DNA from: Gardnerella vaginalis 1500E
GTDB taxonomy: Bacteria; Actinomycetota; Actinomycetes; Actinomycetales; Bifidobacteriaceae
Reading direction: 5' to 3'
Assembly: GCF_000263595.1 (NCBI RefSeq)
Contig: NZ_ADES01000007.1
Location: 1 to 64,000, forward strand
Length of the DNA stretch: 64,000 nucleotides
Shown here: positions 1-64,000 of the stretch, piece after piece
How the letters are laid out: each line of letters starts with the position of its first letter
Position numbering within the stretch: position 1 is the stretch's first letter
Translations under genes and position numbers: made by a program
The notes under the pieces: generated by a model
Seen by the model: only the letters and a program-made list of their open reading frames with translations
Told to the model about the DNA's origin: nothing
The model's database searches: none

Positions 1-65
1 GTTTGGATTATTGATATCTTTGTATCAGCGTTGAAAATTAGCTTCTACCATTCTTGATATAATTG
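1..65. CRISPR. Partial type II-C CRISPR array: one spacer fragment and one repeat
   Basis: A 36-bp repeat lies at 30-65, beginning GTTGAAAATTAGC and ending GATATAATTG on the plus strand, directly downstream of cas2. Its reverse complement resembles the 36-bp repeats I recall from bifidobacterial type II-C loci (core TATCAAGAA-GGT-GAA-GCTAATT). Positions 1-29 would be spacer, about the 30-nt length usual for type II-C. Only one repeat is visible, so the array call rests on cas-gene context, repeat length and family resemblance. The rest of the array should lie left of position 1. Confidence 0.75.
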
Positions 66-131
66 GTATATCGTCAAGAATGGTAGAATTTCAACTATTA
101 TAAAGCTTTTTACGATTAAAAAAGCATAGCG
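66..131 (+). ncRNA. Candidate tracrRNA anti-repeat next to the terminal CRISPR repeat
   Basis: Positions 74-88 are the exact reverse complement of repeat positions 43-57 (15 bp), and 89-95 of 30-36 (7 bp). The six bases at 37-42 are left as a one-sided bulge, which is the pattern expected of a crRNA repeat paired with a tracrRNA anti-repeat. An AT-rich stem, GCTTTTT/AAAAAGC (105-111 with 119-125), follows and overlaps the cas2 stop codon. Read on the plus strand, spacer, repeat and anti-repeat would be contiguous. No GC-rich nexus hairpin, promoter or convincing terminator was found, so the RNA's direction and ends are inferred. A decayed inverted repeat copy is the alternative. Confidence 0.5.
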
Positions 132-448
132 ACATCTGGGGTTTCTTCTTTCTTTTCTTGCCTGGCATTGTAATAACGTTGCGCAGATGACCATTGATGA
201 TCACTGACATGTAAAATGCGTATAGATCCACGCGGCGGAAGATTATCCTTAATTATTTTTACTGAAGTTCTATTTCCTGTTTGAGTGGGACTATAACGAA
301 CATATACAGAAAATTGCACCATTGCATATCCCATATCAAGCAGCATATTGCGAAATACAGTTGCAGCATGACGCTCCACTTTTGTTTTCACTGGTAAATC
401 AAACATTACTAAACACCACATGCCACCACTGTCCTCATCGACTTTCAT
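116..448 (-). CDS. cas2: CRISPR-associated endoribonuclease Cas2
   Basis: This 110-residue protein is of normal Cas2 size. The first beta strand (LVMFDLPV) carries the conserved Asp at residue 17. Cas2 dimers bridge two Cas1 dimers in the complex that inserts new spacers. The ATG overlaps the cas1 stop (ATGA at 448-445) and has AAGGAG eight bases upstream, so the two genes are translationally coupled. It is the last cas gene and the array begins just beyond it. There is no Csn2 or Cas4, which fits subtype II-C. Confidence 0.93.
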   Translation of the reverse strand: MKVDEDSGGMWCLVMFDLPVKTKVERHAATVFRNMLLDMGYAMVQFSVYVRYSPTQTGNRTSVKIIKDNLPPRGSIRILHVSDHQWSSAQRYYNARQEKKEETPDVAMLF

Positions 449-1353
449 AATCCACTCCTTACGAATTGTGGTACTTGAAATTCTTCCACGTCTTTTTCCA
501 CATAAATGCCATATGATTGAGCTAAATCAGATAAGGCACTAGGAATCGTATGTCCAGAACCATTAAACTGTTGATTAACACTGTCGATCAAATACTTCTT
601 AACTGCCTTATCATTCGTAGTATCTGAGAATGATAATTTTGAAACAGCGTAATCAACAGCTGGTCTAAATGGTTCAATTATGTCATCTGCTAAGCAGAAA
701 TAATTAGTGCCATTATGATGATTCATGCCCATTGTTGGATTAAGACCAGCAGATAAAACTGCACGAATGGAAAAACCACGTAACACCATATAAGCGTAAT
801 CAAGTAAAGCATTCCTATCTTGACCAGACCCAGGTTTACGATGAAAATCTTCTTCTTCAGGAAAAATACGTTTCCAATATTCACGAGCAGCTTGGCCTTC
901 CCTATTCGTTACATCTCCAGAACGAACAGTATTAGATAGTCCTCGTAATAATCCACCTCCCTCTTTATTTAATAAATCAAGGCAAGCCGCTTGTCCACGT
1001 ATTTTCGCGCGAACAATCTGAGCCCACGCTGCTTTTCTTCGAGGCGCACTCATTGTTGCCTGCGACAATTGACGGACGGTAATTCTCGTAGGAACATTGG
1101 CCCACGAATGCATAGCACTGACAGGAACGCATCGCCAATCACAGGTCATTACACAAGTACCATATTCAGCACACTGATGAAGAAGACCTGCAGAACAATT
1201 ACAATGCAAACCAATAAGCAATATTGCAGTTTCTGCTAGAGGAATTTCAACTTTCTGCTCTAATGCGTGATCACACACTAAAATCCTACCGCGAATATAC
1301 CGTAATTCACCTTGTAAATTAGTGCAATCAATCACACGCCAAGCGTTCTGCAT
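445..1353 (-). CDS. cas1: CRISPR-associated integrase Cas1
   Basis: Cas1 is the metal-dependent integrase of spacer acquisition. From the ATG at 1353 it has 302 residues, with the expected metal ligands: Glu152 in NREGQAAREY, His212 in MGMNHHNG, and Asp224/Glu227 in DDIIEPFRPAVDY. I chose 1353 because AGAGGA lies five bases upstream and the start falls just after the cas9 stop at 1361. An in-frame start further upstream would overlap cas9 by more than 70 bases and add a stretch foreign to Cas1. It forms one transcription unit with cas9 and cas2. Confidence 0.95.
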   Translation of the reverse strand: MQNAWRVIDCTNLQGELRYIRGRILVCDHALEQKVEIPLAETAILLIGLHCNCSAGLLHQCAEYGTCVMTCDWRCVPVSAMHSWANVPTRITVRQLSQATMSAPRRKAAWAQIVRAKIRGQAACLDLLNKEGGGLLRGLSNTVRSGDVTNREGQAAREYWKRIFPEEEDFHRKPGSGQDRNALLDYAYMVLRGFSIRAVLSAGLNPTMGMNHHNGTNYFCLADDIIEPFRPAVDYAVSKLSFSDTTNDKAVKKYLIDSVNQQFNGSGHTIPSALSDLAQSYGIYVEKDVEEFQVPQFVRSGL

Positions 1354-1360
1354 AATTCCT

Positions 1361-4300
1361 CTATTCTCTATTTTCTCCAGTATTCCAACTCCAAGAAATA
1401 GGTAAATGAGAACGCGATGTCCAACGCACTTCACCTAACGCATTACGTCGAATAGTTTCTGCGTTATACTTGGCCAATACATTAACCGAAACACGCCAAC
1501 CTTTACCAACTAGAATCTCATTAATAGATTTTTCATAAGAAGAATAATCGAAGTTATTGCGCTTGCAATTCGAATACAACTTGTCAATTCCTTCAGAAGA
1601 AATCATCGATGGTTTAAGTATCAGAACTTTTTCAGTGTCTGTACCCACAACCACCCAATGGTTATATGCTGCACAATTTGCACCTATTTTGTTTAGGAAT
1701 TCTACAAATGTACCTATATTTCCTGATAATTTAACATGACTAAAATCAACGATAATCTCATCGCCAGGCACAAGATATCCGAGATAATTAGAATTACCTG
1801 TTTGCACAGCATGAGCGACTTCCGTATCAGCATATCTCATTGAGATAGACTGCTCAGGCAAATCACACGAGAATAAATCTTCATGAATATGTCTATGCAA
1901 ATCATTTTGAAATACACGAATCATTCCATAAGATTTTTTAATTTTTCCACTTTTCAACTTTTTAAAGTATTCATAAATACGTAGATGGTGGGTAGAACTA
2001 CCAATCTCTGCAGAACCTTCTCGTACGAAAAGCTGCACTGCTTGTGCTTTGAAAAAAGTAATCGAATCATCAGCATTTAACTTCTTATCATGCAACAGGA
2101 TAGCTCTATTTGGATTTTCAGGAAGACCATTGTTTACATCATAATCAGGATTCCTTGTCAAAGCACAATAAAGTGCAGGAGTAGAAGAACGTCGGATTGT
2201 TCCACTGTCGATTTCATCACCGACATGCAACTTCAATAATGCATTTACCTTATATTGGTGAACAGAAGAATTATTGTATCTCAAACGAATAGAATTAACC
2301 ACAGCAATACGATCAGCTCTCATTTCTTCATTAAGAAGTTTCAATAACGCATTCATACGAACAGACCAATTAGCATATTGCTGATATCCTTGATCATTCG
2401 CCGTTGGATATTCTTTCCAATCAATACCACCGGGAACCACTTTATTACCTTGCAATAACTGTGTTTCACGCAGATTGCATTTAATTGCAAGTATTTGAGC
2501 TATTCCTGGAGTCATCATTGCAATTACTGATGCATCAACTGCATGATGTCGTCTATCAAAACGAGTTTTTCTTCTACCATCAAAGAACTCTAGTTTTCCG
2601 TCAATTCCAGACATTCTTCTTGCTATAGCAGTAAGCGATCCAGCATAAACTCCAACATTCGTTTGAGCTTTATTAGTTATATCGGAAATACCATTGTTTG
2701 TTTGATAATTCTGCGAATTATAATACCAATCAATTCTACGATGCAATTCGTTTGCCATCCATGCAACCGATTCAATAGAACGATTATCGAACGCTTCATC
2801 ACCAACCTTTTGTTTCAAGCGAGCTATAACTTCTTTTTTGAATTGGTTAGCACCGCGTTTGTCGTATGAGTTAGGAGGGAAAATAAAAGCACGAACCCGA
2901 TTAATAGCGGAATCTACACTAATATCATGATTCTTGCAATATGTAGACTGCTCGCACCAAGTTGAAAAAGGAGTATTACACTTTTGCGCGTTACACAATG
3001 AGCAAGTAGCAACTAAATTCTCACGAGTATTCGTAGAACCTGGTCCCTTACGCGGAACAATATGGTCTAGCTCACAAGTATGATAAGTAATCTCAGATCC
3101 GCAATACAAACATTGCCCATTCTGACGTTGAACCGCCTCATAACGGCGTATATCTGCATCTGAAATAGAATCACTCATGCCTAAATGCAAAGAGTTTCGC
3201 ATCATTGCTTTAAGATTTTCTTTACCTTTGGTTCGTTTATCTAATAATTCCTTATATGAATTCGCCATTTTTTTAGATTTGAATCCAGAACGAACATGTT
3301 CAATATTAATACGTTCAGGATTGCCCCAACGATTTTTAGCACTTATAAGGAATCGATGCACAATTTTTAATACTCGATCAACTGAAGGATTACCTGTAGG
3401 CTCTGCAATAGGAGCTTCAGATGGACGCCAATTATTTGGTAAATTAAATAACTTTTTACGCGCTTCAAATAAATCATCATCAGTTTCAAGCATTTGTTTA
3501 TTGAGTTTATCTAATGTTTCCAAACTATAAGCAGCACGACCATCAGGTAATGAAATATTTTCCAATGCCGCAATTTCTGTTTCATCCATTGAATCAATAA
3601 ACGCTATTGCTGAACCGTACTTATCTTGATATTCAGGATTATCATGAATTGCTTCTATGTCTACAGTGTTGCTCAATATCTCAATAAGAGCTTCTTTATC
3701 TTCTTGCGTACGATTAGCATCTAACCACCAAGTCAGCAACGATTTCCCTAAAGATTTATTATTTGCATAAATAATAGCTAACTCACTATTCAACATTGGC
3801 GGACGATTACCAACAGATTCTCCATCTCCTATTTGTGATCCTACTCCACGTAACTTATAGCGTTCAATTCCGAGGCAATCAGCTACATCAATCCAAGTAT
3901 ATAATGGCGCTTCAGCGCTTTTCTCTTTTGAAGACTCATCAGTCGAAGTTGTTAATAATTTATAAACACTTTGCTTTTCTTCTATTGTTAAACAACGTTC
4001 TTTTGAATTTTCTCTTATGCGAAGATTAGAAATAGTAGATATGATTCGATATTTCTGAAACGCTAACGATGCCTTTAGTGCACGCTTACCTTTTCCTGTT
4101 ATAGCATCCTTGCCAACACGATTTTCTGCAGAGCCACGCGGAGATTTAGCATAAAAAACAGCATTAATAATCTGCTCTCTAACATACTTGTCATCAATAT
4201 GTTGCACATTGAAAATATTGAGAATCTCAAGCATGTTATCACTTTGCATTAGCTTACGTGGTAAAATAGGATTTAATGAGTTGGGATGATTTTTCCTTTT

Positions 4301-4921
4301 CTCGTCTGTAGTTATACGTAAACGACGCGAGGCTTTACCTTGTTGCAATAAAAGATAATCACGCACTAATTGCGCAGGCGTAGAACCTTCACAACCTACT
4401 CCTGGCGCAAATTTTTCAATATTTTTTAACAACTCATTGTAAAATTCAGAATACTCAGTCTCTTGCGTCATTGATTTTATTGACTGATAAGGATTGCGCC
4501 AACCACGATGTCGAGCAATGTGACGAATTGCAACGCTTAACATTTGTTTACGTTGTTTTTCATCCGCAATATATTCATCAGCAAGTTTTGCACGAAAAAT
4601 CCATGGAATAAACGAATCAGAAAAATCTAAATCCTTGTTTTCAACAACAGGAAAACCCAATGAATGCAGTAGAAAATCAAGTTTCTGCAAACGACGTCTG
4701 CGCTGACGATACAACCTGCGCACACGCCGCGCGACACCAGAAATTGCTTTACGCGTATCAGATTCTTTTGCCCCATTTGGATCAATACCAGCATCATGAA
4801 TAACACTCATTGCTTTAAGTATTCTTATAGGTTCACCATTATTATCCAAACGAATCGCAGCAAGACCTACTGAATTTAAACCGACGTCAATGCCGATAGC
4901 ATAAGAAATATTACCTTCCAT
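1361..4921 (-). CDS. cas9: Type II-C RNA-guided endonuclease Cas9
   Basis: This is an effector nuclease of 1186 residues from the ATG at 4921, a compact II-C size. All catalytic parts are present: RuvC-I IGIDVGLNSVG with Asp12, an Arg-rich bridge helix (RRVRRLYRQRRRR), RuvC-II with Glu541 (INIEHVRSG), an HNH domain with Asp619-His620 (ELDHIVPR) flanked by two zinc-type CxxC pairs (CLYCG, CSLCN), and RuvC-III with His792 and Asp796 (HHAVDAS). Both strands of a target should therefore be cut. The start is uncertain: in-frame ATG 4933 and TTG 4939 lie just upstream and none has a good ribosome binding site. It precedes cas1 by 7 bp. Confidence 0.95.
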   Translation of the reverse strand: MEGNISYAIGIDVGLNSVGLAAIRLDNNGEPIRILKAMSVIHDAGIDPNGAKESDTRKAISGVARRVRRLYRQRRRRLQKLDFLLHSLGFPVVENKDLDFSDSFIPWIFRAKLADEYIADEKQRKQMLSVAIRHIARHRGWRNPYQSIKSMTQETEYSEFYNELLKNIEKFAPGVGCEGSTPAQLVRDYLLLQQGKASRRLRITTDEKRKNHPNSLNPILPRKLMQSDNMLEILNIFNVQHIDDKYVREQIINAVFYAKSPRGSAENRVGKDAITGKGKRALKASLAFQKYRIISTISNLRIRENSKERCLTIEEKQSVYKLLTTSTDESSKEKSAEAPLYTWIDVADCLGIERYKLRGVGSQIGDGESVGNRPPMLNSELAIIYANNKSLGKSLLTWWLDANRTQEDKEALIEILSNTVDIEAIHDNPEYQDKYGSAIAFIDSMDETEIAALENISLPDGRAAYSLETLDKLNKQMLETDDDLFEARKKLFNLPNNWRPSEAPIAEPTGNPSVDRVLKIVHRFLISAKNRWGNPERINIEHVRSGFKSKKMANSYKELLDKRTKGKENLKAMMRNSLHLGMSDSISDADIRRYEAVQRQNGQCLYCGSEITYHTCELDHIVPRKGPGSTNTRENLVATCSLCNAQKCNTPFSTWCEQSTYCKNHDISVDSAINRVRAFIFPPNSYDKRGANQFKKEVIARLKQKVGDEAFDNRSIESVAWMANELHRRIDWYYNSQNYQTNNGISDITNKAQTNVGVYAGSLTAIARRMSGIDGKLEFFDGRRKTRFDRRHHAVDASVIAMMTPGIAQILAIKCNLRETQLLQGNKVVPGGIDWKEYPTANDQGYQQYANWSVRMNALLKLLNEEMRADRIAVVNSIRLRYNNSSVHQYKVNALLKLHVGDEIDSGTIRRSSTPALYCALTRNPDYDVNNGLPENPNRAILLHDKKLNADDSITFFKAQAVQLFVREGSAEIGSSTHHLRIYEYFKKLKSGKIKKSYGMIRVFQNDLHRHIHEDLFSCDLPEQSISMRYADTEVAHAVQTGNSNYLGYLVPGDEIIVDFSHVKLSGNIGTFVEFLNKIGANCAAYNHWVVVGTDTEKVLILKPSMISSEGIDKLYSNCKRNNFDYSSYEKSINEILVGKGWRVSVNVLAKYNAETIRRNALGEVRWTSRSHLPISWSWNTGENRE

Positions 4922-5027
4922 ATACAGAATCATAAGCAATTATTTGTATAAATAAAATAACTATCTATAAATTTTCATGTAATAAATATCTATAACATAG
5001 AATGAGCTTAATCACGAGAATGCCAAA

Positions 5028-6146
5028 CTAACGGCGTTGCTCTAAATGTAGACTTGTTTTGCTACGCGCAATATGCGTCACGTGCAAACTATTTTTAGAA
5101 ATCAGCCTTCGTTTTAAGAAAATCCAAGCCACCACTGCAATTGCGCACAAAACCAGCACGCTTAAAATCACAGAAATAATCACAATAAATTTATTCGTTG
5201 AAACATTTTTCTTCATAGCTTCCGCTAACTTTTTATGATGCTTATGCTTCACATGCTTCTTTTTAGCTAAAGCTTTTTTCTTCTTAGCTTCCTCATCTTT
5301 ACGCTTCTGCTCTTCCTTCTTCTTTCTCTCCTCTTCAGCACGCTTCTTTTGCTCTTCGGGAGATTCTGAACCAATCTTACCATCCGGATAATCAATATCA
5401 CCGTTATATTCCGACAGTGTCAATGCTCCAACAACACCATAAGGGCCACCCGAAGCCTCTCCGTAGCCGAAAGAAATATTGCTAGGATTCAAAATCTGAT
5501 ACAAATGACCATTATCTTCGTTAAAACTTCCACCAGTTGCGCGCAAAGCCGACTCTTCATCTTGAATCCACAATTGCATAGAGCCAGCAAGATCCACACC
5601 CCAACTTAAATTTTCACCCCACGCTTTTCGACCAGTGTAATCAGGCTCACTCACACCATCTGGGCCAAAATGGCCAAACTGCCCATGCTGAGCAGTTTCT
5701 TGCGCGCGACGGAACGCATCCTCTTCATTTGCAGAATCGTACTGAATATTATTAACATACGCTTCTTTGGTAAGACCGTAACGGCTAACGTAATCTTGCA
5801 AAGGAACGCCATTAAAATACGTGCTTCGGTCATCATAAAGCCTAGATCTTGCATTTCGAATAGAAGAAAGAACGTAATGCGCTACATTACTTGACTGAAT
5901 AAAAGATGCAGCAGAAGCAGAATTAGTTGTTTGAATTATTGGATTCTGATGATATTCGTGATGATATTCGTGATTATATTCGTTACGATATGCCTGATGA
6001 TACGCATTAGAATTTTCTAAAGTAAAGTCAGCAAAATTTTGCGATATTGCGCACACAGTTAGGCATACAGCCGAAACAACAAGGATACTAACCCAACTGC
6101 GCATATTAGATTTATGCTTCGCATATTGCTGATTACTTTCCACCAT
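5028..6146 (-). CDS. Membrane-anchored CAP/SCP-domain protein with Lys-rich stalk
   Basis: 372 residues from the ATG at 6146; the open frame extends to a TTG at 6191. In order it has: a signal-anchor helix (about 15-36), a His/Tyr/Glu-rich stretch with repeated EYH units (about 50-65), a CAP-like domain (about 80-255) with the GENLSWG and GHLYQILNPSNISFGYG motifs, a Lys/Glu-rich coiled coil (about 260-310), a second membrane helix and a basic tail. CAP domains act outside the cell; their bacterial activity is mostly unknown. The Lys-rich stretch may span the wall. It lies 107 bp upstream of cas9 on the same strand. The CAP call rests on motif resemblance. Confidence 0.65.
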   Translation of the reverse strand: MVESNQQYAKHKSNMRSWVSILVVSAVCLTVCAISQNFADFTLENSNAYHQAYRNEYNHEYHHEYHQNPIIQTTNSASAASFIQSSNVAHYVLSSIRNARSRLYDDRSTYFNGVPLQDYVSRYGLTKEAYVNNIQYDSANEEDAFRRAQETAQHGQFGHFGPDGVSEPDYTGRKAWGENLSWGVDLAGSMQLWIQDEESALRATGGSFNEDNGHLYQILNPSNISFGYGEASGGPYGVVGALTLSEYNGDIDYPDGKIGSESPEEQKKRAEEERKKKEEQKRKDEEAKKKKALAKKKHVKHKHHKKLAEAMKKNVSTNKFIVIISVILSVLVLCAIAVVAWIFLKRRLISKNSLHVTHIARSKTSLHLEQRR

Positions 6147-6460
6147 AAATATCTCTTCACTGCATTCAATACTTTCAATACGTTTGCTCAATACTACCCT
6201 GAAATAAGGAATTATTACGCATGTGCAGATAATTGCGGAGCATTTACTACGTATTTTGCTGCAGTCAAGAGATTAATTACATTGTGGATAAAAGCTAGGT
6301 TTTAACCACAATAGAAGAATTTGCTGGCAAAGTTGTTGCGCAAAGTTCATAGTGTTATTACTGCGGCATTTCCTCGTGGCTGCGAAGCTCAGAGGCAATG
6401 ATGGCTCTGTATTTCGGGGCTGAAATGGCTGCAGTCCAATTTGTGAAAGGACTATGAAAT
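6147..6460. other. Divergent intergenic region with a long AT hairpin
   Basis: This 314-bp gap separates the divergent CAP-domain gene and ssb, so it should hold both promoters. The clearest structure is a hairpin at 6281-6312: ATTGTGG/CCACAAT, one A-A mismatch, then TAAAA/TTTTA around the loop GCTAGG. It is not followed by a T-run on either strand, so an operator or leader structure is as likely as a terminator. I could not place a convincing promoter for either gene. Confidence 0.4.
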
Positions 6461-6946
6461 ATGGCACAACAACAGTCGACCGTGACTATTAGTGGATACG
6501 TAGGAGCTGAGCCTGTAAGCTTTGGGCGCAGCGAAAATTCTCCTGCTTGTTCACTACGAATTGCGAGCACGCAATCATATTACCGTAACGACGAGCAACA
6601 ATGGCATGAGCGTCCAACTACTTGGATGACTGTGAAAGCGTATAGAACCTTGGCTTCAAACGTACTAAAAAGCGTGCATAAAGGTGATGCAATCGTTGTA
6701 TACGGCAACTTGAGTACAGAAAGCTGGACGAAAGATGGAAACGATTATAATCGCGTAATTTTGGAAGCTTCTACTATTGGGCACGATTTGAATCGCGGAA
6801 CTACTCAATTTACAAAAAGAAACGCTGAAACTGCTAAAAATGGGCAGACGAAAGACAGCAATCAGTCACAAAACGAAAAAATAGAACGTACTGACTCTCA
6901 CTCAGACAGCACGGACGACGAATATGGAGGTGATGCTGATATCTAA
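6461..6946 (+). CDS. ssb: Single-stranded DNA-binding protein
   Basis: 161 residues. Residues 1-110 form an SSB-type OB fold (VTISGYVGAEPVSFGR, WMTVKAYRTLASNV, GDAIVVYGNLSTESW). The rest is a hydrophilic, disordered tail. It coats ssDNA in replication and repair. GAAAGG lies 11 bases before the ATG. The C-terminus is DDEYGGDADI rather than the usual DDDIPF-type hydrophobic tip that recruits partner proteins. It also sits outside an rpsF-rpsR operon, which suggests a second, specialised SSB rather than the replicative one. That last point is inference. Confidence 0.88.
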   Translation: MAQQQSTVTISGYVGAEPVSFGRSENSPACSLRIASTQSYYRNDEQQWHERPTTWMTVKAYRTLASNVLKSVHKGDAIVVYGNLSTESWTKDGNDYNRVILEASTIGHDLNRGTTQFTKRNAETAKNGQTKDSNQSQNEKIERTDSHSDSTDDEYGGDADI

Positions 6947-6986
6947 AGAAAGTAAATAATACCTCGCGCACCACGATAAACAATAA

Positions 6987-7030
6987 TGCCGCCAAGAATA
7001 GTAGTAGTAGTAGTAGTATTCCTGGCGGCA
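6987..7030. terminator. Hairpin with (GTA)5 loop between convergent ssb and proS
   Basis: The arms TGCCGCCA (6987-6994) and TGGCGGCA (7023-7030), extended inward to 7000/7017 with one mismatch, make a 14-bp stem. The 16-base loop is five GTA units plus G. It lies between the ends of two convergent genes, where a bidirectional terminator is expected. T-runs are poor, so termination would be weak or factor-aided. Confidence 0.5.
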
Positions 7031-7047
7031 AATTGTAAAACAGGCCG

Positions 7048-8880
7048 TTACTTAAGCAAAGCGTTTACGCGCTCTACAATGCGGCTTGCAGCCTCGTCAA
7101 CTGGGACCGCTTCAACATTCGATCCGTTGCGATCGCGGATTTCAATCGTGCCGTTGTTCACGGTATCGCGACCGGCAACAGCAATCAGCGGTACGCCAAC
7201 AAGCTCCGCATCCTTAAACTTTACGCCTGGAGAAACCTTTGGACGGTCGTCGAAGATTACTTCAATTCCCTGCTTACTAAGCTCTTCAACAACCTTCTCA
7301 GCAGCATCGAAAGCAACCTGATCTTTGCCTGTTGCAACAACGTGAACTTGAGCTGGAGCAATTGCCATAGGCCATGCTAAACCAGCGTCATCGTGATGCG
7401 TTTCTGCCAAGCATGCAATCACGCGGCTAACGCCAATACCGTAGCAGCCCATCCAAACTGGTACAGCTTTACCGTTTTCGTTAAGAACGCTTAAGCCCAA
7501 AGCCTTAGAATACTTTAAGCCAAGCTGGAACACCTGGCCGATTTCCACACCGCGTTCGAAGCTCAATGGACCGGAACCATCTGGGCTCATATCGCCGTCG
7601 CGAACTTGTGCCGCTTCAACAACGCCGTCCGCTTCAAAATCGCGGCCGTAAACAGCGTTATAAACGTGCTTTCCTTCTTCGTCAGCTCCAGTAATCCAAG
7701 CGCTTCCCTTTGCAACGTGAGCATCCATCAAGTAGCGAACAGGATTTGCAATTCCACTACCCTCTTTTAGAGCTTGAGGACCTAATACGCTAAAGCCAAT
7801 GTAGCCCTTAACAAACTCAGGATGAGACTTTAAATCATCTTCGGTTGCTTCTTCAATTTCTGCAGGAGCAAACTGGGCTTCGAGACGCTTCATATCTACC
7901 TGGCGGTCCCCTGGAATACCAATAGCCACGATTTCACGCCATGGCTCATCATGCTCGCCACCCTCAGCATCAGCCGGATGCTTAACGGCAATAATCAAGT
8001 TCTTCAAAGTGTCACTTGCCTGCCATTCGCGGCCGTCTTTACGCGGATGCAAATCGTTAGAAACTTTAACCAAAGCTTCAATCGTCTTAGCATCTGGAGT
8101 ATCAAGAGTCTCCATAGCAGGAGTTGCAGAGTAGTCAACATCTGGCATTTCTGGAGTGGTAAGAGCCTCAACATTCCAAGCTTTTCCGGAAGGCGCGAGC
8201 GCAAAAGTATCTTCGCCAATTGGCATTGGAGCCAAGAATTCTTCGGAATCAGAACCACCCATTGGACCGGAAACAGCGTGAACAATCACATATTTAATGC
8301 CCAAACGGTCGAAAATGCGAGCGTAAGCAGCGCGCTCTTCAACGTAAGCAGACTTCAAACCATCTTCGTCAATCGAGAACGAGTAAGCGTCTTGCATAAT
8401 AAACTCGCGGCCGCGAATAAGGCCAGCGCGCGGACGGAACTCGTCACGATACTTAGTTTGAATCTGATACAAAGTAACAGGCAAATCCTTGTAAGAAGAA
8501 TACATATCCTTAACAAGAAGCGTAAAGACTTCTTCGTGCGTTGGAGCAAGAAGATAGTCAGCCTCATGGCGATCCTTAAGGCGGAAGATGTTGTCGCCGT
8601 ACTCTTCCCAACGGTTTGTAGCCTCGTAAGGCTCACGTGGAAGAAGCGCTGGGAAATGAACTTCCTGCGCACCAATACCGTTGATTTCGTCGCGAATAAT
8701 TGCCTGAACTTTGTTCAAAACCTTAAGCCCGAGCGGCAGCCAAGTCCACACGCCTGGAGCGGATTTACGAATATAGCCTGCGCGCTGCATAAGTTTTGCG
8801 GAAGTCACGTCCGCGTCTGCAGGATCCTCGCGCAGCGTACGAAGGAACAGCTGAGACATACGAAGTACATTGGAATTCAT
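7048..8880 (-). CDS. proS: Prolyl-tRNA synthetase
   Basis: A class II synthetase of 610 residues that charges tRNA-Pro. The N-terminal RMSQLFLRTLREDPADAD, motif 2 (RDEFRPRAGLIRGREFIMQDAYSF), an inserted editing domain in the middle (about 215-390), motif 3 (GCYGIGVSRVIA) and a C-terminal anticodon-binding domain are all recognisable. This is the bacterial long ProS type. I chose the ATG at 8880 because homologues begin a few residues before LRMS. The open frame continues to 8940 through sequence that belongs to the adjoining tandem repeats. Confidence 0.95.
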   Translation of the reverse strand: MNSNVLRMSQLFLRTLREDPADADVTSAKLMQRAGYIRKSAPGVWTWLPLGLKVLNKVQAIIRDEINGIGAQEVHFPALLPREPYEATNRWEEYGDNIFRLKDRHEADYLLAPTHEEVFTLLVKDMYSSYKDLPVTLYQIQTKYRDEFRPRAGLIRGREFIMQDAYSFSIDEDGLKSAYVEERAAYARIFDRLGIKYVIVHAVSGPMGGSDSEEFLAPMPIGEDTFALAPSGKAWNVEALTTPEMPDVDYSATPAMETLDTPDAKTIEALVKVSNDLHPRKDGREWQASDTLKNLIIAVKHPADAEGGEHDEPWREIVAIGIPGDRQVDMKRLEAQFAPAEIEEATEDDLKSHPEFVKGYIGFSVLGPQALKEGSGIANPVRYLMDAHVAKGSAWITGADEEGKHVYNAVYGRDFEADGVVEAAQVRDGDMSPDGSGPLSFERGVEIGQVFQLGLKYSKALGLSVLNENGKAVPVWMGCYGIGVSRVIACLAETHHDDAGLAWPMAIAPAQVHVVATGKDQVAFDAAEKVVEELSKQGIEVIFDDRPKVSPGVKFKDAELVGVPLIAVAGRDTVNNGTIEIRDRNGSNVEAVPVDEAASRIVERVNALLK

Positions 8881-8937
8881 GCGTTCCAATCTATTTGCGC
8901 ATGAGGACATAAACACTTGTTTACATGCATCAACAAA

Positions 8938-9095
8938 CAAGCCAAAGCAGCGACAAAAACCCAGTTAAAACTCCGGCAAATGTTTCCCAAATACGCAAAT
9001 TCAGCTACAAAAGCCAGGTAAATTTCCGGCAAATGTTCCAAAAAACAGCCACTGCAGCAACAAACGCCGGAGAATTCCCCGGCAAATGTTCCACA
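8938..9095. repeat. 53-bp tandem repeat, family A, locus 1
   Basis: Units start at 8973, 9026 and 9079, exactly 53 bp apart, each opening with CCGGCAAATGTT. A decayed partial unit lies at about 8938-8972 and the third unit is cut short. At unit junctions GCCGG (9066-9070) faces CCGGC (9079-9083), a small hairpin. The same family recurs at 55414-55553. The array lies between the start of proS and the end of the PIF1-like helicase gene, so it occupies the proS upstream region. Confidence 0.85.
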
Positions 9096-9105
9096 AAAAA
9101 TCGCA

Positions 9106-10563
9106 CTAAAACTCGTCGCCGAAAGAAAACTCGTCCGTAACATCATTGCCGGAATTTTCAAAAAGACTAAACTCCTGCTGATCCGCGAAATCACCGTATG
9201 CGTTTTTAGCAACAAACACAGAAGCACCATCGCTAGCAAGCAGCTCACTCGCACGCTTTGAAGCATCGCGCAAAGATCCGTCCAACAGCACAGCATCCGA
9301 CGAAACACTAAACGCGCGATCATTAATGCCCTCTAAGTAAAGACCTTGCAGATTTTCCACGCGAGAAAGCGCAACATAACCCATTCCGGGAGCGAAAGTT
9401 CTACGCAAATCCATAACGGCACTATCAAGCGTCATACCTTGCGACTTATGAATCGTAATTCCCCACGCGCAACGAAGAGGCACTTGATTTACGCTAGCAA
9501 GTACAGTTTCGCCGTCCGTCATCTCCCACGCAGCAGGCTTAAGAGTTACAATATTGCCGTTTTCAAACTCAACAATCGGCCATCCACCCTTAGATTCAGG
9601 CGCAAAACGCAACACGCGCCCAACCGAGCCGTTTACGTACTGCTTATCTTGGTCGTTACGCAACGCCATCACAGCAGCTCCAGCCTTCAAAACTAAACGC
9701 TCCGGAGCAAGCATGTTCTTCTTTAAGCGCTCTACAAGATTTTTAGGTCCAGCTTGCGTTGCTACGAATTCGTGAGGCTCAGCATTAATTTCCGCAAGCT
9801 GCATATTATTTAAACCATCTGCTTGCGCGTTCGTTGGGAAAAGATGTACTGCAACTTCGTCATCTTGAGGATATTCGCCAAGACGGCTGGCCAACACTTG
9901 CTTATCGTCGTCACTTACTAGACCGCTACGAATATCTGTTAAAACATCAAGTAACTTACCGTCGTCTTGACGATGTTGCTCAGTTAAATAGCACACAACA
10001 GGTTTCAAAGCATCCCAGGCGAAAGATTCCGTAATATAGCCTTCCGGATTTTTTCCAGCTGCAGCATACTTTTCGCGCGACGAAATAAACTCCGGGCTCG
10101 GCTCGAACACGTCACGATTTCGCATAGAAGTGCTAACAGGAGGCAGCTGGAAGAAGTCGCCCGAAATAACTACTTGAAGCCCGCCGAAAGGAGCGGGATT
10201 TTTGCGCACTTTACGGCATACTTCGTCAACCATATCGAAAAGCCACGCGTGTATCATTGAAACTTCGTCCAGCACGAGCACATCCGTGGCTTTTATGCGC
10301 TTTCCTCGCCTAGCTCTAATGGTTTTAAGAAGCGTATCCGTAAGTGCGTTTGCAACTCCAACTCCACTCCAAGAGTGAATGGTTTGACCGTTTAAATGAG
10401 TTGCTGCGATTCCGGTAGAAGCCGTTACAGCCACGCTTAAACCGTTCTTTCGCATTTCGCGAATAGCTTCGTTTAATACGTAGGTTTTACCTGCACCCGG
10501 AGCGCCGGTAATGAACGCGCTTGCACCAGCGTTGATTATGGTTAGAGCTTCGGATTGCTTCAT
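9106..10563 (-). CDS. PIF1-like superfamily 1B DNA helicase
   Basis: 485 residues. Walker A is GAPGAGKT (20-27), Walker B is VLVLDEVSM (Asp99, Glu100), motif III is GDFFQLPPV (about 134), and the C-terminal RecA-like domain has TIHKSQGMT and YVALSRV (about 380-405). PIF1-type helicases unwind DNA 5' to 3' and help with replication barriers and recombination. AAAGG precedes the ATG. The protein ends in an acidic, Asn/Asp-rich tail with no added nuclease domain. It follows orn on the same strand with a 57-bp gap. Confidence 0.85.
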   Translation of the reverse strand: MKQSEALTIINAGASAFITGAPGAGKTYVLNEAIREMRKNGLSVAVTASTGIAATHLNGQTIHSWSGVGVANALTDTLLKTIRARRGKRIKATDVLVLDEVSMIHAWLFDMVDEVCRKVRKNPAPFGGLQVVISGDFFQLPPVSTSMRNRDVFEPSPEFISSREKYAAAGKNPEGYITESFAWDALKPVVCYLTEQHRQDDGKLLDVLTDIRSGLVSDDDKQVLASRLGEYPQDDEVAVHLFPTNAQADGLNNMQLAEINAEPHEFVATQAGPKNLVERLKKNMLAPERLVLKAGAAVMALRNDQDKQYVNGSVGRVLRFAPESKGGWPIVEFENGNIVTLKPAAWEMTDGETVLASVNQVPLRCAWGITIHKSQGMTLDSAVMDLRRTFAPGMGYVALSRVENLQGLYLEGINDRAFSVSSDAVLLDGSLRDASKRASELLASDGASVFVAKNAYGDFADQQEFSLFENSGNDVTDEFSFGDEF

Positions 10564-10620
10564 TGGCAGTACCTTTTATTGCGTTTAGTAGTCGCGCTTT
10601 ATTTAATAGTAGCGTTGTAT

Positions 10621-11328
10621 TTAGTAGTCGCGCTTTTCTGCAGAATTTACGTCTTCTAATGCTTCTCCGCGACGCTCGTAGTCACGAAGCAAGCTCGTGC
10701 TTTCAATATGCTGCGCGCCAGCTTTTGCTTGAGACTCACTTGGGCCTGGAGCTGGCACAAACATCATGTCACGGTAGTAACGAAGCTCATCAATCGACTC
10801 AATAATATCCGCGAGCGCACGGTGACCGCCATGTTTTGCCGGCTTATTGCGGTAAACGTCCGGATAAAGTCTGCGCGAAATTTCCTTCAACGTGCTTACA
10901 TCTATTACGCGGTAATGCAAATTTGCCATTAAATCTGGCATGTAACGGTCGAGGAACTTTTTGTCAGAACCAACTGAGTTTCCAGCAAGATGAGCTTTTC
11001 CGCGAGCCGGCAGGAAGCGCTTTACGTACTCAACTACCTGCTTTTGCGCTTCTTCCAAAGGCAAACCGTTCTTATTCCACTCGTCAACAAGTCCAGAAGA
11101 AGTGTGCATATTGCGCACGAAATCGTTCATATGAGCCACAGCAGCATCGCTCGGCTTAATCACTAAATCAATTCCGTCGTCTAAAACTTTCAAATTAAAA
11201 TCAGTTGGAACTACAGATACTTCGCATAATTCGTCGTGGAAAATATCAAGACCCGTCATCTCGCAATCAATCCAAATTAAACGCGATTCTTCCGGCGTAA
11301 ACGTAAGATCTTCCTTAGCTTCAGCCAT
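10621..11328 (-). CDS. orn: Oligoribonuclease
   Basis: A DEDD-family 3'-5' exoribonuclease of 235 residues that degrades the 2-5 nt end products of RNA decay. Exo I is [10 protein letters not shown] (Asp21, Glu23). Exo II lies in [19 protein letters not shown]. Exo III has the Tyr/His-type [10 protein letters not shown] ending. AAAGGAAC precedes the ATG at 11328. It has about 30 residues of extra C-terminal tail (residues about 200-235) beyond the compact enzyme. Confidence 0.93.
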
Positions 11329-11399
11329 TTTCGTTCCTTTCCTAATATTTTTTAGAACTCATCAGCCTACATCTTCCCACCGACTATTAACCGCTAAAA

Positions 11400-11777
11400 T
11401 CACATCTCTGGCATATCAGAAAGCGAAATTCTAGAATATGCCCCATTTTTCTTATCTTCAGGGTGAGGTTCCAAACCGATAATAGTTATTGACATATGAT
11501 CTGGACCATAAACCCAATACATTCGCATTGCACTACTTGTTTTATTCTCCAAGTATGATTGCCAGACTCTAACGCCATATCTATTTGTCAATTCTTCAAT
11601 ATCATGAGTATGCAATCCTGGATGCCTTGGATTTTCAGATAAGAGTTTCATAGATTTTCCCCATTTCTTATAAAGAGAAAGATCTTTTTTACTTATACTG
11701 CCTTCTAGAAACTCTTTCCGCAATCTCTCCCACATATTAGACATCTCTGGAATACCCATTCTAATATTGAAGTTCAT
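11400..11777 (-). CDS. Putative type II toxin, RelE-like
   Basis: 125 residues. The core reads KLLSENPRHPGL, then YGVRVWQSYLENKTSSAMRMYWVYGP and ITIIGLEPHPED, the strand pattern of a RelE/ParE-type fold, whose members cleave mRNA at the ribosome or poison gyrase. It has AGGAG before the ATG and begins 10 bp after a 79-residue gene, the classic antitoxin-first layout. I recall similar proteins annotated as toxins in bifidobacteria. Which activity it has is not visible. Confidence 0.65.
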   Translation of the reverse strand: MNFNIRMGIPEMSNMWERLRKEFLEGSISKKDLSLYKKWGKSMKLLSENPRHPGLHTHDIEELTNRYGVRVWQSYLENKTSSAMRMYWVYGPDHMSITIIGLEPHPEDKKNGAYSRISLSDMPEM

Positions 11778-11787
11778 TTACTTACTC

Positions 11788-12027
11788 CTAGAAGTCAGAA
11801 AGATCAACTGGTTCAGAAACTTTGCCAATATTAAAATTGCGAATTGCTTCATCCATACTTTTAAGAGTTCTAGAAGATATACTCTTTGGAATAGTAAGCT
11901 CGCGAGGCTCTAATAAAATACAACCATTATCGCATTCTTTAACATTGTAATAAGGGTATTTAGCACCACGCAAAGTTACACGCTTTTTACTATCAAGACG
12001 CACGTCATAATCTTTCACTACTTCCAC
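11788..12027 (-). CDS. Putative antitoxin of the adjacent RelE-like toxin
   Basis: 79 residues from a GTG at 12027 with GAGGTG seven bases upstream. The N-terminal half (DYDVRLDSKKRVTLRGAKY) resembles a short beta-strand DNA-binding region, such as AbrB/SpoVT-type swapped hairpins. The C-terminal half is a helix followed by an acidic end (EPVDLSDF) that could block the toxin. It would bind both the toxin and the palindrome in its own promoter. The family assignment is inference from size, order and operator. Confidence 0.6.
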   Translation of the reverse strand: MEVVKDYDVRLDSKKRVTLRGAKYPYYNVKECDNGCILLEPRELTIPKSISSRTLKSMDEAIRNFNIGKVSEPVDLSDF

Positions 12028-12045
12028 AAAATCACCTCATTTTTG

Positions 12046-12091
12046 GTGGGATATCCCACTAACTATATAATAATTTTATCCGTCTTGTCAA
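12046..12091 (-). promoter_or_regulatory. Promoter and palindromic operator of the toxin-antitoxin pair
   Basis: On the minus strand the -35 TTGACA (12086-12091) and -10 TATATA (12064-12069) are 16 bp apart. Immediately downstream, around the expected transcription start, lies the perfect 14-bp palindrome GTGGGATATCCCAC (12046-12059), 19 bp before the GTG start. A repressor bound there would block initiation, the usual autoregulation of toxin-antitoxin operons. Confidence 0.8.
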
Positions 12092-12148
12092 AACAAAAAC
12101 GACGAAAAGTTAGAAAGTAGCAAATAAGACTTAGCTAACTTTTCGCCG
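12091..12148 (-). terminator. Intrinsic terminator downstream of guaB
   Basis: CGAAAAGTTAG (12103-12113) pairs exactly with CTAACTTTTCG (12135-12145). With flanking G-U and G-C pairs the stem reaches about 14 bp. On the minus strand it is followed by GTTTTTGTTT (12100-12091). It lies 97 bp past the guaB stop and its T-run abuts the toxin-antitoxin -35 box, so it insulates the two units. Confidence 0.75.
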
Positions 12149-12163
12149 TTTAATGCAAAATTA

Positions 12164-12215
12164 TATGCGACTTATACACGACTTATACACGATTTATACG
12201 CGACTTAGTCGCATA
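12164..12215. repeat. 11-bp tandem repeat within an inverted repeat
   Basis: The unit GACTTATACAC occurs at 12169 and 12180, with a variant at 12191 and a partial copy at 12202. The block is bounded by TATGCGACT (12164-12172) and AGTCGCATA (12207-12215), which are exact reverse complements. It is transcribed as the 3' end of guaB mRNA, before the terminator at 12091-12148. Confidence 0.7.
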
Positions 12216-12244
12216 CATAGCGCGCAACTCGCACAACTTGCGAT

Positions 12245-13840
<1,596 letters not shown>

Positions 13841-14944
13841 CTACGAATTGCGAAGTTCAGGCAGGCGACGACGCAAGTACGGAAGCATTGTTAGCAACGA
13901 AAGCAGCGCAGCAGCAATAATCATGCCAATCAAAACGTACACAGCTTTAAAGAACAGAATCATAATAGAGCCGAACGCAATCAGCGCCGCCCATCCCCAC
14001 AAAATCAGCACAGCACCCTGCACAGAATGTCCAATGCGCAACATGCGGTGATGCAAGTGCATGCGATCCGGATGCATTGGCGACTGGCCTTTAGCAACAC
14101 GCCGAGTAATTGCAAGGCACATGTCTAGAACCGGCATGAACAGCACAAGAATCGGCAGCAAAATCGGCATAAATACAGGCAAATAAATACTCGTGTGCAC
14201 GGCGGAAGGATCCAAATGGCCGGTCATAATAATTGACGCGCACGTAATTAAGTAGCCGATTAGCATAGAGCCCGAGTCACCCATAAAAAGTTTCGCAGGA
14301 TGCCAGTTGTGCAAAATGAAGCCGACACACATTCCCACCATTGCAACGTCAATAAGAGTTGCCATTGATGCGTAGGATGGCGACGTGCGCGCAAGCATGT
14401 AAGAGTAGGTTGCGAAGGCGATTCCGCCGATTGCGACGATTCCGGAAGCCAAGCCGTCTAGTCCGTCTACGAAATTTACTGCGTTAATTGAGGCTACGAT
14501 AAGTATGGCAGTTATTGCGATTGATACGCTTGGCGATGCTGTTACGAGAGAGCCGAGCGGCAAAGTTACGATTTGCAACCCTCCCCACGCAACGAACACG
14601 GCTATAAGCAGCTGGCCGGCGAGCTTTAGCATCCAGTCTAAATCCCAAATGTCGTCGCATACCCCAAGCAGGCATATCATAACAGCGCCGGCGAGCACCA
14701 CCCACGGCTGATGCGTGCCAGCAAAAAGACCGGAAATAAACGGCATTGAGCTTGCGAAAGCCATGGCGACTGCGAATCCAAAAAGCATACCCACCCCGCC
14801 CATTCGAGGAGTCGGAATAGTGTGAACGTCGCGCGCGCGAACTTTGCCGACGGCTCCCACTTGAATCGCAAGATGTCGCACAAGCGGCGTAATCAGCCAC
14901 GTTGCTCCACCTGCAATTGCTGCAATAAATAGGTATACCCTCAT
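13841..14944 (-). CDS. wecA: Undecaprenyl-phosphate GlcNAc-1-phosphate transferase (MraY/WecA family)
   Basis: 367 residues, about 11 membrane helices. It transfers a sugar-1-phosphate, probably GlcNAc-1-P, from UDP-sugar to the polyprenyl phosphate carrier, starting a wall polysaccharide. Family motifs seen: RDVHTIPTPRMGG near the N-terminus, the Asp-rich VCDDIWDLD, NAVNFVDGLDGLASG, FMGDSGSM, and HPDRMHLHHRML, which marks WecA/TagO types rather than MraY. It lies downstream of tsaC in the actinobacterial prfA-prmC-tsaC-wecA order. The exact sugar is not shown by sequence. Confidence 0.88.
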   Translation of the reverse strand: MRVYLFIAAIAGGATWLITPLVRHLAIQVGAVGKVRARDVHTIPTPRMGGVGMLFGFAVAMAFASSMPFISGLFAGTHQPWVVLAGAVMICLLGVCDDIWDLDWMLKLAGQLLIAVFVAWGGLQIVTLPLGSLVTASPSVSIAITAILIVASINAVNFVDGLDGLASGIVAIGGIAFATYSYMLARTSPSYASMATLIDVAMVGMCVGFILHNWHPAKLFMGDSGSMLIGYLITCASIIMTGHLDPSAVHTSIYLPVFMPILLPILVLFMPVLDMCLAITRRVAKGQSPMHPDRMHLHHRMLRIGHSVQGAVLILWGWAALIAFGSIMILFFKAVYVLIGMIIAAALLSLLTMLPYLRRRLPELRNS

Positions 14945-15076
14945 CGGCTATGTCTTTCTGCTATTTTGATATTCGCGCGCATCTTTTTCGCGCATGCTTT
15001 CGCGCTTTCTTATTTGATTGTATCGATTTGATGGTACCGCAAAATTAGTAAATACTTTCGCTACTTCGCTACTTCG

Positions 15077-15799
15077 CTACTTTCGCAAAGCCTCGCGAAT
15101 TTCGCGCTCCGAAATCACGCCTTCGCGCAAAATCACAATGCCGTCTTCGTCTTTTGAATCCGCACCAACTACTGTGCTTGCTACGTGCGAGCGAGTCGGA
15201 CCTGCGTTCAAATACAGCGGAATTTCGTTACCGAAAGCCGCAAACGCTTCTTCCACGCTGTCTGCACTTTCGTTACCACTGCGATTCGCGCTAGAAGCGG
15301 CCAAAGGACCTGTAACTCGCAAAATTTGCATTAATTCCGGGCAATCCGGCACGCGCACGCCTTGAGTTGCTTGAGTTGCTTGAGTTGCTTGAGTTGCTTG
15401 AGTTTGCGCATCATTTTGCGCATCGTTTTGTGCATTGTTTTGCGCATCAGTTTCATTAGTTTTGCACAGCGTTGCAAGATTTGAAGCAACCGAGCCTTTC
15501 TTTGCGCGCGCAATCGGAGAATATCCGCCTGGAAGGAACTTTTTACCTAAAATATCCAGCGGTGACGGCAAATAAAGCCCAAGTTTTTCTAAATCTTCCA
15601 CTCCGCTCATTAAAATTTGCAGTGCCTTCGTGCGCGGCCTGCGCTTAAGCTCATAAATTTTTGCAACCGCGGCTTCATTGAACGGATCGCAAGCAACTCC
15701 ATACACGGTATCCGTTGGCACTACGATTACGCCGCCTTCGTTAATGATTTGCGCTGCCATTTGCAGTGATTCTTCGCTTATATTGCAAATTTTACTCAT
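15077..15799 (-). CDS. tsaC: Threonylcarbamoyl-AMP synthase (Sua5/YrdC/TsaC)
   Basis: 240 residues. It makes threonylcarbamoyl-AMP for the t6A37 modification of ANN-decoding tRNAs. The motifs PTDTVYGVACD, KIYELKRRPRTKALQILMSG and AASSANRSGNESA are present. ATG 15799 overlaps the prmC stop and has GAGG six bases upstream; an upstream in-frame start (15826) would lie inside prmC. The central region carries an insertion made of repeats: three NDAQ-like units, then QAT units from four copies of a 9-bp repeat (about 15362-15402). The repeats keep frame, so the enzyme is probably intact with a variable loop. Confidence 0.92.
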   Translation of the reverse strand: MSKICNISEESLQMAAQIINEGGVIVVPTDTVYGVACDPFNEAAVAKIYELKRRPRTKALQILMSGVEDLEKLGLYLPSPLDILGKKFLPGGYSPIARAKKGSVASNLATLCKTNETDAQNNAQNDAQNDAQTQATQATQATQATQGVRVPDCPELMQILRVTGPLAASSANRSGNESADSVEEAFAAFGNEIPLYLNAGPTRSHVASTVVGADSKDEDGIVILREGVISEREIREALRK

Positions 15800-16712
15800 T
15801 TTTAGCCTCTTTTTTGCATACAACAAATCTTGCTCTGTTCGTTAAATCGTTTTTGACTTCTGTGCTGCCAAATCCTATGTTTTTTGCATAATCTGCAAGC
15901 GCCTCACCTTGCGAAATATCGTGCTCCATCACCATCACTCCCCCGAAGCGAAGTAGCTCAAAAGCCGCGCGCATAATCTGTTCCGGAATAGCTAAGCCGT
16001 CTGCAGAACCGCCATATAGCGCAAGCGGCGGATCATACTCGCGCACTTCAACCTGCTTCGGCACTTGATTTTCCGGCACATAGGGCGGATTTGTGATTAC
16101 TAAATCTACTTTGCCGCAAATTTGTGCAAGTTCCGGCGTTAAATTCGAAATATGCGCTTTGGTTGCGTCTGCAAGAACAGCATGATAGCGACTGGAAATC
16201 TGCAGATTTTCATAAATTTTTGCAGTTTCTTCAAAATTTTTTCGCAAATATTGGAAAGCTTCAGGAGATTTTTCTACAGCCCATACTTGCGCGTCTGCAA
16301 CTTCCGTCACAGCAGACAATCCGATTGCTCCCGAACCTGCACACAAGTCTAAAACAATAGGATTTTTTAGATTATTTGCGCGAATCCAATCTATTCCTTC
16401 TTGAACCACAACTTCTGTTTCGGGCCGCGGCACAAAAACGCCTTTGCCAACTTGCAAATCCAAGTAGCGGAAAGGCGCGCGGCCAACAATATGCTGCAAC
16501 GGCTCGTGAGAGGCACGCCTAGATATAAAACCGCTATATTTACTAGCATAATCTGGCGAAAAATCGGTTAAATCGCCGAGTATTAGAGCCTTGTTTAGCT
16601 CAGCTAAGCTTACGCCGCAAGCTTTAGACAGCAGCAAACGCGCGTCGTATTCAGCAGACTCCACGCCTGCTTTGTGAAGACGCGCAATAGCATTTTGCAA
16701 AAGTTCGCGCAT
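15792..16712 (-). CDS. prmC: Release factor glutamine methyltransferase
   Basis: 306 residues. It methylates the Gln of the GGQ motif in RF1 and RF2 using SAM. An N-terminal helical domain (about 1-75) is followed by a Rossmann methyltransferase domain with VLDLCAGSGAIGL and the catalytic TNPPYVPENQV motif. It sits between prfA, the gene for its substrate, and tsaC, an arrangement common in bacteria. Confidence 0.95.
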   Translation of the reverse strand: MRELLQNAIARLHKAGVESAEYDARLLLSKACGVSLAELNKALILGDLTDFSPDYASKYSGFISRRASHEPLQHIVGRAPFRYLDLQVGKGVFVPRPETEVVVQEGIDWIRANNLKNPIVLDLCAGSGAIGLSAVTEVADAQVWAVEKSPEAFQYLRKNFEETAKIYENLQISSRYHAVLADATKAHISNLTPELAQICGKVDLVITNPPYVPENQVPKQVEVREYDPPLALYGGSADGLAIPEQIMRAAFELLRFGGVMVMEHDISQGEALADYAKNIGFGSTEVKNDLTNRARFVVCKKEAKNE

Positions 16713-16734
16713 TTTAAGAACCGTTTGGAAATTT

Positions 16735-16790
16735 TACTTAACTTAGTTATTTACTTAACTTACTTAGCTTACTTAAGTTACTCAGCTTAC
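16735..16790. repeat. Degenerate short tandem repeat between prfA and prmC
   Basis: Irregular repeats of ACTTA/CTTAGCTTA-type units fill the gap between the prfA stop and the prmC start, running to the prfA stop codon. The same kind of 9-bp expansion occurs elsewhere in the window (53770, 34400, 15362). Confidence 0.6.
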
Positions 16791-17888
16791 TTACTTAGCT
16801 TGCGCTAAACGGTCAGCTTCATCCGCCTGAATATCACTGTCAATAACAGGCTGCAAGTCGCCGTCAAGAACCTGGTCAAGATTGTACGCCTTGTAGTTTG
16901 TGCGATGATCCACAATACGATTTTCTGGGAAATTGTACGTGCGAATTCGCTCAGAGCGGTCCAACGAACGCACCTGCGAATGACGCATATCTGCAGCCTC
17001 AGCCGCCTCCTGCTCGTGCTTCATAGCGAGCAAACGTGACTTTAACACGCGAAGTGCTGCCGCACGGTTTTGAATCTGCGACTTTTCATCCTGCATGCTC
17101 ACCACAATGCCGGTTGGAATATGCGTCATACGAACAGCGGAATAAGTAGTGTTCACGGACTGTCCGCCAGGACCAGAGCTCATGAAAATGTCGATTTTAA
17201 GGTCTTTTGGATCGATTTCAATTTCGTCGTCATCTTCGTCTGCTTCTGGGAACACGATTACGCCGGCTGCAGAAGTTTGAATACGCCCCTGCGATTCTGT
17301 AACTGGGATTCGCTGCACGCGGTGCACGCCACCCTCATACTTCATGCTTGCCCACACGCCGTCTTCTGGAGCAGGCGTACCTTTTGCGCGAATCGCAAGC
17401 TGAACGTCTTTTACGCCGCCAAGTTCCGTTGAATTTTCGCTTTGGATTACGGTAGTCCAGCCGCGCTTTTCTGCGTAACGCATGTACATGCGCAATAAAT
17501 CGCCAGCAAATAGTGCAGCTTCTTCGCCGCCAGTGCCAGCTTTAATTTCCATAATCATATCGCGCGCATCATCCGGATCCCTAGGAATTAGCGCTGTGCG
17601 AAGCTTTTCTTTTGCTGCTGGAAGTTGCGCCTCTAAACGCTTAGCTTCTTCTGCAAAATCTGGATCGTCGCTTGCCATTTCGTTTGCGGCTTCAAAGTCA
17701 TCGCAAAGCTGCTTGTAATTTAGGTAAGCGTTTACGATTGAGCCGAGTTCTGCGTGCCTGCGGCCGAGTTTTCGAATAGCGTCCGGATTTGACGCAACTT
17801 CCGGACTACCCATACGACTTTCAATATCGCGATACTCTTCTAACGCGGTAACTGCTGCCGGAAATTGTTCCTCTACTGACTCAGCCAT
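16791..17888 (-). CDS. prfA: Peptide chain release factor 1
   Basis: 365 residues. It reads UAA and UAG in the ribosomal A site and triggers peptide release. The GGQ motif is in [17 protein letters not shown]. Domain 1 is an N-terminal coiled coil, and the C-terminal domain has [18 protein letters not shown]. Two adjacent ATGs occur (17891, 17888); AAGGA is six bases before the second, which I chose. It forms an operon with prmC downstream. Confidence 0.96.
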
Positions 17889-17925
17889 CATATTCCTTAA
17901 GTTAAAAATATTTAATTTAGCACAT

Positions 17926-17972
17926 AAAACGCCAGCCCCGATTTCGCTGATTACACGAAAGCAGGGCTGGCG
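17926..17972 (-). terminator. Intrinsic terminator of rpmE
   Basis: CGCCAGCCC (17930-17938) and GGGCTGGCG (17964-17972) form a perfect 9-bp GC stem. On the minus strand it is followed by TTTTATG. It begins 10 bp after the rpmE stop codon. Confidence 0.85.
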
Positions 17973-17981
17973 TCACAAAAG

Positions 17982-18194
17982 CTACTTAGTCTTCTTACCG
18001 TAGCGCTTCTCGAAGCGAGCCACGCGGCCGCCGGTGTCAAGAATCTTCTGCTTGCCGGTATAGAACGGGTGGCACTTTGAGCACACGTCAACCGTCATGT
18101 GATCGCCATCAGCGGTGGAACGAGTTACGAAAGTGCTGCCGCAAGAGCAGGTAACCTGCACTGCGTGATAATCGGGATGAATACCCTGCTTCAT
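17982..18194 (-). CDS. rpmE: 50S ribosomal protein L31, zinc-binding form
   Basis: 70 residues from the ATG at 18194, with AGGAG six bases upstream; the open frame runs on to 18239 but that extension is not part of L31. CSCGS and CSKC supply the four cysteines of the zinc-binding (C+) form. A terminator follows directly, so it is its own unit upstream of prfA. Confidence 0.95.
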
Positions 18195-18215
18195 AATGTC
18201 TCCTATAGAATTCGG

Positions 18216-18229
18216 GCGACCCGGGTCGC
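18216..18229. promoter_or_regulatory. 14-bp palindrome in the rpmE leader
   Basis: GCGACCCGGGTCGC is a perfect palindrome centred 28 bp upstream of the rpmE start. It could be an operator, or in RNA a 5-bp stem with loop CCGG (an L31 autoregulatory leader). It does not look like a known zinc-regulator site to me. Confidence 0.4.
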
Positions 18230-18292
18230 AAAGCCCCAATAGCTAAGCGTGAACCGGAACCTTCGTAATTCTAGTCACCACCCTCGACGCGC

Positions 18293-21200
18293 TCAGTTAT
18301 TCTTACCATCTTCGCGCTTACGACGATGCTTAGCAGCTACCCCAGCAAAACCAACAGACGCTAACAAGCTGGCTAGCATTGCAGATTGCGCAACACTACT
18401 ACCAGTTTTAGCCAATTCCAGCTTTGCTTCTGGAGCCTCTGACTGCGGAGGGCACTCAACCTCAGGCTCTATAACTTGAGCTTCAGGAATCACAGAAGGC
18501 GCAGTATCTGGCACAAATGGTGTCTCAGGTGCTTGTGGCACAGGCTTAGGCTGCGGCACAGGCGACGGAGTTGGCTTTGGCGAATCCACCACGTCAATAT
18601 ACACAGTAACATTAACTTTTTGACCGTATTGATCAATAGTAGTAAACCTTACTTCTACTTTCGGCTTTCCATCAACAATCTTAGGCGTGCCGGAAATAGT
18701 ACAAGTATTTCCATTGCAAGAAGGAATAAGGCCGTTAGAACCGCCTGTAACATGATTAAGTTTGTTAATAACAAAATCAGTGCCATCTACCTTAACATTC
18801 GTCTTGCCACTCGAATTCTCAGTTAAATTCAGCAAAGTAAATGTTGCAGGAACACCCGAAGCCGCAGAACTTGTAAATGTCAAATTCACAGGCTTCATCT
18901 TCTCGAAGTTTGCAGTAATCGTAGTTTCATACGTTGGCTGCGGCTTCGGCATTGAAATCTCTGGATTTACGCCAGCATCGCGCAAAAGCTTCTTCAAATC
19001 TTCCAAACTAGACTTCTTGTCGCTGCGAATTTTGTTCGCAACAAATGGTTTACCTGCTTCATCAGCAAGTTCAGCTAGCAATTCTCGCTGTTCGTCAAGA
19101 ACATCACTACCAATTGCGTTCTCAAGATTAGCGAATGTCAAGTCTATTCCAGCTTTTCGCATCAAATCCTTCAGCGCTTCTATTGAATAACTCTTAGACT
19201 TTAAAATTTGATCAGCAATCCATAGTTTTCCAGCTTTTTTAGCAAGTTTTACAAGCAAAGCCTTTTCACGAGCTTGCTCAATCATTTTGTCAACGGCAAT
19301 ACCATTTTTGGCAAGCTTATCCTTAATACTTTGTAATGAATCATTAGACTTGCGGATTTCTTCAGCTAGAACAGTCTTACCTTTACTTTCTGCAATCTTA
19401 GCTAATTCTTCACGCTTAGCATTGTAGACATTCACAGCGCGTTGATTTTGCACTTCGTTCAACAGATGTTGCAATGAAGCAAGCGTAGAGTTATGCGAGT
19501 TACGCGAGTTACGAATCAGATTTGCTATATATGGCATACCATTCATAATCGCCATTCGCGCCAAAGCTTCACGTTCTTCTTCTGTAGCTTTACGCTGATT
19601 CTCTGGAGCTGCTGGAGCTTCCAGAGTTTCAGTTGTATTAGAAGTCCAATCTTTAAACACGTAACCCTTATCTGCAAGCACGTCTGGAACTGGCATTTGC
19701 ACGTTTTTAGCGCTCTTACGAACCCAGTATGTGAACACAGGAGACTTCATTTCTCCGCCACTACCAGCTACATACGTTACCTTCGTGTAGTTCTTTTCTA
19801 CAAACTTAGCCGCAGCAGTGCCTTTAGCAGGCAAATCGTTATCTGCAATCACGCTAGGCAAAACGTAGACGCGCACAGGCAACTTAGTTGTAACAGTTTT
19901 TTGCTTTCCTGTCTTCTCATCAGTTTCATCAGTAGGCTTAGTGACATTCACAACAATTGTTGAAATTCCAGGCTTTGAAACATCAACCTTAGTACTTTTA
20001 TCTACAGATACACTCACGTTAGGGTCAGTGTTATGTACGAGCTTATTAACGTCTGGAATCGCATCTCCAACGCCAATAACTGTTTCCGGAATCTTCACAT
20101 CGTCAACGCCATTTTGCTCAGCAACGAAGATGCGCGGTCTACTGATATCCCAATTATCGTGTAAGAGTACGCTCGACTTAACGCCTTTTGCGTCATACAT
20201 TTGCCAAGTTGTAAAACCGGAAAGCGTTGCAGCAATGTCGTTTGCAACCTTCTTAGCAAACTTAATATTATCTTCTTTATCTTTTCCGTGACGAATATAC
20301 AGGAGTTTTGGCTTATACGAACCGTCAGCCCACGTTCTACCAAATCCTGGAAGGAATATGGTTGCAACATAACCGTCTGGAATATCGTCTTGTTTAGAAG
20401 CGTCGATTACGTTCTGTATTTGATCGTACTCTGCCTCATACGTTGTATCCGCATCATGTATTTTATTACGAATCTGCTCGTCCGTTAGAAGATCCTTCTT
20501 TGTATCTGGCACATCAACGCTAGTCACAGATTCTGGTCCATTTACCATCAAAGTAGTGACAGGAATTGCTGAATAATCATTCAAGCTACGCCTTGTACGC
20601 GTATGCCCAGTGCTATTCTCAGCAGGAGCAACAACTGTCTCAACCTTTCTCCAGCCTTTGAACACGTAATGGTATCCATCAGCGTCATAATCCCTGCCAA
20701 TAACCTGCGGAGCTTTTACGCCAGAAGCCTTATTCGTATGCACATAGAACAAAGTGCGAGAACCGCTAGCCATACTTCCATAACGTTCATCCGTAATGAA
20801 GTTAACCTTCTTATAATTTCTAACTATTTCATTATGTTCATCTATCTCATCTTGAGATGGATTAGTGCCAAGAGCTTTTACATTTTCACCGTAAATCAAG
20901 TCATACATTACTTTAAGCTTGCCAACAGTCTTATAGGAAACAGACTTTTCCACGTCTTTGTACTTCACAGTAACTGTTAACGGAACAGTGTAAACGCCAG
21001 CTTTATCAACAGTTGGCTTAGTAGATGCATACTCAACTGCTACACTCTCTACATTTGGATTCTTAGTTTTATCAATCAAATCAGCATAATTAGCAATGTA
21101 ATCTTCTGGCTTTGGAAGAGTACCTTCATCTTTACAAATTGCACGCAAAGTATTAGGTGTAACTTCTGGAGTAGCTAAAGGATCTTGCTCTGCCACGAAC

Positions 21201-24200
21201 TCTTGGAATGGTTCGTTGACTTTCCAATCCGAAACATTCTCTATATGCGTTACTTCTTCTTTGCCATTAATCATGCTGCTTCGAGACCAGCTGCCGGTAG
21301 CGTTAGTTAGGTTTTCCTTAAGTCTATTCAACGCACTAGTCTGGTCATCAGCACTGTAAGGAATTTGCGAAAGATCAGTACCCTTCTTTACGTAGAACAC
21401 CTTAGGGCCGTCTGTGCCGTCCTTCCACTTTCGTCCTGGAGCAGGCTTGAATATTGCAACTACAGCATCCTTAGGAACTTCACCACTGTCGGAAGAGCTG
21501 GAGAAGTAGTCGATTCGCTTGTAAATAGCATTATAAGTTGCGCCGTCTTTGCCAACTTCCACCGTAATATCTTTATAACGGCTTTCGGAATCGATATCAA
21601 ACTTTTGCTCTGGATTTGGATTCTCATGAGTTGGCTTTACAACCTCAGTTGCCCAACCCTTAAACACGTAGTGATAATGCTGGTCGCTATGATCCTGGCC
21701 GAATGCTTGCGGCACGCGGATTCTAACTTTCTTACCCTTATAAACGTAAGCAGTAAGAGTAGTTGTTCCGCCAGCAGCAGGAGTATTGCCAGTCGTATCG
21801 TGACCAACAATAGTGCCTTCATCATTCTTGCCGGTAAAGGTAATCGGAGCGTACTCTTTTTCATGCGCTGTGCCGTAGTCAGTAGCCTTAAACTTCTCCC
21901 AATCGCTTGCGTACACCAAATCCGGCAGCACACGGTACAACACTTCAGTTTGAGCAGTGTGCCCATCAAGCTTCACTTGCACTTTAATCTTGTGCAAGCC
22001 TGGAGTGTTGTCGAATGTTTCGTCACCAACAAAGCTGAACGTGGCACCAGTTGGATAATCACCAGCATTCGTTATAAGCTTCTTAGCGTCATCACTACTT
22101 GTAGTACTAATCTTCTCAGTTGGCTTAAGCACTTGCGGAGCTGCAGCAACAGGAGCCTTAAGCTTGAATTTAGCAATGTAAACAACCTTTGGATTAGATT
22201 GAGATTCAGAAAGAATTGGCAGACGGTCAAAGCCATCGCTTTCCGTTTGCGAACCACTTCCATTATCTATATAAATCTTAGAAGTCCAGCCAGCAAACTC
22301 GTAGCCCTTCTTAGCTATTGGGTCTTGAGGCAGCGGCATTTGGTAAGCCTTCGTGCCTCCAATAACGTCGTAGACTAAACCGCCTTTTCCAGCAGTAATA
22401 CCATCATATCCAACAATGCTACCCATATTCTGTTCGCCGTCGGCAACCTTGAACACGTAGCGCGTGTAGTTGGTTGGACGAACTTGAGTATCGTCCTTGC
22501 GCTTAAGCACACGAACGTCATCGTATTTGAAGATGATTTCAGGGATACCATAAGTCTGCTTGCCGTCGCTATCAGTAGTATAAGTAATATTCTGCTGCGT
22601 ATTTTTTGGCATAAAGCCAGGAATTGGCGTGTAGAACGCCACGTCGTGCTTTTGGTTTACAGAACTTACTGTTTTATCTGGAAGTAACGTTTTGCCATTT
22701 TGATCTACATACTTAATTGTGTACTTGCGAGTATTGTACGTTTGATAAACAAACTCGCCAGTATTCTGGCTCTCGTTACTCGAGGCTTCAAAGCTTGTGA
22801 AATGCTTATCTGGGAAGTGCGTTTCGTCACTGTAGACTGCTTCCGCATTGTAGCGCAAATGATCGCGCAAGCCGGAAACCGTTTGAGTAGAAACGTGGTC
22901 CACCATCGCGGCTTTGGCTGATTCATCAGCATTCTTATAGTCAGCAAACGTGTACCCCGGCTTTAAGAATATGTGCTTAAAAGTGCCGTTGTAGCGAGTA
23001 TCCTTAACCCACACTGCATCAAGCGTTATATCTTCTACTACTTTGTTGCCGAAAGCGTACGGCAAAGTCGTGCCGTTCTTAGTAATTTCCCAGCCGTAGA
23101 AGTCGTAGCCTTTGCGAGTTGGAACCTTTATATCTTTATTTTCCTTAATAACATAGTAGTGATCGAACTGCTTTTTCGTAACTACGTTTGTTCCAGATTT
23201 CTCTTTGCCGTTTTCGTCGGTTTCAGGCATATTGTAGTTAAGCGTTACAGTGTGCTTAATACCTTCTGGCTTACCCCACGCAGCGTAAAGCTTAATGCCG
23301 TTGACTGGCATTGTAATATCTTTGTCTTCGCCATTTATAAACCGAGTGCCAGCCTGATCAACAGCCCAGCCTTTAAACACGTAGTCTTTTGGCAAATTAT
23401 CAGGGCGAACGATGGAGTAAGTTTTGCCGTTAAGCTTGAATGTGTACTTGCCGTCGAATTGCTTAGACTTGTTATCGGCATCGTCTTTAGTTACAGAAGC
23501 ATCGTAAGACTTAACGGCGCCATCGTTGTAGTACAAGGCTGCGTCGTCGCCGGTCAATTTAGCGTTGCCGCGCTTGGTCAAACTATACTCAAACGGCAGT
23601 TTTTCTGTAGCAGCGCCACTGTCGTCCTTTATAGCATTGCCGTCCGCATTATAAAACTGCACGGCGTACGACTGGCGCTTGTACTCGAGAGTTGCTATTT
23701 TATCAGAACCAAATTCTCTATAACCACTCTCATTACCAAAATTAAGCTTTTTTTCAAAGCCAGCAACGTATTTACGGAACTCAAGATGATACTTCTTTTT
23801 AAACTCGTAATATTTCTTATATGCTGGATCAGTTTTAAGTTTTTCAGCAATCTTCGCATTTAACTTTTTAAGAGCAACTCCTCCATCTTCGTCATCTTCG
23901 CCTTCATGATAATCAGGAAGTTTGCAATCATCATCATTTCCTTCTTCTGGAGCATCGTATGGAGCGTCTTCACCTGTTACTTCTTCATAAAGCTCATGTA
24001 CTTTGTCATAGAAGCCATCAAAATCGAGATCTTCATCAGCCTTAACACCATCTTTACGACTAATGTTTTTACTTGTAATATTAGTTATTTTTGACTCAAA
24101 TCCTGCAATAGAAGGCGGAGTAAAGGTATAATCACTACTAAGCGTGTCATCCTTACTATAGGAGTCAGTAGAAAGCTCATACTTAATATTTTTGCCAGTA

Positions 24201-27200
24201 TCGCCATTTTTTTTAGATGCAATACTCTGTTTTTTGACGATTACCTGTACAACACCAACATCACTTTTATCATAGGAATCAAGAATAAGTAGGCGCTGAT
24301 TATCTTTTACAGTATACTTTTGCGCACTAGCATCTGAAGGTTTGTCACTAATCTGCGGAGCCTTGCCATCTTTATACATCCAATGGAATTTTGGATCAAC
24401 AAATTCTTCTTTCGTTAAACGAAATGGAGGAGTATCACGATATGTACCATAAGTATCTCCATTAACATTTCCACCAATCAAAAAACCTAATGAAGAAGTG
24501 TTACCATTATCCATAAAGTCTACTTCATCTGAATTAGGCCAAACATCAGTAAGACTCTGCCCGTAACGAACCTTTACACGGTAACCATCATGATCAACTT
24601 TGCTAGTTACTTTATTAAAACTATTACCATACGTGTAAGTAGACTTATTGTCTAATTCATCTGAGCAATCACCGCCGCCAGCGTAGCAGTAGCTAATCGT
24701 CTCACCTTTGCTGTTCTTTTTATGTATAACAGCATTATTGCCGCGCATACCATTATTACTGTTCTTAGGAGCAGCAAAAATAAGCTCGTACTCTTTGCGG
24801 TCGTAAACTAAGTTAAGAGTGTTGTTTAAGTCGTCCGCGCAAAGCTTCGATTTAATACGTTTGCCTAAATCTGGGCGACCTGGCACAAAATCATGTTGCT
24901 CAGTGTTAAGCTTTTTAGTAAGCTCCTTATTCACATGGAAGTAGCGCGTGAATTTATCTTTATAAACTCTTTCGCCCTTAGCATTTACAGTATAATTGTT
25001 CGGATCATCAGGATTCTCAGTATTGTACCCGTCTAAGTTTGTTACATGCGTATCGTTCATCCAGTTGAACTTTGCAATTAAGCCAGTCTTATGTTCAGGA
25101 TCTTTTCCCTGCAGCTCTTCTTCCGTTAAGCCAAGCTCTGGGTTCTTTACAAAATCTTCTCCGCTTGTGCCATTAAGCACATTAGCGTCAGTAACAACGC
25201 CGGCATCATTCATCTTATCAAGCGCAACGTCGCTATCAGTTTGCACATTCTTGCGCTCAACAAGACCAACAAAGTCGTAGTTTGCAAGCGAATCCGGATG
25301 CTCTTTATCAACTAAATCAGCTTTTTGCACCCACACGTTCACGCGGTAGCTGGTGGTTTTATTCTCATCCCAAACTGCGCGGAATTGCACATTGTGATCC
25401 GGCATCTTAAAATCTTTGTCAGATATAACAGTAGGATCACTATATAACCCAGAACTTGGATCATTTACTGTATTAGGATCTACTAAAGACCATCCTTTAA
25501 AAGTGTAACCTCGCCTAGTTGGCTCTGCGACACCTGGCACTTTCTGGTCATAATACACTTTCTGAGCAGTAACATCCGTGCCGCCAGCAGAATCGTAAGT
25601 AACTTCATACGCCTTACGGTAGTAGCGAAGGTTCAAAACTAGCTTGTCTTTTTCGTCTTCAGAATCCGAAAGCGGCGAGCTAATAAGATTATGCTCCGGT
25701 TCGTAGCCTGGAATGTACGTTGCTACAGCGCTCACATCTGAACCAACAGTACCAGTAACTTCAGTGACGTGAATACGTTCTTTTGTGCCATTTTTGTAAG
25801 TTACTTCAATAGTCTTGCCAACGCCAAGATTTGGAGCATCGCTAAACTTATCCTTGTCCTTGAGATCCTGCACCAAATGACGCACATAGTACTTAGCTGT
25901 TTTAGGAGCGTAGTTTATGTTCAGCTCGCCGTAGTACTGAATGCCGTCTTCTGGTTGTTGCGGCGTAGACGATGAAGATTGCGGATTTGTAGTTGTTTGA
26001 GATGATGAGGTTTGCGGAGCTTGAGCGCCGTTACCTCCTCCAACAACCTGCCTTTGCTTTACAGCGTAATCAGTAATAAGCTTCTTGCTTAAACGTAAGT
26101 AGCGAGTAGCATCCGCATCCGTACCATTGTCAATAACATACTTGCCGTCGCTGTTTTTAATGTAGTACTGGTAATCCCCGGAATGGTATACGGATGGACG
26201 GTATCCAGCGGACTTTGGAAGCTCAATGTACTCGTACTTGTCATCTTTGCCGAGCTTATCGAAGTCTTCTCTATCAATCGTAAGCTCGTAAGGCTGCACA
26301 AGCTGCTTATTTGCAGCGCCGCCAATCGTATAGCAAATTTGCAAATTATACGTAGCTTTTGGCTTTTTGTCGGTTTGTACCTGCTCGTTGGCAGTGTTTT
26401 GGTCAGCAGCCGTTGGATTATCCGTATTCGGCTTAATTACCTGGCTGTTTGAATCAGTTGCTGCAGTAGCTGAAGGCGTACCGCTTTTATCTTCGCCTGA
26501 GCCACTTGCATTTGTAGCTTGTGCAGCACCTTGTGTGCCCTGTGTAGTACCTTGTGCAGTGCCTTGCGAACTTTGTTTATTGCTTTGCGAACCTTGTGCA
26601 GAGCCTTCTGCACCCTGCCCTTGTGTATTGCCTTGCGTATTGCCCTGCGCAGTTGTATTTTCTGCACCTGCGTTCGCTGCAGTTCCAGCGTCAGCTTTAG
26701 ATCCTGCATTTGCAGAAGTTACAGGAGTATCTGGTTTAGGCGAATTTGCAGGAGTTACAGGAGTAGCTGGCGCAGGCGTATTATTTGCAGGAGCTGCATT
26801 CGCAGCAGTTGGCTCTTCGCTTGAAGGCTGCTTATTTTCATCTGGCTTAACTTCACTAGCATTTGCTTCCGGTTGATTTGCTTCCGGTTGGTTTGTTTCT
26901 GCTGGTTTCGCAGACTGAGACGACTGCGACTGCTGAGATGGATGAGGATTTGCTGGCTCTGTTTTTGCCGCCGGCTCCGACTTCGCAGCCGGCTTTACCT
27001 CTGTCGGCTTTACGTCTGATGGCTTTGCAACTTCCGGCTTCGCAGCTGACCTTACGTCTGCAGGCTTTGCAACTTCTGTATTCGTAACAGTCGGCTTCGT
27101 ATCAGCTGGCTTCGATTCTGACTTTACTGCTGGCTGCGCTTGATGCACTGGCACAGGCGCACTTGCTGTATTTCCTGAAGAAGCAACATTTGCCTTTGAG

Positions 27201-27718
27201 CCTGAAGTTGTATTTTTAATTTCAGAAGTCTTTGTAGGCGTGACAGACTTATCGCCATTAAAATCCTCAGAAGAAATTGCAGGCTGCACATTCTGAACGT
27301 TCTCAACATTTTCACGCTGCTTTTGAGCTTCAATCTCACGCCGCGCAATTTCCACAAAAGCTTTAGTCTGCCTGCTTTCTCTTCTAGATCCCACACCCCA
27401 ACGAAGCATGTTAAGCTCTTGCGATCGCGAATTACCTTTGCCAGCTTTACTAACAACATTTGCATTATCAACAATATTTTGCTGGTTGATTTGCAATGCA
27501 GAAGCGGACGCGTACGGAAGCATCATGGCCAAAGTCGAAGCAACAGCAACTCCAGCAACGCCACGATTGAAACGAGCAGGCTTTACTGCCGTAGCCTTTA
27601 GCGACGCAGTCTTTTTGGAGTTCACAACTTTTTTAGCATTAGGATTTTTATTAGCCTTTTCAGCTTTGTGAAGCGCTCTTTTAACTGATCCACCACGCAA
27701 ATCCTTGCTAACAGCCAT
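18293..27718 (-). CDS. Giant wall-anchored adhesin with InlB-type, Rib-like and helical repeats
   Basis: 3141 residues. A long basic N-region precedes the signal helix (53-74, cut probably after ASASA). Residues about 140-470 are low-complexity Pro/Ala/Thr/Gln with QGT/TQG repeats. The body (about 570-2650) has at least seven FxGW-ending modules of the InlB/Flg_new type (RGYTFKGWS, YVFKGWA, FYGWE, FAGWT) interspersed with Rib/alpha-like domains (LPDLV, DYPTGATFSF). Residues about 2700-2920 hold four three-helix repeats (ELAKIAESKGK type). Then come an Ig-like domain, a Pro spacer and the sorting signal LAKTG (3102-3106), a hydrophobic stretch and RRKRE. AAGGAG precedes the ATG. It probably binds host or partner surfaces; the ligand is unknown. 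Confidence 0.9.
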   Translation of the reverse strand: MAVSKDLRGGSVKRALHKAEKANKNPNAKKVVNSKKTASLKATAVKPARFNRGVAGVAVASTLAMMLPYASASALQINQQNIVDNANVVSKAGKGNSRSQELNMLRWGVGSRRESRQTKAFVEIARREIEAQKQRENVENVQNVQPAISSEDFNGDKSVTPTKTSEIKNTTSGSKANVASSGNTASAPVPVHQAQPAVKSESKPADTKPTVTNTEVAKPADVRSAAKPEVAKPSDVKPTEVKPAAKSEPAAKTEPANPHPSQQSQSSQSAKPAETNQPEANQPEANASEVKPDENKQPSSEEPTAANAAPANNTPAPATPVTPANSPKPDTPVTSANAGSKADAGTAANAGAENTTAQGNTQGNTQGQGAEGSAQGSQSNKQSSQGTAQGTTQGTQGAAQATNASGSGEDKSGTPSATAATDSNSQVIKPNTDNPTAADQNTANEQVQTDKKPKATYNLQICYTIGGAANKQLVQPYELTIDREDFDKLGKDDKYEYIELPKSAGYRPSVYHSGDYQYYIKNSDGKYVIDNGTDADATRYLRLSKKLITDYAVKQRQVVGGGNGAQAPQTSSSQTTTNPQSSSSTPQQPEDGIQYYGELNINYAPKTAKYYVRHLVQDLKDKDKFSDAPNLGVGKTIEVTYKNGTKERIHVTEVTGTVGSDVSAVATYIPGYEPEHNLISSPLSDSEDEKDKLVLNLRYYRKAYEVTYDSAGGTDVTAQKVYYDQKVPGVAEPTRRGYTFKGWSLVDPNTVNDPSSGLYSDPTVISDKDFKMPDHNVQFRAVWDENKTTSYRVNVWVQKADLVDKEHPDSLANYDFVGLVERKNVQTDSDVALDKMNDAGVVTDANVLNGTSGEDFVKNPELGLTEEELQGKDPEHKTGLIAKFNWMNDTHVTNLDGYNTENPDDPNNYTVNAKGERVYKDKFTRYFHVNKELTKKLNTEQHDFVPGRPDLGKRIKSKLCADDLNNTLNLVYDRKEYELIFAAPKNSNNGMRGNNAVIHKKNSKGETISYCYAGGGDCSDELDNKSTYTYGNSFNKVTSKVDHDGYRVKVRYGQSLTDVWPNSDEVDFMDNGNTSSLGFLIGGNVNGDTYGTYRDTPPFRLTKEEFVDPKFHWMYKDGKAPQISDKPSDASAQKYTVKDNQRLLILDSYDKSDVGVVQVIVKKQSIASKKNGDTGKNIKYELSTDSYSKDDTLSSDYTFTPPSIAGFESKITNITSKNISRKDGVKADEDLDFDGFYDKVHELYEEVTGEDAPYDAPEEGNDDDCKLPDYHEGEDDEDGGVALKKLNAKIAEKLKTDPAYKKYYEFKKKYHLEFRKYVAGFEKKLNFGNESGYREFGSDKIATLEYKRQSYAVQFYNADGNAIKDDSGAATEKLPFEYSLTKRGNAKLTGDDAALYYNDGAVKSYDASVTKDDADNKSKQFDGKYTFKLNGKTYSIVRPDNLPKDYVFKGWAVDQAGTRFINGEDKDITMPVNGIKLYAAWGKPEGIKHTVTLNYNMPETDENGKEKSGTNVVTKKQFDHYYVIKENKDIKVPTRKGYDFYGWEITKNGTTLPYAFGNKVVEDITLDAVWVKDTRYNGTFKHIFLKPGYTFADYKNADESAKAAMVDHVSTQTVSGLRDHLRYNAEAVYSDETHFPDKHFTSFEASSNESQNTGEFVYQTYNTRKYTIKYVDQNGKTLLPDKTVSSVNQKHDVAFYTPIPGFMPKNTQQNITYTTDSDGKQTYGIPEIIFKYDDVRVLKRKDDTQVRPTNYTRYVFKVADGEQNMGSIVGYDGITAGKGGLVYDVIGGTKAYQMPLPQDPIAKKGYEFAGWTSKIYIDNGSGSQTESDGFDRLPILSESQSNPKVVYIAKFKLKAPVAAAPQVLKPTEKISTTSSDDAKKLITNAGDYPTGATFSFVGDETFDNTPGLHKIKVQVKLDGHTAQTEVLYRVLPDLVYASDWEKFKATDYGTAHEKEYAPITFTGKNDEGTIVGHDTTGNTPAAGGTTTLTAYVYKGKKVRIRVPQAFGQDHSDQHYHYVFKGWATEVVKPTHENPNPEQKFDIDSESRYKDITVEVGKDGATYNAIYKRIDYFSSSSDSGEVPKDAVVAIFKPAPGRKWKDGTDGPKVFYVKKGTDLSQIPYSADDQTSALNRLKENLTNATGSWSRSSMINGKEEVTHIENVSDWKVNEPFQEFVAEQDPLATPEVTPNTLRAICKDEGTLPKPEDYIANYADLIDKTKNPNVESVAVEYASTKPTVDKAGVYTVPLTVTVKYKDVEKSVSYKTVGKLKVMYDLIYGENVKALGTNPSQDEIDEHNEIVRNYKKVNFITDERYGSMASGSRTLFYVHTNKASGVKAPQVIGRDYDADGYHYVFKGWRKVETVVAPAENSTGHTRTRRSLNDYSAIPVTTLMVNGPESVTSVDVPDTKKDLLTDEQIRNKIHDADTTYEAEYDQIQNVIDASKQDDIPDGYVATIFLPGFGRTWADGSYKPKLLYIRHGKDKEDNIKFAKKVANDIAATLSGFTTWQMYDAKGVKSSVLLHDNWDISRPRIFVAEQNGVDDVKIPETVIGVGDAIPDVNKLVHNTDPNVSVSVDKSTKVDVSKPGISTIVVNVTKPTDETDEKTGKQKTVTTKLPVRVYVLPSVIADNDLPAKGTAAAKFVEKNYTKVTYVAGSGGEMKSPVFTYWVRKSAKNVQMPVPDVLADKGYVFKDWTSNTTETLEAPAAPENQRKATEEEREALARMAIMNGMPYIANLIRNSRNSHNSTLASLQHLLNEVQNQRAVNVYNAKREELAKIAESKGKTVLAEEIRKSNDSLQSIKDKLAKNGIAVDKMIEQAREKALLVKLAKKAGKLWIADQILKSKSYSIEALKDLMRKAGIDLTFANLENAIGSDVLDEQRELLAELADEAGKPFVANKIRSDKKSSLEDLKKLLRDAGVNPEISMPKPQPTYETTITANFEKMKPVNLTFTSSAASGVPATFTLLNLTENSSGKTNVKVDGTDFVINKLNHVTGGSNGLIPSCNGNTCTISGTPKIVDGKPKVEVRFTTIDQYGQKVNVTVYIDVVDSPKPTPSPVPQPKPVPQAPETPFVPDTAPSVIPEAQVIEPEVECPPQSEAPEAKLELAKTGSSVAQSAMLASLLASVGFAGVAAKHRRKREDGKNN

Positions 27719-28151
27719 TACTTCTCCTTAATCCAACAAATACAAATTTGTAAAATATTACGCACAAATCTCATATAAATTATAACTTATACACAATACA
27801 CCTGTAGAGTATGCATTCACGAAATAAACAATTGTTTAGTATGCTTAAAAGTAATAAATAAGCAAATCTACCCAATTCCTTAAATCTTCCAAATGTCATA
27901 TCATAACTACATGCCATAGCATTATACCCCCCCCCCATCAAACATTTTAATTATCCGTTTATGCAATTCGAATAATTTATATATAGCAACTTACACATGG
28001 CACGTACACATACAACCCGTAAATAGAAACTAACGCATAGCAACTCACGCATAGCAACTTGCACATGGCAACTTGCACATGGCAACCGCGCAGAATATGT
28101 TGTACTATAGTAAAGTCTGCTTTAACGCAGCGAATATTTGAAAATTCAAAA
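27719..28151. other. Long upstream region of the adhesin with C10 tract and tandem repeats
   Basis: This 433-bp gap lies between the divergent adhesin and tmRNA genes. It has a TATAAT -10 box for the adhesin (27779-27784, minus strand, with no good -35), the 12-bp palindrome AAACAATTGTTT (27826-27837), a run of ten C at 27927-27936 (G10 for the adhesin), and imperfect 13-14 bp repeats of the type GCAACTTGCACATG (about 27985-28085). No coding sequence is supported. Confidence 0.7.
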
Positions 28152-28545
28152 GGGGTCGATCGGTTTCGACGGCGATCTGTTCGCCGCGGGGAAGCGTGCC
28201 GAGAATGCGAAAGTCCACTCGTAAACGTCCTTTCGCAAAAGAATAAGTGCTAAATCTAATCGCACTGAGTTCGCTCTCGCTGCCTGAGCTTCGCGCCAGG
28301 ATTAACCAGTGAGCAGCTGCTCCGTTCACCCACCCACGTCTTCGGAGTGGTGCTGAACGTCATTAGAAGACTTGCTTGAGTTGCCGAGCTGCAGGGTGAT
28401 TCAGGGACTTTTACTGTAGATATGCTCGCCATGAATTGTCTGCGATAACATGGGGGCAGAAAAACTGCCGCACGGCCAGCAGACTACGCACGTAGAAGAC
28501 CGAGGGTACGGTCACCGGACCGGGGTTCAATTCCCCGCGACTCCA
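28152..28545 (+). ncRNA. ssrA: Transfer-messenger RNA (tmRNA)
   Basis: Rescues ribosomes stalled on truncated mRNAs and tags their products. The 5' end GGGGTCG pairs with CGACTCC (28538-28544) as the tRNA-like acceptor stem; the conserved CGGTTTCGACGG and the T-arm GGTTCAATTCC are present. The tag frame starts with GCT at 28249 and reads AKSNRTEFALAA, stopping at TGA 28285-28287. The 3' CCA is not encoded; the discriminator A is at 28545. Confidence 0.97.
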
Positions 28546-28557
28546 CAAACGCAAAAA

Positions 28558-28585
28558 CGCCACTGCTCAAACAGTGGCGTTTTTT
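28558..28585 (+). terminator. Intrinsic terminator of tmRNA
   Basis: CGCCACTG (28558-28565), loop CTCAAA, CAGTGGCG (28572-28579), then six T. A textbook terminator 12 bp past the tmRNA. Confidence 0.92.
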
Positions 28586-28604
28586 GTATTCGCAAGTACT
28601 AAAG

Positions 28605-28643
28605 CGACATAAACTATTCGCGGCTGGGTTGTTTTGGTTGAAA
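28605..28643. repeat. 52-bp hairpin repeat, family B, single copy
   Basis: One unit starting CGACATAAACTATTCG and ending near GGTTG, up to the stop codon of the HNH nuclease gene (28644-28646). Family B recurs at 43360, 58142-58290 and 63215-63305. Confidence 0.7.
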
Positions 28644-29366
28644 TCACCTTGGCAGATCTTGCGCCCCGCAATTGTGCAATACAGCCAGCATGTTCTGCTT
28701 CTCGTCACGCGTTACAGTAAGCCCATACTTATATTTGACCGCAATTTGACGAGCCACATATTCGCATCTAAATGATTTGTTAGAAGGAAGCCAGTACGCT
28801 GCAGAAGCAGATCCTTTTTCTTGATTTGCCGCGCCTTGCACAGCAAGTAAATTAAGCATATCGTTGCCAAATTTCAACCTTTTTGAAGCATTCCAATTCC
28901 AAGCACCAGATTCCCAAGCGTTTTGCAAAGCAACAACGTGATCTATTTGCACCAAGGCGCTGGTTTTACGGCCACGTACGAAATTAATATCCAACCCAGT
29001 ATACGGATCATGAAGAAGCCCCGAGCGCACTTTGCACGAGCCAACGTACTTGTATTTCACGTTTCGCAAATCGCGAGCTAAAACATCTTCTCTAACATCA
29101 CAACCGTTGCCATCTTCATCCGTAGTGCGATACCCAAATACTTGACGCTCGTAGCCTTTGTGATACGGTTTCGCTACACGAAGCTTTTTAAGCGCTTTAG
29201 CTGCATCTCCACTCGCCTCATACTCACCAGTAATCTTGCCTACATTGTTACTAATCTTTGGCAAGAGCAAGCCAACAGCAACGCCAATTAGTACAGCAAG
29301 TATAATCATCCAAAAAATTGCAGCTAACTGTCTTTTTGAAAATTTACGCCGATTGTGCCTATACAT
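28644..29366 (-). CDS. Secreted or membrane-tethered HNH nuclease (DUF1524/GmrSD C-terminal type)
   Basis: 240 residues from the ATG at 29366, one base after the stop of the upstream gene, so coupled to it. A signal-anchor helix lies at about 14-36. The domain after it (about 60-235) has RQVFGYRTTDEDGNGCDVREDVLARDL, DPYTGLDI, and the nuclease core VQIDHVVALQNAWESGAW with a later NLLAVQGAANQEKGS. These are the features of the DUF1524 HNH fold seen in secreted actinobacterial nucleases. Asp-His of IDHVV should be catalytic. Cysteines at CDVRE, GSCK, FRCE and HNCG suggest disulfides outside the cell. It may degrade extracellular DNA. Confidence 0.78.
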   Translation of the reverse strand: MYRHNRRKFSKRQLAAIFWMIILAVLIGVAVGLLLPKISNNVGKITGEYEASGDAAKALKKLRVAKPYHKGYERQVFGYRTTDEDGNGCDVREDVLARDLRNVKYKYVGSCKVRSGLLHDPYTGLDINFVRGRKTSALVQIDHVVALQNAWESGAWNWNASKRLKFGNDMLNLLAVQGAANQEKGSASAAYWLPSNKSFRCEYVARQIAVKYKYGLTVTRDEKQNMLAVLHNCGAQDLPR

Positions 29367-29367
29367 A

Positions 29368-31956
29368 CTATTTACCAGATGCTCCAGCTGCTGCAGCTGC
29401 CCCACCAGCCGCTTTACCAGCTTGACCAGCTTTACCACTCGTTCTTACCATCGAAGGTATACGCTGCAAAACAACGTCAATAACTTGCTGAATCATAATC
29501 ACAAGCAACACCATTGCCATAACAGCATATACTGTGCTCCATGCTGGAAGATTCGTTGGAACAGGATGAATAGTATTTGCCACAACCAGCGCCGCAGCAG
29601 CAATACTTGCCAACGCCAAAGCTAGTATAAACGAGGAGATGCCGGCTATTTTACGTGCTAAACGCATGTCTTGTTGCGAAACTTTTTTCATTGAAGCAAT
29701 CATTCTATTTACACAATGCTCACCTTGACGGAAAGCAAGAATCTCATCAATACCAAGCTCAATATCGTTCACTTCGCACTCAACATCATTCTTTTCATAA
29801 CGAAGCTTATTTACAACATGTTTTGAGCGAATAAGCAAATATCGAGGCAGCACAAAAACAATAATCACGCATGCTGCAATCGCAATATAAGATAAGTTTT
29901 TGTTGAAATAGTAAAGCACAACAATTAGCGGAATAACAGCGCAAACCATTCCAACATTCATACTTATATGAGCCTTATGCCAACGCTCGTTATGCATGTC
30001 TAAACCTGCAAAAGAAACCACAAGAGTAAAAGCTCTAATAGCCATACATAAAACAGCAACCATAACGCATTGTTGCATTACAAAACCAAAGATTGGTCTA
30101 CCAGCAACAGCAAACATTGCAGAAACAATAGTTACAGGAATACACACTGTTGCCGCAAAATTAAGTGCTGTAATAAACGTAGAAAGAATAGCAAAAATAG
30201 CGCGCTTAAACTTGGAAATGTTACGCTTGCTAGATTCGGAAATAACAGCAGAAATAGGGGCGATATTTTTTATTCGCACACTTGCTTGCGATTTTTGAAT
30301 TTCGCCCGACTTACTATCCAAAATATGCCTATAAGATTCCACAGTAACTTTAGCATCCGCAGAAGTGCAACCAGCATCGTTAGGCATTAAAACTATTACA
30401 GTTGCAGAGCGCGCAACTCTACGCAAAATCTTAATAATCTTTTCGGCTTCTGATTCACTAATATCTTGCGCACAATAGTCGAAAATATAAACAGGAGTGT
30501 GACGAAGTAAAGCGCGAGCAAGAATAATTCGACGAATAATATCTTCCGGATTGTATGCTGAATCAGGATTATTTAGCAAACGATCAATAGGAATATCTAA
30601 TCCGTCATAATCTGCATAAACAACGCCATCTACTCTAGCAGCTCGCAAAGCATCCCACATAGCAGTAGTTGTTGCATTTGGAGCAGCAAGAAGTAAGTTT
30701 TCGCGCAAAGTCATAGAAAACAGATGACTTTTTTCGCTAACAACAGTAACAATATCTGCAAGAGCGCCATAAGTAGCATCATTTAGAGAAAGATACGAAG
30801 AATTTCCACCTTCCCCAAAAGTATCAAGCGAAACAAATGGAGAATCATCATCTTCCTGAACTTCGTAACGATCGCTATAAGACAGCAATACGTCGGCATT
30901 TTTGTTAAACCCAGTTCCAGAAAGTATGTACGAGTGCATAGCAGACTGATATTTGCTTGGAACTACTTGAAGCTCACCAGAGCGCGCAACTATAGATATA
31001 CGCTCAAATTCATTATTATTACTACCATTGCGTTTAATATCGCAGCGCATGCGCAAAGCAATATTCGCAGAACCATCTGGCAAAGATAATGTTGAACCGT
31101 CATCACTAAAAGATATTGGAGCGTTAGAATCTGTTACAGTACGCAATAAAGACTCAACGTGCTCCATTCCAAGCACAGCATCACGAATAACATGCATATA
31201 CTTGCTAACAGCTCTAAACGGCTGGACACTAAGCATTAGCAAAGGCATTGTTAGCAACGCTGCAGCAAGACCAACGCCTTTTACGCTAGATAACCAAACT
31301 GTAGCAACAATCGCTATTGAAGCAATAACATAAGAGCACAACGCACTAACGCAACGCCAAAATGCATAACGCATAAGCAAAACTAGCACAAGAGACGCAA
31401 TATTAAACATTGCAGATATAGCGCAAATGCCAGCAATAGCAGGATTTACCGTGCATAGCACAGCAGAAATAACTACTGGAATAGGAATAGCCGCAACGAT
31501 TTGAGGCACAAGAACGGCAATAAAACGCTGGATTGCAGAAATATCGTCATTTACTGAAAAATTTACAAAATCTCCAGTTCCTTCAATATTGGCAGATCTT
31601 AAAGATAGCATTGCATGAAGCATTTTTGGACGCAAACGCATTGCAACACGCGACTCAATATCTGTTTGCATAGTAGAAGACCAGTGAAAAGCCGCGTATT
31701 TTATAAGAATAATAGCAACTAAAGCAATAATATACGAAGTCAATTCAACAGAACTCATTAAAGAAGTTCCAACTGAACGAACTGGGCGAAGAACTGGGGA
31801 GAGCATTCCAACACAAACATAAGCAAATGCAATATTCATAAGATAAGAAATCGCTAGGCACGCCGACCTTAAAGCAACTAAATGCTTAATTCCTGGAACG
31901 AACGCAAAACAGCGATTTATCATCTCCTGATCCTTTTCTTCATTACGAATACTCAT
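29368..31956 (-). CDS. Degenerate ABC-exporter-like membrane protein (TMD-NBD-TMD, no Walker A)
   Basis: 862 residues. A six-helix exporter-type membrane domain (about 25-290) is followed by an NBD-like domain (about 300-560) and then a second membrane domain (about 590-830) with an Ala/Gly-rich tail; there is no second NBD. In the NBD the P-loop region reads SIVARSGELQVVPSKYQSA, with no GxxGxGKS. The signature position reads YNPEDIIRRIILARALL instead of LSGGQ. The Walker B region is VYIFDYCAQDISE, lacking the catalytic Glu. ATP hydrolysis is therefore unlikely. The start is uncertain: ATG 31956, or ATG 31923 with AAAAGGATCAGG before it. The HNH nuclease gene follows by one base. Confidence 0.75.
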   Translation of the reverse strand: MSIRNEEKDQEMINRCFAFVPGIKHLVALRSACLAISYLMNIAFAYVCVGMLSPVLRPVRSVGTSLMSSVELTSYIIALVAIILIKYAAFHWSSTMQTDIESRVAMRLRPKMLHAMLSLRSANIEGTGDFVNFSVNDDISAIQRFIAVLVPQIVAAIPIPVVISAVLCTVNPAIAGICAISAMFNIASLVLVLLMRYAFWRCVSALCSYVIASIAIVATVWLSSVKGVGLAAALLTMPLLMLSVQPFRAVSKYMHVIRDAVLGMEHVESLLRTVTDSNAPISFSDDGSTLSLPDGSANIALRMRCDIKRNGSNNNEFERISIVARSGELQVVPSKYQSAMHSYILSGTGFNKNADVLLSYSDRYEVQEDDDSPFVSLDTFGEGGNSSYLSLNDATYGALADIVTVVSEKSHLFSMTLRENLLLAAPNATTTAMWDALRAARVDGVVYADYDGLDIPIDRLLNNPDSAYNPEDIIRRIILARALLRHTPVYIFDYCAQDISESEAEKIIKILRRVARSATVIVLMPNDAGCTSADAKVTVESYRHILDSKSGEIQKSQASVRIKNIAPISAVISESSKRNISKFKRAIFAILSTFITALNFAATVCIPVTIVSAMFAVAGRPIFGFVMQQCVMVAVLCMAIRAFTLVVSFAGLDMHNERWHKAHISMNVGMVCAVIPLIVVLYYFNKNLSYIAIAACVIIVFVLPRYLLIRSKHVVNKLRYEKNDVECEVNDIELGIDEILAFRQGEHCVNRMIASMKKVSQQDMRLARKIAGISSFILALALASIAAAALVVANTIHPVPTNLPAWSTVYAVMAMVLLVIMIQQVIDVVLQRIPSMVRTSGKAGQAGKAAGGAAAAAGASGK

Positions 31957-32148
31957 TGCAAATTTTTCCAAAAATAAGTTCCCCCACCGCTTTTAAGATT
32001 ACGCTTCACACACACCATCAACACGCCGGCTACCGCCAAATTATGCTGATTTTAAGCCGTTCTGAAGCTTTGAAACATCCGCCAAAAAGAAGGCAATTTA
32101 ACATTTGCGCAGATTTGACAAGAACAATCTACACTTATTAAAACTTGT

Positions 32149-32853
32149 TTATAAATTCCAAGACAGTCTGTGCAAATCGCTAGGTCCTACTTCTTTAATT
32201 GCGTTTCGATGAGCTAACGAACCATAGCCTTTATTATGCGCCCAATCGTAGGATTCATATTGCGGTTTTTTAGATAACATCACCATAAGATTATCTCTTG
32301 TAACTTTTGCCAAAACTGCAGCAGCCGCAACACTTGCACATTGACGATCCGCCTTCACAAGAGTATGCACTTTTACAGGAATCGGCACAAATGGTGCGTC
32401 AAAAGTGTTGGCAACTTTATCAATGTAGTCGCATGGACCATCCAATATTGCTGCAATACGAGGGTTTTCTTTTTTACTCATTTGCATATCTTCCTCGACT
32501 GTTGCAATTGCTTTCAAAGCCGCAACTCCAAGCGCGTAACTAATACCCCACTCATCTATTTCTTTATTAGTACAAGATCCAACAGCCCAAGAAGTACACC
32601 ATTTTTGAAGAGGATTAAATAAGTCTTCTCGACGACGCTCAGTAAGTAGTTTAGAATCAGCTAAACCTTCAGGAATTGTTTGCTCTTCGATTTGATTTTT
32701 ACAAATAGCGGCAGCTCCAACCATTACCGGACCTGCAAGAGATCCGCGGCCAACTTCATCTAGTCCAATAATCCAATCATATCCTTCGCAAAGCAAGCTT
32801 TTTTCATTATCGAGAGATGGCGTAAGAGGTATTTTAGAAGATTCTTTCGGCAT
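32149..32853 (-). CDS. rnhB: Ribonuclease HII
   Basis: 234 residues. It cuts the RNA strand of RNA-DNA hybrids and at single ribonucleotides in DNA. GLDEVGRGSLAGP gives the first acidic pair, ADSKLL follows, and the later Asp is in AAILDGPCDYID. C-terminal YGSLAHRNAI is conserved. It is downstream of lepB and rplS on the same strand, a common order in bacteria. Confidence 0.95.
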   Translation of the reverse strand: MPKESSKIPLTPSLDNEKSLLCEGYDWIIGLDEVGRGSLAGPVMVGAAAICKNQIEEQTIPEGLADSKLLTERRREDLFNPLQKWCTSWAVGSCTNKEIDEWGISYALGVAALKAIATVEEDMQMSKKENPRIAAILDGPCDYIDKVANTFDAPFVPIPVKVHTLVKADRQCASVAAAAVLAKVTRDNLMVMLSKKPQYESYDWAHNKGYGSLAHRNAIKEVGPSDLHRLSWNL

Positions 32854-32960
32854 AATTAAGACTTTACTTGCATAAGTTTAATTTACAAGTTTAATTCGCG
32901 ATTTAATTCAAACTTTAATTCAAACTTTAATTCGCGCTTTAATTTCAGTTTAATTGCAGT

Positions 32961-33779
32961 TTAATTCGCAGATTTGCTTGGAACATCGTCAAAAGCATCA
33001 TGATGCTCGTCCAAAAAACCAATTCGATCCAAAGGCCACGTACGGAACACTGCAACGCCCTCGATTTTAGAAATCGGCACCAAACCATCGTCCCCATCGT
33101 TACGATGGTAGCGAGAATCTGCAGAATTAGCGCGATTATCTCCAAGAACAAAAACATGCCCAGCTTTAACCTTTACCTTAAAAGGAAAAGCACTTGGGTC
33201 AACACCAGGACGAATGTAAGCAGATTCGTGAACAGGAACACCGTTAACAGTAACAGGCTCCCCCGCTCCCTTACATTCCACAGTATCTCCAGGCAAACCA
33301 ATAAGACGCTTAATTAAATCCTTGCCAACTAAACCGTTAGAAGACTCTCCACTTAACCAATGAGCAGGATCTTCAAAAACTACAATATCTCCGCGATGCA
33401 AAGGAAATACGCTAGGAGTTAGCTTTGACGTAACAACGTAATCACCAATGTGAATAGTGTCAAGCATAGAGCCGGAAGGAATAGTGTACGCGCCGAGCAA
33501 AAACAGGCGAATAATTAACACTACAAAAACTGGAATACCAAACCAAACTAAAGCGTCTTTAAGAGAAAAATGGTCGCCGTTTTTTTGATTGCGAGCATGA
33601 GCAAAACGCTTGATATTTCGGCTCTCTTTACTATTTTTTTTGTTTTTTCTATTTTTCCAAAAACCACCAAAACCGGAAGGCTCATAACCTTCCGGCTCAG
33701 GTGGAACCGGTGAAGGATCTACGCCATGACCCGCTACAGCAACGATATGAGTATCGCTAATTTGCGTGCCATCAGACAT
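32961..33779 (-). CDS. lepB: Signal peptidase I
   Basis: 272 residues. It removes signal peptides from exported proteins at the membrane. After a cytoplasmic N-terminal region of about 90 residues and one membrane helix, the catalytic Ser is in TIPSGSMLDT and the Lys is in IKRLIGLPGD; GDNRANSADSRY is box E. AAGGAT precedes the ATG. The N-terminal region is rich in Asn/Lys/Arg and longer than in the minimal enzyme. Confidence 0.95.
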   Translation of the reverse strand: MSDGTQISDTHIVAVAGHGVDPSPVPPEPEGYEPSGFGGFWKNRKNKKNSKESRNIKRFAHARNQKNGDHFSLKDALVWFGIPVFVVLIIRLFLLGAYTIPSGSMLDTIHIGDYVVTSKLTPSVFPLHRGDIVVFEDPAHWLSGESSNGLVGKDLIKRLIGLPGDTVECKGAGEPVTVNGVPVHESAYIRPGVDPSAFPFKVKVKAGHVFVLGDNRANSADSRYHRNDGDDGLVPISKIEGVAVFRTWPLDRIGFLDEHHDAFDDVPSKSAN

Positions 33780-33806
33780 AATTTAATCCTTCACTTTAAG
33801 GTTGAT

Positions 33807-34175
33807 TTACTTAGCAGCGCTGTTGTCACGACGCTCGGCAATACGAGCAGCCTTGCCACGCAAAGCGCGCAAGTAGTAAAGCTTAGCGCGACGAACGCGA
33901 CCGCTACGAACCAGCTTAATCGAATCGATAGCTGGGGAATGAAGTGGGAAACGACGCTCAACACCAGTGCCGAAGCTCACCTTACGCACAACGAAAGTTT
34001 CACGCACGCCAGCACCCTTACGAGCAATCACCACGCCGGTGAAGGTCTGAATACGAGTGTTGTTACCTTCCTGAATCTTAACGTTAACGTCAACAGTGTC
34101 GCCAGGACGGAAAGCTGGGATTTCCTCAGCTGCCTTAAGATGCTTAGCATCAAATGCTTCTACAGCATTTACCAT
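33807..34175 (-). CDS. rplS: 50S ribosomal protein L19
   Basis: 122 residues from ATG 34175, with GGAGG six bases upstream; the longer frame to 34199 is not conserved L19. It carries [55 protein letters not shown]19 lies at the subunit interface. It heads the lepB-rnhB cluster and is separate from the rpsP-trmD operon at 52459-54795, although many bacteria have rplS after trmD. Confidence 0.96.
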
Positions 34176-34244
34176 AATATTCCTCCATCGCCGCCGCATA
34201 CCGACGCATAGTAAGCGTTAGCAGCAAATGCGCTACGCAATTTT

Positions 34245-34269
34245 CCCCAAAAAGTTCGCTTTTTAGGGG
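34245..34269. promoter_or_regulatory. Hairpin in the rplS leader
   Basis: CCCC-AAAAAG, loop TTCG, CTTTTT-A-GGGG forms a 10-bp stem with one bulged A. It lies about 70 bp upstream of the rplS start. It has no T-run on the rplS strand, so a leader structure for L19 control is possible; this is inference. Confidence 0.4.
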
Positions 34270-34432
34270 GCTTTCGATCCGCGCAATCTTAAATAAGAAG
34301 CGACTAGACCTAAAAATAAAAGAACTATGCGGCATCCTTTTATTGAAAGCATACAAGTATCAAATTTATGCACAATAATGGACATTATTAATGCGCAGTA
34401 TTGCACACTATTTCAAGCTATTTCGAGCTATT

Positions 34433-35947
34433 TCAGCGTGCAACACCGTCCAAAGGAGCAGTTTCAACAGTACGAGTCAACTCGTCATCGTCAGCATCGT
34501 AATCAAACAACTCACCATAACGACCCCAGCTAATCGCAATATCAAACTGTTGACGAGCAAGAGCATCCGTATGCTTACTGCGCAACAAATCCAAAATCAA
34601 CTCGCCGCGAAGCTTACCGTTGCGGTTACGACTCAAAGCCTGATCAATTGCGTGAACAAGAGGCGCATGCTCAATAGCCAGTCTTGCAAAAACTTGCTTA
34701 CTGTGCAAAATGTCGGCGTTATGCCATTCTTCACCAGCAGAAGTAATAGTAATATGGCCATTTTCTGCGGTAAGAAGATTAAGCATTGTTCCAGCATCAA
34801 CAAGCGGGAACAAATCGTCGATTTCAAACGACAAGTCTGCTGCCAAATCAGCCAAATCAATTCCGTCTGGATTTTCTGAAATAACGTCAAGCAAACCTGC
34901 CATACCTCCTGGGGTTGCGTTTGGAAGCAAACGAACCGACACAGGCTCTGCCTTCGCCTCTCCAGATTCAGCTTCATCTTCGTTTTGCTTATCTTCATCC
35001 TCATCGTCATGATGACGCTGAATAAGCATATCTGCAATTGCTGCAGCTTCGTTATCTTCAGCATCCTCAGTATCTGCAGCTTGAGCTTGATTCTGCAAAT
35101 CATCGGACTGTGAACTCTCCTGCTCAGAAGCACTTTCCGGAGCAGAACCGGTCAAAATAGCGTATAGATTATCAACCATCGCCTCAAATTCAGCACTGTG
35201 CTTATCTCGAGGGCGAGGCAAATCAACCTGAACGTCTGCAATTAAATGACCTGGATGCGATCCTAAAACAACCACACGGTCAGCCATTTGAACAGCTTCT
35301 TCAATATTGTGCGTAACAATAAGCACAGACTTAATATCTCGTTCCTCACTAGACCAAAGCTTAAGCACTTCCTGACGCAAGTTTTCTGCAGTAAGAACAT
35401 CGAGTGCGGAGAACGGCTCATCCATAAAAAGCGCATCCGGTCGTAATACCAACGCACGCGCAATACCTACGCGCTGACGCATACCGCCGGAAAGCTCCTT
35501 TGGGTAAGCTGTTTCAAAGCCATCCAAACCGATTGCGTCAATTGCAGCGAGCGCAAGTTCAGTGCGCTTTTCTTTGCTAACACCTCTAGCGCGCAAACCA
35601 AGCTCCACATTGTCTTGCACGGTAAGCCACGGCATAAGAGCAAAGGTTTGAAATACGATTGCAACCCCCGGGTTTGGGCCTGTAAGCTCGCGACCACGAT
35701 ACGTTACTGTACCTTCTGTTGGCTGCACAAGGCCTGCCATTGTGCGAAGGAAGGTTGATTTTCCAGCACCAGAACGTCCCAAAATTGCTACGATTTCACC
35801 TTCGCGAAGAGTGAAAGAAATATCGTGCAAAACATGCTGGGTTGTGCCGCTGTCGGAAGTGAAGCTTTGACTTATGTGCCTTGCGTCAATAATATCGCTT
35901 GTAATTGAGGATTGCGCTGCTTTTGCGTTGCTTTTCAAAGTATTCAT
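34433..35947 (-). CDS. ABC transporter ATPase with AAA-associated C-terminal domain
   Basis: 504 residues. The N-terminal NBD (about 20-270) is of the nitrate/sulfonate/taurine importer class: Walker A GRSGAGKS, Q-loop VFQTFALMPW, signature LSGGMRQR, Walker B ALFMDEPF, H-switch VTHN. An acidic Asp/Glu/Gln linker (about 275-345) leads to a C-terminal winged-helix-like region (about 355-490), as in the family of ATPases with an AAA-associated domain. It powers the fused permease encoded just upstream. A 9-bp repeat (AGCTATTTC type) abuts its stop codon. No substrate-binding protein is encoded nearby, so the substrate is unknown. Confidence 0.85.
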   Translation of the reverse strand: MNTLKSNAKAAQSSITSDIIDARHISQSFTSDSGTTQHVLHDISFTLREGEIVAILGRSGAGKSTFLRTMAGLVQPTEGTVTYRGRELTGPNPGVAIVFQTFALMPWLTVQDNVELGLRARGVSKEKRTELALAAIDAIGLDGFETAYPKELSGGMRQRVGIARALVLRPDALFMDEPFSALDVLTAENLRQEVLKLWSSEERDIKSVLIVTHNIEEAVQMADRVVVLGSHPGHLIADVQVDLPRPRDKHSAEFEAMVDNLYAILTGSAPESASEQESSQSDDLQNQAQAADTEDAEDNEAAAIADMLIQRHHDDEDEDKQNEDEAESGEAKAEPVSVRLLPNATPGGMAGLLDVISENPDGIDLADLAADLSFEIDDLFPLVDAGTMLNLLTAENGHITITSAGEEWHNADILHSKQVFARLAIEHAPLVHAIDQALSRNRNGKLRGELILDLLRSKHTDALARQQFDIAISWGRYGELFDYDADDDELTRTVETAPLDGVAR

Positions 35948-36025
35948 AATTTTGCCAATCTGTTTTATAAAATTTGTTATTTTAGCTGATTTAATTAGAT
36001 GATTTAATTAGTTGCTTTAATTCAG

Positions 36026-37774
36026 CTAGTTCAACACGTAGCGTTTTTCGGAAATACGTTGTAGAGGCGACCAGAATAGTCGATTACTTAAAACAACAAT
36101 TAAGCTCATAACAGTTACGCCAACCAGAGTGCGAGCGGTATCTCCCATAGTAGTTGCGTTAGTAATATAAGCACCCAAACCTGCAGTAGACATGCGATGC
36201 TTACCATATTCAACGATTTCCGACACAATCGAAGCGTTCCAAGCGCCGCCTGCAGCTGTAATACCGCCAGTGCACCAAGAACCGAAAATAGACGGCAAAA
36301 TAAGCGTCTTCCAACGTAAAACTCGAGCCAGCCTAAAGCTGCGTGTCATTTCACGCAAATCATCTGGAATAGCGCTAGCACCAGCAATAACATTGAAAAG
36401 AATGTACCATTGCGTGCCAAGAGCCATCAAAATAATACTTCCCCAACCCAAGTCAATGTTCCAAGCCATAAACAAGGCCATAGCAAATGGGAATATAAAG
36501 TTTGCTGGGAAGCTGGCAAGAATCTGCACAATAGGCTGCATAATTCTAGAAATCTTTGGATTCATGCCAATTAAAACACCAACTGGAACCCAAATAAGCG
36601 AGCTAACAAAAATCAAAACTGCAACTCGCACAAAAGTAATTCCACCAAGCATGCCTGCTGTAATAAACTCTTGCAACCCTGCAGTTGTATGCACAAAGTA
36701 AAGCATATGCGCCACACCTGCTGCAACAATAAAGAACATTAAAACGTTAAACGCCCAGTCGCCAAACTTGCGCTGCGAAGCTTTATGAGGCCACTTAGCT
36801 CCTGTGCAACCAAGCGGACGAGTAATCTTTTCTAACCACTCTCTAATTGGCAAGAAAAGTTTGCTAATAACCTCATCCGCATGAGAATGACGAATAAGCG
36901 TCAAAATAGCGCTGCGACGCTCATTGTCCGAAGCGCTCTGCGTAATACGGAAACGCTCAGCCCATGCAGTAAGTGGCTTCCACAAGAAGAAGTCAAGCGC
37001 CAAAACAACCACAACCATAGAAGCAATTGCCCACCAAATATTCCCGAGCTTATTATCTGCAGCAGATTGTGCAACAAAGCTACCGATGCCAGGAAGAGCA
37101 TAAGTGTGATTATTTACGGAAATCATTTCCGAAGCGGTAAGGAAGAACCATCCGCCACCAACAGACATCATGCAGTTCCAAAGCAGTGGAATCATTGCGT
37201 TTGGCATATCTAAAACCCAGAAGCGCTGCCAATGCGTAAGTTTAAGGCTACGAACCGCCTCATCCAACTCCTTAGGCTCGCTAAGAAGCGAACGGTGGAA
37301 GGAAAAAGTCATATTCCACGCTTGGCTTGTAAAAATAGCGAAAATCGAAGCCGCCTCAACACCGAGCATCGATCCAGGGAAAATCACCAACCAAATTGTA
37401 ACCGTCGCCGAAAGGAAGCCCAAAATTGGCACGGACTGCAAAATATCCAAAAGCGGAATAAGCACCTTGCCAAGCCTTCGACTTCGAGCTGCAAGAGAGC
37501 CATAAACAATAGTAAAAATAAGCGATGCCACTAGCGCAAGAAGCATACGAAATACTGAGCGCAAAGTGTAGTACGGAAGATTAATTAAGTCGGTAGACAC
37601 TTTAGAAGGAATACCGCTTGGACCAATCGGCTGATTTATGCGCTGAATAAGGAAAGCGGTTACGCCAAAAACAGCAATAATACCTACGCACACAATAATA
37701 TCGGACCAGAAGCGAGTGTTCTCGTCAACCTGTGCGCCTGCGCCTTCCTTGCGCGAAGTTGTGAATACGGTCAT
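36026..37774 (-). CDS. ABC transporter permease, two fused permease domains
   Basis: 582 residues with two BPD-type permease domains in one chain. Domain 1 (about 70-260) has an EAA loop in ELDEAVRSLKLTHWQRFWVLDMP. Domain 2 (about 340-570) has DDLREMTRSFRLARVLRWKTLILP. One chain would serve both halves of the importer. A GAGGA site precedes the ATG. It lies 188 bp downstream of the 48-codon gene at 37963-38109 with no clear terminator between, so all three genes may be one operon. Confidence 0.88.
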   Translation of the reverse strand: MTVFTTSRKEGAGAQVDENTRFWSDIIVCVGIIAVFGVTAFLIQRINQPIGPSGIPSKVSTDLINLPYYTLRSVFRMLLALVASLIFTIVYGSLAARSRRLGKVLIPLLDILQSVPILGFLSATVTIWLVIFPGSMLGVEAASIFAIFTSQAWNMTFSFHRSLLSEPKELDEAVRSLKLTHWQRFWVLDMPNAMIPLLWNCMMSVGGGWFFLTASEMISVNNHTYALPGIGSFVAQSAADNKLGNIWWAIASMVVVVLALDFFLWKPLTAWAERFRITQSASDNERRSAILTLIRHSHADEVISKLFLPIREWLEKITRPLGCTGAKWPHKASQRKFGDWAFNVLMFFIVAAGVAHMLYFVHTTAGLQEFITAGMLGGITFVRVAVLIFVSSLIWVPVGVLIGMNPKISRIMQPIVQILASFPANFIFPFAMALFMAWNIDLGWGSIILMALGTQWYILFNVIAGASAIPDDLREMTRSFRLARVLRWKTLILPSIFGSWCTGGITAAGGAWNASIVSEIVEYGKHRMSTAGLGAYITNATTMGDTARTLVGVTVMSLIVVLSNRLFWSPLQRISEKRYVLN

Positions 37775-37962
37775 AACAAAGTCCTCTAATAGGAACTAAA
37801 GGTTTATTTGCCTTTACTTATATTTTATTGAATCTTTTTCAGATTTATTTTTAGATTGATTTATGTAGCCGTATCACCATTGATTGCTTTTTAGGCTCAA
37901 GAATTGCAGCTTACTTTTTATTTTCGCAAGTCTAAAGTTAAGTTTTGCAGATTTCGTAAGTT

Positions 37963-38109
37963 TTATTTTTGCAATCTTTGCAACCTAAATGCGGTGATTG
38001 CCGGCTTCATATATTCAGGAGGAACATCTGAACTACTACTGCCAATAGTGTCAGAACCCTCACTCGTAGTGCGAGTACTAGAATTATGACTGTTACTGTC
38101 ATGTTTCAC
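37963..38109 (-). CDS. 48-residue small protein of unknown function, strongly expressed signals
   Basis: GTG start at 38109, stop TAA at 37963-37965. AAGGAGGTGATTT is an almost ideal ribosome binding site and the promoter 38138-38166 is consensus, so the frame is very probably translated. The N-terminal two thirds is rich in Ser, Thr and Asn (KHDSNSHNSSTRTTSEG) and the C-terminal part is basic and amphipathic (YMKPAITAFRLQRLQK). No cysteine, no signal peptide, no membrane helix. It could be a small regulator or partner of the ABC transporter encoded downstream, or a leader peptide. I do not recognise a family. Confidence 0.7.
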   Translation of the reverse strand: MKHDSNSHNSSTRTTSEGSDTIGSSSSDVPPEYMKPAITAFRLQRLQK

Positions 38110-38134
38110 GGCAAATCACCTCCTTAATGCCGTG
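38107..38134 (-). promoter_or_regulatory. Leader hairpin holding the start codon and ribosome binding site
   Basis: On the minus strand CACGGCA (38134-38128) pairs exactly with TGCCGTG (38113-38107). The GTG start codon is inside the stem and AAGGAGG is in the loop. The 5' arm is at or next to the expected transcription start, so nearly the whole untranslated leader is this hairpin. Confidence 0.65.
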
Positions 38135-38137
38135 CCA

Positions 38138-38166
38138 ATTATAAATAACGATTAAACCTGTGTCAA
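38138..38166 (-). promoter_or_regulatory. Consensus sigma-70-type promoter of the small gene
   Basis: TTGACA (38161-38166) and TATAAT (38138-38143) on the minus strand, 17 bp apart: a full match to the housekeeping consensus in all twelve positions. It drives the 48-codon gene and possibly the ABC transporter operon. Confidence 0.9.
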
Positions 38167-38202
38167 GGCACGCTGCACACAGAGGAATTTATGCAAAGCT
38201 AT

Positions 38203-38889
38203 TTATTCTGTAATAAACAAAGCTTGCAATTCAGGCAACAAAGCACGCAAAGCGTGGCCGCGGTGAGAAATACTATTCTTCTCTTCCTGAGTAAGCTCAG
38301 CGCTAGTTAAACCTTCCATTTGAACGCCGTTACGAATAGGCTGCTCGTCTGGAACAAAAAGCGGATCGTAGCCAAAACCGTTAGTTCCGCGCTCTTCTCG
38401 AAGAAGATGACCAATCATCTCCCCCATTCTAACCGTTTCAAAACCGTGAGTGTGCAGCATAACACTGCCTTCAGGAACTTCACTACAATCATCTGGAATA
38501 GCAAGAGCAGCCGCACAACGAAAACGCGCTGTTAAGAACCGATCCGGAATATCCGAAAGTTGCTGAAGAAGAAGAGCATTATTCGCTTTATCGTCACCAT
38601 GAACTCCGCTCCAACGAGCAGATAAAATTCCAGGAGCGGCACCCAAAATATCGACAATAATGCCTGAATCGTCCGCAATAGCAGGGTAACCAGTTCTTGA
38701 AGCAACATCGCGAGCCTTAAGCAACGCGTTCTGCTCAAAAGTAACTCCGGTTTCCACAGGATCTGGCAAACCAAGAGAACCCGCAGTAATAAGTTCAAAC
38801 CTGTCTGCTAACTGATTTAACTGTTCAGCTAAAATACGCTTAATTTCAACGAGTTTTCCCTCATTATGTGTTGCCACAACAAGTTTCAC
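38203..38889 (-). CDS. rdgB: Non-canonical purine NTP pyrophosphatase (RdgB/HAM1)
   Basis: 228 residues. It hydrolyses dITP, ITP and XTP to monophosphates, keeping damaged purines out of nucleic acids. VVATHNEGKLVEIKRIL opens the fold; IADDSGI, FGYDPLFVP and SHRGHALRAL are the family motifs. It starts 24 bp after rph in an ABC-F, rph, rdgB unit. Confidence 0.95.
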   Translation of the reverse strand: MKLVVATHNEGKLVEIKRILAEQLNQLADRFELITAGSLGLPDPVETGVTFEQNALLKARDVASRTGYPAIADDSGIIVDILGAAPGILSARWSGVHGDDKANNALLLQQLSDIPDRFLTARFRCAAALAIPDDCSEVPEGSVMLHTHGFETVRMGEMIGHLLREERGTNGFGYDPLFVPDEQPIRNGVQMEGLTSAELTQEEKNSISHRGHALRALLPELQALFITE

Positions 38890-38913
38890 GCCCGCTCTCC
38901 TTCAATCTGTTTA

Positions 38914-39675
38914 CTATTTTGCTAAAGCAGCTTTTTGCGCTTTCTGCAGCTCACGATTACCTTTTGTTGCTAAATCAAGTAAAGTATTTAATTCGTCGCG
39001 ATTAAACGGACGATGCTCAGCAGTTCCCTGAATTTCAATAAACGTGCCGGAACCAGTCATAGCAACGTTCATATCTGTCATAGCCTGACTGTCTTCAACA
39101 TAAGGCAAATCAAGCATAGGAGTTCCGTTAATAACGCCTACGGAAACCGCCGAAACAGCATCTTTAAGAACGCTTGCAGCGGAACGAATATGACCATTCT
39201 TTTCCGCCCAATTAAGAGCATCTACCAATGCTACATAAGCTCCAGTTACGGAAGCCGTGCGAGTTCCACCATCTGCCTGCAAAACATCGCAATCGATTTG
39301 AATCTGGCACTCACCCATGGCTTTCATATCGACAACTCCACGCAAGCAGCGACCAATAAGACGGCTGATTTCATGCGTGCGACCGCCAATTTTTCCGCGC
39401 ACAGATTCTCGATCGGTACGCTCAGCAGTAGCTCGAGGAAGCATAGAATATTCGGCAGTTACCCACCCTAATCCGGAATCTCTGCGCCAACGAGGAACAC
39501 CAACAGTAAAAGTTGCAGTGCACATAACGCGCGTATTCCCGCACTCAATAAGCACAGAGCCTTCAGGAACGTCAGTAAATTTACGTGTAATTCGCACAGG
39601 GCGAAGCTCGTCAACGTCACGACCGTCTACGCGAATTGGTTTTACAGATTCCAGCATATCCTTGATTTGAGCCAT
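38914..39675 (-). CDS. rph: Ribonuclease PH
   Basis: 253 residues. A phosphorolytic 3'-5' exonuclease that trims tRNA 3' ends. Motifs: [67 protein letters not shown]. It is followed by rdgB, a very common pairing. Confidence 0.96.
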
Positions 39676-39711
39676 AACTCACAAATTTAGCACGTGGCTG
39701 TTATCTTCTAA

Positions 39712-41772
39712 TCACTGCAGCTGCTCAGAAAGTTCCATCCACTCTTCTTCAAGATCACTAGTTTCTTGCGCATTCTGCTGCAATTCTTCGTTAAGAGCTT
39801 GAAGACCTACGAAGTCACTCGGATCGTGAGAAGCCATTTGAGACTCAATATTTGATTTTTGATCTTCAAGTTTTGCAAGTTTTCGCTCAATTGCTGCCAC
39901 GCGTCTTGTGGCATCGTGATAGGCTTTGCCGGTAAGTTTGGGCTCAATTACTGTACTTTCTGAACTTTCTTTAGTTGTAGAATTTGCAGCACTCGAAGCA
40001 TTCGCAGTACTTGAAGCGCCAACAGTACCAGTAGTACCACTACTATTTTCGTGATCGCGTTGCAATTTTTCTACAATTTGCAAATACTCATCTACGCCAC
40101 CCGGAAGATGACGAATTTTGCCATCAATCAGCGCAAACTGCTGATCAGTTACGCGCTCAAGCAAGTAGCGATCGTGCGAAACAACAATAAGCGTGCCAGG
40201 CCAAGTATCAAGCAAATCTTCCATAACAGCCAGCATGTCGGTATCTAAATCATTACCAGGCTCGTCCATAATCAGCACATTTGGCTCATCTAGCAAAATC
40301 AGCAGTAGCTGCATACGCCTTTTTTGACCGCCCGAAAGATCCGCAATCGGAGTCATAAGCTGCTCAGGCTTAAAACCAAGACGCTCCATAAGCTGACCGG
40401 GAGTAACTTCTTTCCCGTCAATAATGTAGCTTGGTTTATAGCGGCTTAAAACTTCCTTAACCTTATATTTTCCAAGCTTTTCAAGCTCTTCAAGGCGCTG
40501 CGAAAGCACAGCAAATTTTACAGTTTTGCCAATGTTTACGCGCCCCATAGTAGGTTTTAGCGAGCCGTCAATAATGCTTAATAGCGTTGATTTTCCGGCA
40601 CCGTTTGCGCCAACAATTCCAAAACGATCTCCAGGGCCGATTAGCCATGTTGCATCGTCGAGAATCATGCGGCCGGTAATAGTTTTTCGTTCTGCTGCAG
40701 CAGTTTCCGGATTTTCTTCAGAAAGATTTTCTTGATTTTCGTCGACTGCAATCGTAACGCTTCCTACGTGAGTTGGTTGCGCAAAAGCAGATTCTACAAT
40801 GTCAACTTTATTTGATTTTTCTGAAGTAGCAGCACTTTCTGCAATATCTGGATCAATATTTTTTAGCTGATTAGCATCGTCAAAAATTTGCGTAACATCA
40901 ATCAAATCAACAACTTGCTTGCCAAGACGCGAAGTTGCCATTTTCTTCAATTCCAAAGTATCTCGCATTGGAGGCACGTCTGCAATAAGCTCGCGAGCCT
41001 GCTTTACGTGGAACTTCTGCTTAGTAGAACGCGCACGAGCACCGCGTGAAAGCCATGCCAACTCTTTTCTGGCCAAATTTCTGCGACGCTCCTCGCGCAC
41101 ATCAGCCTGACGCTCCCTTTCAACTCGCTGAAGCATGTACGCGCTGTAGCCGCCTTCAAACGGATCTATTACGCCGTCGTGAACTTCCCACATCGAAGTG
41201 CAAACCTCATCTAAGAACCAGCGATCGTGAGTCACAATCAAAAGCGCACCCTGGCCGTCTTGCCAACGGTGGAGCAGGTGCTCAGCAAGCCAGTGAATTG
41301 TCACAACATCCAAATGGTTCGTAGGCTCATCTAAAGCCAAAATATCCCAGTCATGAAGAAGCAATCTTGCCAAATCAGCTCGCCTGCGCTGACCGCCAGA
41401 AAGCGTACCAACTTTTGCTTCCAAATTGATTCCGCCAAGAAGAGCTTCTACGATTTCGCGCGAGCGCGGGTCTGCAGCCCACTCGTAATCTTCGCGATTT
41501 TCCAAAGCAGCCTTACGCACAGTTGCGTTGTCATCTAAAGGATCGCGCTGGTCGAGCATGCCAAAAGTAAGCCCTCCGCGCTTAGTTACGCGCCCGGAAT
41601 CAGGCTGCATTTTGCCGGCAAGCATGCGAAGCAGCGTTGACTTTCCGTCGCCATTTCGACCAACAATACCGATTCTGTCGCCTTCAAAAACGCCTTGAGT
41701 TACGTCTGTAAAAATCGTTTTTGTAGCAAACTCTAGCGAAACTCGTTCTAATCCCAAATCATACGTAGGCAT
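39712..41772 (-). CDS. ABC-F family ATPase (Uup/EttA-like) with C-terminal coiled coil
   Basis: 686 residues from ATG 41772. Two NBDs without membrane segments: Walker A GRNGDGKST and GANGAGKST, signatures LSGGQRRR and LSGGQKRR, Walker B ILALDEPTNHLD and LIMDEPGNDLD. ABC-F proteins bind the ribosomal E site and aid translation, or give antibiotic resistance. The linker between NBDs is extended, with a Ser/Glu-rich insertion (about 315-370). The C-terminus (about 625-686) is a coiled coil of the Uup type, preceded by a Ser/Thr/Ala-rich stretch. The exact subfamily is not certain. Confidence 0.88.
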   Translation of the reverse strand: MPTYDLGLERVSLEFATKTIFTDVTQGVFEGDRIGIVGRNGDGKSTLLRMLAGKMQPDSGRVTKRGGLTFGMLDQRDPLDDNATVRKAALENREDYEWAADPRSREIVEALLGGINLEAKVGTLSGGQRRRADLARLLLHDWDILALDEPTNHLDVVTIHWLAEHLLHRWQDGQGALLIVTHDRWFLDEVCTSMWEVHDGVIDPFEGGYSAYMLQRVERERQADVREERRRNLARKELAWLSRGARARSTKQKFHVKQARELIADVPPMRDTLELKKMATSRLGKQVVDLIDVTQIFDDANQLKNIDPDIAESAATSEKSNKVDIVESAFAQPTHVGSVTIAVDENQENLSEENPETAAAERKTITGRMILDDATWLIGPGDRFGIVGANGAGKSTLLSIIDGSLKPTMGRVNIGKTVKFAVLSQRLEELEKLGKYKVKEVLSRYKPSYIIDGKEVTPGQLMERLGFKPEQLMTPIADLSGGQKRRMQLLLILLDEPNVLIMDEPGNDLDTDMLAVMEDLLDTWPGTLIVVSHDRYLLERVTDQQFALIDGKIRHLPGGVDEYLQIVEKLQRDHENSSGTTGTVGASSTANASSAANSTTKESSESTVIEPKLTGKAYHDATRRVAAIERKLAKLEDQKSNIESQMASHDPSDFVGLQALNEELQQNAQETSDLEEEWMELSEQLQ

Positions 41773-41853
41773 AATGCACAAATATAGCTGCAGACTTCTA
41801 CGAACAGATTTAATCTAACTTAATCTAAAAGCGTGCGTGTTGGCAATGTGGAC

Positions 41854-41859
41854 TATAAT
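41854..41859 (+). promoter_or_regulatory. -10 box of leaderless rnc transcript
   Basis: TATAAT ends nine bases before the rnc ATG, placing the transcript start within about three bases of the start codon. No Shine-Dalgarno sequence is present. No good -35 was found. Confidence 0.6.
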
Positions 41860-41868
41860 AGTGCTGTT

Positions 41869-42663
41869 ATGAAGACTCAAAATAATCAAGAAAATCAGCA
41901 CGATACGAAGAGTGCGCATAAAGCAAGTGGAGTTTTAAGATTAGACGACGGCGAGGCCCGCGCTGGGGATCCAACTCAGGAGCTTTTAGACGCTTTAGGC
42001 ACAACTATTTCGCCGGATCTTTTGGTAGAAGCGCTTACGCATCGCTCGTTTTCGCACGAGCATCCAGGTACGCGAAATTATGAGCGACTTGAGTTTTTGG
42101 GAGATGCTGTTTTAGAGCTCGTATCTACAGAAACGCTATTTTCTGCGCATCCAGACATGACTGAAGGTCAACTTGCGAAGATGCGAGCGAAAGCTGTGTC
42201 TGAATGGGCGCTTTCTGCTGTTGCGCGCGAAAAGCTGCATGTTGGACCATATATTCTGCTCGGCCGCGGCGAAATGGAGCAGGGCGGAAATAATAAAGAT
42301 TCGATTCTTTGCGATATTGTTGAGGCGCTTATTGGCGCAACTTTTGTTGAGCACGGTATTGATGAGGCGCGCGCTGTGGTACATCGTTTGATTGATGACA
42401 CTTTGGCGGAAGTTTTGACCGAAGGTCCAGCACTTGATTGGAAGACTTCACTTACGGTTAAGGCGCACGATATGGGATTGGAAGATCCGGAGTATCGTAT
42501 GGCTGTTTCTGGACCTGAATATGCTCCAGTTTTTGAGGCGCGAGCAGTTCTTGCACACAAGGACGGCGACGAAGTTCTTGGCGTTGGAAGCGGATCTAGC
42601 AAACGTAAAGCGCAACTTGCGGCTGCAGAAGTCGCTTGGCACGCGCTCGACGCGCGTAAGTAA
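41869..42663 (+). CDS. rnc: Ribonuclease III
   Basis: 264 residues. It cleaves double-stranded RNA in rRNA maturation and mRNA decay; in type II CRISPR systems it also matures crRNA-tracrRNA duplexes, relevant to the cas9 locus here. The signature ERLEFLGDAVLELV, the second acidic site (DIVEALIGATFVE) and a C-terminal dsRBD (about 185-262, ending GSGSSKRKAQLAAAEVAWHAL) are present. ATG 41869 was chosen from the -10 box just upstream; an upstream GTG frame start at 41833 would precede that box. Confidence 0.95.
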   Translation: MKTQNNQENQHDTKSAHKASGVLRLDDGEARAGDPTQELLDALGTTISPDLLVEALTHRSFSHEHPGTRNYERLEFLGDAVLELVSTETLFSAHPDMTEGQLAKMRAKAVSEWALSAVAREKLHVGPYILLGRGEMEQGGNNKDSILCDIVEALIGATFVEHGIDEARAVVHRLIDDTLAEVLTEGPALDWKTSLTVKAHDMGLEDPEYRMAVSGPEYAPVFEARAVLAHKDGDEVLGVGSGSSKRKAQLAAAEVAWHALDARK

Positions 42664-43028
42664 CTACGAACTTTACCTGATCTGCGAACTTTGTCATCGA
42701 TACTTCGAATACGATAAGCGACTATCAATCAAAGAACACTAGCATTATTGCTTTGCTATCGCTACACCGAAATGACTACCACACAACAAAAAAACACTAA
42801 TCATTTTCTGAGTAGTGAGGTTGGGTGTTGCTTGGTCGAGCAATACAAAAGCGGAGCGATAGCAATATCTTTTTGATAAATAACTATTTTTGAAAGAAAG
42901 TAACTAAAAAACTAAACTTAACTATGCAACCGCTAAGTCCAAATAAGGTATAAGAGCGTAGCGCTGCGAGACAAGCAACACCCAACCTCACAGCCATATA
43001 AACTAAAACAATACGAAAGAAAAAAGAA
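42664..43028. other. Intergenic region with a perfect 20-bp inverted repeat
   Basis: GTGAGGTTGGGTGTTGCTTG (42815-42834) has its exact reverse complement at 42972-42991, enclosing 137 bp. Inside and beside it are weaker pairs: TGCTATCGCT (near 42757) with AGCGATAGCA (near 42855), and GCGTAGCGCTGCG (near 42957). The region lies between the convergent rnc and rpmF genes. No open frame is supported. It could be a structured RNA or a miniature mobile element; neither is proved. The arms do not extend to a target-site duplication I can see. Confidence 0.6.
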
Positions 43029-43056
43029 AACCCTGCCACCCGTCGATGGCAGGGTT
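43029..43056. terminator. Bidirectional terminator between rnc region and rpmF
   Basis: AACCCTGCCA (43029-43038), loop of eight, TGGCAGGGTT (43047-43056). It is followed by T-runs on both strands and starts 14 bp past the rpmF stop. Confidence 0.88.
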
Positions 43057-43069
43057 TTTTCAATACAAC

Positions 43070-43264
43070 CTAGTTGTTGTGCGCCGAGCGAATAGCTTCG
43101 CGGTACACACGACCGCGGAAGGTTCCGCAGGATGGGCAAGCCATGTGTGGGAATGCCTCAGAACCGCAGTTCGGGCAAGTCACAGTCTGCACGGCAGACG
43201 CCTTCCAATTAGCGCGACGCGAATGCGTATTAGCACGCGAGGTCTTGTATTTAGGCAGTGCCAT
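43070..43264 (-). CDS. rpmF: 50S ribosomal protein L32, zinc-binding form
   Basis: 64 residues. [20 protein letters not shown] opens the protein; CPNC and CPSC give four zinc-ligand cysteines. It is preceded by yceD, its usual partner, with a 122-bp gap that contains a truncated family B repeat. Confidence 0.96.
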
Positions 43265-43359
43265 AGTTTTTCCTCTATTTCGTTCAAACGATTGAGCTTA
43301 AGCGTTCTGTATATTACAGCACGCACCGTACAATTGCGTAATTTGCTCACAATCTAGCG

Positions 43360-43385
43360 CGACATAAACTGCTCACGCGAGTAAA
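43360..43385. repeat. Truncated 52-bp hairpin repeat, family B
   Basis: CGACATAAACTGCTCACGCGAG matches the first half of the family B unit and stops at the 3' end of yceD (stop at 43387). Confidence 0.6.
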
Positions 43386-43386
43386 A

Positions 43387-44016
43387 TTAATGCCGTTTTT
43401 CAGCATTCTCAAGTTGCGCTTTTAATCCTTCCAAAGCTGCGAATCGAATATCCGTAACATCGTGGTGATGCTCCGGATGCTCGTTAAGATTTTCGCCACA
43501 CTGCGGGCAAAGTCCGCGGCAATCTGGCTCGCACAACGGCTGCAAAGGAAGCTCGCTTACCATAGTGTCGCGAATAAGCGCCTCAATATCAGCAAAATCG
43601 CCGCCGCCAACCAGCGGATACACGTTTCCCGACTCGTCATTATCTTCCCAAATTTGAGATTCGTCTTCGTCAACATCTTTGCGGTTCTTGCGATTATCCG
43701 CATGTTGCGAGCGCTCATCTACATAAGGGAAGAAAACGCACACATCTACTTTCCAATCACGACGAAGCGGCATCAAGCAGCGCGTACACTCTGCGTGCAC
43801 TGGAGCTGTAATACTTCCCTGGAACATTAGGCCGTCAACAACAGCATCAAAGTCACCATCAACATGCACATCGCTGCCTGGCTTTACACCAATAACGTAA
43901 TCTCCAATGCCTTCCGGAGCTGGAAATACGCGGTGTAACGCCATGCTGCTACCAGCGCGCGCAGCCATTTGCGCTACTGGAATAGCCCATGGTGATTGGG
44001 AAGGATGCGAAGTCAT
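43387..44016 (-). CDS. yceD: YceD family protein (DUF177)
   Basis: 209 residues. Conserved cysteine pairs CTRC and, near the end, CEPDCRGLCPQCG, as in the DUF177/YceD family, whose members in plants and bacteria act in 23S rRNA maturation or accumulation. It has an acidic Asp/Glu-rich insertion around residues 108-130. Its ATG directly follows the stop of the upstream coiled-coil gene (TAAATG), and AAAGGA precedes it. rpmF lies downstream, the usual order. Confidence 0.88.
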   Translation of the reverse strand: MTSHPSQSPWAIPVAQMAARAGSSMALHRVFPAPEGIGDYVIGVKPGSDVHVDGDFDAVVDGLMFQGSITAPVHAECTRCLMPLRRDWKVDVCVFFPYVDERSQHADNRKNRKDVDEDESQIWEDNDESGNVYPLVGGGDFADIEALIRDTMVSELPLQPLCEPDCRGLCPQCGENLNEHPEHHHDVTDIRFAALEGLKAQLENAEKRH

Positions 44017-45051
44017 TTAATCATTCCTTTCGTCTTCGTCGTTATTATCGTATAAAGATTCTTTAATCTCGTCTTGTGCTCGCTTTGCAGACCTGCGTCG
44101 CTCTTCTAACACTCTGCGGCCAGCTTGCACGTCTTGTTCCAACTTATCGAGCTGCGTCTTTAAGCCTTCCATAACATTCGCGCAATACTGATCTGCTCCC
44201 TGGGTAAGCTTGTCTGACTTAGCTTGAGCAGTATCGAGAATATCGCGAGCTTTCTGCTTTGCCAAAGCTGTAACGTTTTCTTGACCTGCCAAGAATTGCG
44301 CACGCTCCTGAGCTTCTTCAATAATTTCTGCAGACTGCGACTGAGCAGAAGAAACAATGGAATTTGCTTGAGCTTGAGCCGTGCGCAAGCGTCGTTCCGC
44401 TTCACGCATTAATGCAGACGCGCGTTCCAACTGAACTGGAAGCATATCTTTCAAACGAGCTAACTGATCAACAAATTCGTCGCGATCAATTTTTACCATT
44501 CCAGCAGCAAATAACACATTTTTTGCTTCCGAAAGAGTTGTTTCCATGGAGTCAATAATGTCGTAAACAGTAGTAAATTCTGCACGACTCTTTGAACGTA
44601 CTTCGTCACTTACTTTAGTTGTTTGCGTAACTAAAGGAGCTTCATCTTCTTCAAAATCTATTGCACCACCGTCTTCACGCTCTCGCAAATCCGGTAGAGG
44701 AAAAGCAGAAAATGCCGATGCTGCAGAAGCTTTTTTGTCACTTTTATCTTCACTTGCCTTATCTGCTGCAACGTCACGAACATCATTCGCATCAGAAACA
44801 TTTCCAACTGCTGCAACAGATGAAGTTTCTGTGTTATCAGCATCTAAATCAACCAGTAAATCACCTTTAGGAAGATTCTGCTCTTCAGCAGCTGTTGTAT
44901 TTATAACCTCATCTTGTGCATCTTCTTCGTCGGCAAGAATAGGATGAAGCGGCAGTTTTGCGTTATCTTCAGCGCGATTTTCCTCTGCTTGCTCGCTCAC
45001 AATGCTGGATAATCCAGAGGTTTCAGTGTTAAGTTCATCTTTATTTGTCAT
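44017..45051 (-). CDS. Cytoplasmic coiled-coil protein, DivIVA-like in character
   Basis: 344 residues. The first about 150 are acidic and low-complexity (Asp/Glu/Ala/Ser). A Pro/Arg-containing link is followed by a long helical region (about 160-335) of Ala/Gln/Glu/Arg heptads, interrupted near YCANVMEG. It lacks membrane segments. Its place between coaD and yceD is conserved in actinobacteria, where the gene is annotated either as DivIVA-like or as an ATP synthase b-like protein. A role in cell-pole or division organisation is possible but not shown. AGGAGA precedes the ATG. Confidence 0.6.
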   Translation of the reverse strand: MTNKDELNTETSGLSSIVSEQAEENRAEDNAKLPLHPILADEEDAQDEVINTTAAEEQNLPKGDLLVDLDADNTETSSVAAVGNVSDANDVRDVAADKASEDKSDKKASAASAFSAFPLPDLREREDGGAIDFEEDEAPLVTQTTKVSDEVRSKSRAEFTTVYDIIDSMETTLSEAKNVLFAAGMVKIDRDEFVDQLARLKDMLPVQLERASALMREAERRLRTAQAQANSIVSSAQSQSAEIIEEAQERAQFLAGQENVTALAKQKARDILDTAQAKSDKLTQGADQYCANVMEGLKTQLDKLEQDVQAGRRVLEERRRSAKRAQDEIKESLYDNNDEDERND

Positions 45052-45066
45052 TTCTACTCTCCTGTC

Positions 45067-45645
45067 TCAATTGTTCAGCGTGACTGAATTATTGCTTTGA
45101 TCTGACGATTGTTCAGCAAAAAGCTTTTGTAATAAGGGTATTACGTTATCTGGAACCATGCCAGTAACATTTCCTCCGTGACGCGCAACGTCTTTAACTA
45201 CGGAGCTTGAAACATGCTCAAGTATTGGATCTGCCGGCAAGAAAAGCGTTTCAATTCCAGCTAATTTGCGATTCACTAAAGCCATTCCAAGTTCAGCTTC
45301 ATAGTCGCCGTTTTGACGCAAGCCTTTGACGATTGCCGTTGCACCTACTTTTTTGCAATAGTCGGTGATTAAGCCTGTTGTTGAGGAAACAACTATTTTT
45401 CCTGCGTTATTGCAGGAACAAGTATCAGCGCTAGTATCAGCGCAATTACTATGCGTATTACGCAAATTTTTCACAGCTTCGCGAATAATCTGCACACGCT
45501 CAGACTCTGAAAACAACGGTGTTTTTGCGGCGTTCACCGCAACAAGCACGTGTACTTCATCAAATAGATGCGTACAGCGTTGTATTACGTCTAAATGGCC
45601 GGCAGTGACTGGATCATACGAGCCGGGGCACACAGCTATAGTCAT
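45067..45645 (-). CDS. coaD: Phosphopantetheine adenylyltransferase
   Basis: 192 residues. It adenylates 4'-phosphopantetheine, the penultimate step to coenzyme [15 protein letters not shown] holds the TxGH motif; [21 protein letters not shown] and [11 protein letters not shown] are the other conserved stretches. It is about 30 residues longer than usual. Part of the excess is an insertion (about residues 65-82, [20 protein letters not shown]) encoded by a 12-bp tandem repeat, AGTATCAGCGCT. GATAAT (45654-45659, minus strand) ends eight bases before the ATG, so the transcript may be leaderless. Confidence 0.94.
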
Positions 45646-45838
45646 GCTTTTAGATTATCACCCACATAGCTCATAGTGAAACGCATACAACAATACAGTG
45701 CGGAAGTTTTCGTGCGTTTGTTGCAATAATGCTTTATGCTAGTTAATACTGACGTTTGATTGAGTCTGATTGAATTTAGTTTGATTAGGTTTGATTTTAT
45801 TAGATTTAGTCAGACATGATTATAGAAAGGGATGCGCA

Positions 45839-46168
45839 ATGCTTTCAACGTTATTAGCAGATAACACACTTAATGCAATTATGGAAGCCGATTCGCAGTC
45901 CTCTAATCCAGATTCCGGTTCAGGTACATCTACTTCCGTACTTGAGCGTCCGGAAGTAGATGAAGATGCTCGTTTAGACGACGGCGGAAATGCAGACCGA
46001 TTTGCACACTACGTTTCTAAAGATCGCGTTGAAGAGTCGCGCTTAACAGGGCGACCGGTAGTTGCGTTATGCGGAAAAGTGTGGATTCCTCGCCACGAAG
46101 CAAACGACTATCCGGTATGCCCTGAGTGCAAGCGCATTTATGACGAAATGGGCAGGCTCAACTTCTAG
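45839..46168 (+). CDS. DUF3039 family protein
   Basis: 109 residues from ATG 45839; GAAAGGG lies ten bases before it. The N-terminal half is acidic and Ser-rich. The C-terminal half has RFAHYVSKDRVEESRLTGRPVVALCGKVWIP, then CPECKRIYDEM, a likely metal-binding Cys pattern. I recognise this as the small actinobacterial DUF3039 family; its role is unknown. Confidence 0.78.
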   Translation: MLSTLLADNTLNAIMEADSQSSNPDSGSGTSTSVLERPEVDEDARLDDGGNADRFAHYVSKDRVEESRLTGRPVVALCGKVWIPRHEANDYPVCPECKRIYDEMGRLNF

Positions 46169-46247
46169 CAATCAGCGCTACTAGTAAACGCTACTAGCAA
46201 ACTACTAGCAAACTCTGCTGCTAAGCTGCTTTTCGCAAATGCGCAAT

Positions 46248-47585
46248 TTATAAAACGCGTACTTCAGTAGGTATTGCAGGATCTCCACGCATCAAACTTT
46301 GCGCAGCCAACGGCAATCGGCTCAAAGCAGAAGCACAATAATCCTGGGCACGCATAATCGCATCGTGACCCATAAACTGTTCGTCAGCTTCACCATCAAC
46401 CATGTAATCAACCAGTAGATTCTCCCACGAATCCTCAGGCTTAAACTGAGCGAGTGCAACTTCCGAACCGGAAATCACGCGTTCGCAATCTGCCACGCCG
46501 CAAGAATCACTGCTGTAATCGTATGAACGATACGCCAACTTACGTCCAGGCACAGTCGCTTTATTCTTAGACCTCTTAGCAACAGGCTGCATTACACCGT
46601 CCGCTCCTTCGCGCTCAGTAAGCTTATAAACCATTGCGCAAGTAGGAGCGCCAGAGCCGGTTACAAGCATTGTGCCAATTCCGTAAGAATCCACAGGAGC
46701 GGTTTGTAAGGAAGCCAAAGCATACTCGTCCAAATCATTCGTCACTGTAATCTTTGTGTTCTTCGCACCCAACTCGTCAAGCTGATTTCTAACGCGACGA
46801 GCCAAAGCGCACAAATCTCCAGAATCAATACGAATTCCACCGAGTTCGGGTCCCGCAACTTCCACGGCTGTTTTTACAGCTTCCTCAATATTGTAGGTGT
46901 CAACAAGAAGCGTAGTGCCCTTGCCAAGAGCTGCAATTTGAGAAGTAAAAGCGTCACGCTCAGTGTCATGAACAAGAGTGAAGCAGTGAGCCGCGGTACC
47001 AATTGCCTTCAATCCGTAAAGTTTTGCCGCAAGCAGGTTTGCAGTTCCCTTAAAACCGCCAATTACCGCGGCGCGAGACGCAGCAACTGCAGAATATTCG
47101 TTCGTACGACGGCCGCCCATATCCATGCAAGGACGTCCTGCGGAAGCAGAAACCATGCGAGCTGCGGCAGACGCAACCGCGCAATCGTAATTAAGAACGG
47201 AAAGCAGCAAAGTTTCAAGCAAAGTACACTCACCAAAAGTGCCTTCTACCTGCAAAATTGGCGAATTCGGGAAGAACATCTCCCCCTCACGATAACCGGA
47301 AATTTTACCGCTAAACCGGAAATTTTCCAGCCATTTAATAGTTTCGGCGCTAACAATTTTACGATCACTTAAGAAACGCAAATCATCTTCCGAAAGATGG
47401 AATTTTTGCAGCTCTTCCAAAATGCGACCCGTTCCGGCAACAACGCCATAGCGACGACCCTGAGGCAAATGGCGAGTAAAAATTTCAAAAACGCACTTAC
47501 GATTTGCAGTGCCGTCCTTAAGAGCAGCGTCAAGCATAGTGTATTCATACATGTCCGTCATAAGAGCAGATGAAATCTCAGCCAT
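46248..47585 (-). CDS. pncB: Nicotinate phosphoribosyltransferase
   Basis: 445 residues from ATG 47585, with AAAGGAA just upstream; the longer frame to 47669 lacks family features. It makes nicotinate mononucleotide from nicotinate and PRPP, salvaging NAD. Motifs: LMTDMYEYTM at the start, EIFTRHLPQGRRYGVVAGTGRIL, DMGGRRTNEYSAVAASRAAVIGGFKGTAN, TLLVDTYN, IRIDSGDLCALA. It is divergent from cysS. Confidence 0.94.
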   Translation of the reverse strand: MAEISSALMTDMYEYTMLDAALKDGTANRKCVFEIFTRHLPQGRRYGVVAGTGRILEELQKFHLSEDDLRFLSDRKIVSAETIKWLENFRFSGKISGYREGEMFFPNSPILQVEGTFGECTLLETLLLSVLNYDCAVASAAARMVSASAGRPCMDMGGRRTNEYSAVAASRAAVIGGFKGTANLLAAKLYGLKAIGTAAHCFTLVHDTERDAFTSQIAALGKGTTLLVDTYNIEEAVKTAVEVAGPELGGIRIDSGDLCALARRVRNQLDELGAKNTKITVTNDLDEYALASLQTAPVDSYGIGTMLVTGSGAPTCAMVYKLTEREGADGVMQPVAKRSKNKATVPGRKLAYRSYDYSSDSCGVADCERVISGSEVALAQFKPEDSWENLLVDYMVDGEADEQFMGHDAIMRAQDYCASALSRLPLAAQSLMRGDPAIPTEVRVL

Positions 47586-47744
47586 GATATTCCTTTCAGT
47601 AACGAACAAAATAAAAACAGCTAGGTAATAGATTGGTTCAATAAAGCTAAATCTAAAACCAAATCGCAATAATTGTATCGCTAACTAAAGAGCCGGGGCA
47701 CGAAATGCAACTTCTAAAAGTCAACATGAGTATAAAGAAGCATT

Positions 47745-47750
47745 TATAAT
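47745..47750 (+). promoter_or_regulatory. -10 box of leaderless cysS transcript
   Basis: TATAAT ends seven bases before the cysS ATG (47758), so transcription should start at or next to the start codon. No T-box or Shine-Dalgarno sequence is visible upstream. Confidence 0.6.
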
Positions 47751-47757
47751 ATCAATT

Positions 47758-49383
47758 ATGCTTAATAAGACTTTGAATGAAGAGACTACAAAACTTAGTA
47801 AAGCCGCTAAAAACTTGCGCTTATACAACACTGCTTCACACAAAACAAGCGTGTTTAATCCTGTAAAACCTGGGCAAGTTGGCATGTATGTTTGCGGCGC
47901 TACAGTGCAAAGCTCGCCGCATATTGGTCACATTCGCGCGGCAATCGCTTTTGACATAGTCCGACGATGGATGTTGCGCTTAGGATACAAAGTTACGTTT
48001 GTTAGAAACGTCACAGATATTGACGATAAAATCATGAAAAAAGCCAGCGAAGCCGGACAAACTTGGTGGGAGCGCGCATACATTTACGAGCGCGAATTTA
48101 CTGAATCGTATAACACTTTAGGAGTTTTGCCACCAACAGTTGAGCCGCGCGCTACCGGCCATATTACGGATATGGTTGAGCTGATTGAGCGCTTAATTGA
48201 ACGCGGTCACGCTTACGTTATTAAAGACGATTCGGGAAATCCTACCGGCAATGTTTATTTTGACGTGCCAAGCTGGGAGCATTACGGCGAGCTTACGCAC
48301 CAAAATCAAAATCACAATGAAATCGATGGTGATGAAGCTGCCGTAATAGCAGACAAAAAAGGCCCAAGTGTTGACTCAACAGGAAACGATATTTACAATC
48401 CAACAGACCCCGCAGATGCTTCTCCAGACAAGCACGACCCTAGGGATTTTGCACTTTGGAAAGCTCCTTGCGATTTCGACCAGCCGGATGCGCGCTGGAA
48501 AACACCTTTTGGCGAAGGACGCCCAGGTTGGCATATTGAATGCTCGGCTATGAGCCACCGCTATCTTGGTGACGATTTTGATATTCACGGCGGCGGATTG
48601 GATTTGCGATTCCCTCATCACGAAAACGAGATGGCACAAACAACTGCCGCAGGCTGGAAAAGCGCGAATGTGTGGATGCATTCCGCGTGGGTTACAGCCA
48701 AAGGTGAAAAAATGTCTAAATCTTTAGGAAATGGCCTCTCCGTACCAGTTGTTTTGGCGAATAATTCAGCTTGGGTTGTGCGTTACGCACTTGGAGCCGT
48801 GCAATACCGCGCAATGTTGGAATGGTCTGACCAGGCTTTGGTAGAAGCAAAATCTGCTTACGATCGCATTACAAACTTCCTTGAGCGAGCCGGCAGATTG
48901 CTTGAAACAACTCCAACGCGAGAAGAAGTGCAATCTGTAGATGCAGACTCACTTCCGGAAGATTTTACGCGCGCAATGAACGACGACATTAACGTCTCTG
49001 GCGCAAACGCAGCAATATTTACAGCAATCCGTCAGGGTAATGCAATTCTTGACGACTGTGCACAAGCACAAAACAGTAGCACACAAAAATTGCTATATAC
49101 AGCCGTTTTACAAGTGCGCGCTATGCTAGACGCGCTTGGATTGGATCCTTATGCAGACCCTTGGGCTTCTAACGCAAATAAATCTTCTGCAACCGGAGCA
49201 AACGGAGAAAGCAGTAAGGAATGCGCAGCTTTGGACGCTTTAATCGCTTTGCAGCTTCAGGCTAGAGCAGATGCTAGAAAGGCAAAAGATTTTTCTACAG
49301 CAGACGCAATTAGAGATGCGCTAAATAATGCCGGAATCGTAATTGAAGACGGCGCTAAAGGATCTTCGTGGCATTTGCAGTAA
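47758..49383 (+). CDS. cysS: Cysteinyl-tRNA synthetase
   Basis: 541 residues, class I. MYVCGATVQSSPHIGHIRAAIAFD carries a zinc Cys and the HIGH motif; KMSKSLGN is the KMSKS motif. It charges tRNA-Cys. An Asn/Asp-rich insertion at about 180-220 (QNQNHNEIDGDEAAVIADKKG) sits in an editing-free loop and is not usual; the C-terminal anticodon-binding helices are present. It starts without a Shine-Dalgarno sequence. Confidence 0.95.
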   Translation: MLNKTLNEETTKLSKAAKNLRLYNTASHKTSVFNPVKPGQVGMYVCGATVQSSPHIGHIRAAIAFDIVRRWMLRLGYKVTFVRNVTDIDDKIMKKASEAGQTWWERAYIYEREFTESYNTLGVLPPTVEPRATGHITDMVELIERLIERGHAYVIKDDSGNPTGNVYFDVPSWEHYGELTHQNQNHNEIDGDEAAVIADKKGPSVDSTGNDIYNPTDPADASPDKHDPRDFALWKAPCDFDQPDARWKTPFGEGRPGWHIECSAMSHRYLGDDFDIHGGGLDLRFPHHENEMAQTTAAGWKSANVWMHSAWVTAKGEKMSKSLGNGLSVPVVLANNSAWVVRYALGAVQYRAMLEWSDQALVEAKSAYDRITNFLERAGRLLETTPTREEVQSVDADSLPEDFTRAMNDDINVSGANAAIFTAIRQGNAILDDCAQAQNSSTQKLLYTAVLQVRAMLDALGLDPYADPWASNANKSSATGANGESSKECAALDALIALQLQARADARKAKDFSTADAIRDALNNAGIVIEDGAKGSSWHLQ

Positions 49384-49486
49384 AACAGCAACCAAACAAC
49401 CACGAAACTACACAGATATACAAATACACAGCTACACGACCACACAGCTACACAACGTTAGTAACAGCGGGTAGAATAGGAAAATT

Positions 49487-51166
49487 ATGGCAGCATTTAG
49501 TTCGTTAACAGACCGCCTTTCTAGTGCTTTCAAGCATTTGCGCAGTAAAGGCAAGCTTTCAGAATCGGATATTGACGGCACAATCCGCGAGATTCGCCGT
49601 GCGCTTCTTGACGCCGACGTTGCTCTCGAAGTTGTACGCTCCTTTACAGCGCAGATTCGCGAGCGCGCTCTTGGCGAAGAAGTGTCTAAAGCGCTTAACC
49701 CTGCTCAGCAAGTTGTGAAAATTGTTAACGACGAGTTGACTAAAGTGCTTGGCTCTGGAGTTGATAGGCCACTTAATTTTGCGAAATACCCGCCTACTGT
49801 GATTATGCTTGCAGGTTTGCAAGGCGCTGGTAAGACTACTCTTGCCGGAAAACTTGGCTACTGGCTTAAAGATTCCGGCCACACTCCTTTGCTTGTGGCT
49901 GCGGATTTGCAACGTCCTAACGCTGTTACGCAGCTGCAGGTTGTTGGCGAACGCGCGGGAGTTCCTGTTTTTGCGCCTGAAAAGGGCGTACAAAATGGCG
50001 GAAATGCAATTTCTTTGCCATGGTTTACTAAAGGCGATCCTGTTAAAGTTGCTCGCGATTCTATTGATTATGCGCGCGAAAAAATGTACGACACTGTGAT
50101 TATTGATACTGCAGGTCGTTTGGGTGTTGACGAAGAACTTATGAAGCAGGCGCGCAATATTCGCGATGCTGTAAATCCTCAGGAAGTTCTGTTTGTTATT
50201 GACGCGATGATTGGTCAGGACGCTGTTCGCACAGCTCAGGCTTTTAACGACGGCGTTAACTTTACTGGCGTTGTGCTTTCTAAGCTCGACGGCGATGCTC
50301 GAGGCGGTGCTGCACTTTCAGTAGCAAGCGTTACTGGAAAACCAATTTTGTTCGCTTCTACAGGCGAAGGTTTGAAGGATTTTGAGATTTTCCATCCGGA
50401 CCGAATGGCTTCCAGAATCCTAGATATGGGCGATATTTTAACGCTTATTGAGCATGCTCAGAAGCAGTTCGACGAGGAAGAATCGCGCAAGGCTGCCGAA
50501 AAGATTGCTGAAGGAAGCTTTGGTTTAGACGACTTTTTGGAGCAGCTTCAGCAGGTTCGTAAGCTTGGTTCAATGAAGAAGCTTTTGGGAATGATGCCAG
50601 GAATGGCCGCTCACCGCCATGAGCTTGAGCAGTTTGACGATAAAGAAATCGACCGCACTGAGGCAATTATTCGCTCTATGACTCCGGCTGAGCGAAGGGA
50701 CACGAAGATTATTGACGGATCTCGCCGCGCACGTATTGCTGCCGGTGCAGGCGTGAGTGTTTCTAAGGTTAACGCGCTTTTGCAACGCTTTGAACAGGCC
50801 GCCAAGATGATGAAGCGTATGAGTGGCGGCGCTGGAATGCCTGGAATGGGCGGCATTCCTGGATTTGGCGGACCTGGCGGAAAGTCGAAGCGCAAGGATA
50901 AAAAGTCGAAGAAGAAGGGCGGAAAGTCTGGAAATCCAATGCGCCGCGAAGCCGAGGAGCGCGCGCTACGTGAGCGACTTTCTGGAGAATCTTCCGGAAG
51001 CGAAAGTAACGACGTTGCTGGCTCCGCTTTTGCAAAACCACAGCAGCCAAATCTGCAGAATCTTCCTGAAGGCTTACAAGAGCTTATGAATTCTGAAAAT
51101 TCAAATCAAGATAATCAACTTCCACCTAACTTTGGCGGCGGGTTAGCAGGCTTATTCGGAAAATGA
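49487..51166 (+). CDS. ffh: Signal recognition particle protein Ffh
   Basis: 559 residues. It binds signal peptides and 4.5S RNA and docks with FtsY. N-domain helices (1-90), G domain with GLQGAGKTT, DTAGR and SKLDGDARGG, then an M domain (about 300-440) with MKKLLGMMPGM and the RNA-binding RRARIAAGAGVSVSKV. The C-terminal tail is Gly/Met-rich then basic (KSKRKDKKSKKK) and long. The stop overlaps the next ATG (ATGA at 51163-51166). Confidence 0.96.
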   Translation: MAAFSSLTDRLSSAFKHLRSKGKLSESDIDGTIREIRRALLDADVALEVVRSFTAQIRERALGEEVSKALNPAQQVVKIVNDELTKVLGSGVDRPLNFAKYPPTVIMLAGLQGAGKTTLAGKLGYWLKDSGHTPLLVAADLQRPNAVTQLQVVGERAGVPVFAPEKGVQNGGNAISLPWFTKGDPVKVARDSIDYAREKMYDTVIIDTAGRLGVDEELMKQARNIRDAVNPQEVLFVIDAMIGQDAVRTAQAFNDGVNFTGVVLSKLDGDARGGAALSVASVTGKPILFASTGEGLKDFEIFHPDRMASRILDMGDILTLIEHAQKQFDEEESRKAAEKIAEGSFGLDDFLEQLQQVRKLGSMKKLLGMMPGMAAHRHELEQFDDKEIDRTEAIIRSMTPAERRDTKIIDGSRRARIAAGAGVSVSKVNALLQRFEQAAKMMKRMSGGAGMPGMGGIPGFGGPGGKSKRKDKKSKKKGGKSGNPMRREAEERALRERLSGESSGSESNDVAGSAFAKPQQPNLQNLPEGLQELMNSENSNQDNQLPPNFGGGLAGLFGK

Positions 51167-52311
51167 GTTTCGTATTAGCGGTTCTGTGGGTTATATTTTC
51201 GGCGCTTCTTTTGTGGCAGCTACTTCGATGGCTGCCTGCTGGCGCGGATAAATATAACCCACTTCCGTATATTATTGCGCTTCTGCCGATTGCAACTTAT
51301 GTTGTTGGAGCGCTGTTTTTTGTTAGCTTAGGCGCGAGTTTGTGGAATTATTTTTATGCGTCAAAAGTAACACAATCGTATAATTTCGCTCAATCTTACG
51401 CATATTTATGCATTGCGTACGCTGTACTATTTTTGATTTCACTTAAGTCATATACGCCGTACTGGTTTGGAAGGTTGCGAAAAGAGCGAAAACAAAAGCC
51501 GGAAAATTACAAAGAAATCCGCGTAATGACGCTAAATTGCAGATACGGAAAAGCGAATGCTGCTCAAATAATCGAAACTGCGAAAAAATACAACGTAAAT
51601 ACGTTACTTTTACAAGAATTAAGCGAATCCTTAGTAAAAAATCTTGAAAAACTCGGTATTTACAAAATTTTTCCGACTTCTTGCGTAGGTGCTCAAAGCG
51701 AGCACAATAACGGCGGATTCAACGCGATTTTTACACAATATTCCGCAATTTCCACTTGCAATAATGCTGTCAAAATTGAGGCAGCAAGCGTGCCGAGCAT
51801 TACTACTCGATTAGATTTTTCTGCGTCTACAAACGTTTTCGTAAACTTTGCTTCCGCACACCCAAAGTCGCCTATGCGCGGGTGCAAAGCTTGGAGCGAG
51901 GGAATCCGCGCGCTGGCAAATCTTGTGAAAATTTCAAAAAGTACGGAAAGTACAAAAAGTACAAAAAGTACAAATATTGCAGAAACTTACACATCTGTAA
52001 AAACTACAAGTACTACAGAGACTTGCGATTTATCGACTCTTACAATTCTTACAGGAGATTTGAACTCCGCAATTGACCATCCTAGCTTTAGAACGCTTAT
52101 AAAAGCTGGATTCTCAGATTCTGCAATTTCGCTTGGGAAACGACTTAGAACCTGGCCAACCTGGCTTAAATGGCCGAATCTTACTCTTGATCACGTTCTA
52201 TTTTGCTCAAAAAACTTACGCGCCAAAGCTGTGCAGCAAAAAAACGCCGTAATAGACGGCACTGATCACCTTGCATACATCGCATCAATCGCCCTATATA
52301 CGCTGGAATAA
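51163..52311 (+). CDS. Membrane-anchored endonuclease/exonuclease/phosphatase family protein
   Basis: 382 residues, translationally coupled to ffh. Three membrane helices (about 1-25, 35-60 and 80-100) precede an EEP domain: VMTLNCRYG, LLLQELSE (catalytic Glu), TGDLNSAIDHP (Asp-x-Asn) and LTLDHVLF (Asp-His). The active site is thus complete. It may act on phosphoesters, lipids or nucleic acid outside the membrane. A Ser/Thr/Lys repeat (STESTKSTKST, from 9-bp repeats near 51945-51995) interrupts the domain in frame. Confidence 0.8.
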   Translation: MSFVLAVLWVIFSALLLWQLLRWLPAGADKYNPLPYIIALLPIATYVVGALFFVSLGASLWNYFYASKVTQSYNFAQSYAYLCIAYAVLFLISLKSYTPYWFGRLRKERKQKPENYKEIRVMTLNCRYGKANAAQIIETAKKYNVNTLLLQELSESLVKNLEKLGIYKIFPTSCVGAQSEHNNGGFNAIFTQYSAISTCNNAVKIEAASVPSITTRLDFSASTNVFVNFASAHPKSPMRGCKAWSEGIRALANLVKISKSTESTKSTKSTNIAETYTSVKTTSTTETCDLSTLTILTGDLNSAIDHPSFRTLIKAGFSDSAISLGKRLRTWPTWLKWPNLTLDHVLFCSKNLRAKAVQQKNAVIDGTDHLAYIASIALYTLE

Positions 52312-52458
52312 AAACGTCCAAGCGCGCAGGCATAATGGATAAGTTATTCGCGTGAATCGGCGCCCTCTTCCCGACCACGTGAGGAACATGTGGAAGCTCG
52401 CAAGGAGTGCCCCACACCCGAACGAAATTCCACGACTCTAGTTATAAGGAGAGCCATT

Positions 52459-52941
52459 TTGGCAACCAAGATTCGTCTTAAGCGACTCGGCAAGAAGTTC
52501 TATGCCTTCTACCGCGTAGTCATTTCTGATTCGCGCAACAAGCGCAACGGCAAGTCCATTGAAGAGATCGGCGTTTACGATCCGAACAAGCAGCCATCTA
52601 TGATTCAGATTGATTCTGAGCGCGCACAGTACTGGCTTGGCGTTGGCGCACAGCCAACCGAACCAGTGTTGAAGCTTTTGAAGATTACCGGCGACTGGCA
52701 GAAGTTCAAGGGTCTTGACGGTGCTGAAGGTACTTTGAAGACTTCCGAAGCTGGCCCAGATGCACAGGCTCGCGTTGAGGCTGTTGAAGCTGAAGCTCAG
52801 AAGTTGAAGGCTGCTAAGTCTGAAGCCGCTGCTAAGGCTCAGGCTGCAGCAGAAGCTGCTGCAAACGAAGCTGAAGAAGCTCCAGCTGAAGCACCAGCAG
52901 AGGCCGCTGAAGCTGCCGAAGCCGAGGAAAAGGCTGAGTAA
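52459..52941 (+). CDS. rpsP: 30S ribosomal protein S16
   Basis: 160 residues. It starts at TTG 52459 with AAGGAG (52446-52451) seven bases upstream and the usual S16 opening [20 protein letters not shown]; the upstream frame to 52390 is not S16. Residues 1-85 are the S16 fold. The rest is a highly charged Ala/Glu tail of about 70 residues, known to me as typical of bifidobacteria. First gene of the rpsP-khpA-rimM-trmD unit. Confidence 0.95.
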
Positions 52942-52943
52942 TC

Positions 52944-53177
52944 ATGCTGGCTCAAGCTGTGGAACATCTCATTAAAAACATCGTGGATTTTCCAGATGAT
53001 GTGTCGGTGCGTTCTCACGAAAACGCTCGCGGCGAACTGCTGCGCGTACGCGTGAATCCTGAAGACATTGGCCGTGTAATCGGCCGAAACGGTCGTACTG
53101 CTAATGCTATTCGCATTGTTGTGCAAGCCTTAAGCAATCACAATGTGCGCGTAGACATTATGGACGTACGTAAGTGA
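52944..53177 (+). CDS. khpA: KH-domain RNA-binding protein KhpA
   Basis: 77 residues, one KH domain with the GxxG loop in VIGRNGRTANAIR. It binds RNA and partners KhpB in other bacteria. It starts two bases after rpsP and precedes rimM by one base. Confidence 0.93.
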   Translation: MLAQAVEHLIKNIVDFPDDVSVRSHENARGELLRVRVNPEDIGRVIGRNGRTANAIRIVVQALSNHNVRVDIMDVRK

Positions 53178-53178
53178 G

Positions 53179-53778
53179 ATGAACGTGGCCTTAGACCAAC
53201 AATCTTTTGACAACCCTCAGCAAAGTCGTAATGACCTGCTGAGGGTTTGTCGTATCGGAAAAGCCCAAGGTTTAAAAGGCGAAGTGACTGTACAAGTCTT
53301 TACCGACGAACCTTACGAACGTTTCGAACCTGGAAACGTGTTATGCACTGCCGACGGCACGCGCGAGTTTGTTATTGAGAACGCAAGGACGTTCAAAAAT
53401 CGTTGGATTTTACTATTCGAAGAATCACAAAATCGCAACGACGCTGAAGCTCTTAATGGCATTGAATTGTATGTGCCTGCGGAAGATGCGCAAGAGCTTG
53501 CCGCCGAAAATGCTTGGTATATTAAGGATTTAGTTGGGTTACAAGCGCGACTTTGCGAGGAAAATCAGCTTGGTTTGCCATCTAGAACTATTGGAAAAGT
53601 TGTGGATGTGCTCGACGGCGCACAATCTCTGTTAAAAATCCGCTTAAATAATCCGATTGACGACGATAATAAGACTGCGCTTGTGCCATTTGTTGAAGCG
53701 CTTGTGCCGGAGGTTAATGTTAATGAAGGGTATTTAACTATTGATCCTCCAGGCGGCTTAATTCCAGGACTTTCGTAA
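53179..53778 (+). CDS. rimM: Ribosome maturation factor RimM
   Basis: 199 residues. It helps assemble the 30S head. RIGKAQGLKGEVTVQVFTDEP is the N-terminal RimM domain; a PRC-barrel domain (about 110-190) has YIKDLVGLQ, GKVVDVLDG and LVPFVEALVPEVN. Transcribed after khpA with one base between. Confidence 0.95.
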   Translation: MNVALDQQSFDNPQQSRNDLLRVCRIGKAQGLKGEVTVQVFTDEPYERFEPGNVLCTADGTREFVIENARTFKNRWILLFEESQNRNDAEALNGIELYVPAEDAQELAAENAWYIKDLVGLQARLCEENQLGLPSRTIGKVVDVLDGAQSLLKIRLNNPIDDDNKTALVPFVEALVPEVNVNEGYLTIDPPGGLIPGLS

Positions 53779-53860
53779 CTTTCGTAGTTTCGTAGCTTCC
53801 GTAGCTTTCGTAGCTTTCGTAGCTTTCGTAGTTTTGTAGTTTGTATAATTCTCCTAGTTT
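53771..53860. repeat. 9-bp tandem repeat after rimM
   Basis: About seven to nine units of TTTCGTAGC and variants run from the rimM stop toward the trmD ribosome binding site. They lie in the rimM-trmD mRNA linker. Confidence 0.8.
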
Positions 53861-53889
53861 TTGTAGTTTTCATAGTAGAGTAAATTATG

Positions 53890-54795
53890 ATGGACATCGA
53901 TATTGTTTCCGTATTCCCAGAGTATTTTCAAATGCTCGATTTGAGTTTGCTCGGCAAGGCTCAAAATAACGGCTTGCTTAAGATTCACGCACACAATTTG
54001 CGAAAGTGGACTCACGATGTACATCAGTCAGTTGACGATACTCCTGTTGGCGGCGGCGCTGGTATGGTTATGAAGCCTGAAGTTTGGGCTGAATGCTTAG
54101 ACGAGCTACTTAACTTGCCAAAATCTGAAGTAAAAAATACTTGCGATACTTGCGATACTTGCGATACTGTCGATACTGTCGATACTGTCGATACTGGCAA
54201 AGAGGCACAAATCGCTCCGAATAAAATAGACACAATTAAACCAATTCTTATTTTCCCAAACCCTTCTGCCCCACTATTTACGCAAAAAGATGCAACGGAA
54301 CTAAGTCACGCAAATCATTTGGTATTTGGATGCGGCAGATACGAAGGCTACGACGCTAGAATTCCAGAATATTACCGCGCGCAAGGCGTTGACGTGCGCG
54401 AATATTCGATTGGCGATTACGTGCTTAACGGCGGCGAAGTGGCAGTAAGCGTTATGCTTGAGGCGATTACGCGCCTAATTCCAGGGTTTATGGGAAATCC
54501 TGAGTCGATTGTTGAAGAGTCATATACTGGTGCGGACGCGCTTTTGGAACACCATCAATACACGCGTCCAACTACTTGGCGCGGTATAAGCGTTCCGGAA
54601 GTACTAACTTCCGGAAACCATGCGAAGGTAGACAGATTCCGCCGCGATGAGGCACTTTCTAGAACTAGCGAGATTCGACCGGATTTAATTAAGCAACTTG
54701 ACTGCCACAAACTAGATAAAGCGGATCGAAAAACACTCATGGCTCTCGGATGGGAAGTTTCAGGTGAACATCCACGCAAAAACGATGGAAAATAA
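53890..54795 (+). CDS. trmD: tRNA (guanine-N1)-methyltransferase
   Basis: 301 residues. Methylates G37 of tRNAs to prevent frameshifts. It has VDDTPVGGGAGMVMKPEVW and the trefoil-knot sequence FGCGRYEGYDARIPEY and YSIGDYVLNGGEVAV. Residues about 85-105 (TCDTCDTVDTVDTG) are an in-frame insertion from six copies of a 9-bp repeat, in a loop between the first half-domain and IFPNPSAPLF. The two ATGs at 53887 and 53890 cannot be told apart; I took the second. Confidence 0.94.
   Translation: MDIDIVSVFPEYFQMLDLSLLGKAQNNGLLKIHAHNLRKWTHDVHQSVDDTPVGGGAGMVMKPEVWAECLDELLNLPKSEVKNTCDTCDTCDTVDTVDTVDTGKEAQIAPNKIDTIKPILIFPNPSAPLFTQKDATELSHANHLVFGCGRYEGYDARIPEYYRAQGVDVREYSIGDYVLNGGEVAVSVMLEAITRLIPGFMGNPESIVEESYTGADALLEHHQYTRPTTWRGISVPEVLTSGNHAKVDRFRRDEALSRTSEIRPDLIKQLDCHKLDKADRKTLMALGWEVSGEHPRKNDGK
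54138..54197 (+). repeat. 9-bp repeat inside trmD
   Basis: Three units ACTTGCGAT followed by three units ACTGTCGAT, in frame, coding alternating Asp-Thr-Cys and Asp-Thr-Val. Confidence 0.85.
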
Positions 54796-54797
54796 GA

Positions 54798-55382
54798 TTA
54801 GTCGCGAGAAGGCTGAATAAACAAAACAGAAGTTTCGCCGTAATTGCGCGTATCAAACAGCTCCCAACCTTCAGGAATCGCCGGCAAAACGCTACGCGCG
54901 CTACGCTCAAGCACAATCAACGTATCCGCCGCAACGCTAGCAACACCGCTCGCAATCATCGAAGCCAATAAACTTTCACAATCCGCAGTTTCGTAAGCAT
55001 ATGGCGGATCAATAAACACCAACTCAAACGCTTCCCCACTATAATCCGCAACGAACTGCTCCGCGCGCTTGCGAACCACACGCATCGAAAGCGCACTATC
55101 CCAAGACTTTGAACTCTGCAGTACTTTCAACGTACGAAGTATAAGAGCCGCTGCTTGCGAATTTGCTTCAACAGACACAAGCTCATGCGCGCCACGAGAT
55201 AGCGCCTCAACTCCTAACGCACCTGTGCCGGCGAATAAATCAAGAACGCGAGCATCTTCCATAACATTCCACGAATCGAGGCGCGAAAAAATTGCCTCCT
55301 TCGTACGATCCGTGGTCGGCCTCGTACATGATTGTGCCGAAGTGAGCGGCAGAGATTTGAAACGTCCGGCAATAATATGCAT
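54798..55382 (-). CDS. rsmD: 16S rRNA (guanine966-N2)-methyltransferase RsmD
   Basis: 194 residues. It methylates G966 in 16S rRNA. IIAGRFKSLPL, RPTTDRTKEAIFSRL, VLDLFAGTGALGVEALSRGA (SAM site) and FIDPPY (catalytic) are present. Convergent with trmD, two bases apart. Confidence 0.92.
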   Translation of the reverse strand: MHIIAGRFKSLPLTSAQSCTRPTTDRTKEAIFSRLDSWNVMEDARVLDLFAGTGALGVEALSRGAHELVSVEANSQAAALILRTLKVLQSSKSWDSALSMRVVRKRAEQFVADYSGEAFELVFIDPPYAYETADCESLLASMIASGVASVAADTLIVLERSARSVLPAIPEGWELFDTRNYGETSVLFIQPSRD

Positions 55383-55413
55383 ACTTACAGCTTAGCTGCA
55401 GCCTCAAACTGAA

Positions 55414-55553
55414 ACATTTGCCGGAAAATCCCCCGGCAAATGTTCCAAAACAACGCCAATCCAGCTACAAACGCCGGAAAAATACACGGCAAATGTTACA
55501 TAACCCAGCCAATCCAACAACAAACGCCGGAGAAAATTCCCCGGCGTTTGCAG
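55414..55553. repeat. 53-bp tandem repeat, family A, locus 2
   Basis: Units start at 55433, 55486 and about 55541 (53 and 55 bp apart), opening CCGGCAAATG or close variants. The first is preceded by AACATTTGCCGG, which with CCGGCAAATGTT makes a 12-bp perfect-arm hairpin around AAAATCCC. The array lies between the rsmD start and the stop of the MFS gene. Confidence 0.85.
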
Positions 55554-55569
55554 TCAAAAACAACCCTAC

Positions 55570-56994
55570 TTACTTATTTACTTCTTCAGGATTAGGAATC
55601 AAGAAGGAGCAAACAAACGCAAGTGCAAGCAACACAATGCCCGCAACCATCGAAGCCATGTATCCGCCTGTTGCACCATTAGTTCCTGCAACATTCGTCA
55701 TCACAGCGTAGAGAATTGCAAAGCTCAAGCCAGCACCCAAGTTAAACGCTCCAGCATTCATGCCTGGCAAATAACCCGGATTATCTTTTGGAGAAAGCAC
55801 AATACCAAGTCCGTTAAGCATAATGTTGGCAATGCCGGCGTAGCTTACGCCCATAGCGAGCGAAAGCTCCACAAGCGCCCACACAGAAGGCACTCCAGCA
55901 ACGTAAATGCCAAAAAGCACGCCAACCATGCTCAGCAAAATACCAATGCGAAGCACCAAACGGTAACCAAACTTTGCGGCTAAAATACCGGCAATAGGTC
56001 CGAACAGGAATCCAATAATTGCGTAAGGCGTAAGCGTTGCAAAGCTCACAACATCAGCTCCCAAATGTGCACCAGCCTTCGCATCCTGCGCAAGCTGTGG
56101 CACAACGCCGTTCATCAAAGCGAACACGCCAGTCATAGTCAAAAGTGTGCAAGAAAGAAGACCCCACGTACGACGCTGCTTCATGTAGTGGGTAGAAACA
56201 AGCGGAGCTGCACTATTGCCCTCAATCTTCCAGAACACGACGAAGAACACAACAGCCACAACCACAAGTCCTGCAATCATAGTCAAGTTTGCGGAAGCAA
56301 GCTTATCAATCTCATTAATTGCAAGGTAAGCAGCCAAGAACGCAATGCCAAGAGTTATAACGCCCAGCCAATCCATTCGCGGCGTTTCTTCAGCGTGAGA
56401 TTCATCCGCAGCAAGAATAACCATAACAACTGCAACAACAGCAATACCGGCCATAGTCCAGAAGACGGAACGGAATCCATAATTGCCAGCAAGCCATCCG
56501 CCAAGAAGGGCATCAACGCCTGCAATACCGCCGTTTACGGAAGTTAAAATTGCCATCAATTTTGCGTAACGCTTTTCTTCCGTCACGCGAACGCGCAGCA
56601 TAATCAAGCACATTGGAACCACAGGACCAGACGCACCCTGCAAAATACGGCCAATCATCAAAATATTCACGTCTGGAGCGAGCGCCGACACAACGCAACC
56701 TAAAATCGTAGAAATTAAAATGCCAATAAGCACCTTTTTACGACCAACTAAATCAGCCAATCGCGGCAAAAACAGCGAGAACAAAGCTGCTGCGGTAAAG
56801 AATACCGTTTGAGTTAAGCCGATTTGCGTATCAGTTGTGTGAAGCTCTTTCGTCATCGTTGCCAATGCAGGAGACAGCATCGAAGCGTTAAGCTGGAATG
56901 CAAAAATTGCCACAAGAAGCGCAGTCATTAGCGCTACAATTGAGCGGCCGCCTTTATCTAATATTGAAGGCGCTGGAGATGAAACCTCAGTCAT
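55570..56994 (-). CDS. Major facilitator superfamily transporter
   Basis: 474 residues, 12-14 membrane helices. The motif A between helices 2 and 3 is ADLVGRKKVLIGIL and the start of the family is FQLNASMLSPALATMTKEL; ILQGASGPVVPMC is motif C-like. It lies 65 bp downstream of a nucleoside hydrolase gene on the same strand, so nucleosides are a reasonable guess for its substrate. Drug export cannot be excluded from sequence alone. Confidence 0.85.
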   Translation of the reverse strand: MTEVSSPAPSILDKGGRSIVALMTALLVAIFAFQLNASMLSPALATMTKELHTTDTQIGLTQTVFFTAAALFSLFLPRLADLVGRKKVLIGILISTILGCVVSALAPDVNILMIGRILQGASGPVVPMCLIMLRVRVTEEKRYAKLMAILTSVNGGIAGVDALLGGWLAGNYGFRSVFWTMAGIAVVAVVMVILAADESHAEETPRMDWLGVITLGIAFLAAYLAINEIDKLASANLTMIAGLVVVAVVFFVVFWKIEGNSAAPLVSTHYMKQRRTWGLLSCTLLTMTGVFALMNGVVPQLAQDAKAGAHLGADVVSFATLTPYAIIGFLFGPIAGILAAKFGYRLVLRIGILLSMVGVLFGIYVAGVPSVWALVELSLAMGVSYAGIANIMLNGLGIVLSPKDNPGYLPGMNAGAFNLGAGLSFAILYAVMTNVAGTNGATGGYMASMVAGIVLLALAFVCSFLIPNPEEVNK

Positions 56995-57058
56995 AATAAC
57001 CTCGTATCAAATTATTCTAAATAGTATCCGAAAAATATCCGCAATAATTCTAGTACAA

Positions 57059-57997
57059 TTAGCCAATGCGCTTAAGCGCGTCGACAATTAAATCCCAGAA
57101 TTTATCAAAATCAAGCTTCGTAGCAACCTGCGTATGGCACTGCGCAGCCGAAGGCTCCGGCCCACGCAAATCTGCAACTGTCATACCAAGCGTCAAATCA
57201 CCCTTAATTTCAACGTCAAGTGGGCAGCGACGAGTTTGAACAACACTGTGATCAATCAAATACGCAATCGTGCAAGGATCGTGCAAAGGCGGATCAATAA
57301 AGTCCTGATTATTCTGGTATGCCTTGCGGAAGAAGTCCATCAAACCGCTTGCAAAAGCCGCAAGAGGCGTTCCAACTGCGTCAATCTTTGCTTGAGCTTC
57401 CGGCGTACAAAGAGCCTGATGCGTTAAATCAAGGCCAACCATTGTAATAGGCCATGCCTCGTTAAACACAACGTGCGCCGCTTCCGGATCCGTCTTAATA
57501 TTAAACTCCGCAACTGCGCTCCAATTTCCAACGTGGTATCCGCCGCCCATAAGCACGACTTCCTTAACGCGGCTCACAATTCGCGGCTCCATACGCACAG
57601 CCATAGCGATATTCGTAAGCGGGCCTGTTGGAACAAGCGTAATTGTGCCAGGCTCGTGGCTCATAATCGTGTCAATAATCCAATTTACAGCGTGACCTTC
57701 GTCCAGCGGGCGCGTTGGCTCCGGAAGAGTTACGCCATCCAAGCCTGTTTCGCCGTGGACTGCAGCTGCAACTTCCAGCGGACGAATCATAGGGCGATCG
57801 CAGCCTGCGTGCACAGGAATATTAGTAGCATGCGCCATTTCCAGCGTTGCGCGCGCATTATACGTGACTTTTTCGAGACTTTGGTTGCCGCCAACAGTTG
57901 TTACGCCAATCAAATCGATATTCGGATTGCCAAGTGCTAACAAAATAGCCATGGCATCATCATGACCAGGATCGCAATCCAGGATTATGGAAGTCAT
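57059..57997 (-). CDS. Ribonucleoside hydrolase (inosine/uridine-preferring type)
   Basis: 312 residues from ATG 57997, with AAAGGAG upstream. It splits nucleosides to base and ribose. DCDPGHDDAMAILLALG gives the Asp-rich calcium site; VPTGPLTNIA, MGGGYHVGNWSAVAEFNIKTDPEAAHVVF and HDPCTIAYL are the other motifs. It would work with the MFS transporter downstream. The substrate preference is not readable. Confidence 0.92.
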   Translation of the reverse strand: MTSIILDCDPGHDDAMAILLALGNPNIDLIGVTTVGGNQSLEKVTYNARATLEMAHATNIPVHAGCDRPMIRPLEVAAAVHGETGLDGVTLPEPTRPLDEGHAVNWIIDTIMSHEPGTITLVPTGPLTNIAMAVRMEPRIVSRVKEVVLMGGGYHVGNWSAVAEFNIKTDPEAAHVVFNEAWPITMVGLDLTHQALCTPEAQAKIDAVGTPLAAFASGLMDFFRKAYQNNQDFIDPPLHDPCTIAYLIDHSVVQTRRCPLDVEIKGDLTLGMTVADLRGPEPSAAQCHTQVATKLDFDKFWDLIVDALKRIG

Positions 57998-58053
57998 TAT
58001 TACTCCTTTGTAAACTGATTCATTTTTCAAGTGCGACACTATAAGTCACATAA

Positions 58054-58079
58054 CATTTGTTTATACGTGTAAACAAATG
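58054..58079 (-). promoter_or_regulatory. 26-bp palindrome upstream of the nucleoside hydrolase
   Basis: CATTTGTTTATAC (58054-58066) mirrors GTGTAAACAAATG (58067-58079) with one mismatch. The centre ACGT and the arm TTTA are like LacI-family operators. It lies 57 bp upstream of the start codon, where a repressor would control the hydrolase-transporter pair. The regulator is not in this window. Confidence 0.7.
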
Positions 58080-58141
58080 ACCAAAAACAAGTATAGCAGG
58101 ACAACGCTTTATTGCAATAAAATTTCTGCACAATATAAAAG

Positions 58142-58290
58142 CGACATAAACTACTCAACGCTGCGCTGTTTAAGTCGAAATCTGGCTGGAAACCGACATA
58201 AACTACTCACGCGCGTGCTGTTTATGCCGTATTTTCCTGCGTAAGCGACATAAACTACTCACGACTGAGTAGTTTCGGTCGGAATATCAT
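58142..58290. repeat. 52-bp hairpin repeat, family B, three tandem units
   Basis: Units begin CGACATAAACTACTCA at 58142, 58194 and 58246, exactly 52 bp apart. In the third, AAACTACTCA pairs fully with TGAGTAGTTT, and CGAC/GTCG closes the stem. The other units keep the outer pairs with changes in the arms. Confidence 0.85.
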
Positions 58291-58314
58291 AAGAAATCTG
58301 AAGCAAAAGGCATG

Positions 58315-58347
58315 AAAAAAGGGTTTCTAGCGATTTGCTAGAAACCC
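58315..58347 (-). terminator. Intrinsic terminator of tRNA-Ser
   Basis: GGGTTTCTAGC (58321-58331) and GCTAGAAACCC (58337-58347) form a perfect 11-bp stem. On the minus strand it is followed by TTTTTT. Confidence 0.92.
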
Positions 58348-58353
58348 TAATTG

Positions 58354-58438
58354 CGGATGAGGCGAGATTCGAACTCGCGGTAGGTTTCCCTACAACGGTT
58401 TTCAAGACCGTCTCCTTAGACCGCTCGGACACCCATCC
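58354..58438 (-). tRNA. tRNA-Ser (anticodon TGA)
   Basis: 85 nt. Acceptor GGATGGG pairs with CTCATCC. The D arm, anticodon loop CTTGAAA (TGA anticodon), a long variable arm and T arm GAGTTCGAATCTC are all readable. The 3' CCA is not encoded. It is downstream of serS on the same strand. Confidence 0.96.
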
Positions 58439-58520
58439 AATCTGCGAAGAAACGCAATAAACAATTAACACGCTTCAACGCACAAGGGTTAAGCATATCA
58501 TTACGCGTGGAACGCGACTC

Positions 58521-59807
58521 TCACGCTTCCCACTTCGTAGGCTCAATAACTTCCTTACCGCCCATATAAGCCTGCATTGCCTTTGGAATATCAATCGAAC
58601 CGTCTTCATGCTGATGATTTTCCAAAATAGCCACAAGCCAGCGAGTAGTAGCCAAAGTGCCGTTCAAAGTGCTTACTGGTCGAGTTCCGCCATCTTCCAT
58701 GCGTTCGCGCACATTCAAGCGACGAGCCTGATACTCCGTGCAGTTAGAAGTAGAAGTAAGCTCGCGGTAGCGGCCTTGCGTTGGCACCCAAGCTTCGCAA
58801 TCAAACTTGCGAGCAGCAGAAGAACCAAGATCGCCTGCAGCAGTGTCAATAATGCGGTAAGGAACTTCCACCTTCGCCAGCATTTCCTGCTCCATACCTA
58901 GCAACTTCTGATGCTCGGCGCGAGAATCTTCCTGCTTGCAGTAAACGAACATCTCAACCTTGTCGAACTGATGCACGCGAATAATTCCGGAAGTATCCTT
59001 ACCAGCAGCACCAGCCTCACGGCGGTAGCAGCTAGACCAACCGCAATATCGCAAAGCACCGTTGCTTAAGTCAAGAATCTCATCCTCATGCATACCAGCC
59101 AAAGCAACTTCGGAAGTACCAACCAAATACTGATCATCCGGCTCACGCAAACGGTAAATCTCATCCGCGTGAGAATTCAAGAAGCCCGTACCACGCATAA
59201 CTTCCGGACGCACAAGAGTTGGCGTAATCGCAAGCGTAAAACCGTGCTCTTCTGCTTGGTCTACAGCCATAGTAAGCATTGCGATTTGCAAGCGAGCCAC
59301 AGCGCCACGCAAGAAGTAGAAGCGAGAGCCTGCAACCTTTACACCGCGACGCATATCAATTCCAGCAACGCCGGTTCCAAGAGTTAAATGATCCTTTGGC
59401 TCGAAACCTTCAGCCGCAAAATCGCGAGGAGTACCAACCTTCTTAACAACCACGTAGTCGTCTTCTCCGCCTTCTGGAGCCTCATCTTCAACGATGTTAG
59501 AAAGCTTCCACATTGCGGTTGTGTAGTCGGCAGTAGCTTTTTCGGATTCAACCTTATACTCAGCCACCTTTTGAGCCAATTCCTTAGTTTCTGCAATAAG
59601 CGCGGCCTTTTCTTCCGCAGGAGCAGAAGCAACCTTCTTACCAATCGCCTTCTGCTCAGCGCGAGCAGCTTCAAAAGCCTTAAGAGCATCACGGCGCAAA
59701 TCGTCATTGCGCAACACTTCATCGACGAGTTCAACGGACTCACCACGCTTGCGCTGCGATTCCTTAACTACGTCTGCATGTTCACGAATAAATTGAATAT
59801 CAAGCAT
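58521..59807 (-). CDS. serS: Seryl-tRNA synthetase
   Basis: 428 residues from ATG 59807. The N-terminal helical coiled-coil arm ([17 protein letters not shown], about 1-110) binds the long variable arm of tRNA-Ser. Class II motif 2 is [28 protein letters not shown] and motif 3 is [21 protein letters not shown] (59815-59820, minus strand) ends seven bases before the ATG, so a leaderless transcript is likely; no Shine-Dalgarno sequence. The gene and its tRNA substrate are neighbours. Confidence 0.95.
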
Positions 59808-59834
59808 GCACTCTAGCCTAGTGCCGCAAGGCGA

Positions 59835-59890
59835 CAGATAAATATACAGGCAAGTATGCAGATAAATATACAGATAAGTATGCAATAAAT
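59835..59890. repeat. Short repeat between serS and thioredoxin gene
   Basis: GATAAATATACAG and AAGTATGCA units alternate twice between the divergent genes. They probably overlap the promoters of both genes. Confidence 0.6.
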
Positions 59891-59934
59891 ACATGGGGTA
59901 TACTTATATAAACAGACTAAAGATAGGAGAAAAA

Positions 59935-60279
59935 ATGGCAGTTATTCACGCAAGCCAGGAAGATTTTATGTCTATTATTAAGTCTAACGAAATCGTTTTC
60001 GTTGACTTTTGGGCAACATGGTGCGGTCCGTGCCGTTCATTTGGTCCAATTTTTGAATCTGTAAGCAATAATCATCCAGATATTGCTTTTGTTAAAATCG
60101 ACATTGACGAAAATCAGCAAATAGCAGAAGAAGCAGAAATCCATTCTATTCCAACTATTCAGGTCATAAAAAATGGTGGATTGGTTTGGAATCACCAAGG
60201 TGCTATAACTGCTAACGAATTAGAGTTGGTAGTTTCAAAAGCAAAAGAACTTGTAACGGACGACGATTCAGAAGACTGA
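59935..60279 (+). CDS. trxA: Thioredoxin
   Basis: 114 residues from ATG 59935, with AGGAG six bases upstream; the earlier in-frame start lies in the repeat region. FWATWCGPCRSFGP contains the CGPC redox site. A compact single thioredoxin domain with a cis-Pro segment (HSIPTIQV). It reduces protein disulfides. Confidence 0.93.
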   Translation: MAVIHASQEDFMSIIKSNEIVFVDFWATWCGPCRSFGPIFESVSNNHPDIAFVKIDIDENQQIAEEAEIHSIPTIQVIKNGGLVWNHQGAITANELELVVSKAKELVTDDDSED

Positions 60280-60425
60280 AATTAATAAACGTTGAAATAG
60301 CGCCCTTCTCTTTACGTGCTACTAGAATATTAATAACTTTGGTTATTTGCCAACTTGGTTATTCGCAGTCAAGCTCTCGATTGTGCTATTTATTTTGATT
60401 GCGTTTACTCAACAAAGGGAGATTT

Positions 60426-61415
60426 ATGGCCACCAGTCACCGCAAGCATACCGTTACGCTTAGTTCGCTCAGTTTACGTCAGTGGGCTAAGTTTGGTGCG
60501 ATTATTGTGAGCTCCGTATCTTTGGTGGCACTCGGCTTTACTTCCCGCGGCTTTTACACTTCATCTAAAGAGCACGCAGCACCTGTCACTTCGTATTCTG
60601 CAACTGATTCCACGCAAGTTTCTCGTGGCGCTGCTCGAGATGTTTTCACTAAAAGCGCAACTTCATATATAAACGTTGTTATAAACGGACATCATCGCAC
60701 GATTTTAGGCACTAATTTTACCGACGTAAAATCAGTTTTAGACGCTGGTGATATTACTCTTGAGCCGCACGATGTTGTAACGCCTTCACTTAACACAAAA
60801 GTTGACGAATCAACCGTTATTACGATTAATCGCGCCGGAGCAAAGCTCGAAACTTCCGACGATCCAATTGCTTTTAACGTTGTGAAAAAAGAAACAGCAG
60901 CTCTTCCTAAAGGTACTGAAAAAGTGCAAAGCCAGGGCGCTGACGGTGTTATGGAAACCGCAAAAATAGTTACTCGCACAAAAGGTAAAGTTGTTTCTTC
61001 CAACATTTTTGCTTCCTACGTAAAGAAAGCTCCAAAAGACAAGGTTATTCTTGTTGGAACTGGTGGAACTTCGGCAAATCTTGGATTAGCTGCTTCTATT
61101 GGAACTACAGTTCCGGCTGGCGAAATGCAACAATGGGCTCACGACTGGCTTATTTCCAACGGTTATAGTGAAGCAGACTTTACAGCTACAGTATTCATTA
61201 TTTCTCATGAATCAGGCTGGAGAGTAAATGCTATGAATCCTTCTGGAGCTTACGGCTTACCTCAAGCTTTGCCGGGTGGAAAGATGGCTTCTGCGGGCGC
61301 TGACTGGGCCACGAATTATCAGACTCAGCTCCGCTGGTTCTGGAATTACTGCAACGGCCGCTACGGTTCTATTCAGGGCGCTTATCAACACTGGCTCTCC
61401 TACCGCAGCTACTGA
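60426..61415 (+). CDS. Secreted cell-wall hydrolase with DUF348, G5 and lysozyme-like domains
   Basis: 329 residues from ATG 60426 (AAAGGGAG upstream). A signal helix (about 20-45) is followed by a DUF348 domain (about 75-140), a G5 domain (about 150-230, KKETAALPKGTEKVQSQG and KGKVVSS), and a C-terminal lysozyme-like domain (about 240-329) with the catalytic Glu in ISHESGW and PSGAYGLPQALPGGKMAS. This layout is that of Rpf/transglycosylase-type wall remodelling enzymes of Gram-positive bacteria. It may cleave peptidoglycan during growth. Confidence 0.85.
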   Translation: MATSHRKHTVTLSSLSLRQWAKFGAIIVSSVSLVALGFTSRGFYTSSKEHAAPVTSYSATDSTQVSRGAARDVFTKSATSYINVVINGHHRTILGTNFTDVKSVLDAGDITLEPHDVVTPSLNTKVDESTVITINRAGAKLETSDDPIAFNVVKKETAALPKGTEKVQSQGADGVMETAKIVTRTKGKVVSSNIFASYVKKAPKDKVILVGTGGTSANLGLAASIGTTVPAGEMQQWAHDWLISNGYSEADFTATVFIISHESGWRVNAMNPSGAYGLPQALPGGKMASAGADWATNYQTQLRWFWNYCNGRYGSIQGAYQHWLSYRSY

Positions 61416-61597
61416 TTTAAGTAATTTTGATTTTTGAACATAAGTTGCACTAAAACAAGTCGGTTTCGCAAGTCGGTTTCGCAAGTCGGTTTTTTACTTT
61501 GACTGCGTAAGCTTACTACGTACGCTTGTTTAGCGCGTTGACTGTGCACCTTGGTTTTACACGTTTTTTAGCTTTTAGAACAGAAAAGGATTTTATT

Positions 61598-63202
61598 GTG
61601 GCAATAGCAAATTGGCTATCTTTTGAAAGCCGTAATCTCAGCCATGCTTTGGCAGGAGAAGAAGCATACCGCAATAATCGTCTTACTAAACCCGCACTAA
61701 TTTCCCTTGCAATTCTTACGTTTATTACCTTCATAGGTAATTTTGCGCAACTGCAACTTACGGCAGCTCTTCCAACAATTGTGCAAGAATTTGGCATAAG
61801 CGTTACAACAGGCCAGTGGCTAACCTCTATTTTCCAGCTGATTATGGCAATTATGGTGCCGCTTACAGCGTTCTTAACTCGCCGATTTTCGACGCGTCAA
61901 ATTGTTATTACTTCCATGCTTCTTTTTACAATCGGCTCGGTTCTTGCGTGGCTAAGTAACGATTTTATGATGGCACTTATTGGCCGCACTCTCGAAGCGA
62001 TTGGCACAGGCGTAATGTGGCCTGTTTTGCAAATAACCGTCTTCTCCGTATTCCCTGTTACGCGCCGCGGTATGGCTATGGGCAGCGTTGGCATGGCAAT
62101 GAGCATTGCTCCAGCAATCGGCCCTACTATTGGTGGTTTGCAAACTGATATTAACGGATGGCGATCAATCTTCTGCTCTCTTACGATTATCGGCATAATT
62201 TCCGTGATTTTATCGGTTCTTTTCCTGCATAATTTTGGAGAACACGATCCTAACGCTCACGCCGACTTCTTCTCGGTTGGCCTTTCAATTATTGGTTTTG
62301 GCGGACTTATGTTCGGCTTCACTAATATTGAAGGATGTGGAATTGCGAATCCGCTTTCTTGGGCTCCTATGGTCGTTGGCGCTTTTGGAATTGCGTGGTT
62401 TGTTATAAGACAGTTGCGAGCGCAGAAGAGTGGGCGTATACCTCTTCTAGGTCTTGGCGTGCTTAAGAATCGTTACTTTATGATTGGCACAATTTGCGCA
62501 TGCTTAACTTTCTTCGCTTTTAGCTCGATTATGGTGCTTATTCCGCTTTATATTCAGTCCGACCGCGGTTTTTCTGCAACGATGAGCGGCCTGATTCTAC
62601 TTCCAGGCGCTTTTGGAATGGCTATTTCGCAATATTTTGGCGGACGCATGCTGGATCGTTTCGGAGTTAGACCAGTTGCAATGGCAGGCTCTATTATTCT
62701 GCTTTTTGGCACTGTAATGATGAGTCTTATTGACATGAATACGTGGATTTGGTGGATTTCTATTTGGCAATTCACTCGCCAAATTGGTATGGGGTTCTTG
62801 CTTATGCCAATAACAACCTGGTCGCTTAATTGCTTGCATCCAGAAGAGCTTGGCGATGGTTCTGCAGTAACTAATACTATGCGTCAGCTTTGGGGTGCGA
62901 TTGGCGCTCCTGTGCTAGTGGTTACTATGACGGTTCTAACAACGTGGCATCATACTATTACTGGCACCGGTCACGCAGCAGATGTTGCTGCCAGCATTTT
63001 TGGCGTGCAGTGGACGCTACGTATTAGCGCGATTATTACCGCTGTTATGGCACTACTGGTCATTTTTGGCGTTAAAGGTGAAGGAACAGGATCAGCGCAT
63101 AATCTTGCGCGCAGGGCAATTAATCGAATGCGCGTTCTGCATATTCCTCACGCAACAGAGCATCACGATGTTATGCACGATCACACGCATCATCAATACT
63201 AA
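61598..63202 (+). CDS. MFS transporter, DHA2 (14-helix drug/H+ antiporter) type
   Basis: 534 residues from GTG 61598 with AAAAGGA upstream; a longer frame to 61526 has no family sequence. 14 predicted helices. The motif WLTSIFQLIMAIMVPLTAFLTRRFSTRQ (motif A, helix 2-3) and GRTLEAIGTGVMWPVLQI (motif C-like) fit the EmrB/QacA subfamily. It probably exports toxic or drug-like compounds; the substrate is not readable. C-terminal His-rich tail (HATEHHDVMHDHTHHQY) is unusual and could bind metal. Confidence 0.87.
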   Translation: MAIANWLSFESRNLSHALAGEEAYRNNRLTKPALISLAILTFITFIGNFAQLQLTAALPTIVQEFGISVTTGQWLTSIFQLIMAIMVPLTAFLTRRFSTRQIVITSMLLFTIGSVLAWLSNDFMMALIGRTLEAIGTGVMWPVLQITVFSVFPVTRRGMAMGSVGMAMSIAPAIGPTIGGLQTDINGWRSIFCSLTIIGIISVILSVLFLHNFGEHDPNAHADFFSVGLSIIGFGGLMFGFTNIEGCGIANPLSWAPMVVGAFGIAWFVIRQLRAQKSGRIPLLGLGVLKNRYFMIGTICACLTFFAFSSIMVLIPLYIQSDRGFSATMSGLILLPGAFGMAISQYFGGRMLDRFGVRPVAMAGSIILLFGTVMMSLIDMNTWIWWISIWQFTRQIGMGFLLMPITTWSLNCLHPEELGDGSAVTNTMRQLWGAIGAPVLVVTMTVLTTWHHTITGTGHAADVAASIFGVQWTLRISAIITAVMALLVIFGVKGEGTGSAHNLARRAINRMRVLHIPHATEHHDVMHDHTHHQY

Positions 63203-63214
63203 ATAGCTCGCAAG

Positions 63215-63305
63215 CGACATAAACTACTCACGACTGAGCAGTTTTGGCCGAATTTTGCCGAAAAAGCGGCATAAACTACTCACCACTGCGCTGTTTAGGT
63301 CGACT
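63215..63305. repeat. 52-bp hairpin repeat, family B, two tandem units
   Basis: Units start at 63215 (CGACATAAACTACTCACGAC) and 63267 (CGGCATAAACTACTCACCAC), 52 bp apart. They fill the gap between the convergent DHA2 transporter and miaA genes. Confidence 0.85.
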
Positions 63306-63324
63306 TTCGTTTTAGACACGTAAT

Positions 63325-64000
63325 TTACTGCACAAATCCAAGATGATGCTGAGTAGCACCAGAGTCTTCGTCGTCAAACTCCCCCGCATCTGCAGCATCA
63401 ACCAACGCCATAGCAGCATCCGCAAGATCCGGACGCATAGCATCCAACCAGTGAATGCGCGCATCTCGCCCAAACCAACCCATCTGCTTGCGCGCAAGTC
63501 GACGAGTCTTCTGCGCAATATCCTCAAAAGCATCGTCCTCGCTCCACACACCATCCAAATAATCCATAATCTGCTGGTATCCGAGCGCACGAGCTGCAGT
63601 AACACCCAATCTCCCTCGAATTGTGCGCACTTCGTCCACAAAACCCTGCTCGCGCATCAACTGCGTACGCAAATTCACACGCTTATCCAAATCCTCACGA
63701 CGCAAATCCAAACCAATTTGCAGGCAATCAACCACATACTTGTACTTTGGAAGCGTTGCAGAATAAGGCTTTCCGGTAAGCTCAATCACTTCAAGCGCGC
63801 GAATTGTGCGGCGAGGATTGCGCGCATCCATATTAGCTGCAGCAATGGGATCCTTTTGCTTCAACTCATCAAACAGCGCACCCGCACCCTCTTTTCGCTC
63901 GCGCTCCTCCAAAGCCGCACGAATAGTCGCATCCGTACCCGGAAAAGTAATATCATCCACGGCAGCGCGCGCATATAATCCGGAACCGCCAACTAAAATC
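63325..64000 (-). CDS. miaA: tRNA dimethylallyltransferase (3' part of gene)
   Basis: The frame continues past the right edge of the window, so the N-terminal part (P-loop and dimethylallyl-binding region) is missing. The visible 224 residues start [17 protein letters not shown], a conserved MiaA motif, followed by [18 protein letters not shown] and [13 protein letters not shown]. The enzyme adds dimethylallyl to A37 of tRNAs reading UNN. It ends in an acidic low-complexity tail. Confidence 0.9.

What the first reader, a model, noticed from the sequence alone, without database searches (positions are those of the whole stretch)
37963..38166. Unannotated 48-codon gene with consensus promoter and start-codon hairpin
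Every expression signal is near ideal: TTGACA-17-TATAAT, AAGGAGGTGAT, GTG. The gene would be strongly transcribed. Its leader folds into a 7-bp stem that includes the start codon and puts the ribosome site in the loop, a possible translational switch. It stands ahead of an ABC importer operon of unknown substrate. The protein is Ser/Thr/Asn-rich with a basic C-terminal helix and matches no family I know.
Basis: partly seen in the sequence, partly recalled or inferred. Interest (0 to 1): 0.72.

Follow-up and report, generated by a model that had tools for sequence, protein, structure and literature searches.

The report
Magnesium-regulon leader peptide before transporter
The unannotated small gene looks like a conserved leader peptide at the head of an ABC-transporter operon that, in sister species, carries a magnesium-sensing RNA switch; since these bacteria seem to lack the usual magnesium importers, it points to an unexplored way of sensing and perhaps importing magnesium.

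Summary
In detail: a consensus promoter, the only exact AAGGAGGTGAT in 64 kb, and a 48-codon GTG ORF. The start-codon hairpin is real but not conserved. The ORF is: 39 of 41 full-length copies of the downstream permease in the genus have such a uORF. In the 12 Gardnerella-type genomes the frame is kept to a DVPPEY core, then lost, while an RNA element (B) that pairs with the uORF's ribosome site is kept in any frame. An M-box Mg2+ riboswitch occurs in 17 of 112 genomes of the genus, always at this permease; six of the 12, the window's included, lack it but keep the uORF. None of the 12 has CorA, Nramp, or MgtE or MgtA over cut-off. Similar short uORFs follow 26 of 28 M-boxes elsewhere in the class, apparently including mycobacteria (Rv1805A type). 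Best reading: a cis-acting leader ORF of an Mg2+ regulon, working like mgtL/mgtQ. Ribosome abortion and the A/B/C/D switch are inferred; folding predicts the switch in four species, weakly in a fifth, not in the window's group.

The parts
38138..38166 (-). Consensus sigma-70-type promoter TTGACA-17-TATAAT
   Evidence: 12 of 12 consensus bases. M-box-bearing Gardnerella-type sisters have the same kind of promoter directly ahead of the aptamer.
38107..38134 (-).
   Evidence: -9.8 kcal/mol, z -3.0 in the window; not better than shuffles in L022, L023, L025, L032. Junction origin is inference from the sequences.
38115..38125 (-). Shine-Dalgarno AAGGAGGTGAT of the leader ORF
   Evidence: single exact match in 64 kb.
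38109..38120 (-). Element A (GGTGATTTGCCG), overlaps SD and first base of the start codon
   Evidence: pairs with element B in 98.5% of cells over 12 genomes.
37963..38109 (-). Leader ORF (uORF), 48 codons, GTG start
   Evidence: frame conserved in 12 Gardnerella-type genomes to PPEY; dN<dS in 21 of 21 pairs among 7 representatives.
38011..38028 (-). Codons 28-33, DVPPEY core: last peptide segment conserved in all 12; the frame is lost after it
37993..38005 (-). Element B (GCCGGCAATCACC), anti-SD inside the 3' part of the uORF, conserved as RNA in different reading frames
37868..37880 (-). Element C (ATGGTGATACGGC), conserved in an otherwise divergent spacer; can pair with B or with the permease start
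   Evidence: B:C has no two-sided changes.
37772..37787 (-). Element D: permease SD (AGAGG) and ATG
   Evidence: C:D helix proposed by RNAalifold, but near zero in the window's own ensemble.
36026..37774 (-). Permease gene, two BPD_transp_1 stretches (duplicated permease), 582 aa
34433..35947 (-). ABC ATPase with C-terminal AAA_assoc_C domain, 504 aa; I saw no binding-protein gene beside it among the ORFs listed for 33000-44000, but did not search for one

Best explanation
The 48-codon ORF is a leader ORF (uORF) that acts in cis at the head of an ABC-transporter operon belonging to the Mg2+ (M-box) regulon. Shown by comparison: the uORF and its exceptional ribosome site are conserved; the peptide is under selection up to DVPPEY; an RNA element right after it (B) is conserved as RNA and pairs with the uORF's own SD (A); the same permease carries an M-box in 17 of 112 genomes of the genus; half of the Gardnerella-type genomes lack the aptamer but keep the uORF. 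Inferred mechanism: ribosomes load at the very strong SD and pause or abort on the acidic/proline core, more so when Mg2+ is low; how far A is covered by such ribosomes decides whether B pairs with A or with a downstream element C, and so whether C can mask the permease start (compare 1:2 + 3:4 versus 2:3 in Salmonella mgtQ). No intrinsic terminator was found between uORF and permease in the window, so the output would be translational or Rho-dependent. Where the aptamer exists, the M-box probably acts on uORF translation; in the window the uORF, if it still senses anything, senses alone. The transporter is then the likely Mg2+ importer.
For: uORF in 39 of 41 full-length permease loci of the genus, acidic residue within residues 2-5 in 39 of 39 against 13 of 40 long ATG ORFs of the window; the same search criteria met on the other strand in 0 of 41 (38 of 41 on the right strand, L041 accepted by eye). 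Gardnerella-type: dN<dS in 21 of 21 pairs of 7 representatives, indels in threes up to PPEY, then frame loss; bifidobacteria with the HHLC/HHLS-type peptide: dN<dS in 68 of 69 non-identical pairs. A:B: 98.5% of 132 cells paired, slid versions at most 64.3%, one pair with a change on both sides in two genomes; RNAalifold finds A:B and C:D unprompted; element B recurs in two unrelated uORFs, L059 and L060 (by eye). M-box. No CorA match in the 12, no MgtE over cut-off in 112, no MgtA over cut-off and no Nramp in the 12. Across the class, 26 of 28 M-boxes are followed by a short SD-strong uORF, against 1, 0 and 0 of 28 in three control stretches. No terminator in the spacer. Precedents: PMC8092293, PMC12810186, PMC11282234 (parts read, see full report).
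Against: No expression, translation or Mg2+ response was measured. The window genome has no M-box match. Whole-leader consensus folding is only modestly better than column shuffles (z -1.8, 11 of 200). A:B covariation is thin: shuffles reached the paired percentage and the covariation score in 9 of 500, the number of pairs with two-sided change in 164 of 500, the number of pair types in 500 of 500, and one of the 11 pairs is unpaired in 2 of 12 genomes as aligned. B:C has no two-sided change, a covariation score no higher than shuffles, and a version slid by -3 is 70.8% paired against 93.8%. Ensemble calculation: covering A gives B:C and loss of C:D clearly in L027-L030, weakly in L031, not in L032; in the window's group B:C already dominates the free leader in five of six; mean accessibility of the permease start does not change over 12 (0.363 free, 0.353 with A covered), although it rises from 0.18 to 0.36 in the window itself. 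A ribosome modelled at PPEY alone favours A:B, not B:C, in all 12. Single-leader duplex tests give p 0.065 for the window, 0.005-0.085 for the other Gardnerella-type leaders that the script placed correctly, and p <= 0.05 outside them only in L046 and L089. DVPPEY lies at codons 28-33 in the window and up to residue 38 in relatives, at or past the roughly 30-residue limit reported for EttA-dependent acidic-residue effects in E. coli (passages of PMC11282234).
Confidence: 0.6

Rival explanations
1. The product is a stand-alone small protein acting in trans, for example a metal-binding or transporter-accessory peptide (many of these peptides hold His, Cys, Asp).
For: Conserved N-terminal peptide and purifying selection; His/Cys/Asp-rich segments such as MADDLPSSINDLHHLC; D'Halluin et al. 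also consider such a role for Rv1805A (PMC12810186, discussion read).
Against: The C-terminal third changes frame and length between sister species; peptides of different bifidobacterial groups share little beyond acidic residues, Pro and Ser.
Confidence: 0.15
2. A relic: after loss of the M-box the uORF in the window's lineage is a constitutive leftover that no longer regulates.
For: No M-box in the genome; strong promoter directly ahead of the SD; in the window's ensemble B:C dominates (0.76) with or without a ribosome on A.
Against: uORF frame, DVPPEY, A, B and C are kept in all six aptamer-less Gardnerella-type genomes and the uORF in 23 of 25 aptamer-less permease loci of the genus.
Confidence: 0.15
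3. RNA-only element: the strong SD is a ribosome-loading or structure-forming site and the peptide sequence is incidental.
For: Extremely strong SD that pairs with B; B conserved irrespective of frame.
Against: dN<dS in 21 of 21 and 68 of 69 pairs, indels in threes up to PPEY.
Confidence: 0.08
4. Amino-acid attenuator reading Ser-tRNA charging: 10 of 48 codons are Ser, with a run of four before DVPP.
For: Many relatives are Ser-rich; Ser-Ser lies next to the acidic/proline core in many peptides.
Against: Link to the M-box; no intrinsic terminator found in the spacer; the early acidic residue is the feature present in all 39.
Confidence: 0.05

Closest known systems
Mycobacterial M-box leader with uORF2 (Rv1805A, pe20 locus; PMC12810186)
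   Same: Short conserved ORF with a strong SD downstream of an M-box aptamer (about 90 nt after it in the unnamed loci that look of this type); SD, anti-SD and a further site compete; no canonical intrinsic terminator; metal-transport regulon. M-box-bearing Gardnerella and bifidobacteria have the same order of parts.
   Different: The window has no aptamer; its anti-SD lies inside the conserved uORF itself, whereas the paper places it in a poorly conserved uORF1; downstream genes are an ABC transporter, not pe/ppe; the peptide sequence differs. The paper calls the peptide specific for mycobacteria.
Salmonella mgtQ (PMC8092293)
   Same: Strong SD, acidic residues, mutually exclusive helices 1:2 + 3:4 versus 2:3, of which 3:4 masks the start of an Mg2+ transporter gene.
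   Different: mgtQ has 8 amino acids, lies between two genes of an operon and in a proteobacterium; here 48 codons, 5' leader, actinobacterium; no sequence relation is claimed.
mgtL leader peptide of mgtA (passages of PMC11282234)
   Same: Leader peptide with acidic and proline residues ahead of an Mg2+ transporter; ribosome dissociation at low Mg2+.
   Different: EPDP within the first five residues in mgtL; in the window only Asp4 is early and DVPPE is at 28-32. Many other bifidobacterial peptides (MADDLP, MSDELP, MADDPP) come closer. In mgtL the output is Rho-dependent termination.
B. breve UCC2003 ykoK/M-box ahead of Bbr_0406-07 (PMC5746004)
   Same: Same placement: M-box in the 5' UTR of an ABC transporter whose permease is COG4986.
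   Different: That paper's riboswitch section does not mention a uORF, and concerns a species with the aptamer. That Bbr_0407 is this permease family is inferred from the description; I did not compare the sequences.

Membership tests
M-box (ykoK) Mg2+ riboswitch, RF00380 | Aptamer at or above the gathering score in the leader | tested here: not met
   Window: none in 64 kb or in the whole genome. Met in 6 of 12 Gardnerella-type genomes and 16 of 41 full permease loci of the genus.
M-box-associated uORF of the Rv1805A kind | Short ORF with near-consensus SD downstream of an M-box aptamer | tested here: not met
   Not met in the window because the aptamer is missing; met in sister species (SD 64-148 nt after the aptamer in the 10 of 18 loci where the script's pattern found it) and in 26 of 28 M-box loci elsewhere in the class.
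M-box-associated uORF of the Rv1805A kind | Conserved proline at position 7 near the N-terminus | tested here: not met
   Window's first Pro is residue 30. Several loci have MSxxDSP with Pro7; many bifidobacterial peptides have Pro6.
Intrinsic-ribosome-destabilisation leader peptides (mgtL, mgtQ) | Acidic residues early in the peptide, often with proline | tested here: inconclusive
   Asp4 and DVPPEY at 28-33 in the window; acidic residue in residues 2-5 in 39 of 39, Pro in 2-8 in 24 of 27 non-Gardnerella and 0 of 12 Gardnerella-type.
Intrinsic-ribosome-destabilisation leader peptides (mgtL, mgtQ) | Mutually exclusive leader structures that gate the transporter gene | tested here: inconclusive
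   A:B supported; switch behaviour predicted in L027-L030, weakly in L031, not in L032 or the window's group.
Intrinsic-ribosome-destabilisation leader peptides (mgtL, mgtQ) | Mg2+-dependent ribosome drop-off | not testable with these tools
   Needs toeprinting or reporter assays.
ABC importer of the NitT/TauT type (downstream genes) | BPD_transp_1 permease and ABC ATPase (here with AAA_assoc_C domain) | tested here: met
   PF00528 two stretches, PF00005, PF09821. The substrate-specific NCBIfam models shown are below their cut-offs (6 of 6 for the permease, 25 shown of 190 for the ATPase).

The most novel reading that the evidence does not exclude
Gardnerella, which lacks CorA, MgtE, Nramp and any MgtA-grade ATPase by these searches, imports Mg2+ through an ABC transporter, which would be a new kind of Mg2+ importer as far as I know (recalled); its expression is gated by a class-wide kind of acidic/proline leader peptide that reads Mg2+ through the ribosome itself, and several species have dispensed with the M-box aptamer because the peptide alone suffices.
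Probability: 0.22. Interest if true: 0.85.

Novelty: new variant of a known kind. Interest (0 to 1): 0.62.

Why it matters
It gives a testable substrate (Mg2+ or another divalent cation) for an orphan ABC transporter in bacteria with no other recognised Mg2+ importer by these searches, and it suggests that the conserved uORF reported next to a mycobacterial M-box, called specific for mycobacteria, belongs to a wider actinobacterial arrangement. Species that kept the uORF but lack the aptamer are natural experiments for what the leader peptide does by itself.

Tried and rejected
Start-codon hairpin as a conserved switch: rejected (for five leaders, for the 5' arms of 12). Protein-family look-up of the 48-aa product: nothing. 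Generalising A:B to all bifidobacteria: 7 of 45 leaders had p <= 0.05 (L022, L029-L032, and outside Gardnerella L046 and L089); the script picked a wrong upstream start in at least L025, L027, L028, L044, L059 and L092, and the other non-Gardnerella leaders are no better than shuffles, so the pairing is claimed for Gardnerella-type leaders only (plus L059 and L060 by eye). Whole-leader consensus fold: only z -1.8. Ensemble test of the switch: mixed, no net change over 12, and a ribosome modelled at PPEY alone does not give B:C. Intrinsic terminator between uORF and permease: none found in the window. B. indicum-type loci L064 and L073 do not fit: M-box but no uORF of this kind seen, and L064 has a terminator-like hairpin with a T run after the aptamer. 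L088 and L092 have neither M-box nor uORF. G110 was left out of the 41: its permease is a fragment. The papers library was searched ten times; no paper in the lists shown describes this uORF, but searches showed only 12 of 734, 12 of 3,079 and 10 of 31 papers, and most subscription journals are not held. Odds changed on checking: the specific switch went from 0.4 to 0.35, because one search supports it clearly in four genomes, not five.

Full report
Observation. All described signals are present: promoter, SD, GTG ORF of 48 codons, hairpin, ABC permease and ATPase downstream. Upstream on the same strand lies a gene at 38203-38889 that I take for rdgB (recalled from its translation, not searched). 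The leader from just after the -10 box to the permease start (38139-37775) folds at -89.7 kcal/mol against -69.2 +/- 4.65 in 100 shuffles (z -4.4, none as low).

Conservation. A protein search of 101 genomes of the genus found the product at its own place in 12 genomes of 1.5-1.8 Mb, E from 1.6e-27 to 0.04 (loci L001-L012); other hits (two of them also below 0.05) look like chance. The permease search named the nearest relatives: Gardnerella greenwoodii (99% permease identity), G. swidsinskii, G. piotii, G. vaginalis. I call the 12 Gardnerella-type. The whole genus as held has 112 genomes, 42 with the permease, 41 of them full length (in G028 it is split into two matches of one frame). I read the DNA ahead of all 41 (loci L021-L050 and L084-L094): 39 have a short ORF behind a near-consensus SD (L041 has one mismatch and was accepted by eye); L088 and L092 have none. 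The same criteria are met on the other strand in 0 of 41 and on the right strand in 38 of 41.

Coding or not. In the 12, the frame is kept from GTG to DVPPEY with indels only in threes; after that a one-base shift and tails of different length break the frame. Among 7 representatives dN is below dS in 21 of 21 pairs; between the window and L024 the differences at codon positions 1, 2, 3 are 1, 1, 8. Between the two Gardnerella groups the constraint is weaker (for example L026 against L027, dN 0.25, dS 0.28). The 15 bifidobacterial peptides of the HHLC/HHLS type give dN < dS in 68 of 69 non-identical pairs. An acidic residue sits in residues 2-5 in 39 of 39 uORFs, a proline in residues 2-8 in 24 of 27 non-Gardnerella and 0 of 12 Gardnerella-type ones; for 40 long ATG ORFs of the window the numbers are 13 and 6 (start codons there are mechanical, and related uORFs are not independent).

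RNA elements. Immediately after DVPPEY, element B (GCCGGCAATCACC) is kept in different frames. It pairs with A (SD and start of the uORF): 98.5% of 132 cells, one pair with a two-sided change (C-G to U-A in L028 and L031), sliding controls at most 64.3%. Shuffles reach the paired percentage and the covariation score in 9 of 500, but the count of two-sided pairs in 164 of 500 and the pair types in 500 of 500. Two other Actinomycetota, L059 and L060, have unrelated uORFs in the same position, yet carry GGCAATCACC against GGTGATTGCC, and GGCAGTCACC against GGTGACCGGCC (by eye; the second with mismatches in its outer part but with a C-G where the others have U-A). Element C (GGTGATA...) is conserved in a spacer that otherwise hardly aligns; it can pair with B (93.8% of cells, no two-sided change, slid by -3 still 70.8%) or with the permease start (found by RNAalifold together with A:B; consensus folding of 353 columns is z -1.8, 11 of 200 shuffles as low).

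Ensemble calculations. In L027-L031 the free leader forms A:B (0.66-0.91) and C:D (0.51-0.75); covering A moves B to C (0.56-0.77) and removes C:D (0.15 or less) in L027-L030, only weakly in L031 (0.14; C:D 0.55); L032 does not react. In the window's group of six, B:C already dominates in five (0.61-0.76), A:B in L023, and C:D is near zero. Accessibility of the permease start rises in 6 (the window: 0.18 to 0.36), falls in 5 and is unchanged in 1 of the 12, with no mean change. A ribosome modelled at PPEY with A left free favours A:B in all 12. So A:B is supported, the full switch only in part of the group, and coverage of A matters in the model, not stalling alone.

M-box. Rfam's Mg2+ riboswitch is at the head of the same operon in 11 of 30 loci L021-L050, 5 of 11 loci L084-L094 and 8 of 15 further loci L059-L073 (several of these repeat the same genomes), and in none of 5 distant permease loci. 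A genome-wide scan finds exactly one M-box in 17 of 112 genomes, each at this permease (positions held; filters there lose weak matches; G110 has only a permease fragment). The window genome has none. All 16 full loci with M-box have the uORF, and 23 of 25 without. On a permease tree of 39 rows (duplicates and short stretches left out) the aptamer label needs 6 changes, at least 5 forced by well-supported branches. Four aptamer-less species from three places of that tree (L025; L026; L028 and L031) share the junction TATAATTAGCACGAACTTAAGGAGG, so recombination of leader alleles is as likely as repeated loss (sequences; inference). In aptamer-bearing loci the uORF's SD lies 64-148 nt after the aptamer in the 10 of 18 loci where the script's pattern found it.

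Other Mg2+ importers. CorA is found in 98 of 112 genomes (97 over cut-off) and in none of the 12 Gardnerella-type genomes; two other genomes without it are 74% and 82% complete. MgtE is over cut-off in 0 of 112, with 15 weak matches, none in the 12. In the 12, P-type ATPases match the MgtA model in stretches of at most 214 bits (two stretches of one frame sum to about 400) against a cut-off of 610.75, and Nramp is absent (two further genomes were included for comparison and one of these has Nramp). One of these P-type ATPases could still carry Mg2+, and the loss of CorA is probably one event in one lineage. All the same, this ABC transporter is the best candidate importer; M-boxes can also answer to other divalent cations (PMC12810186, discussion).

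Beyond the genus. Of 246 genomes drawn from the class, 15 have M-boxes, 28 in all. After 26 of 28 there is a short ORF (19-47 codons) with SD score 7-9, starting 60-155 nt from the aptamer. Controls with the same criteria: same stretch on the other strand 1 of 28, 360 nt well upstream 0 of 28, 360 nt further downstream 0 of 28. Peptides: MSSSDSP, MSPGDSPYP and the like in one family (proline 7, as reported for Rv1805A, and in L126 and L127 a PE-like ORF follows), TDAEPCHS or TDSEPSHS within the ORFs of another, MSSGSSP, MSPGRSP and MSPGHSP in two more. L118 and L123 show none. A strict D-x-P in the first eight residues is in 16 of 26 by my count. Homology of these peptides to the window's is not shown: the likeness is of position, SD strength and composition.

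Literature. PMC12810186: abstract, results and discussion read; its M-box controls a conserved uORF through SD1/anti-SD/SD2 pairing plus Rho, and it states that the peptide is specific for mycobacteria. PMC8092293: outline, first of three parts of the results, and discussion read; mgtQ. PMC11282234: passages only; EttA, MgtL, intrinsic ribosome destabilisation and the 30-residue limit. PMC5746004: passages and the riboswitch section read; M-box ahead of Bbr_0406-07, COG4986. PMC11611912: passages only, nothing used. Other papers were seen as search listings only.

Verdict. A leader ORF of an Mg2+-linked operon (confidence about 0.9 for a translated, conserved uORF; about 0.75 for the Mg2+ link; about 0.35 for the specific ribosome-abortion switch). 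It works like mgtL/mgtQ and the mycobacterial M-box uORF, but in the window it fails two membership features (aptamer, early proline), so it is filed as a variant, not a member.

Noticed in passing
L059 2501-4246 and L060 614-2359: A 72%-identical permease with a uORF leader sits in records titled Atopobium sp. Marseille-P4126 and Arcanobacterium sp. S3PF19; on the tree it falls with Gardnerella at 100/100 support (both are long branches, flagged as unsure), while the 16S of these genomes is only 80% and 85% identical to the window genome's. Suggests horizontal exchange.
   Followed up: partly
window 39712-41781 (minus strand): An ABC-F protein lies three genes upstream on the same strand (NCBIfam ribosomal-protection-like ABC-F 355 bits against a cut-off of 380, EttA model 334 against 599; of the 25 models shown only a CcmA model is nominally over its cut-off). 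EttA is reported to relieve pausing on acidic residues, as in MgtL.
   Followed up: no
L025 1156-1192 and 1272-1460: AT-rich tandem repeats (for example AAATTACGCAAAG, 5.9 copies) lie in the leader around and downstream of the uORF end, and spacer length differs strongly between sisters.
   Followed up: no
L064 2209-2443: M-box followed by a terminator-like hairpin with T run, then the permease, without the uORF: a different expression platform in the same family.
   Followed up: no
L039 1286-1378, L040 1213-1304: Inverted repeat of 21 nt (86% complementary) with 50-51 nt between the arms in the leader of two species without M-box; not found at this threshold in L033.
   Followed up: no
G110:C1:214938-215705: M-box directly abutting a permease fragment (residues 375-581 only), as if the first part of the gene had been deleted.
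   Followed up: no
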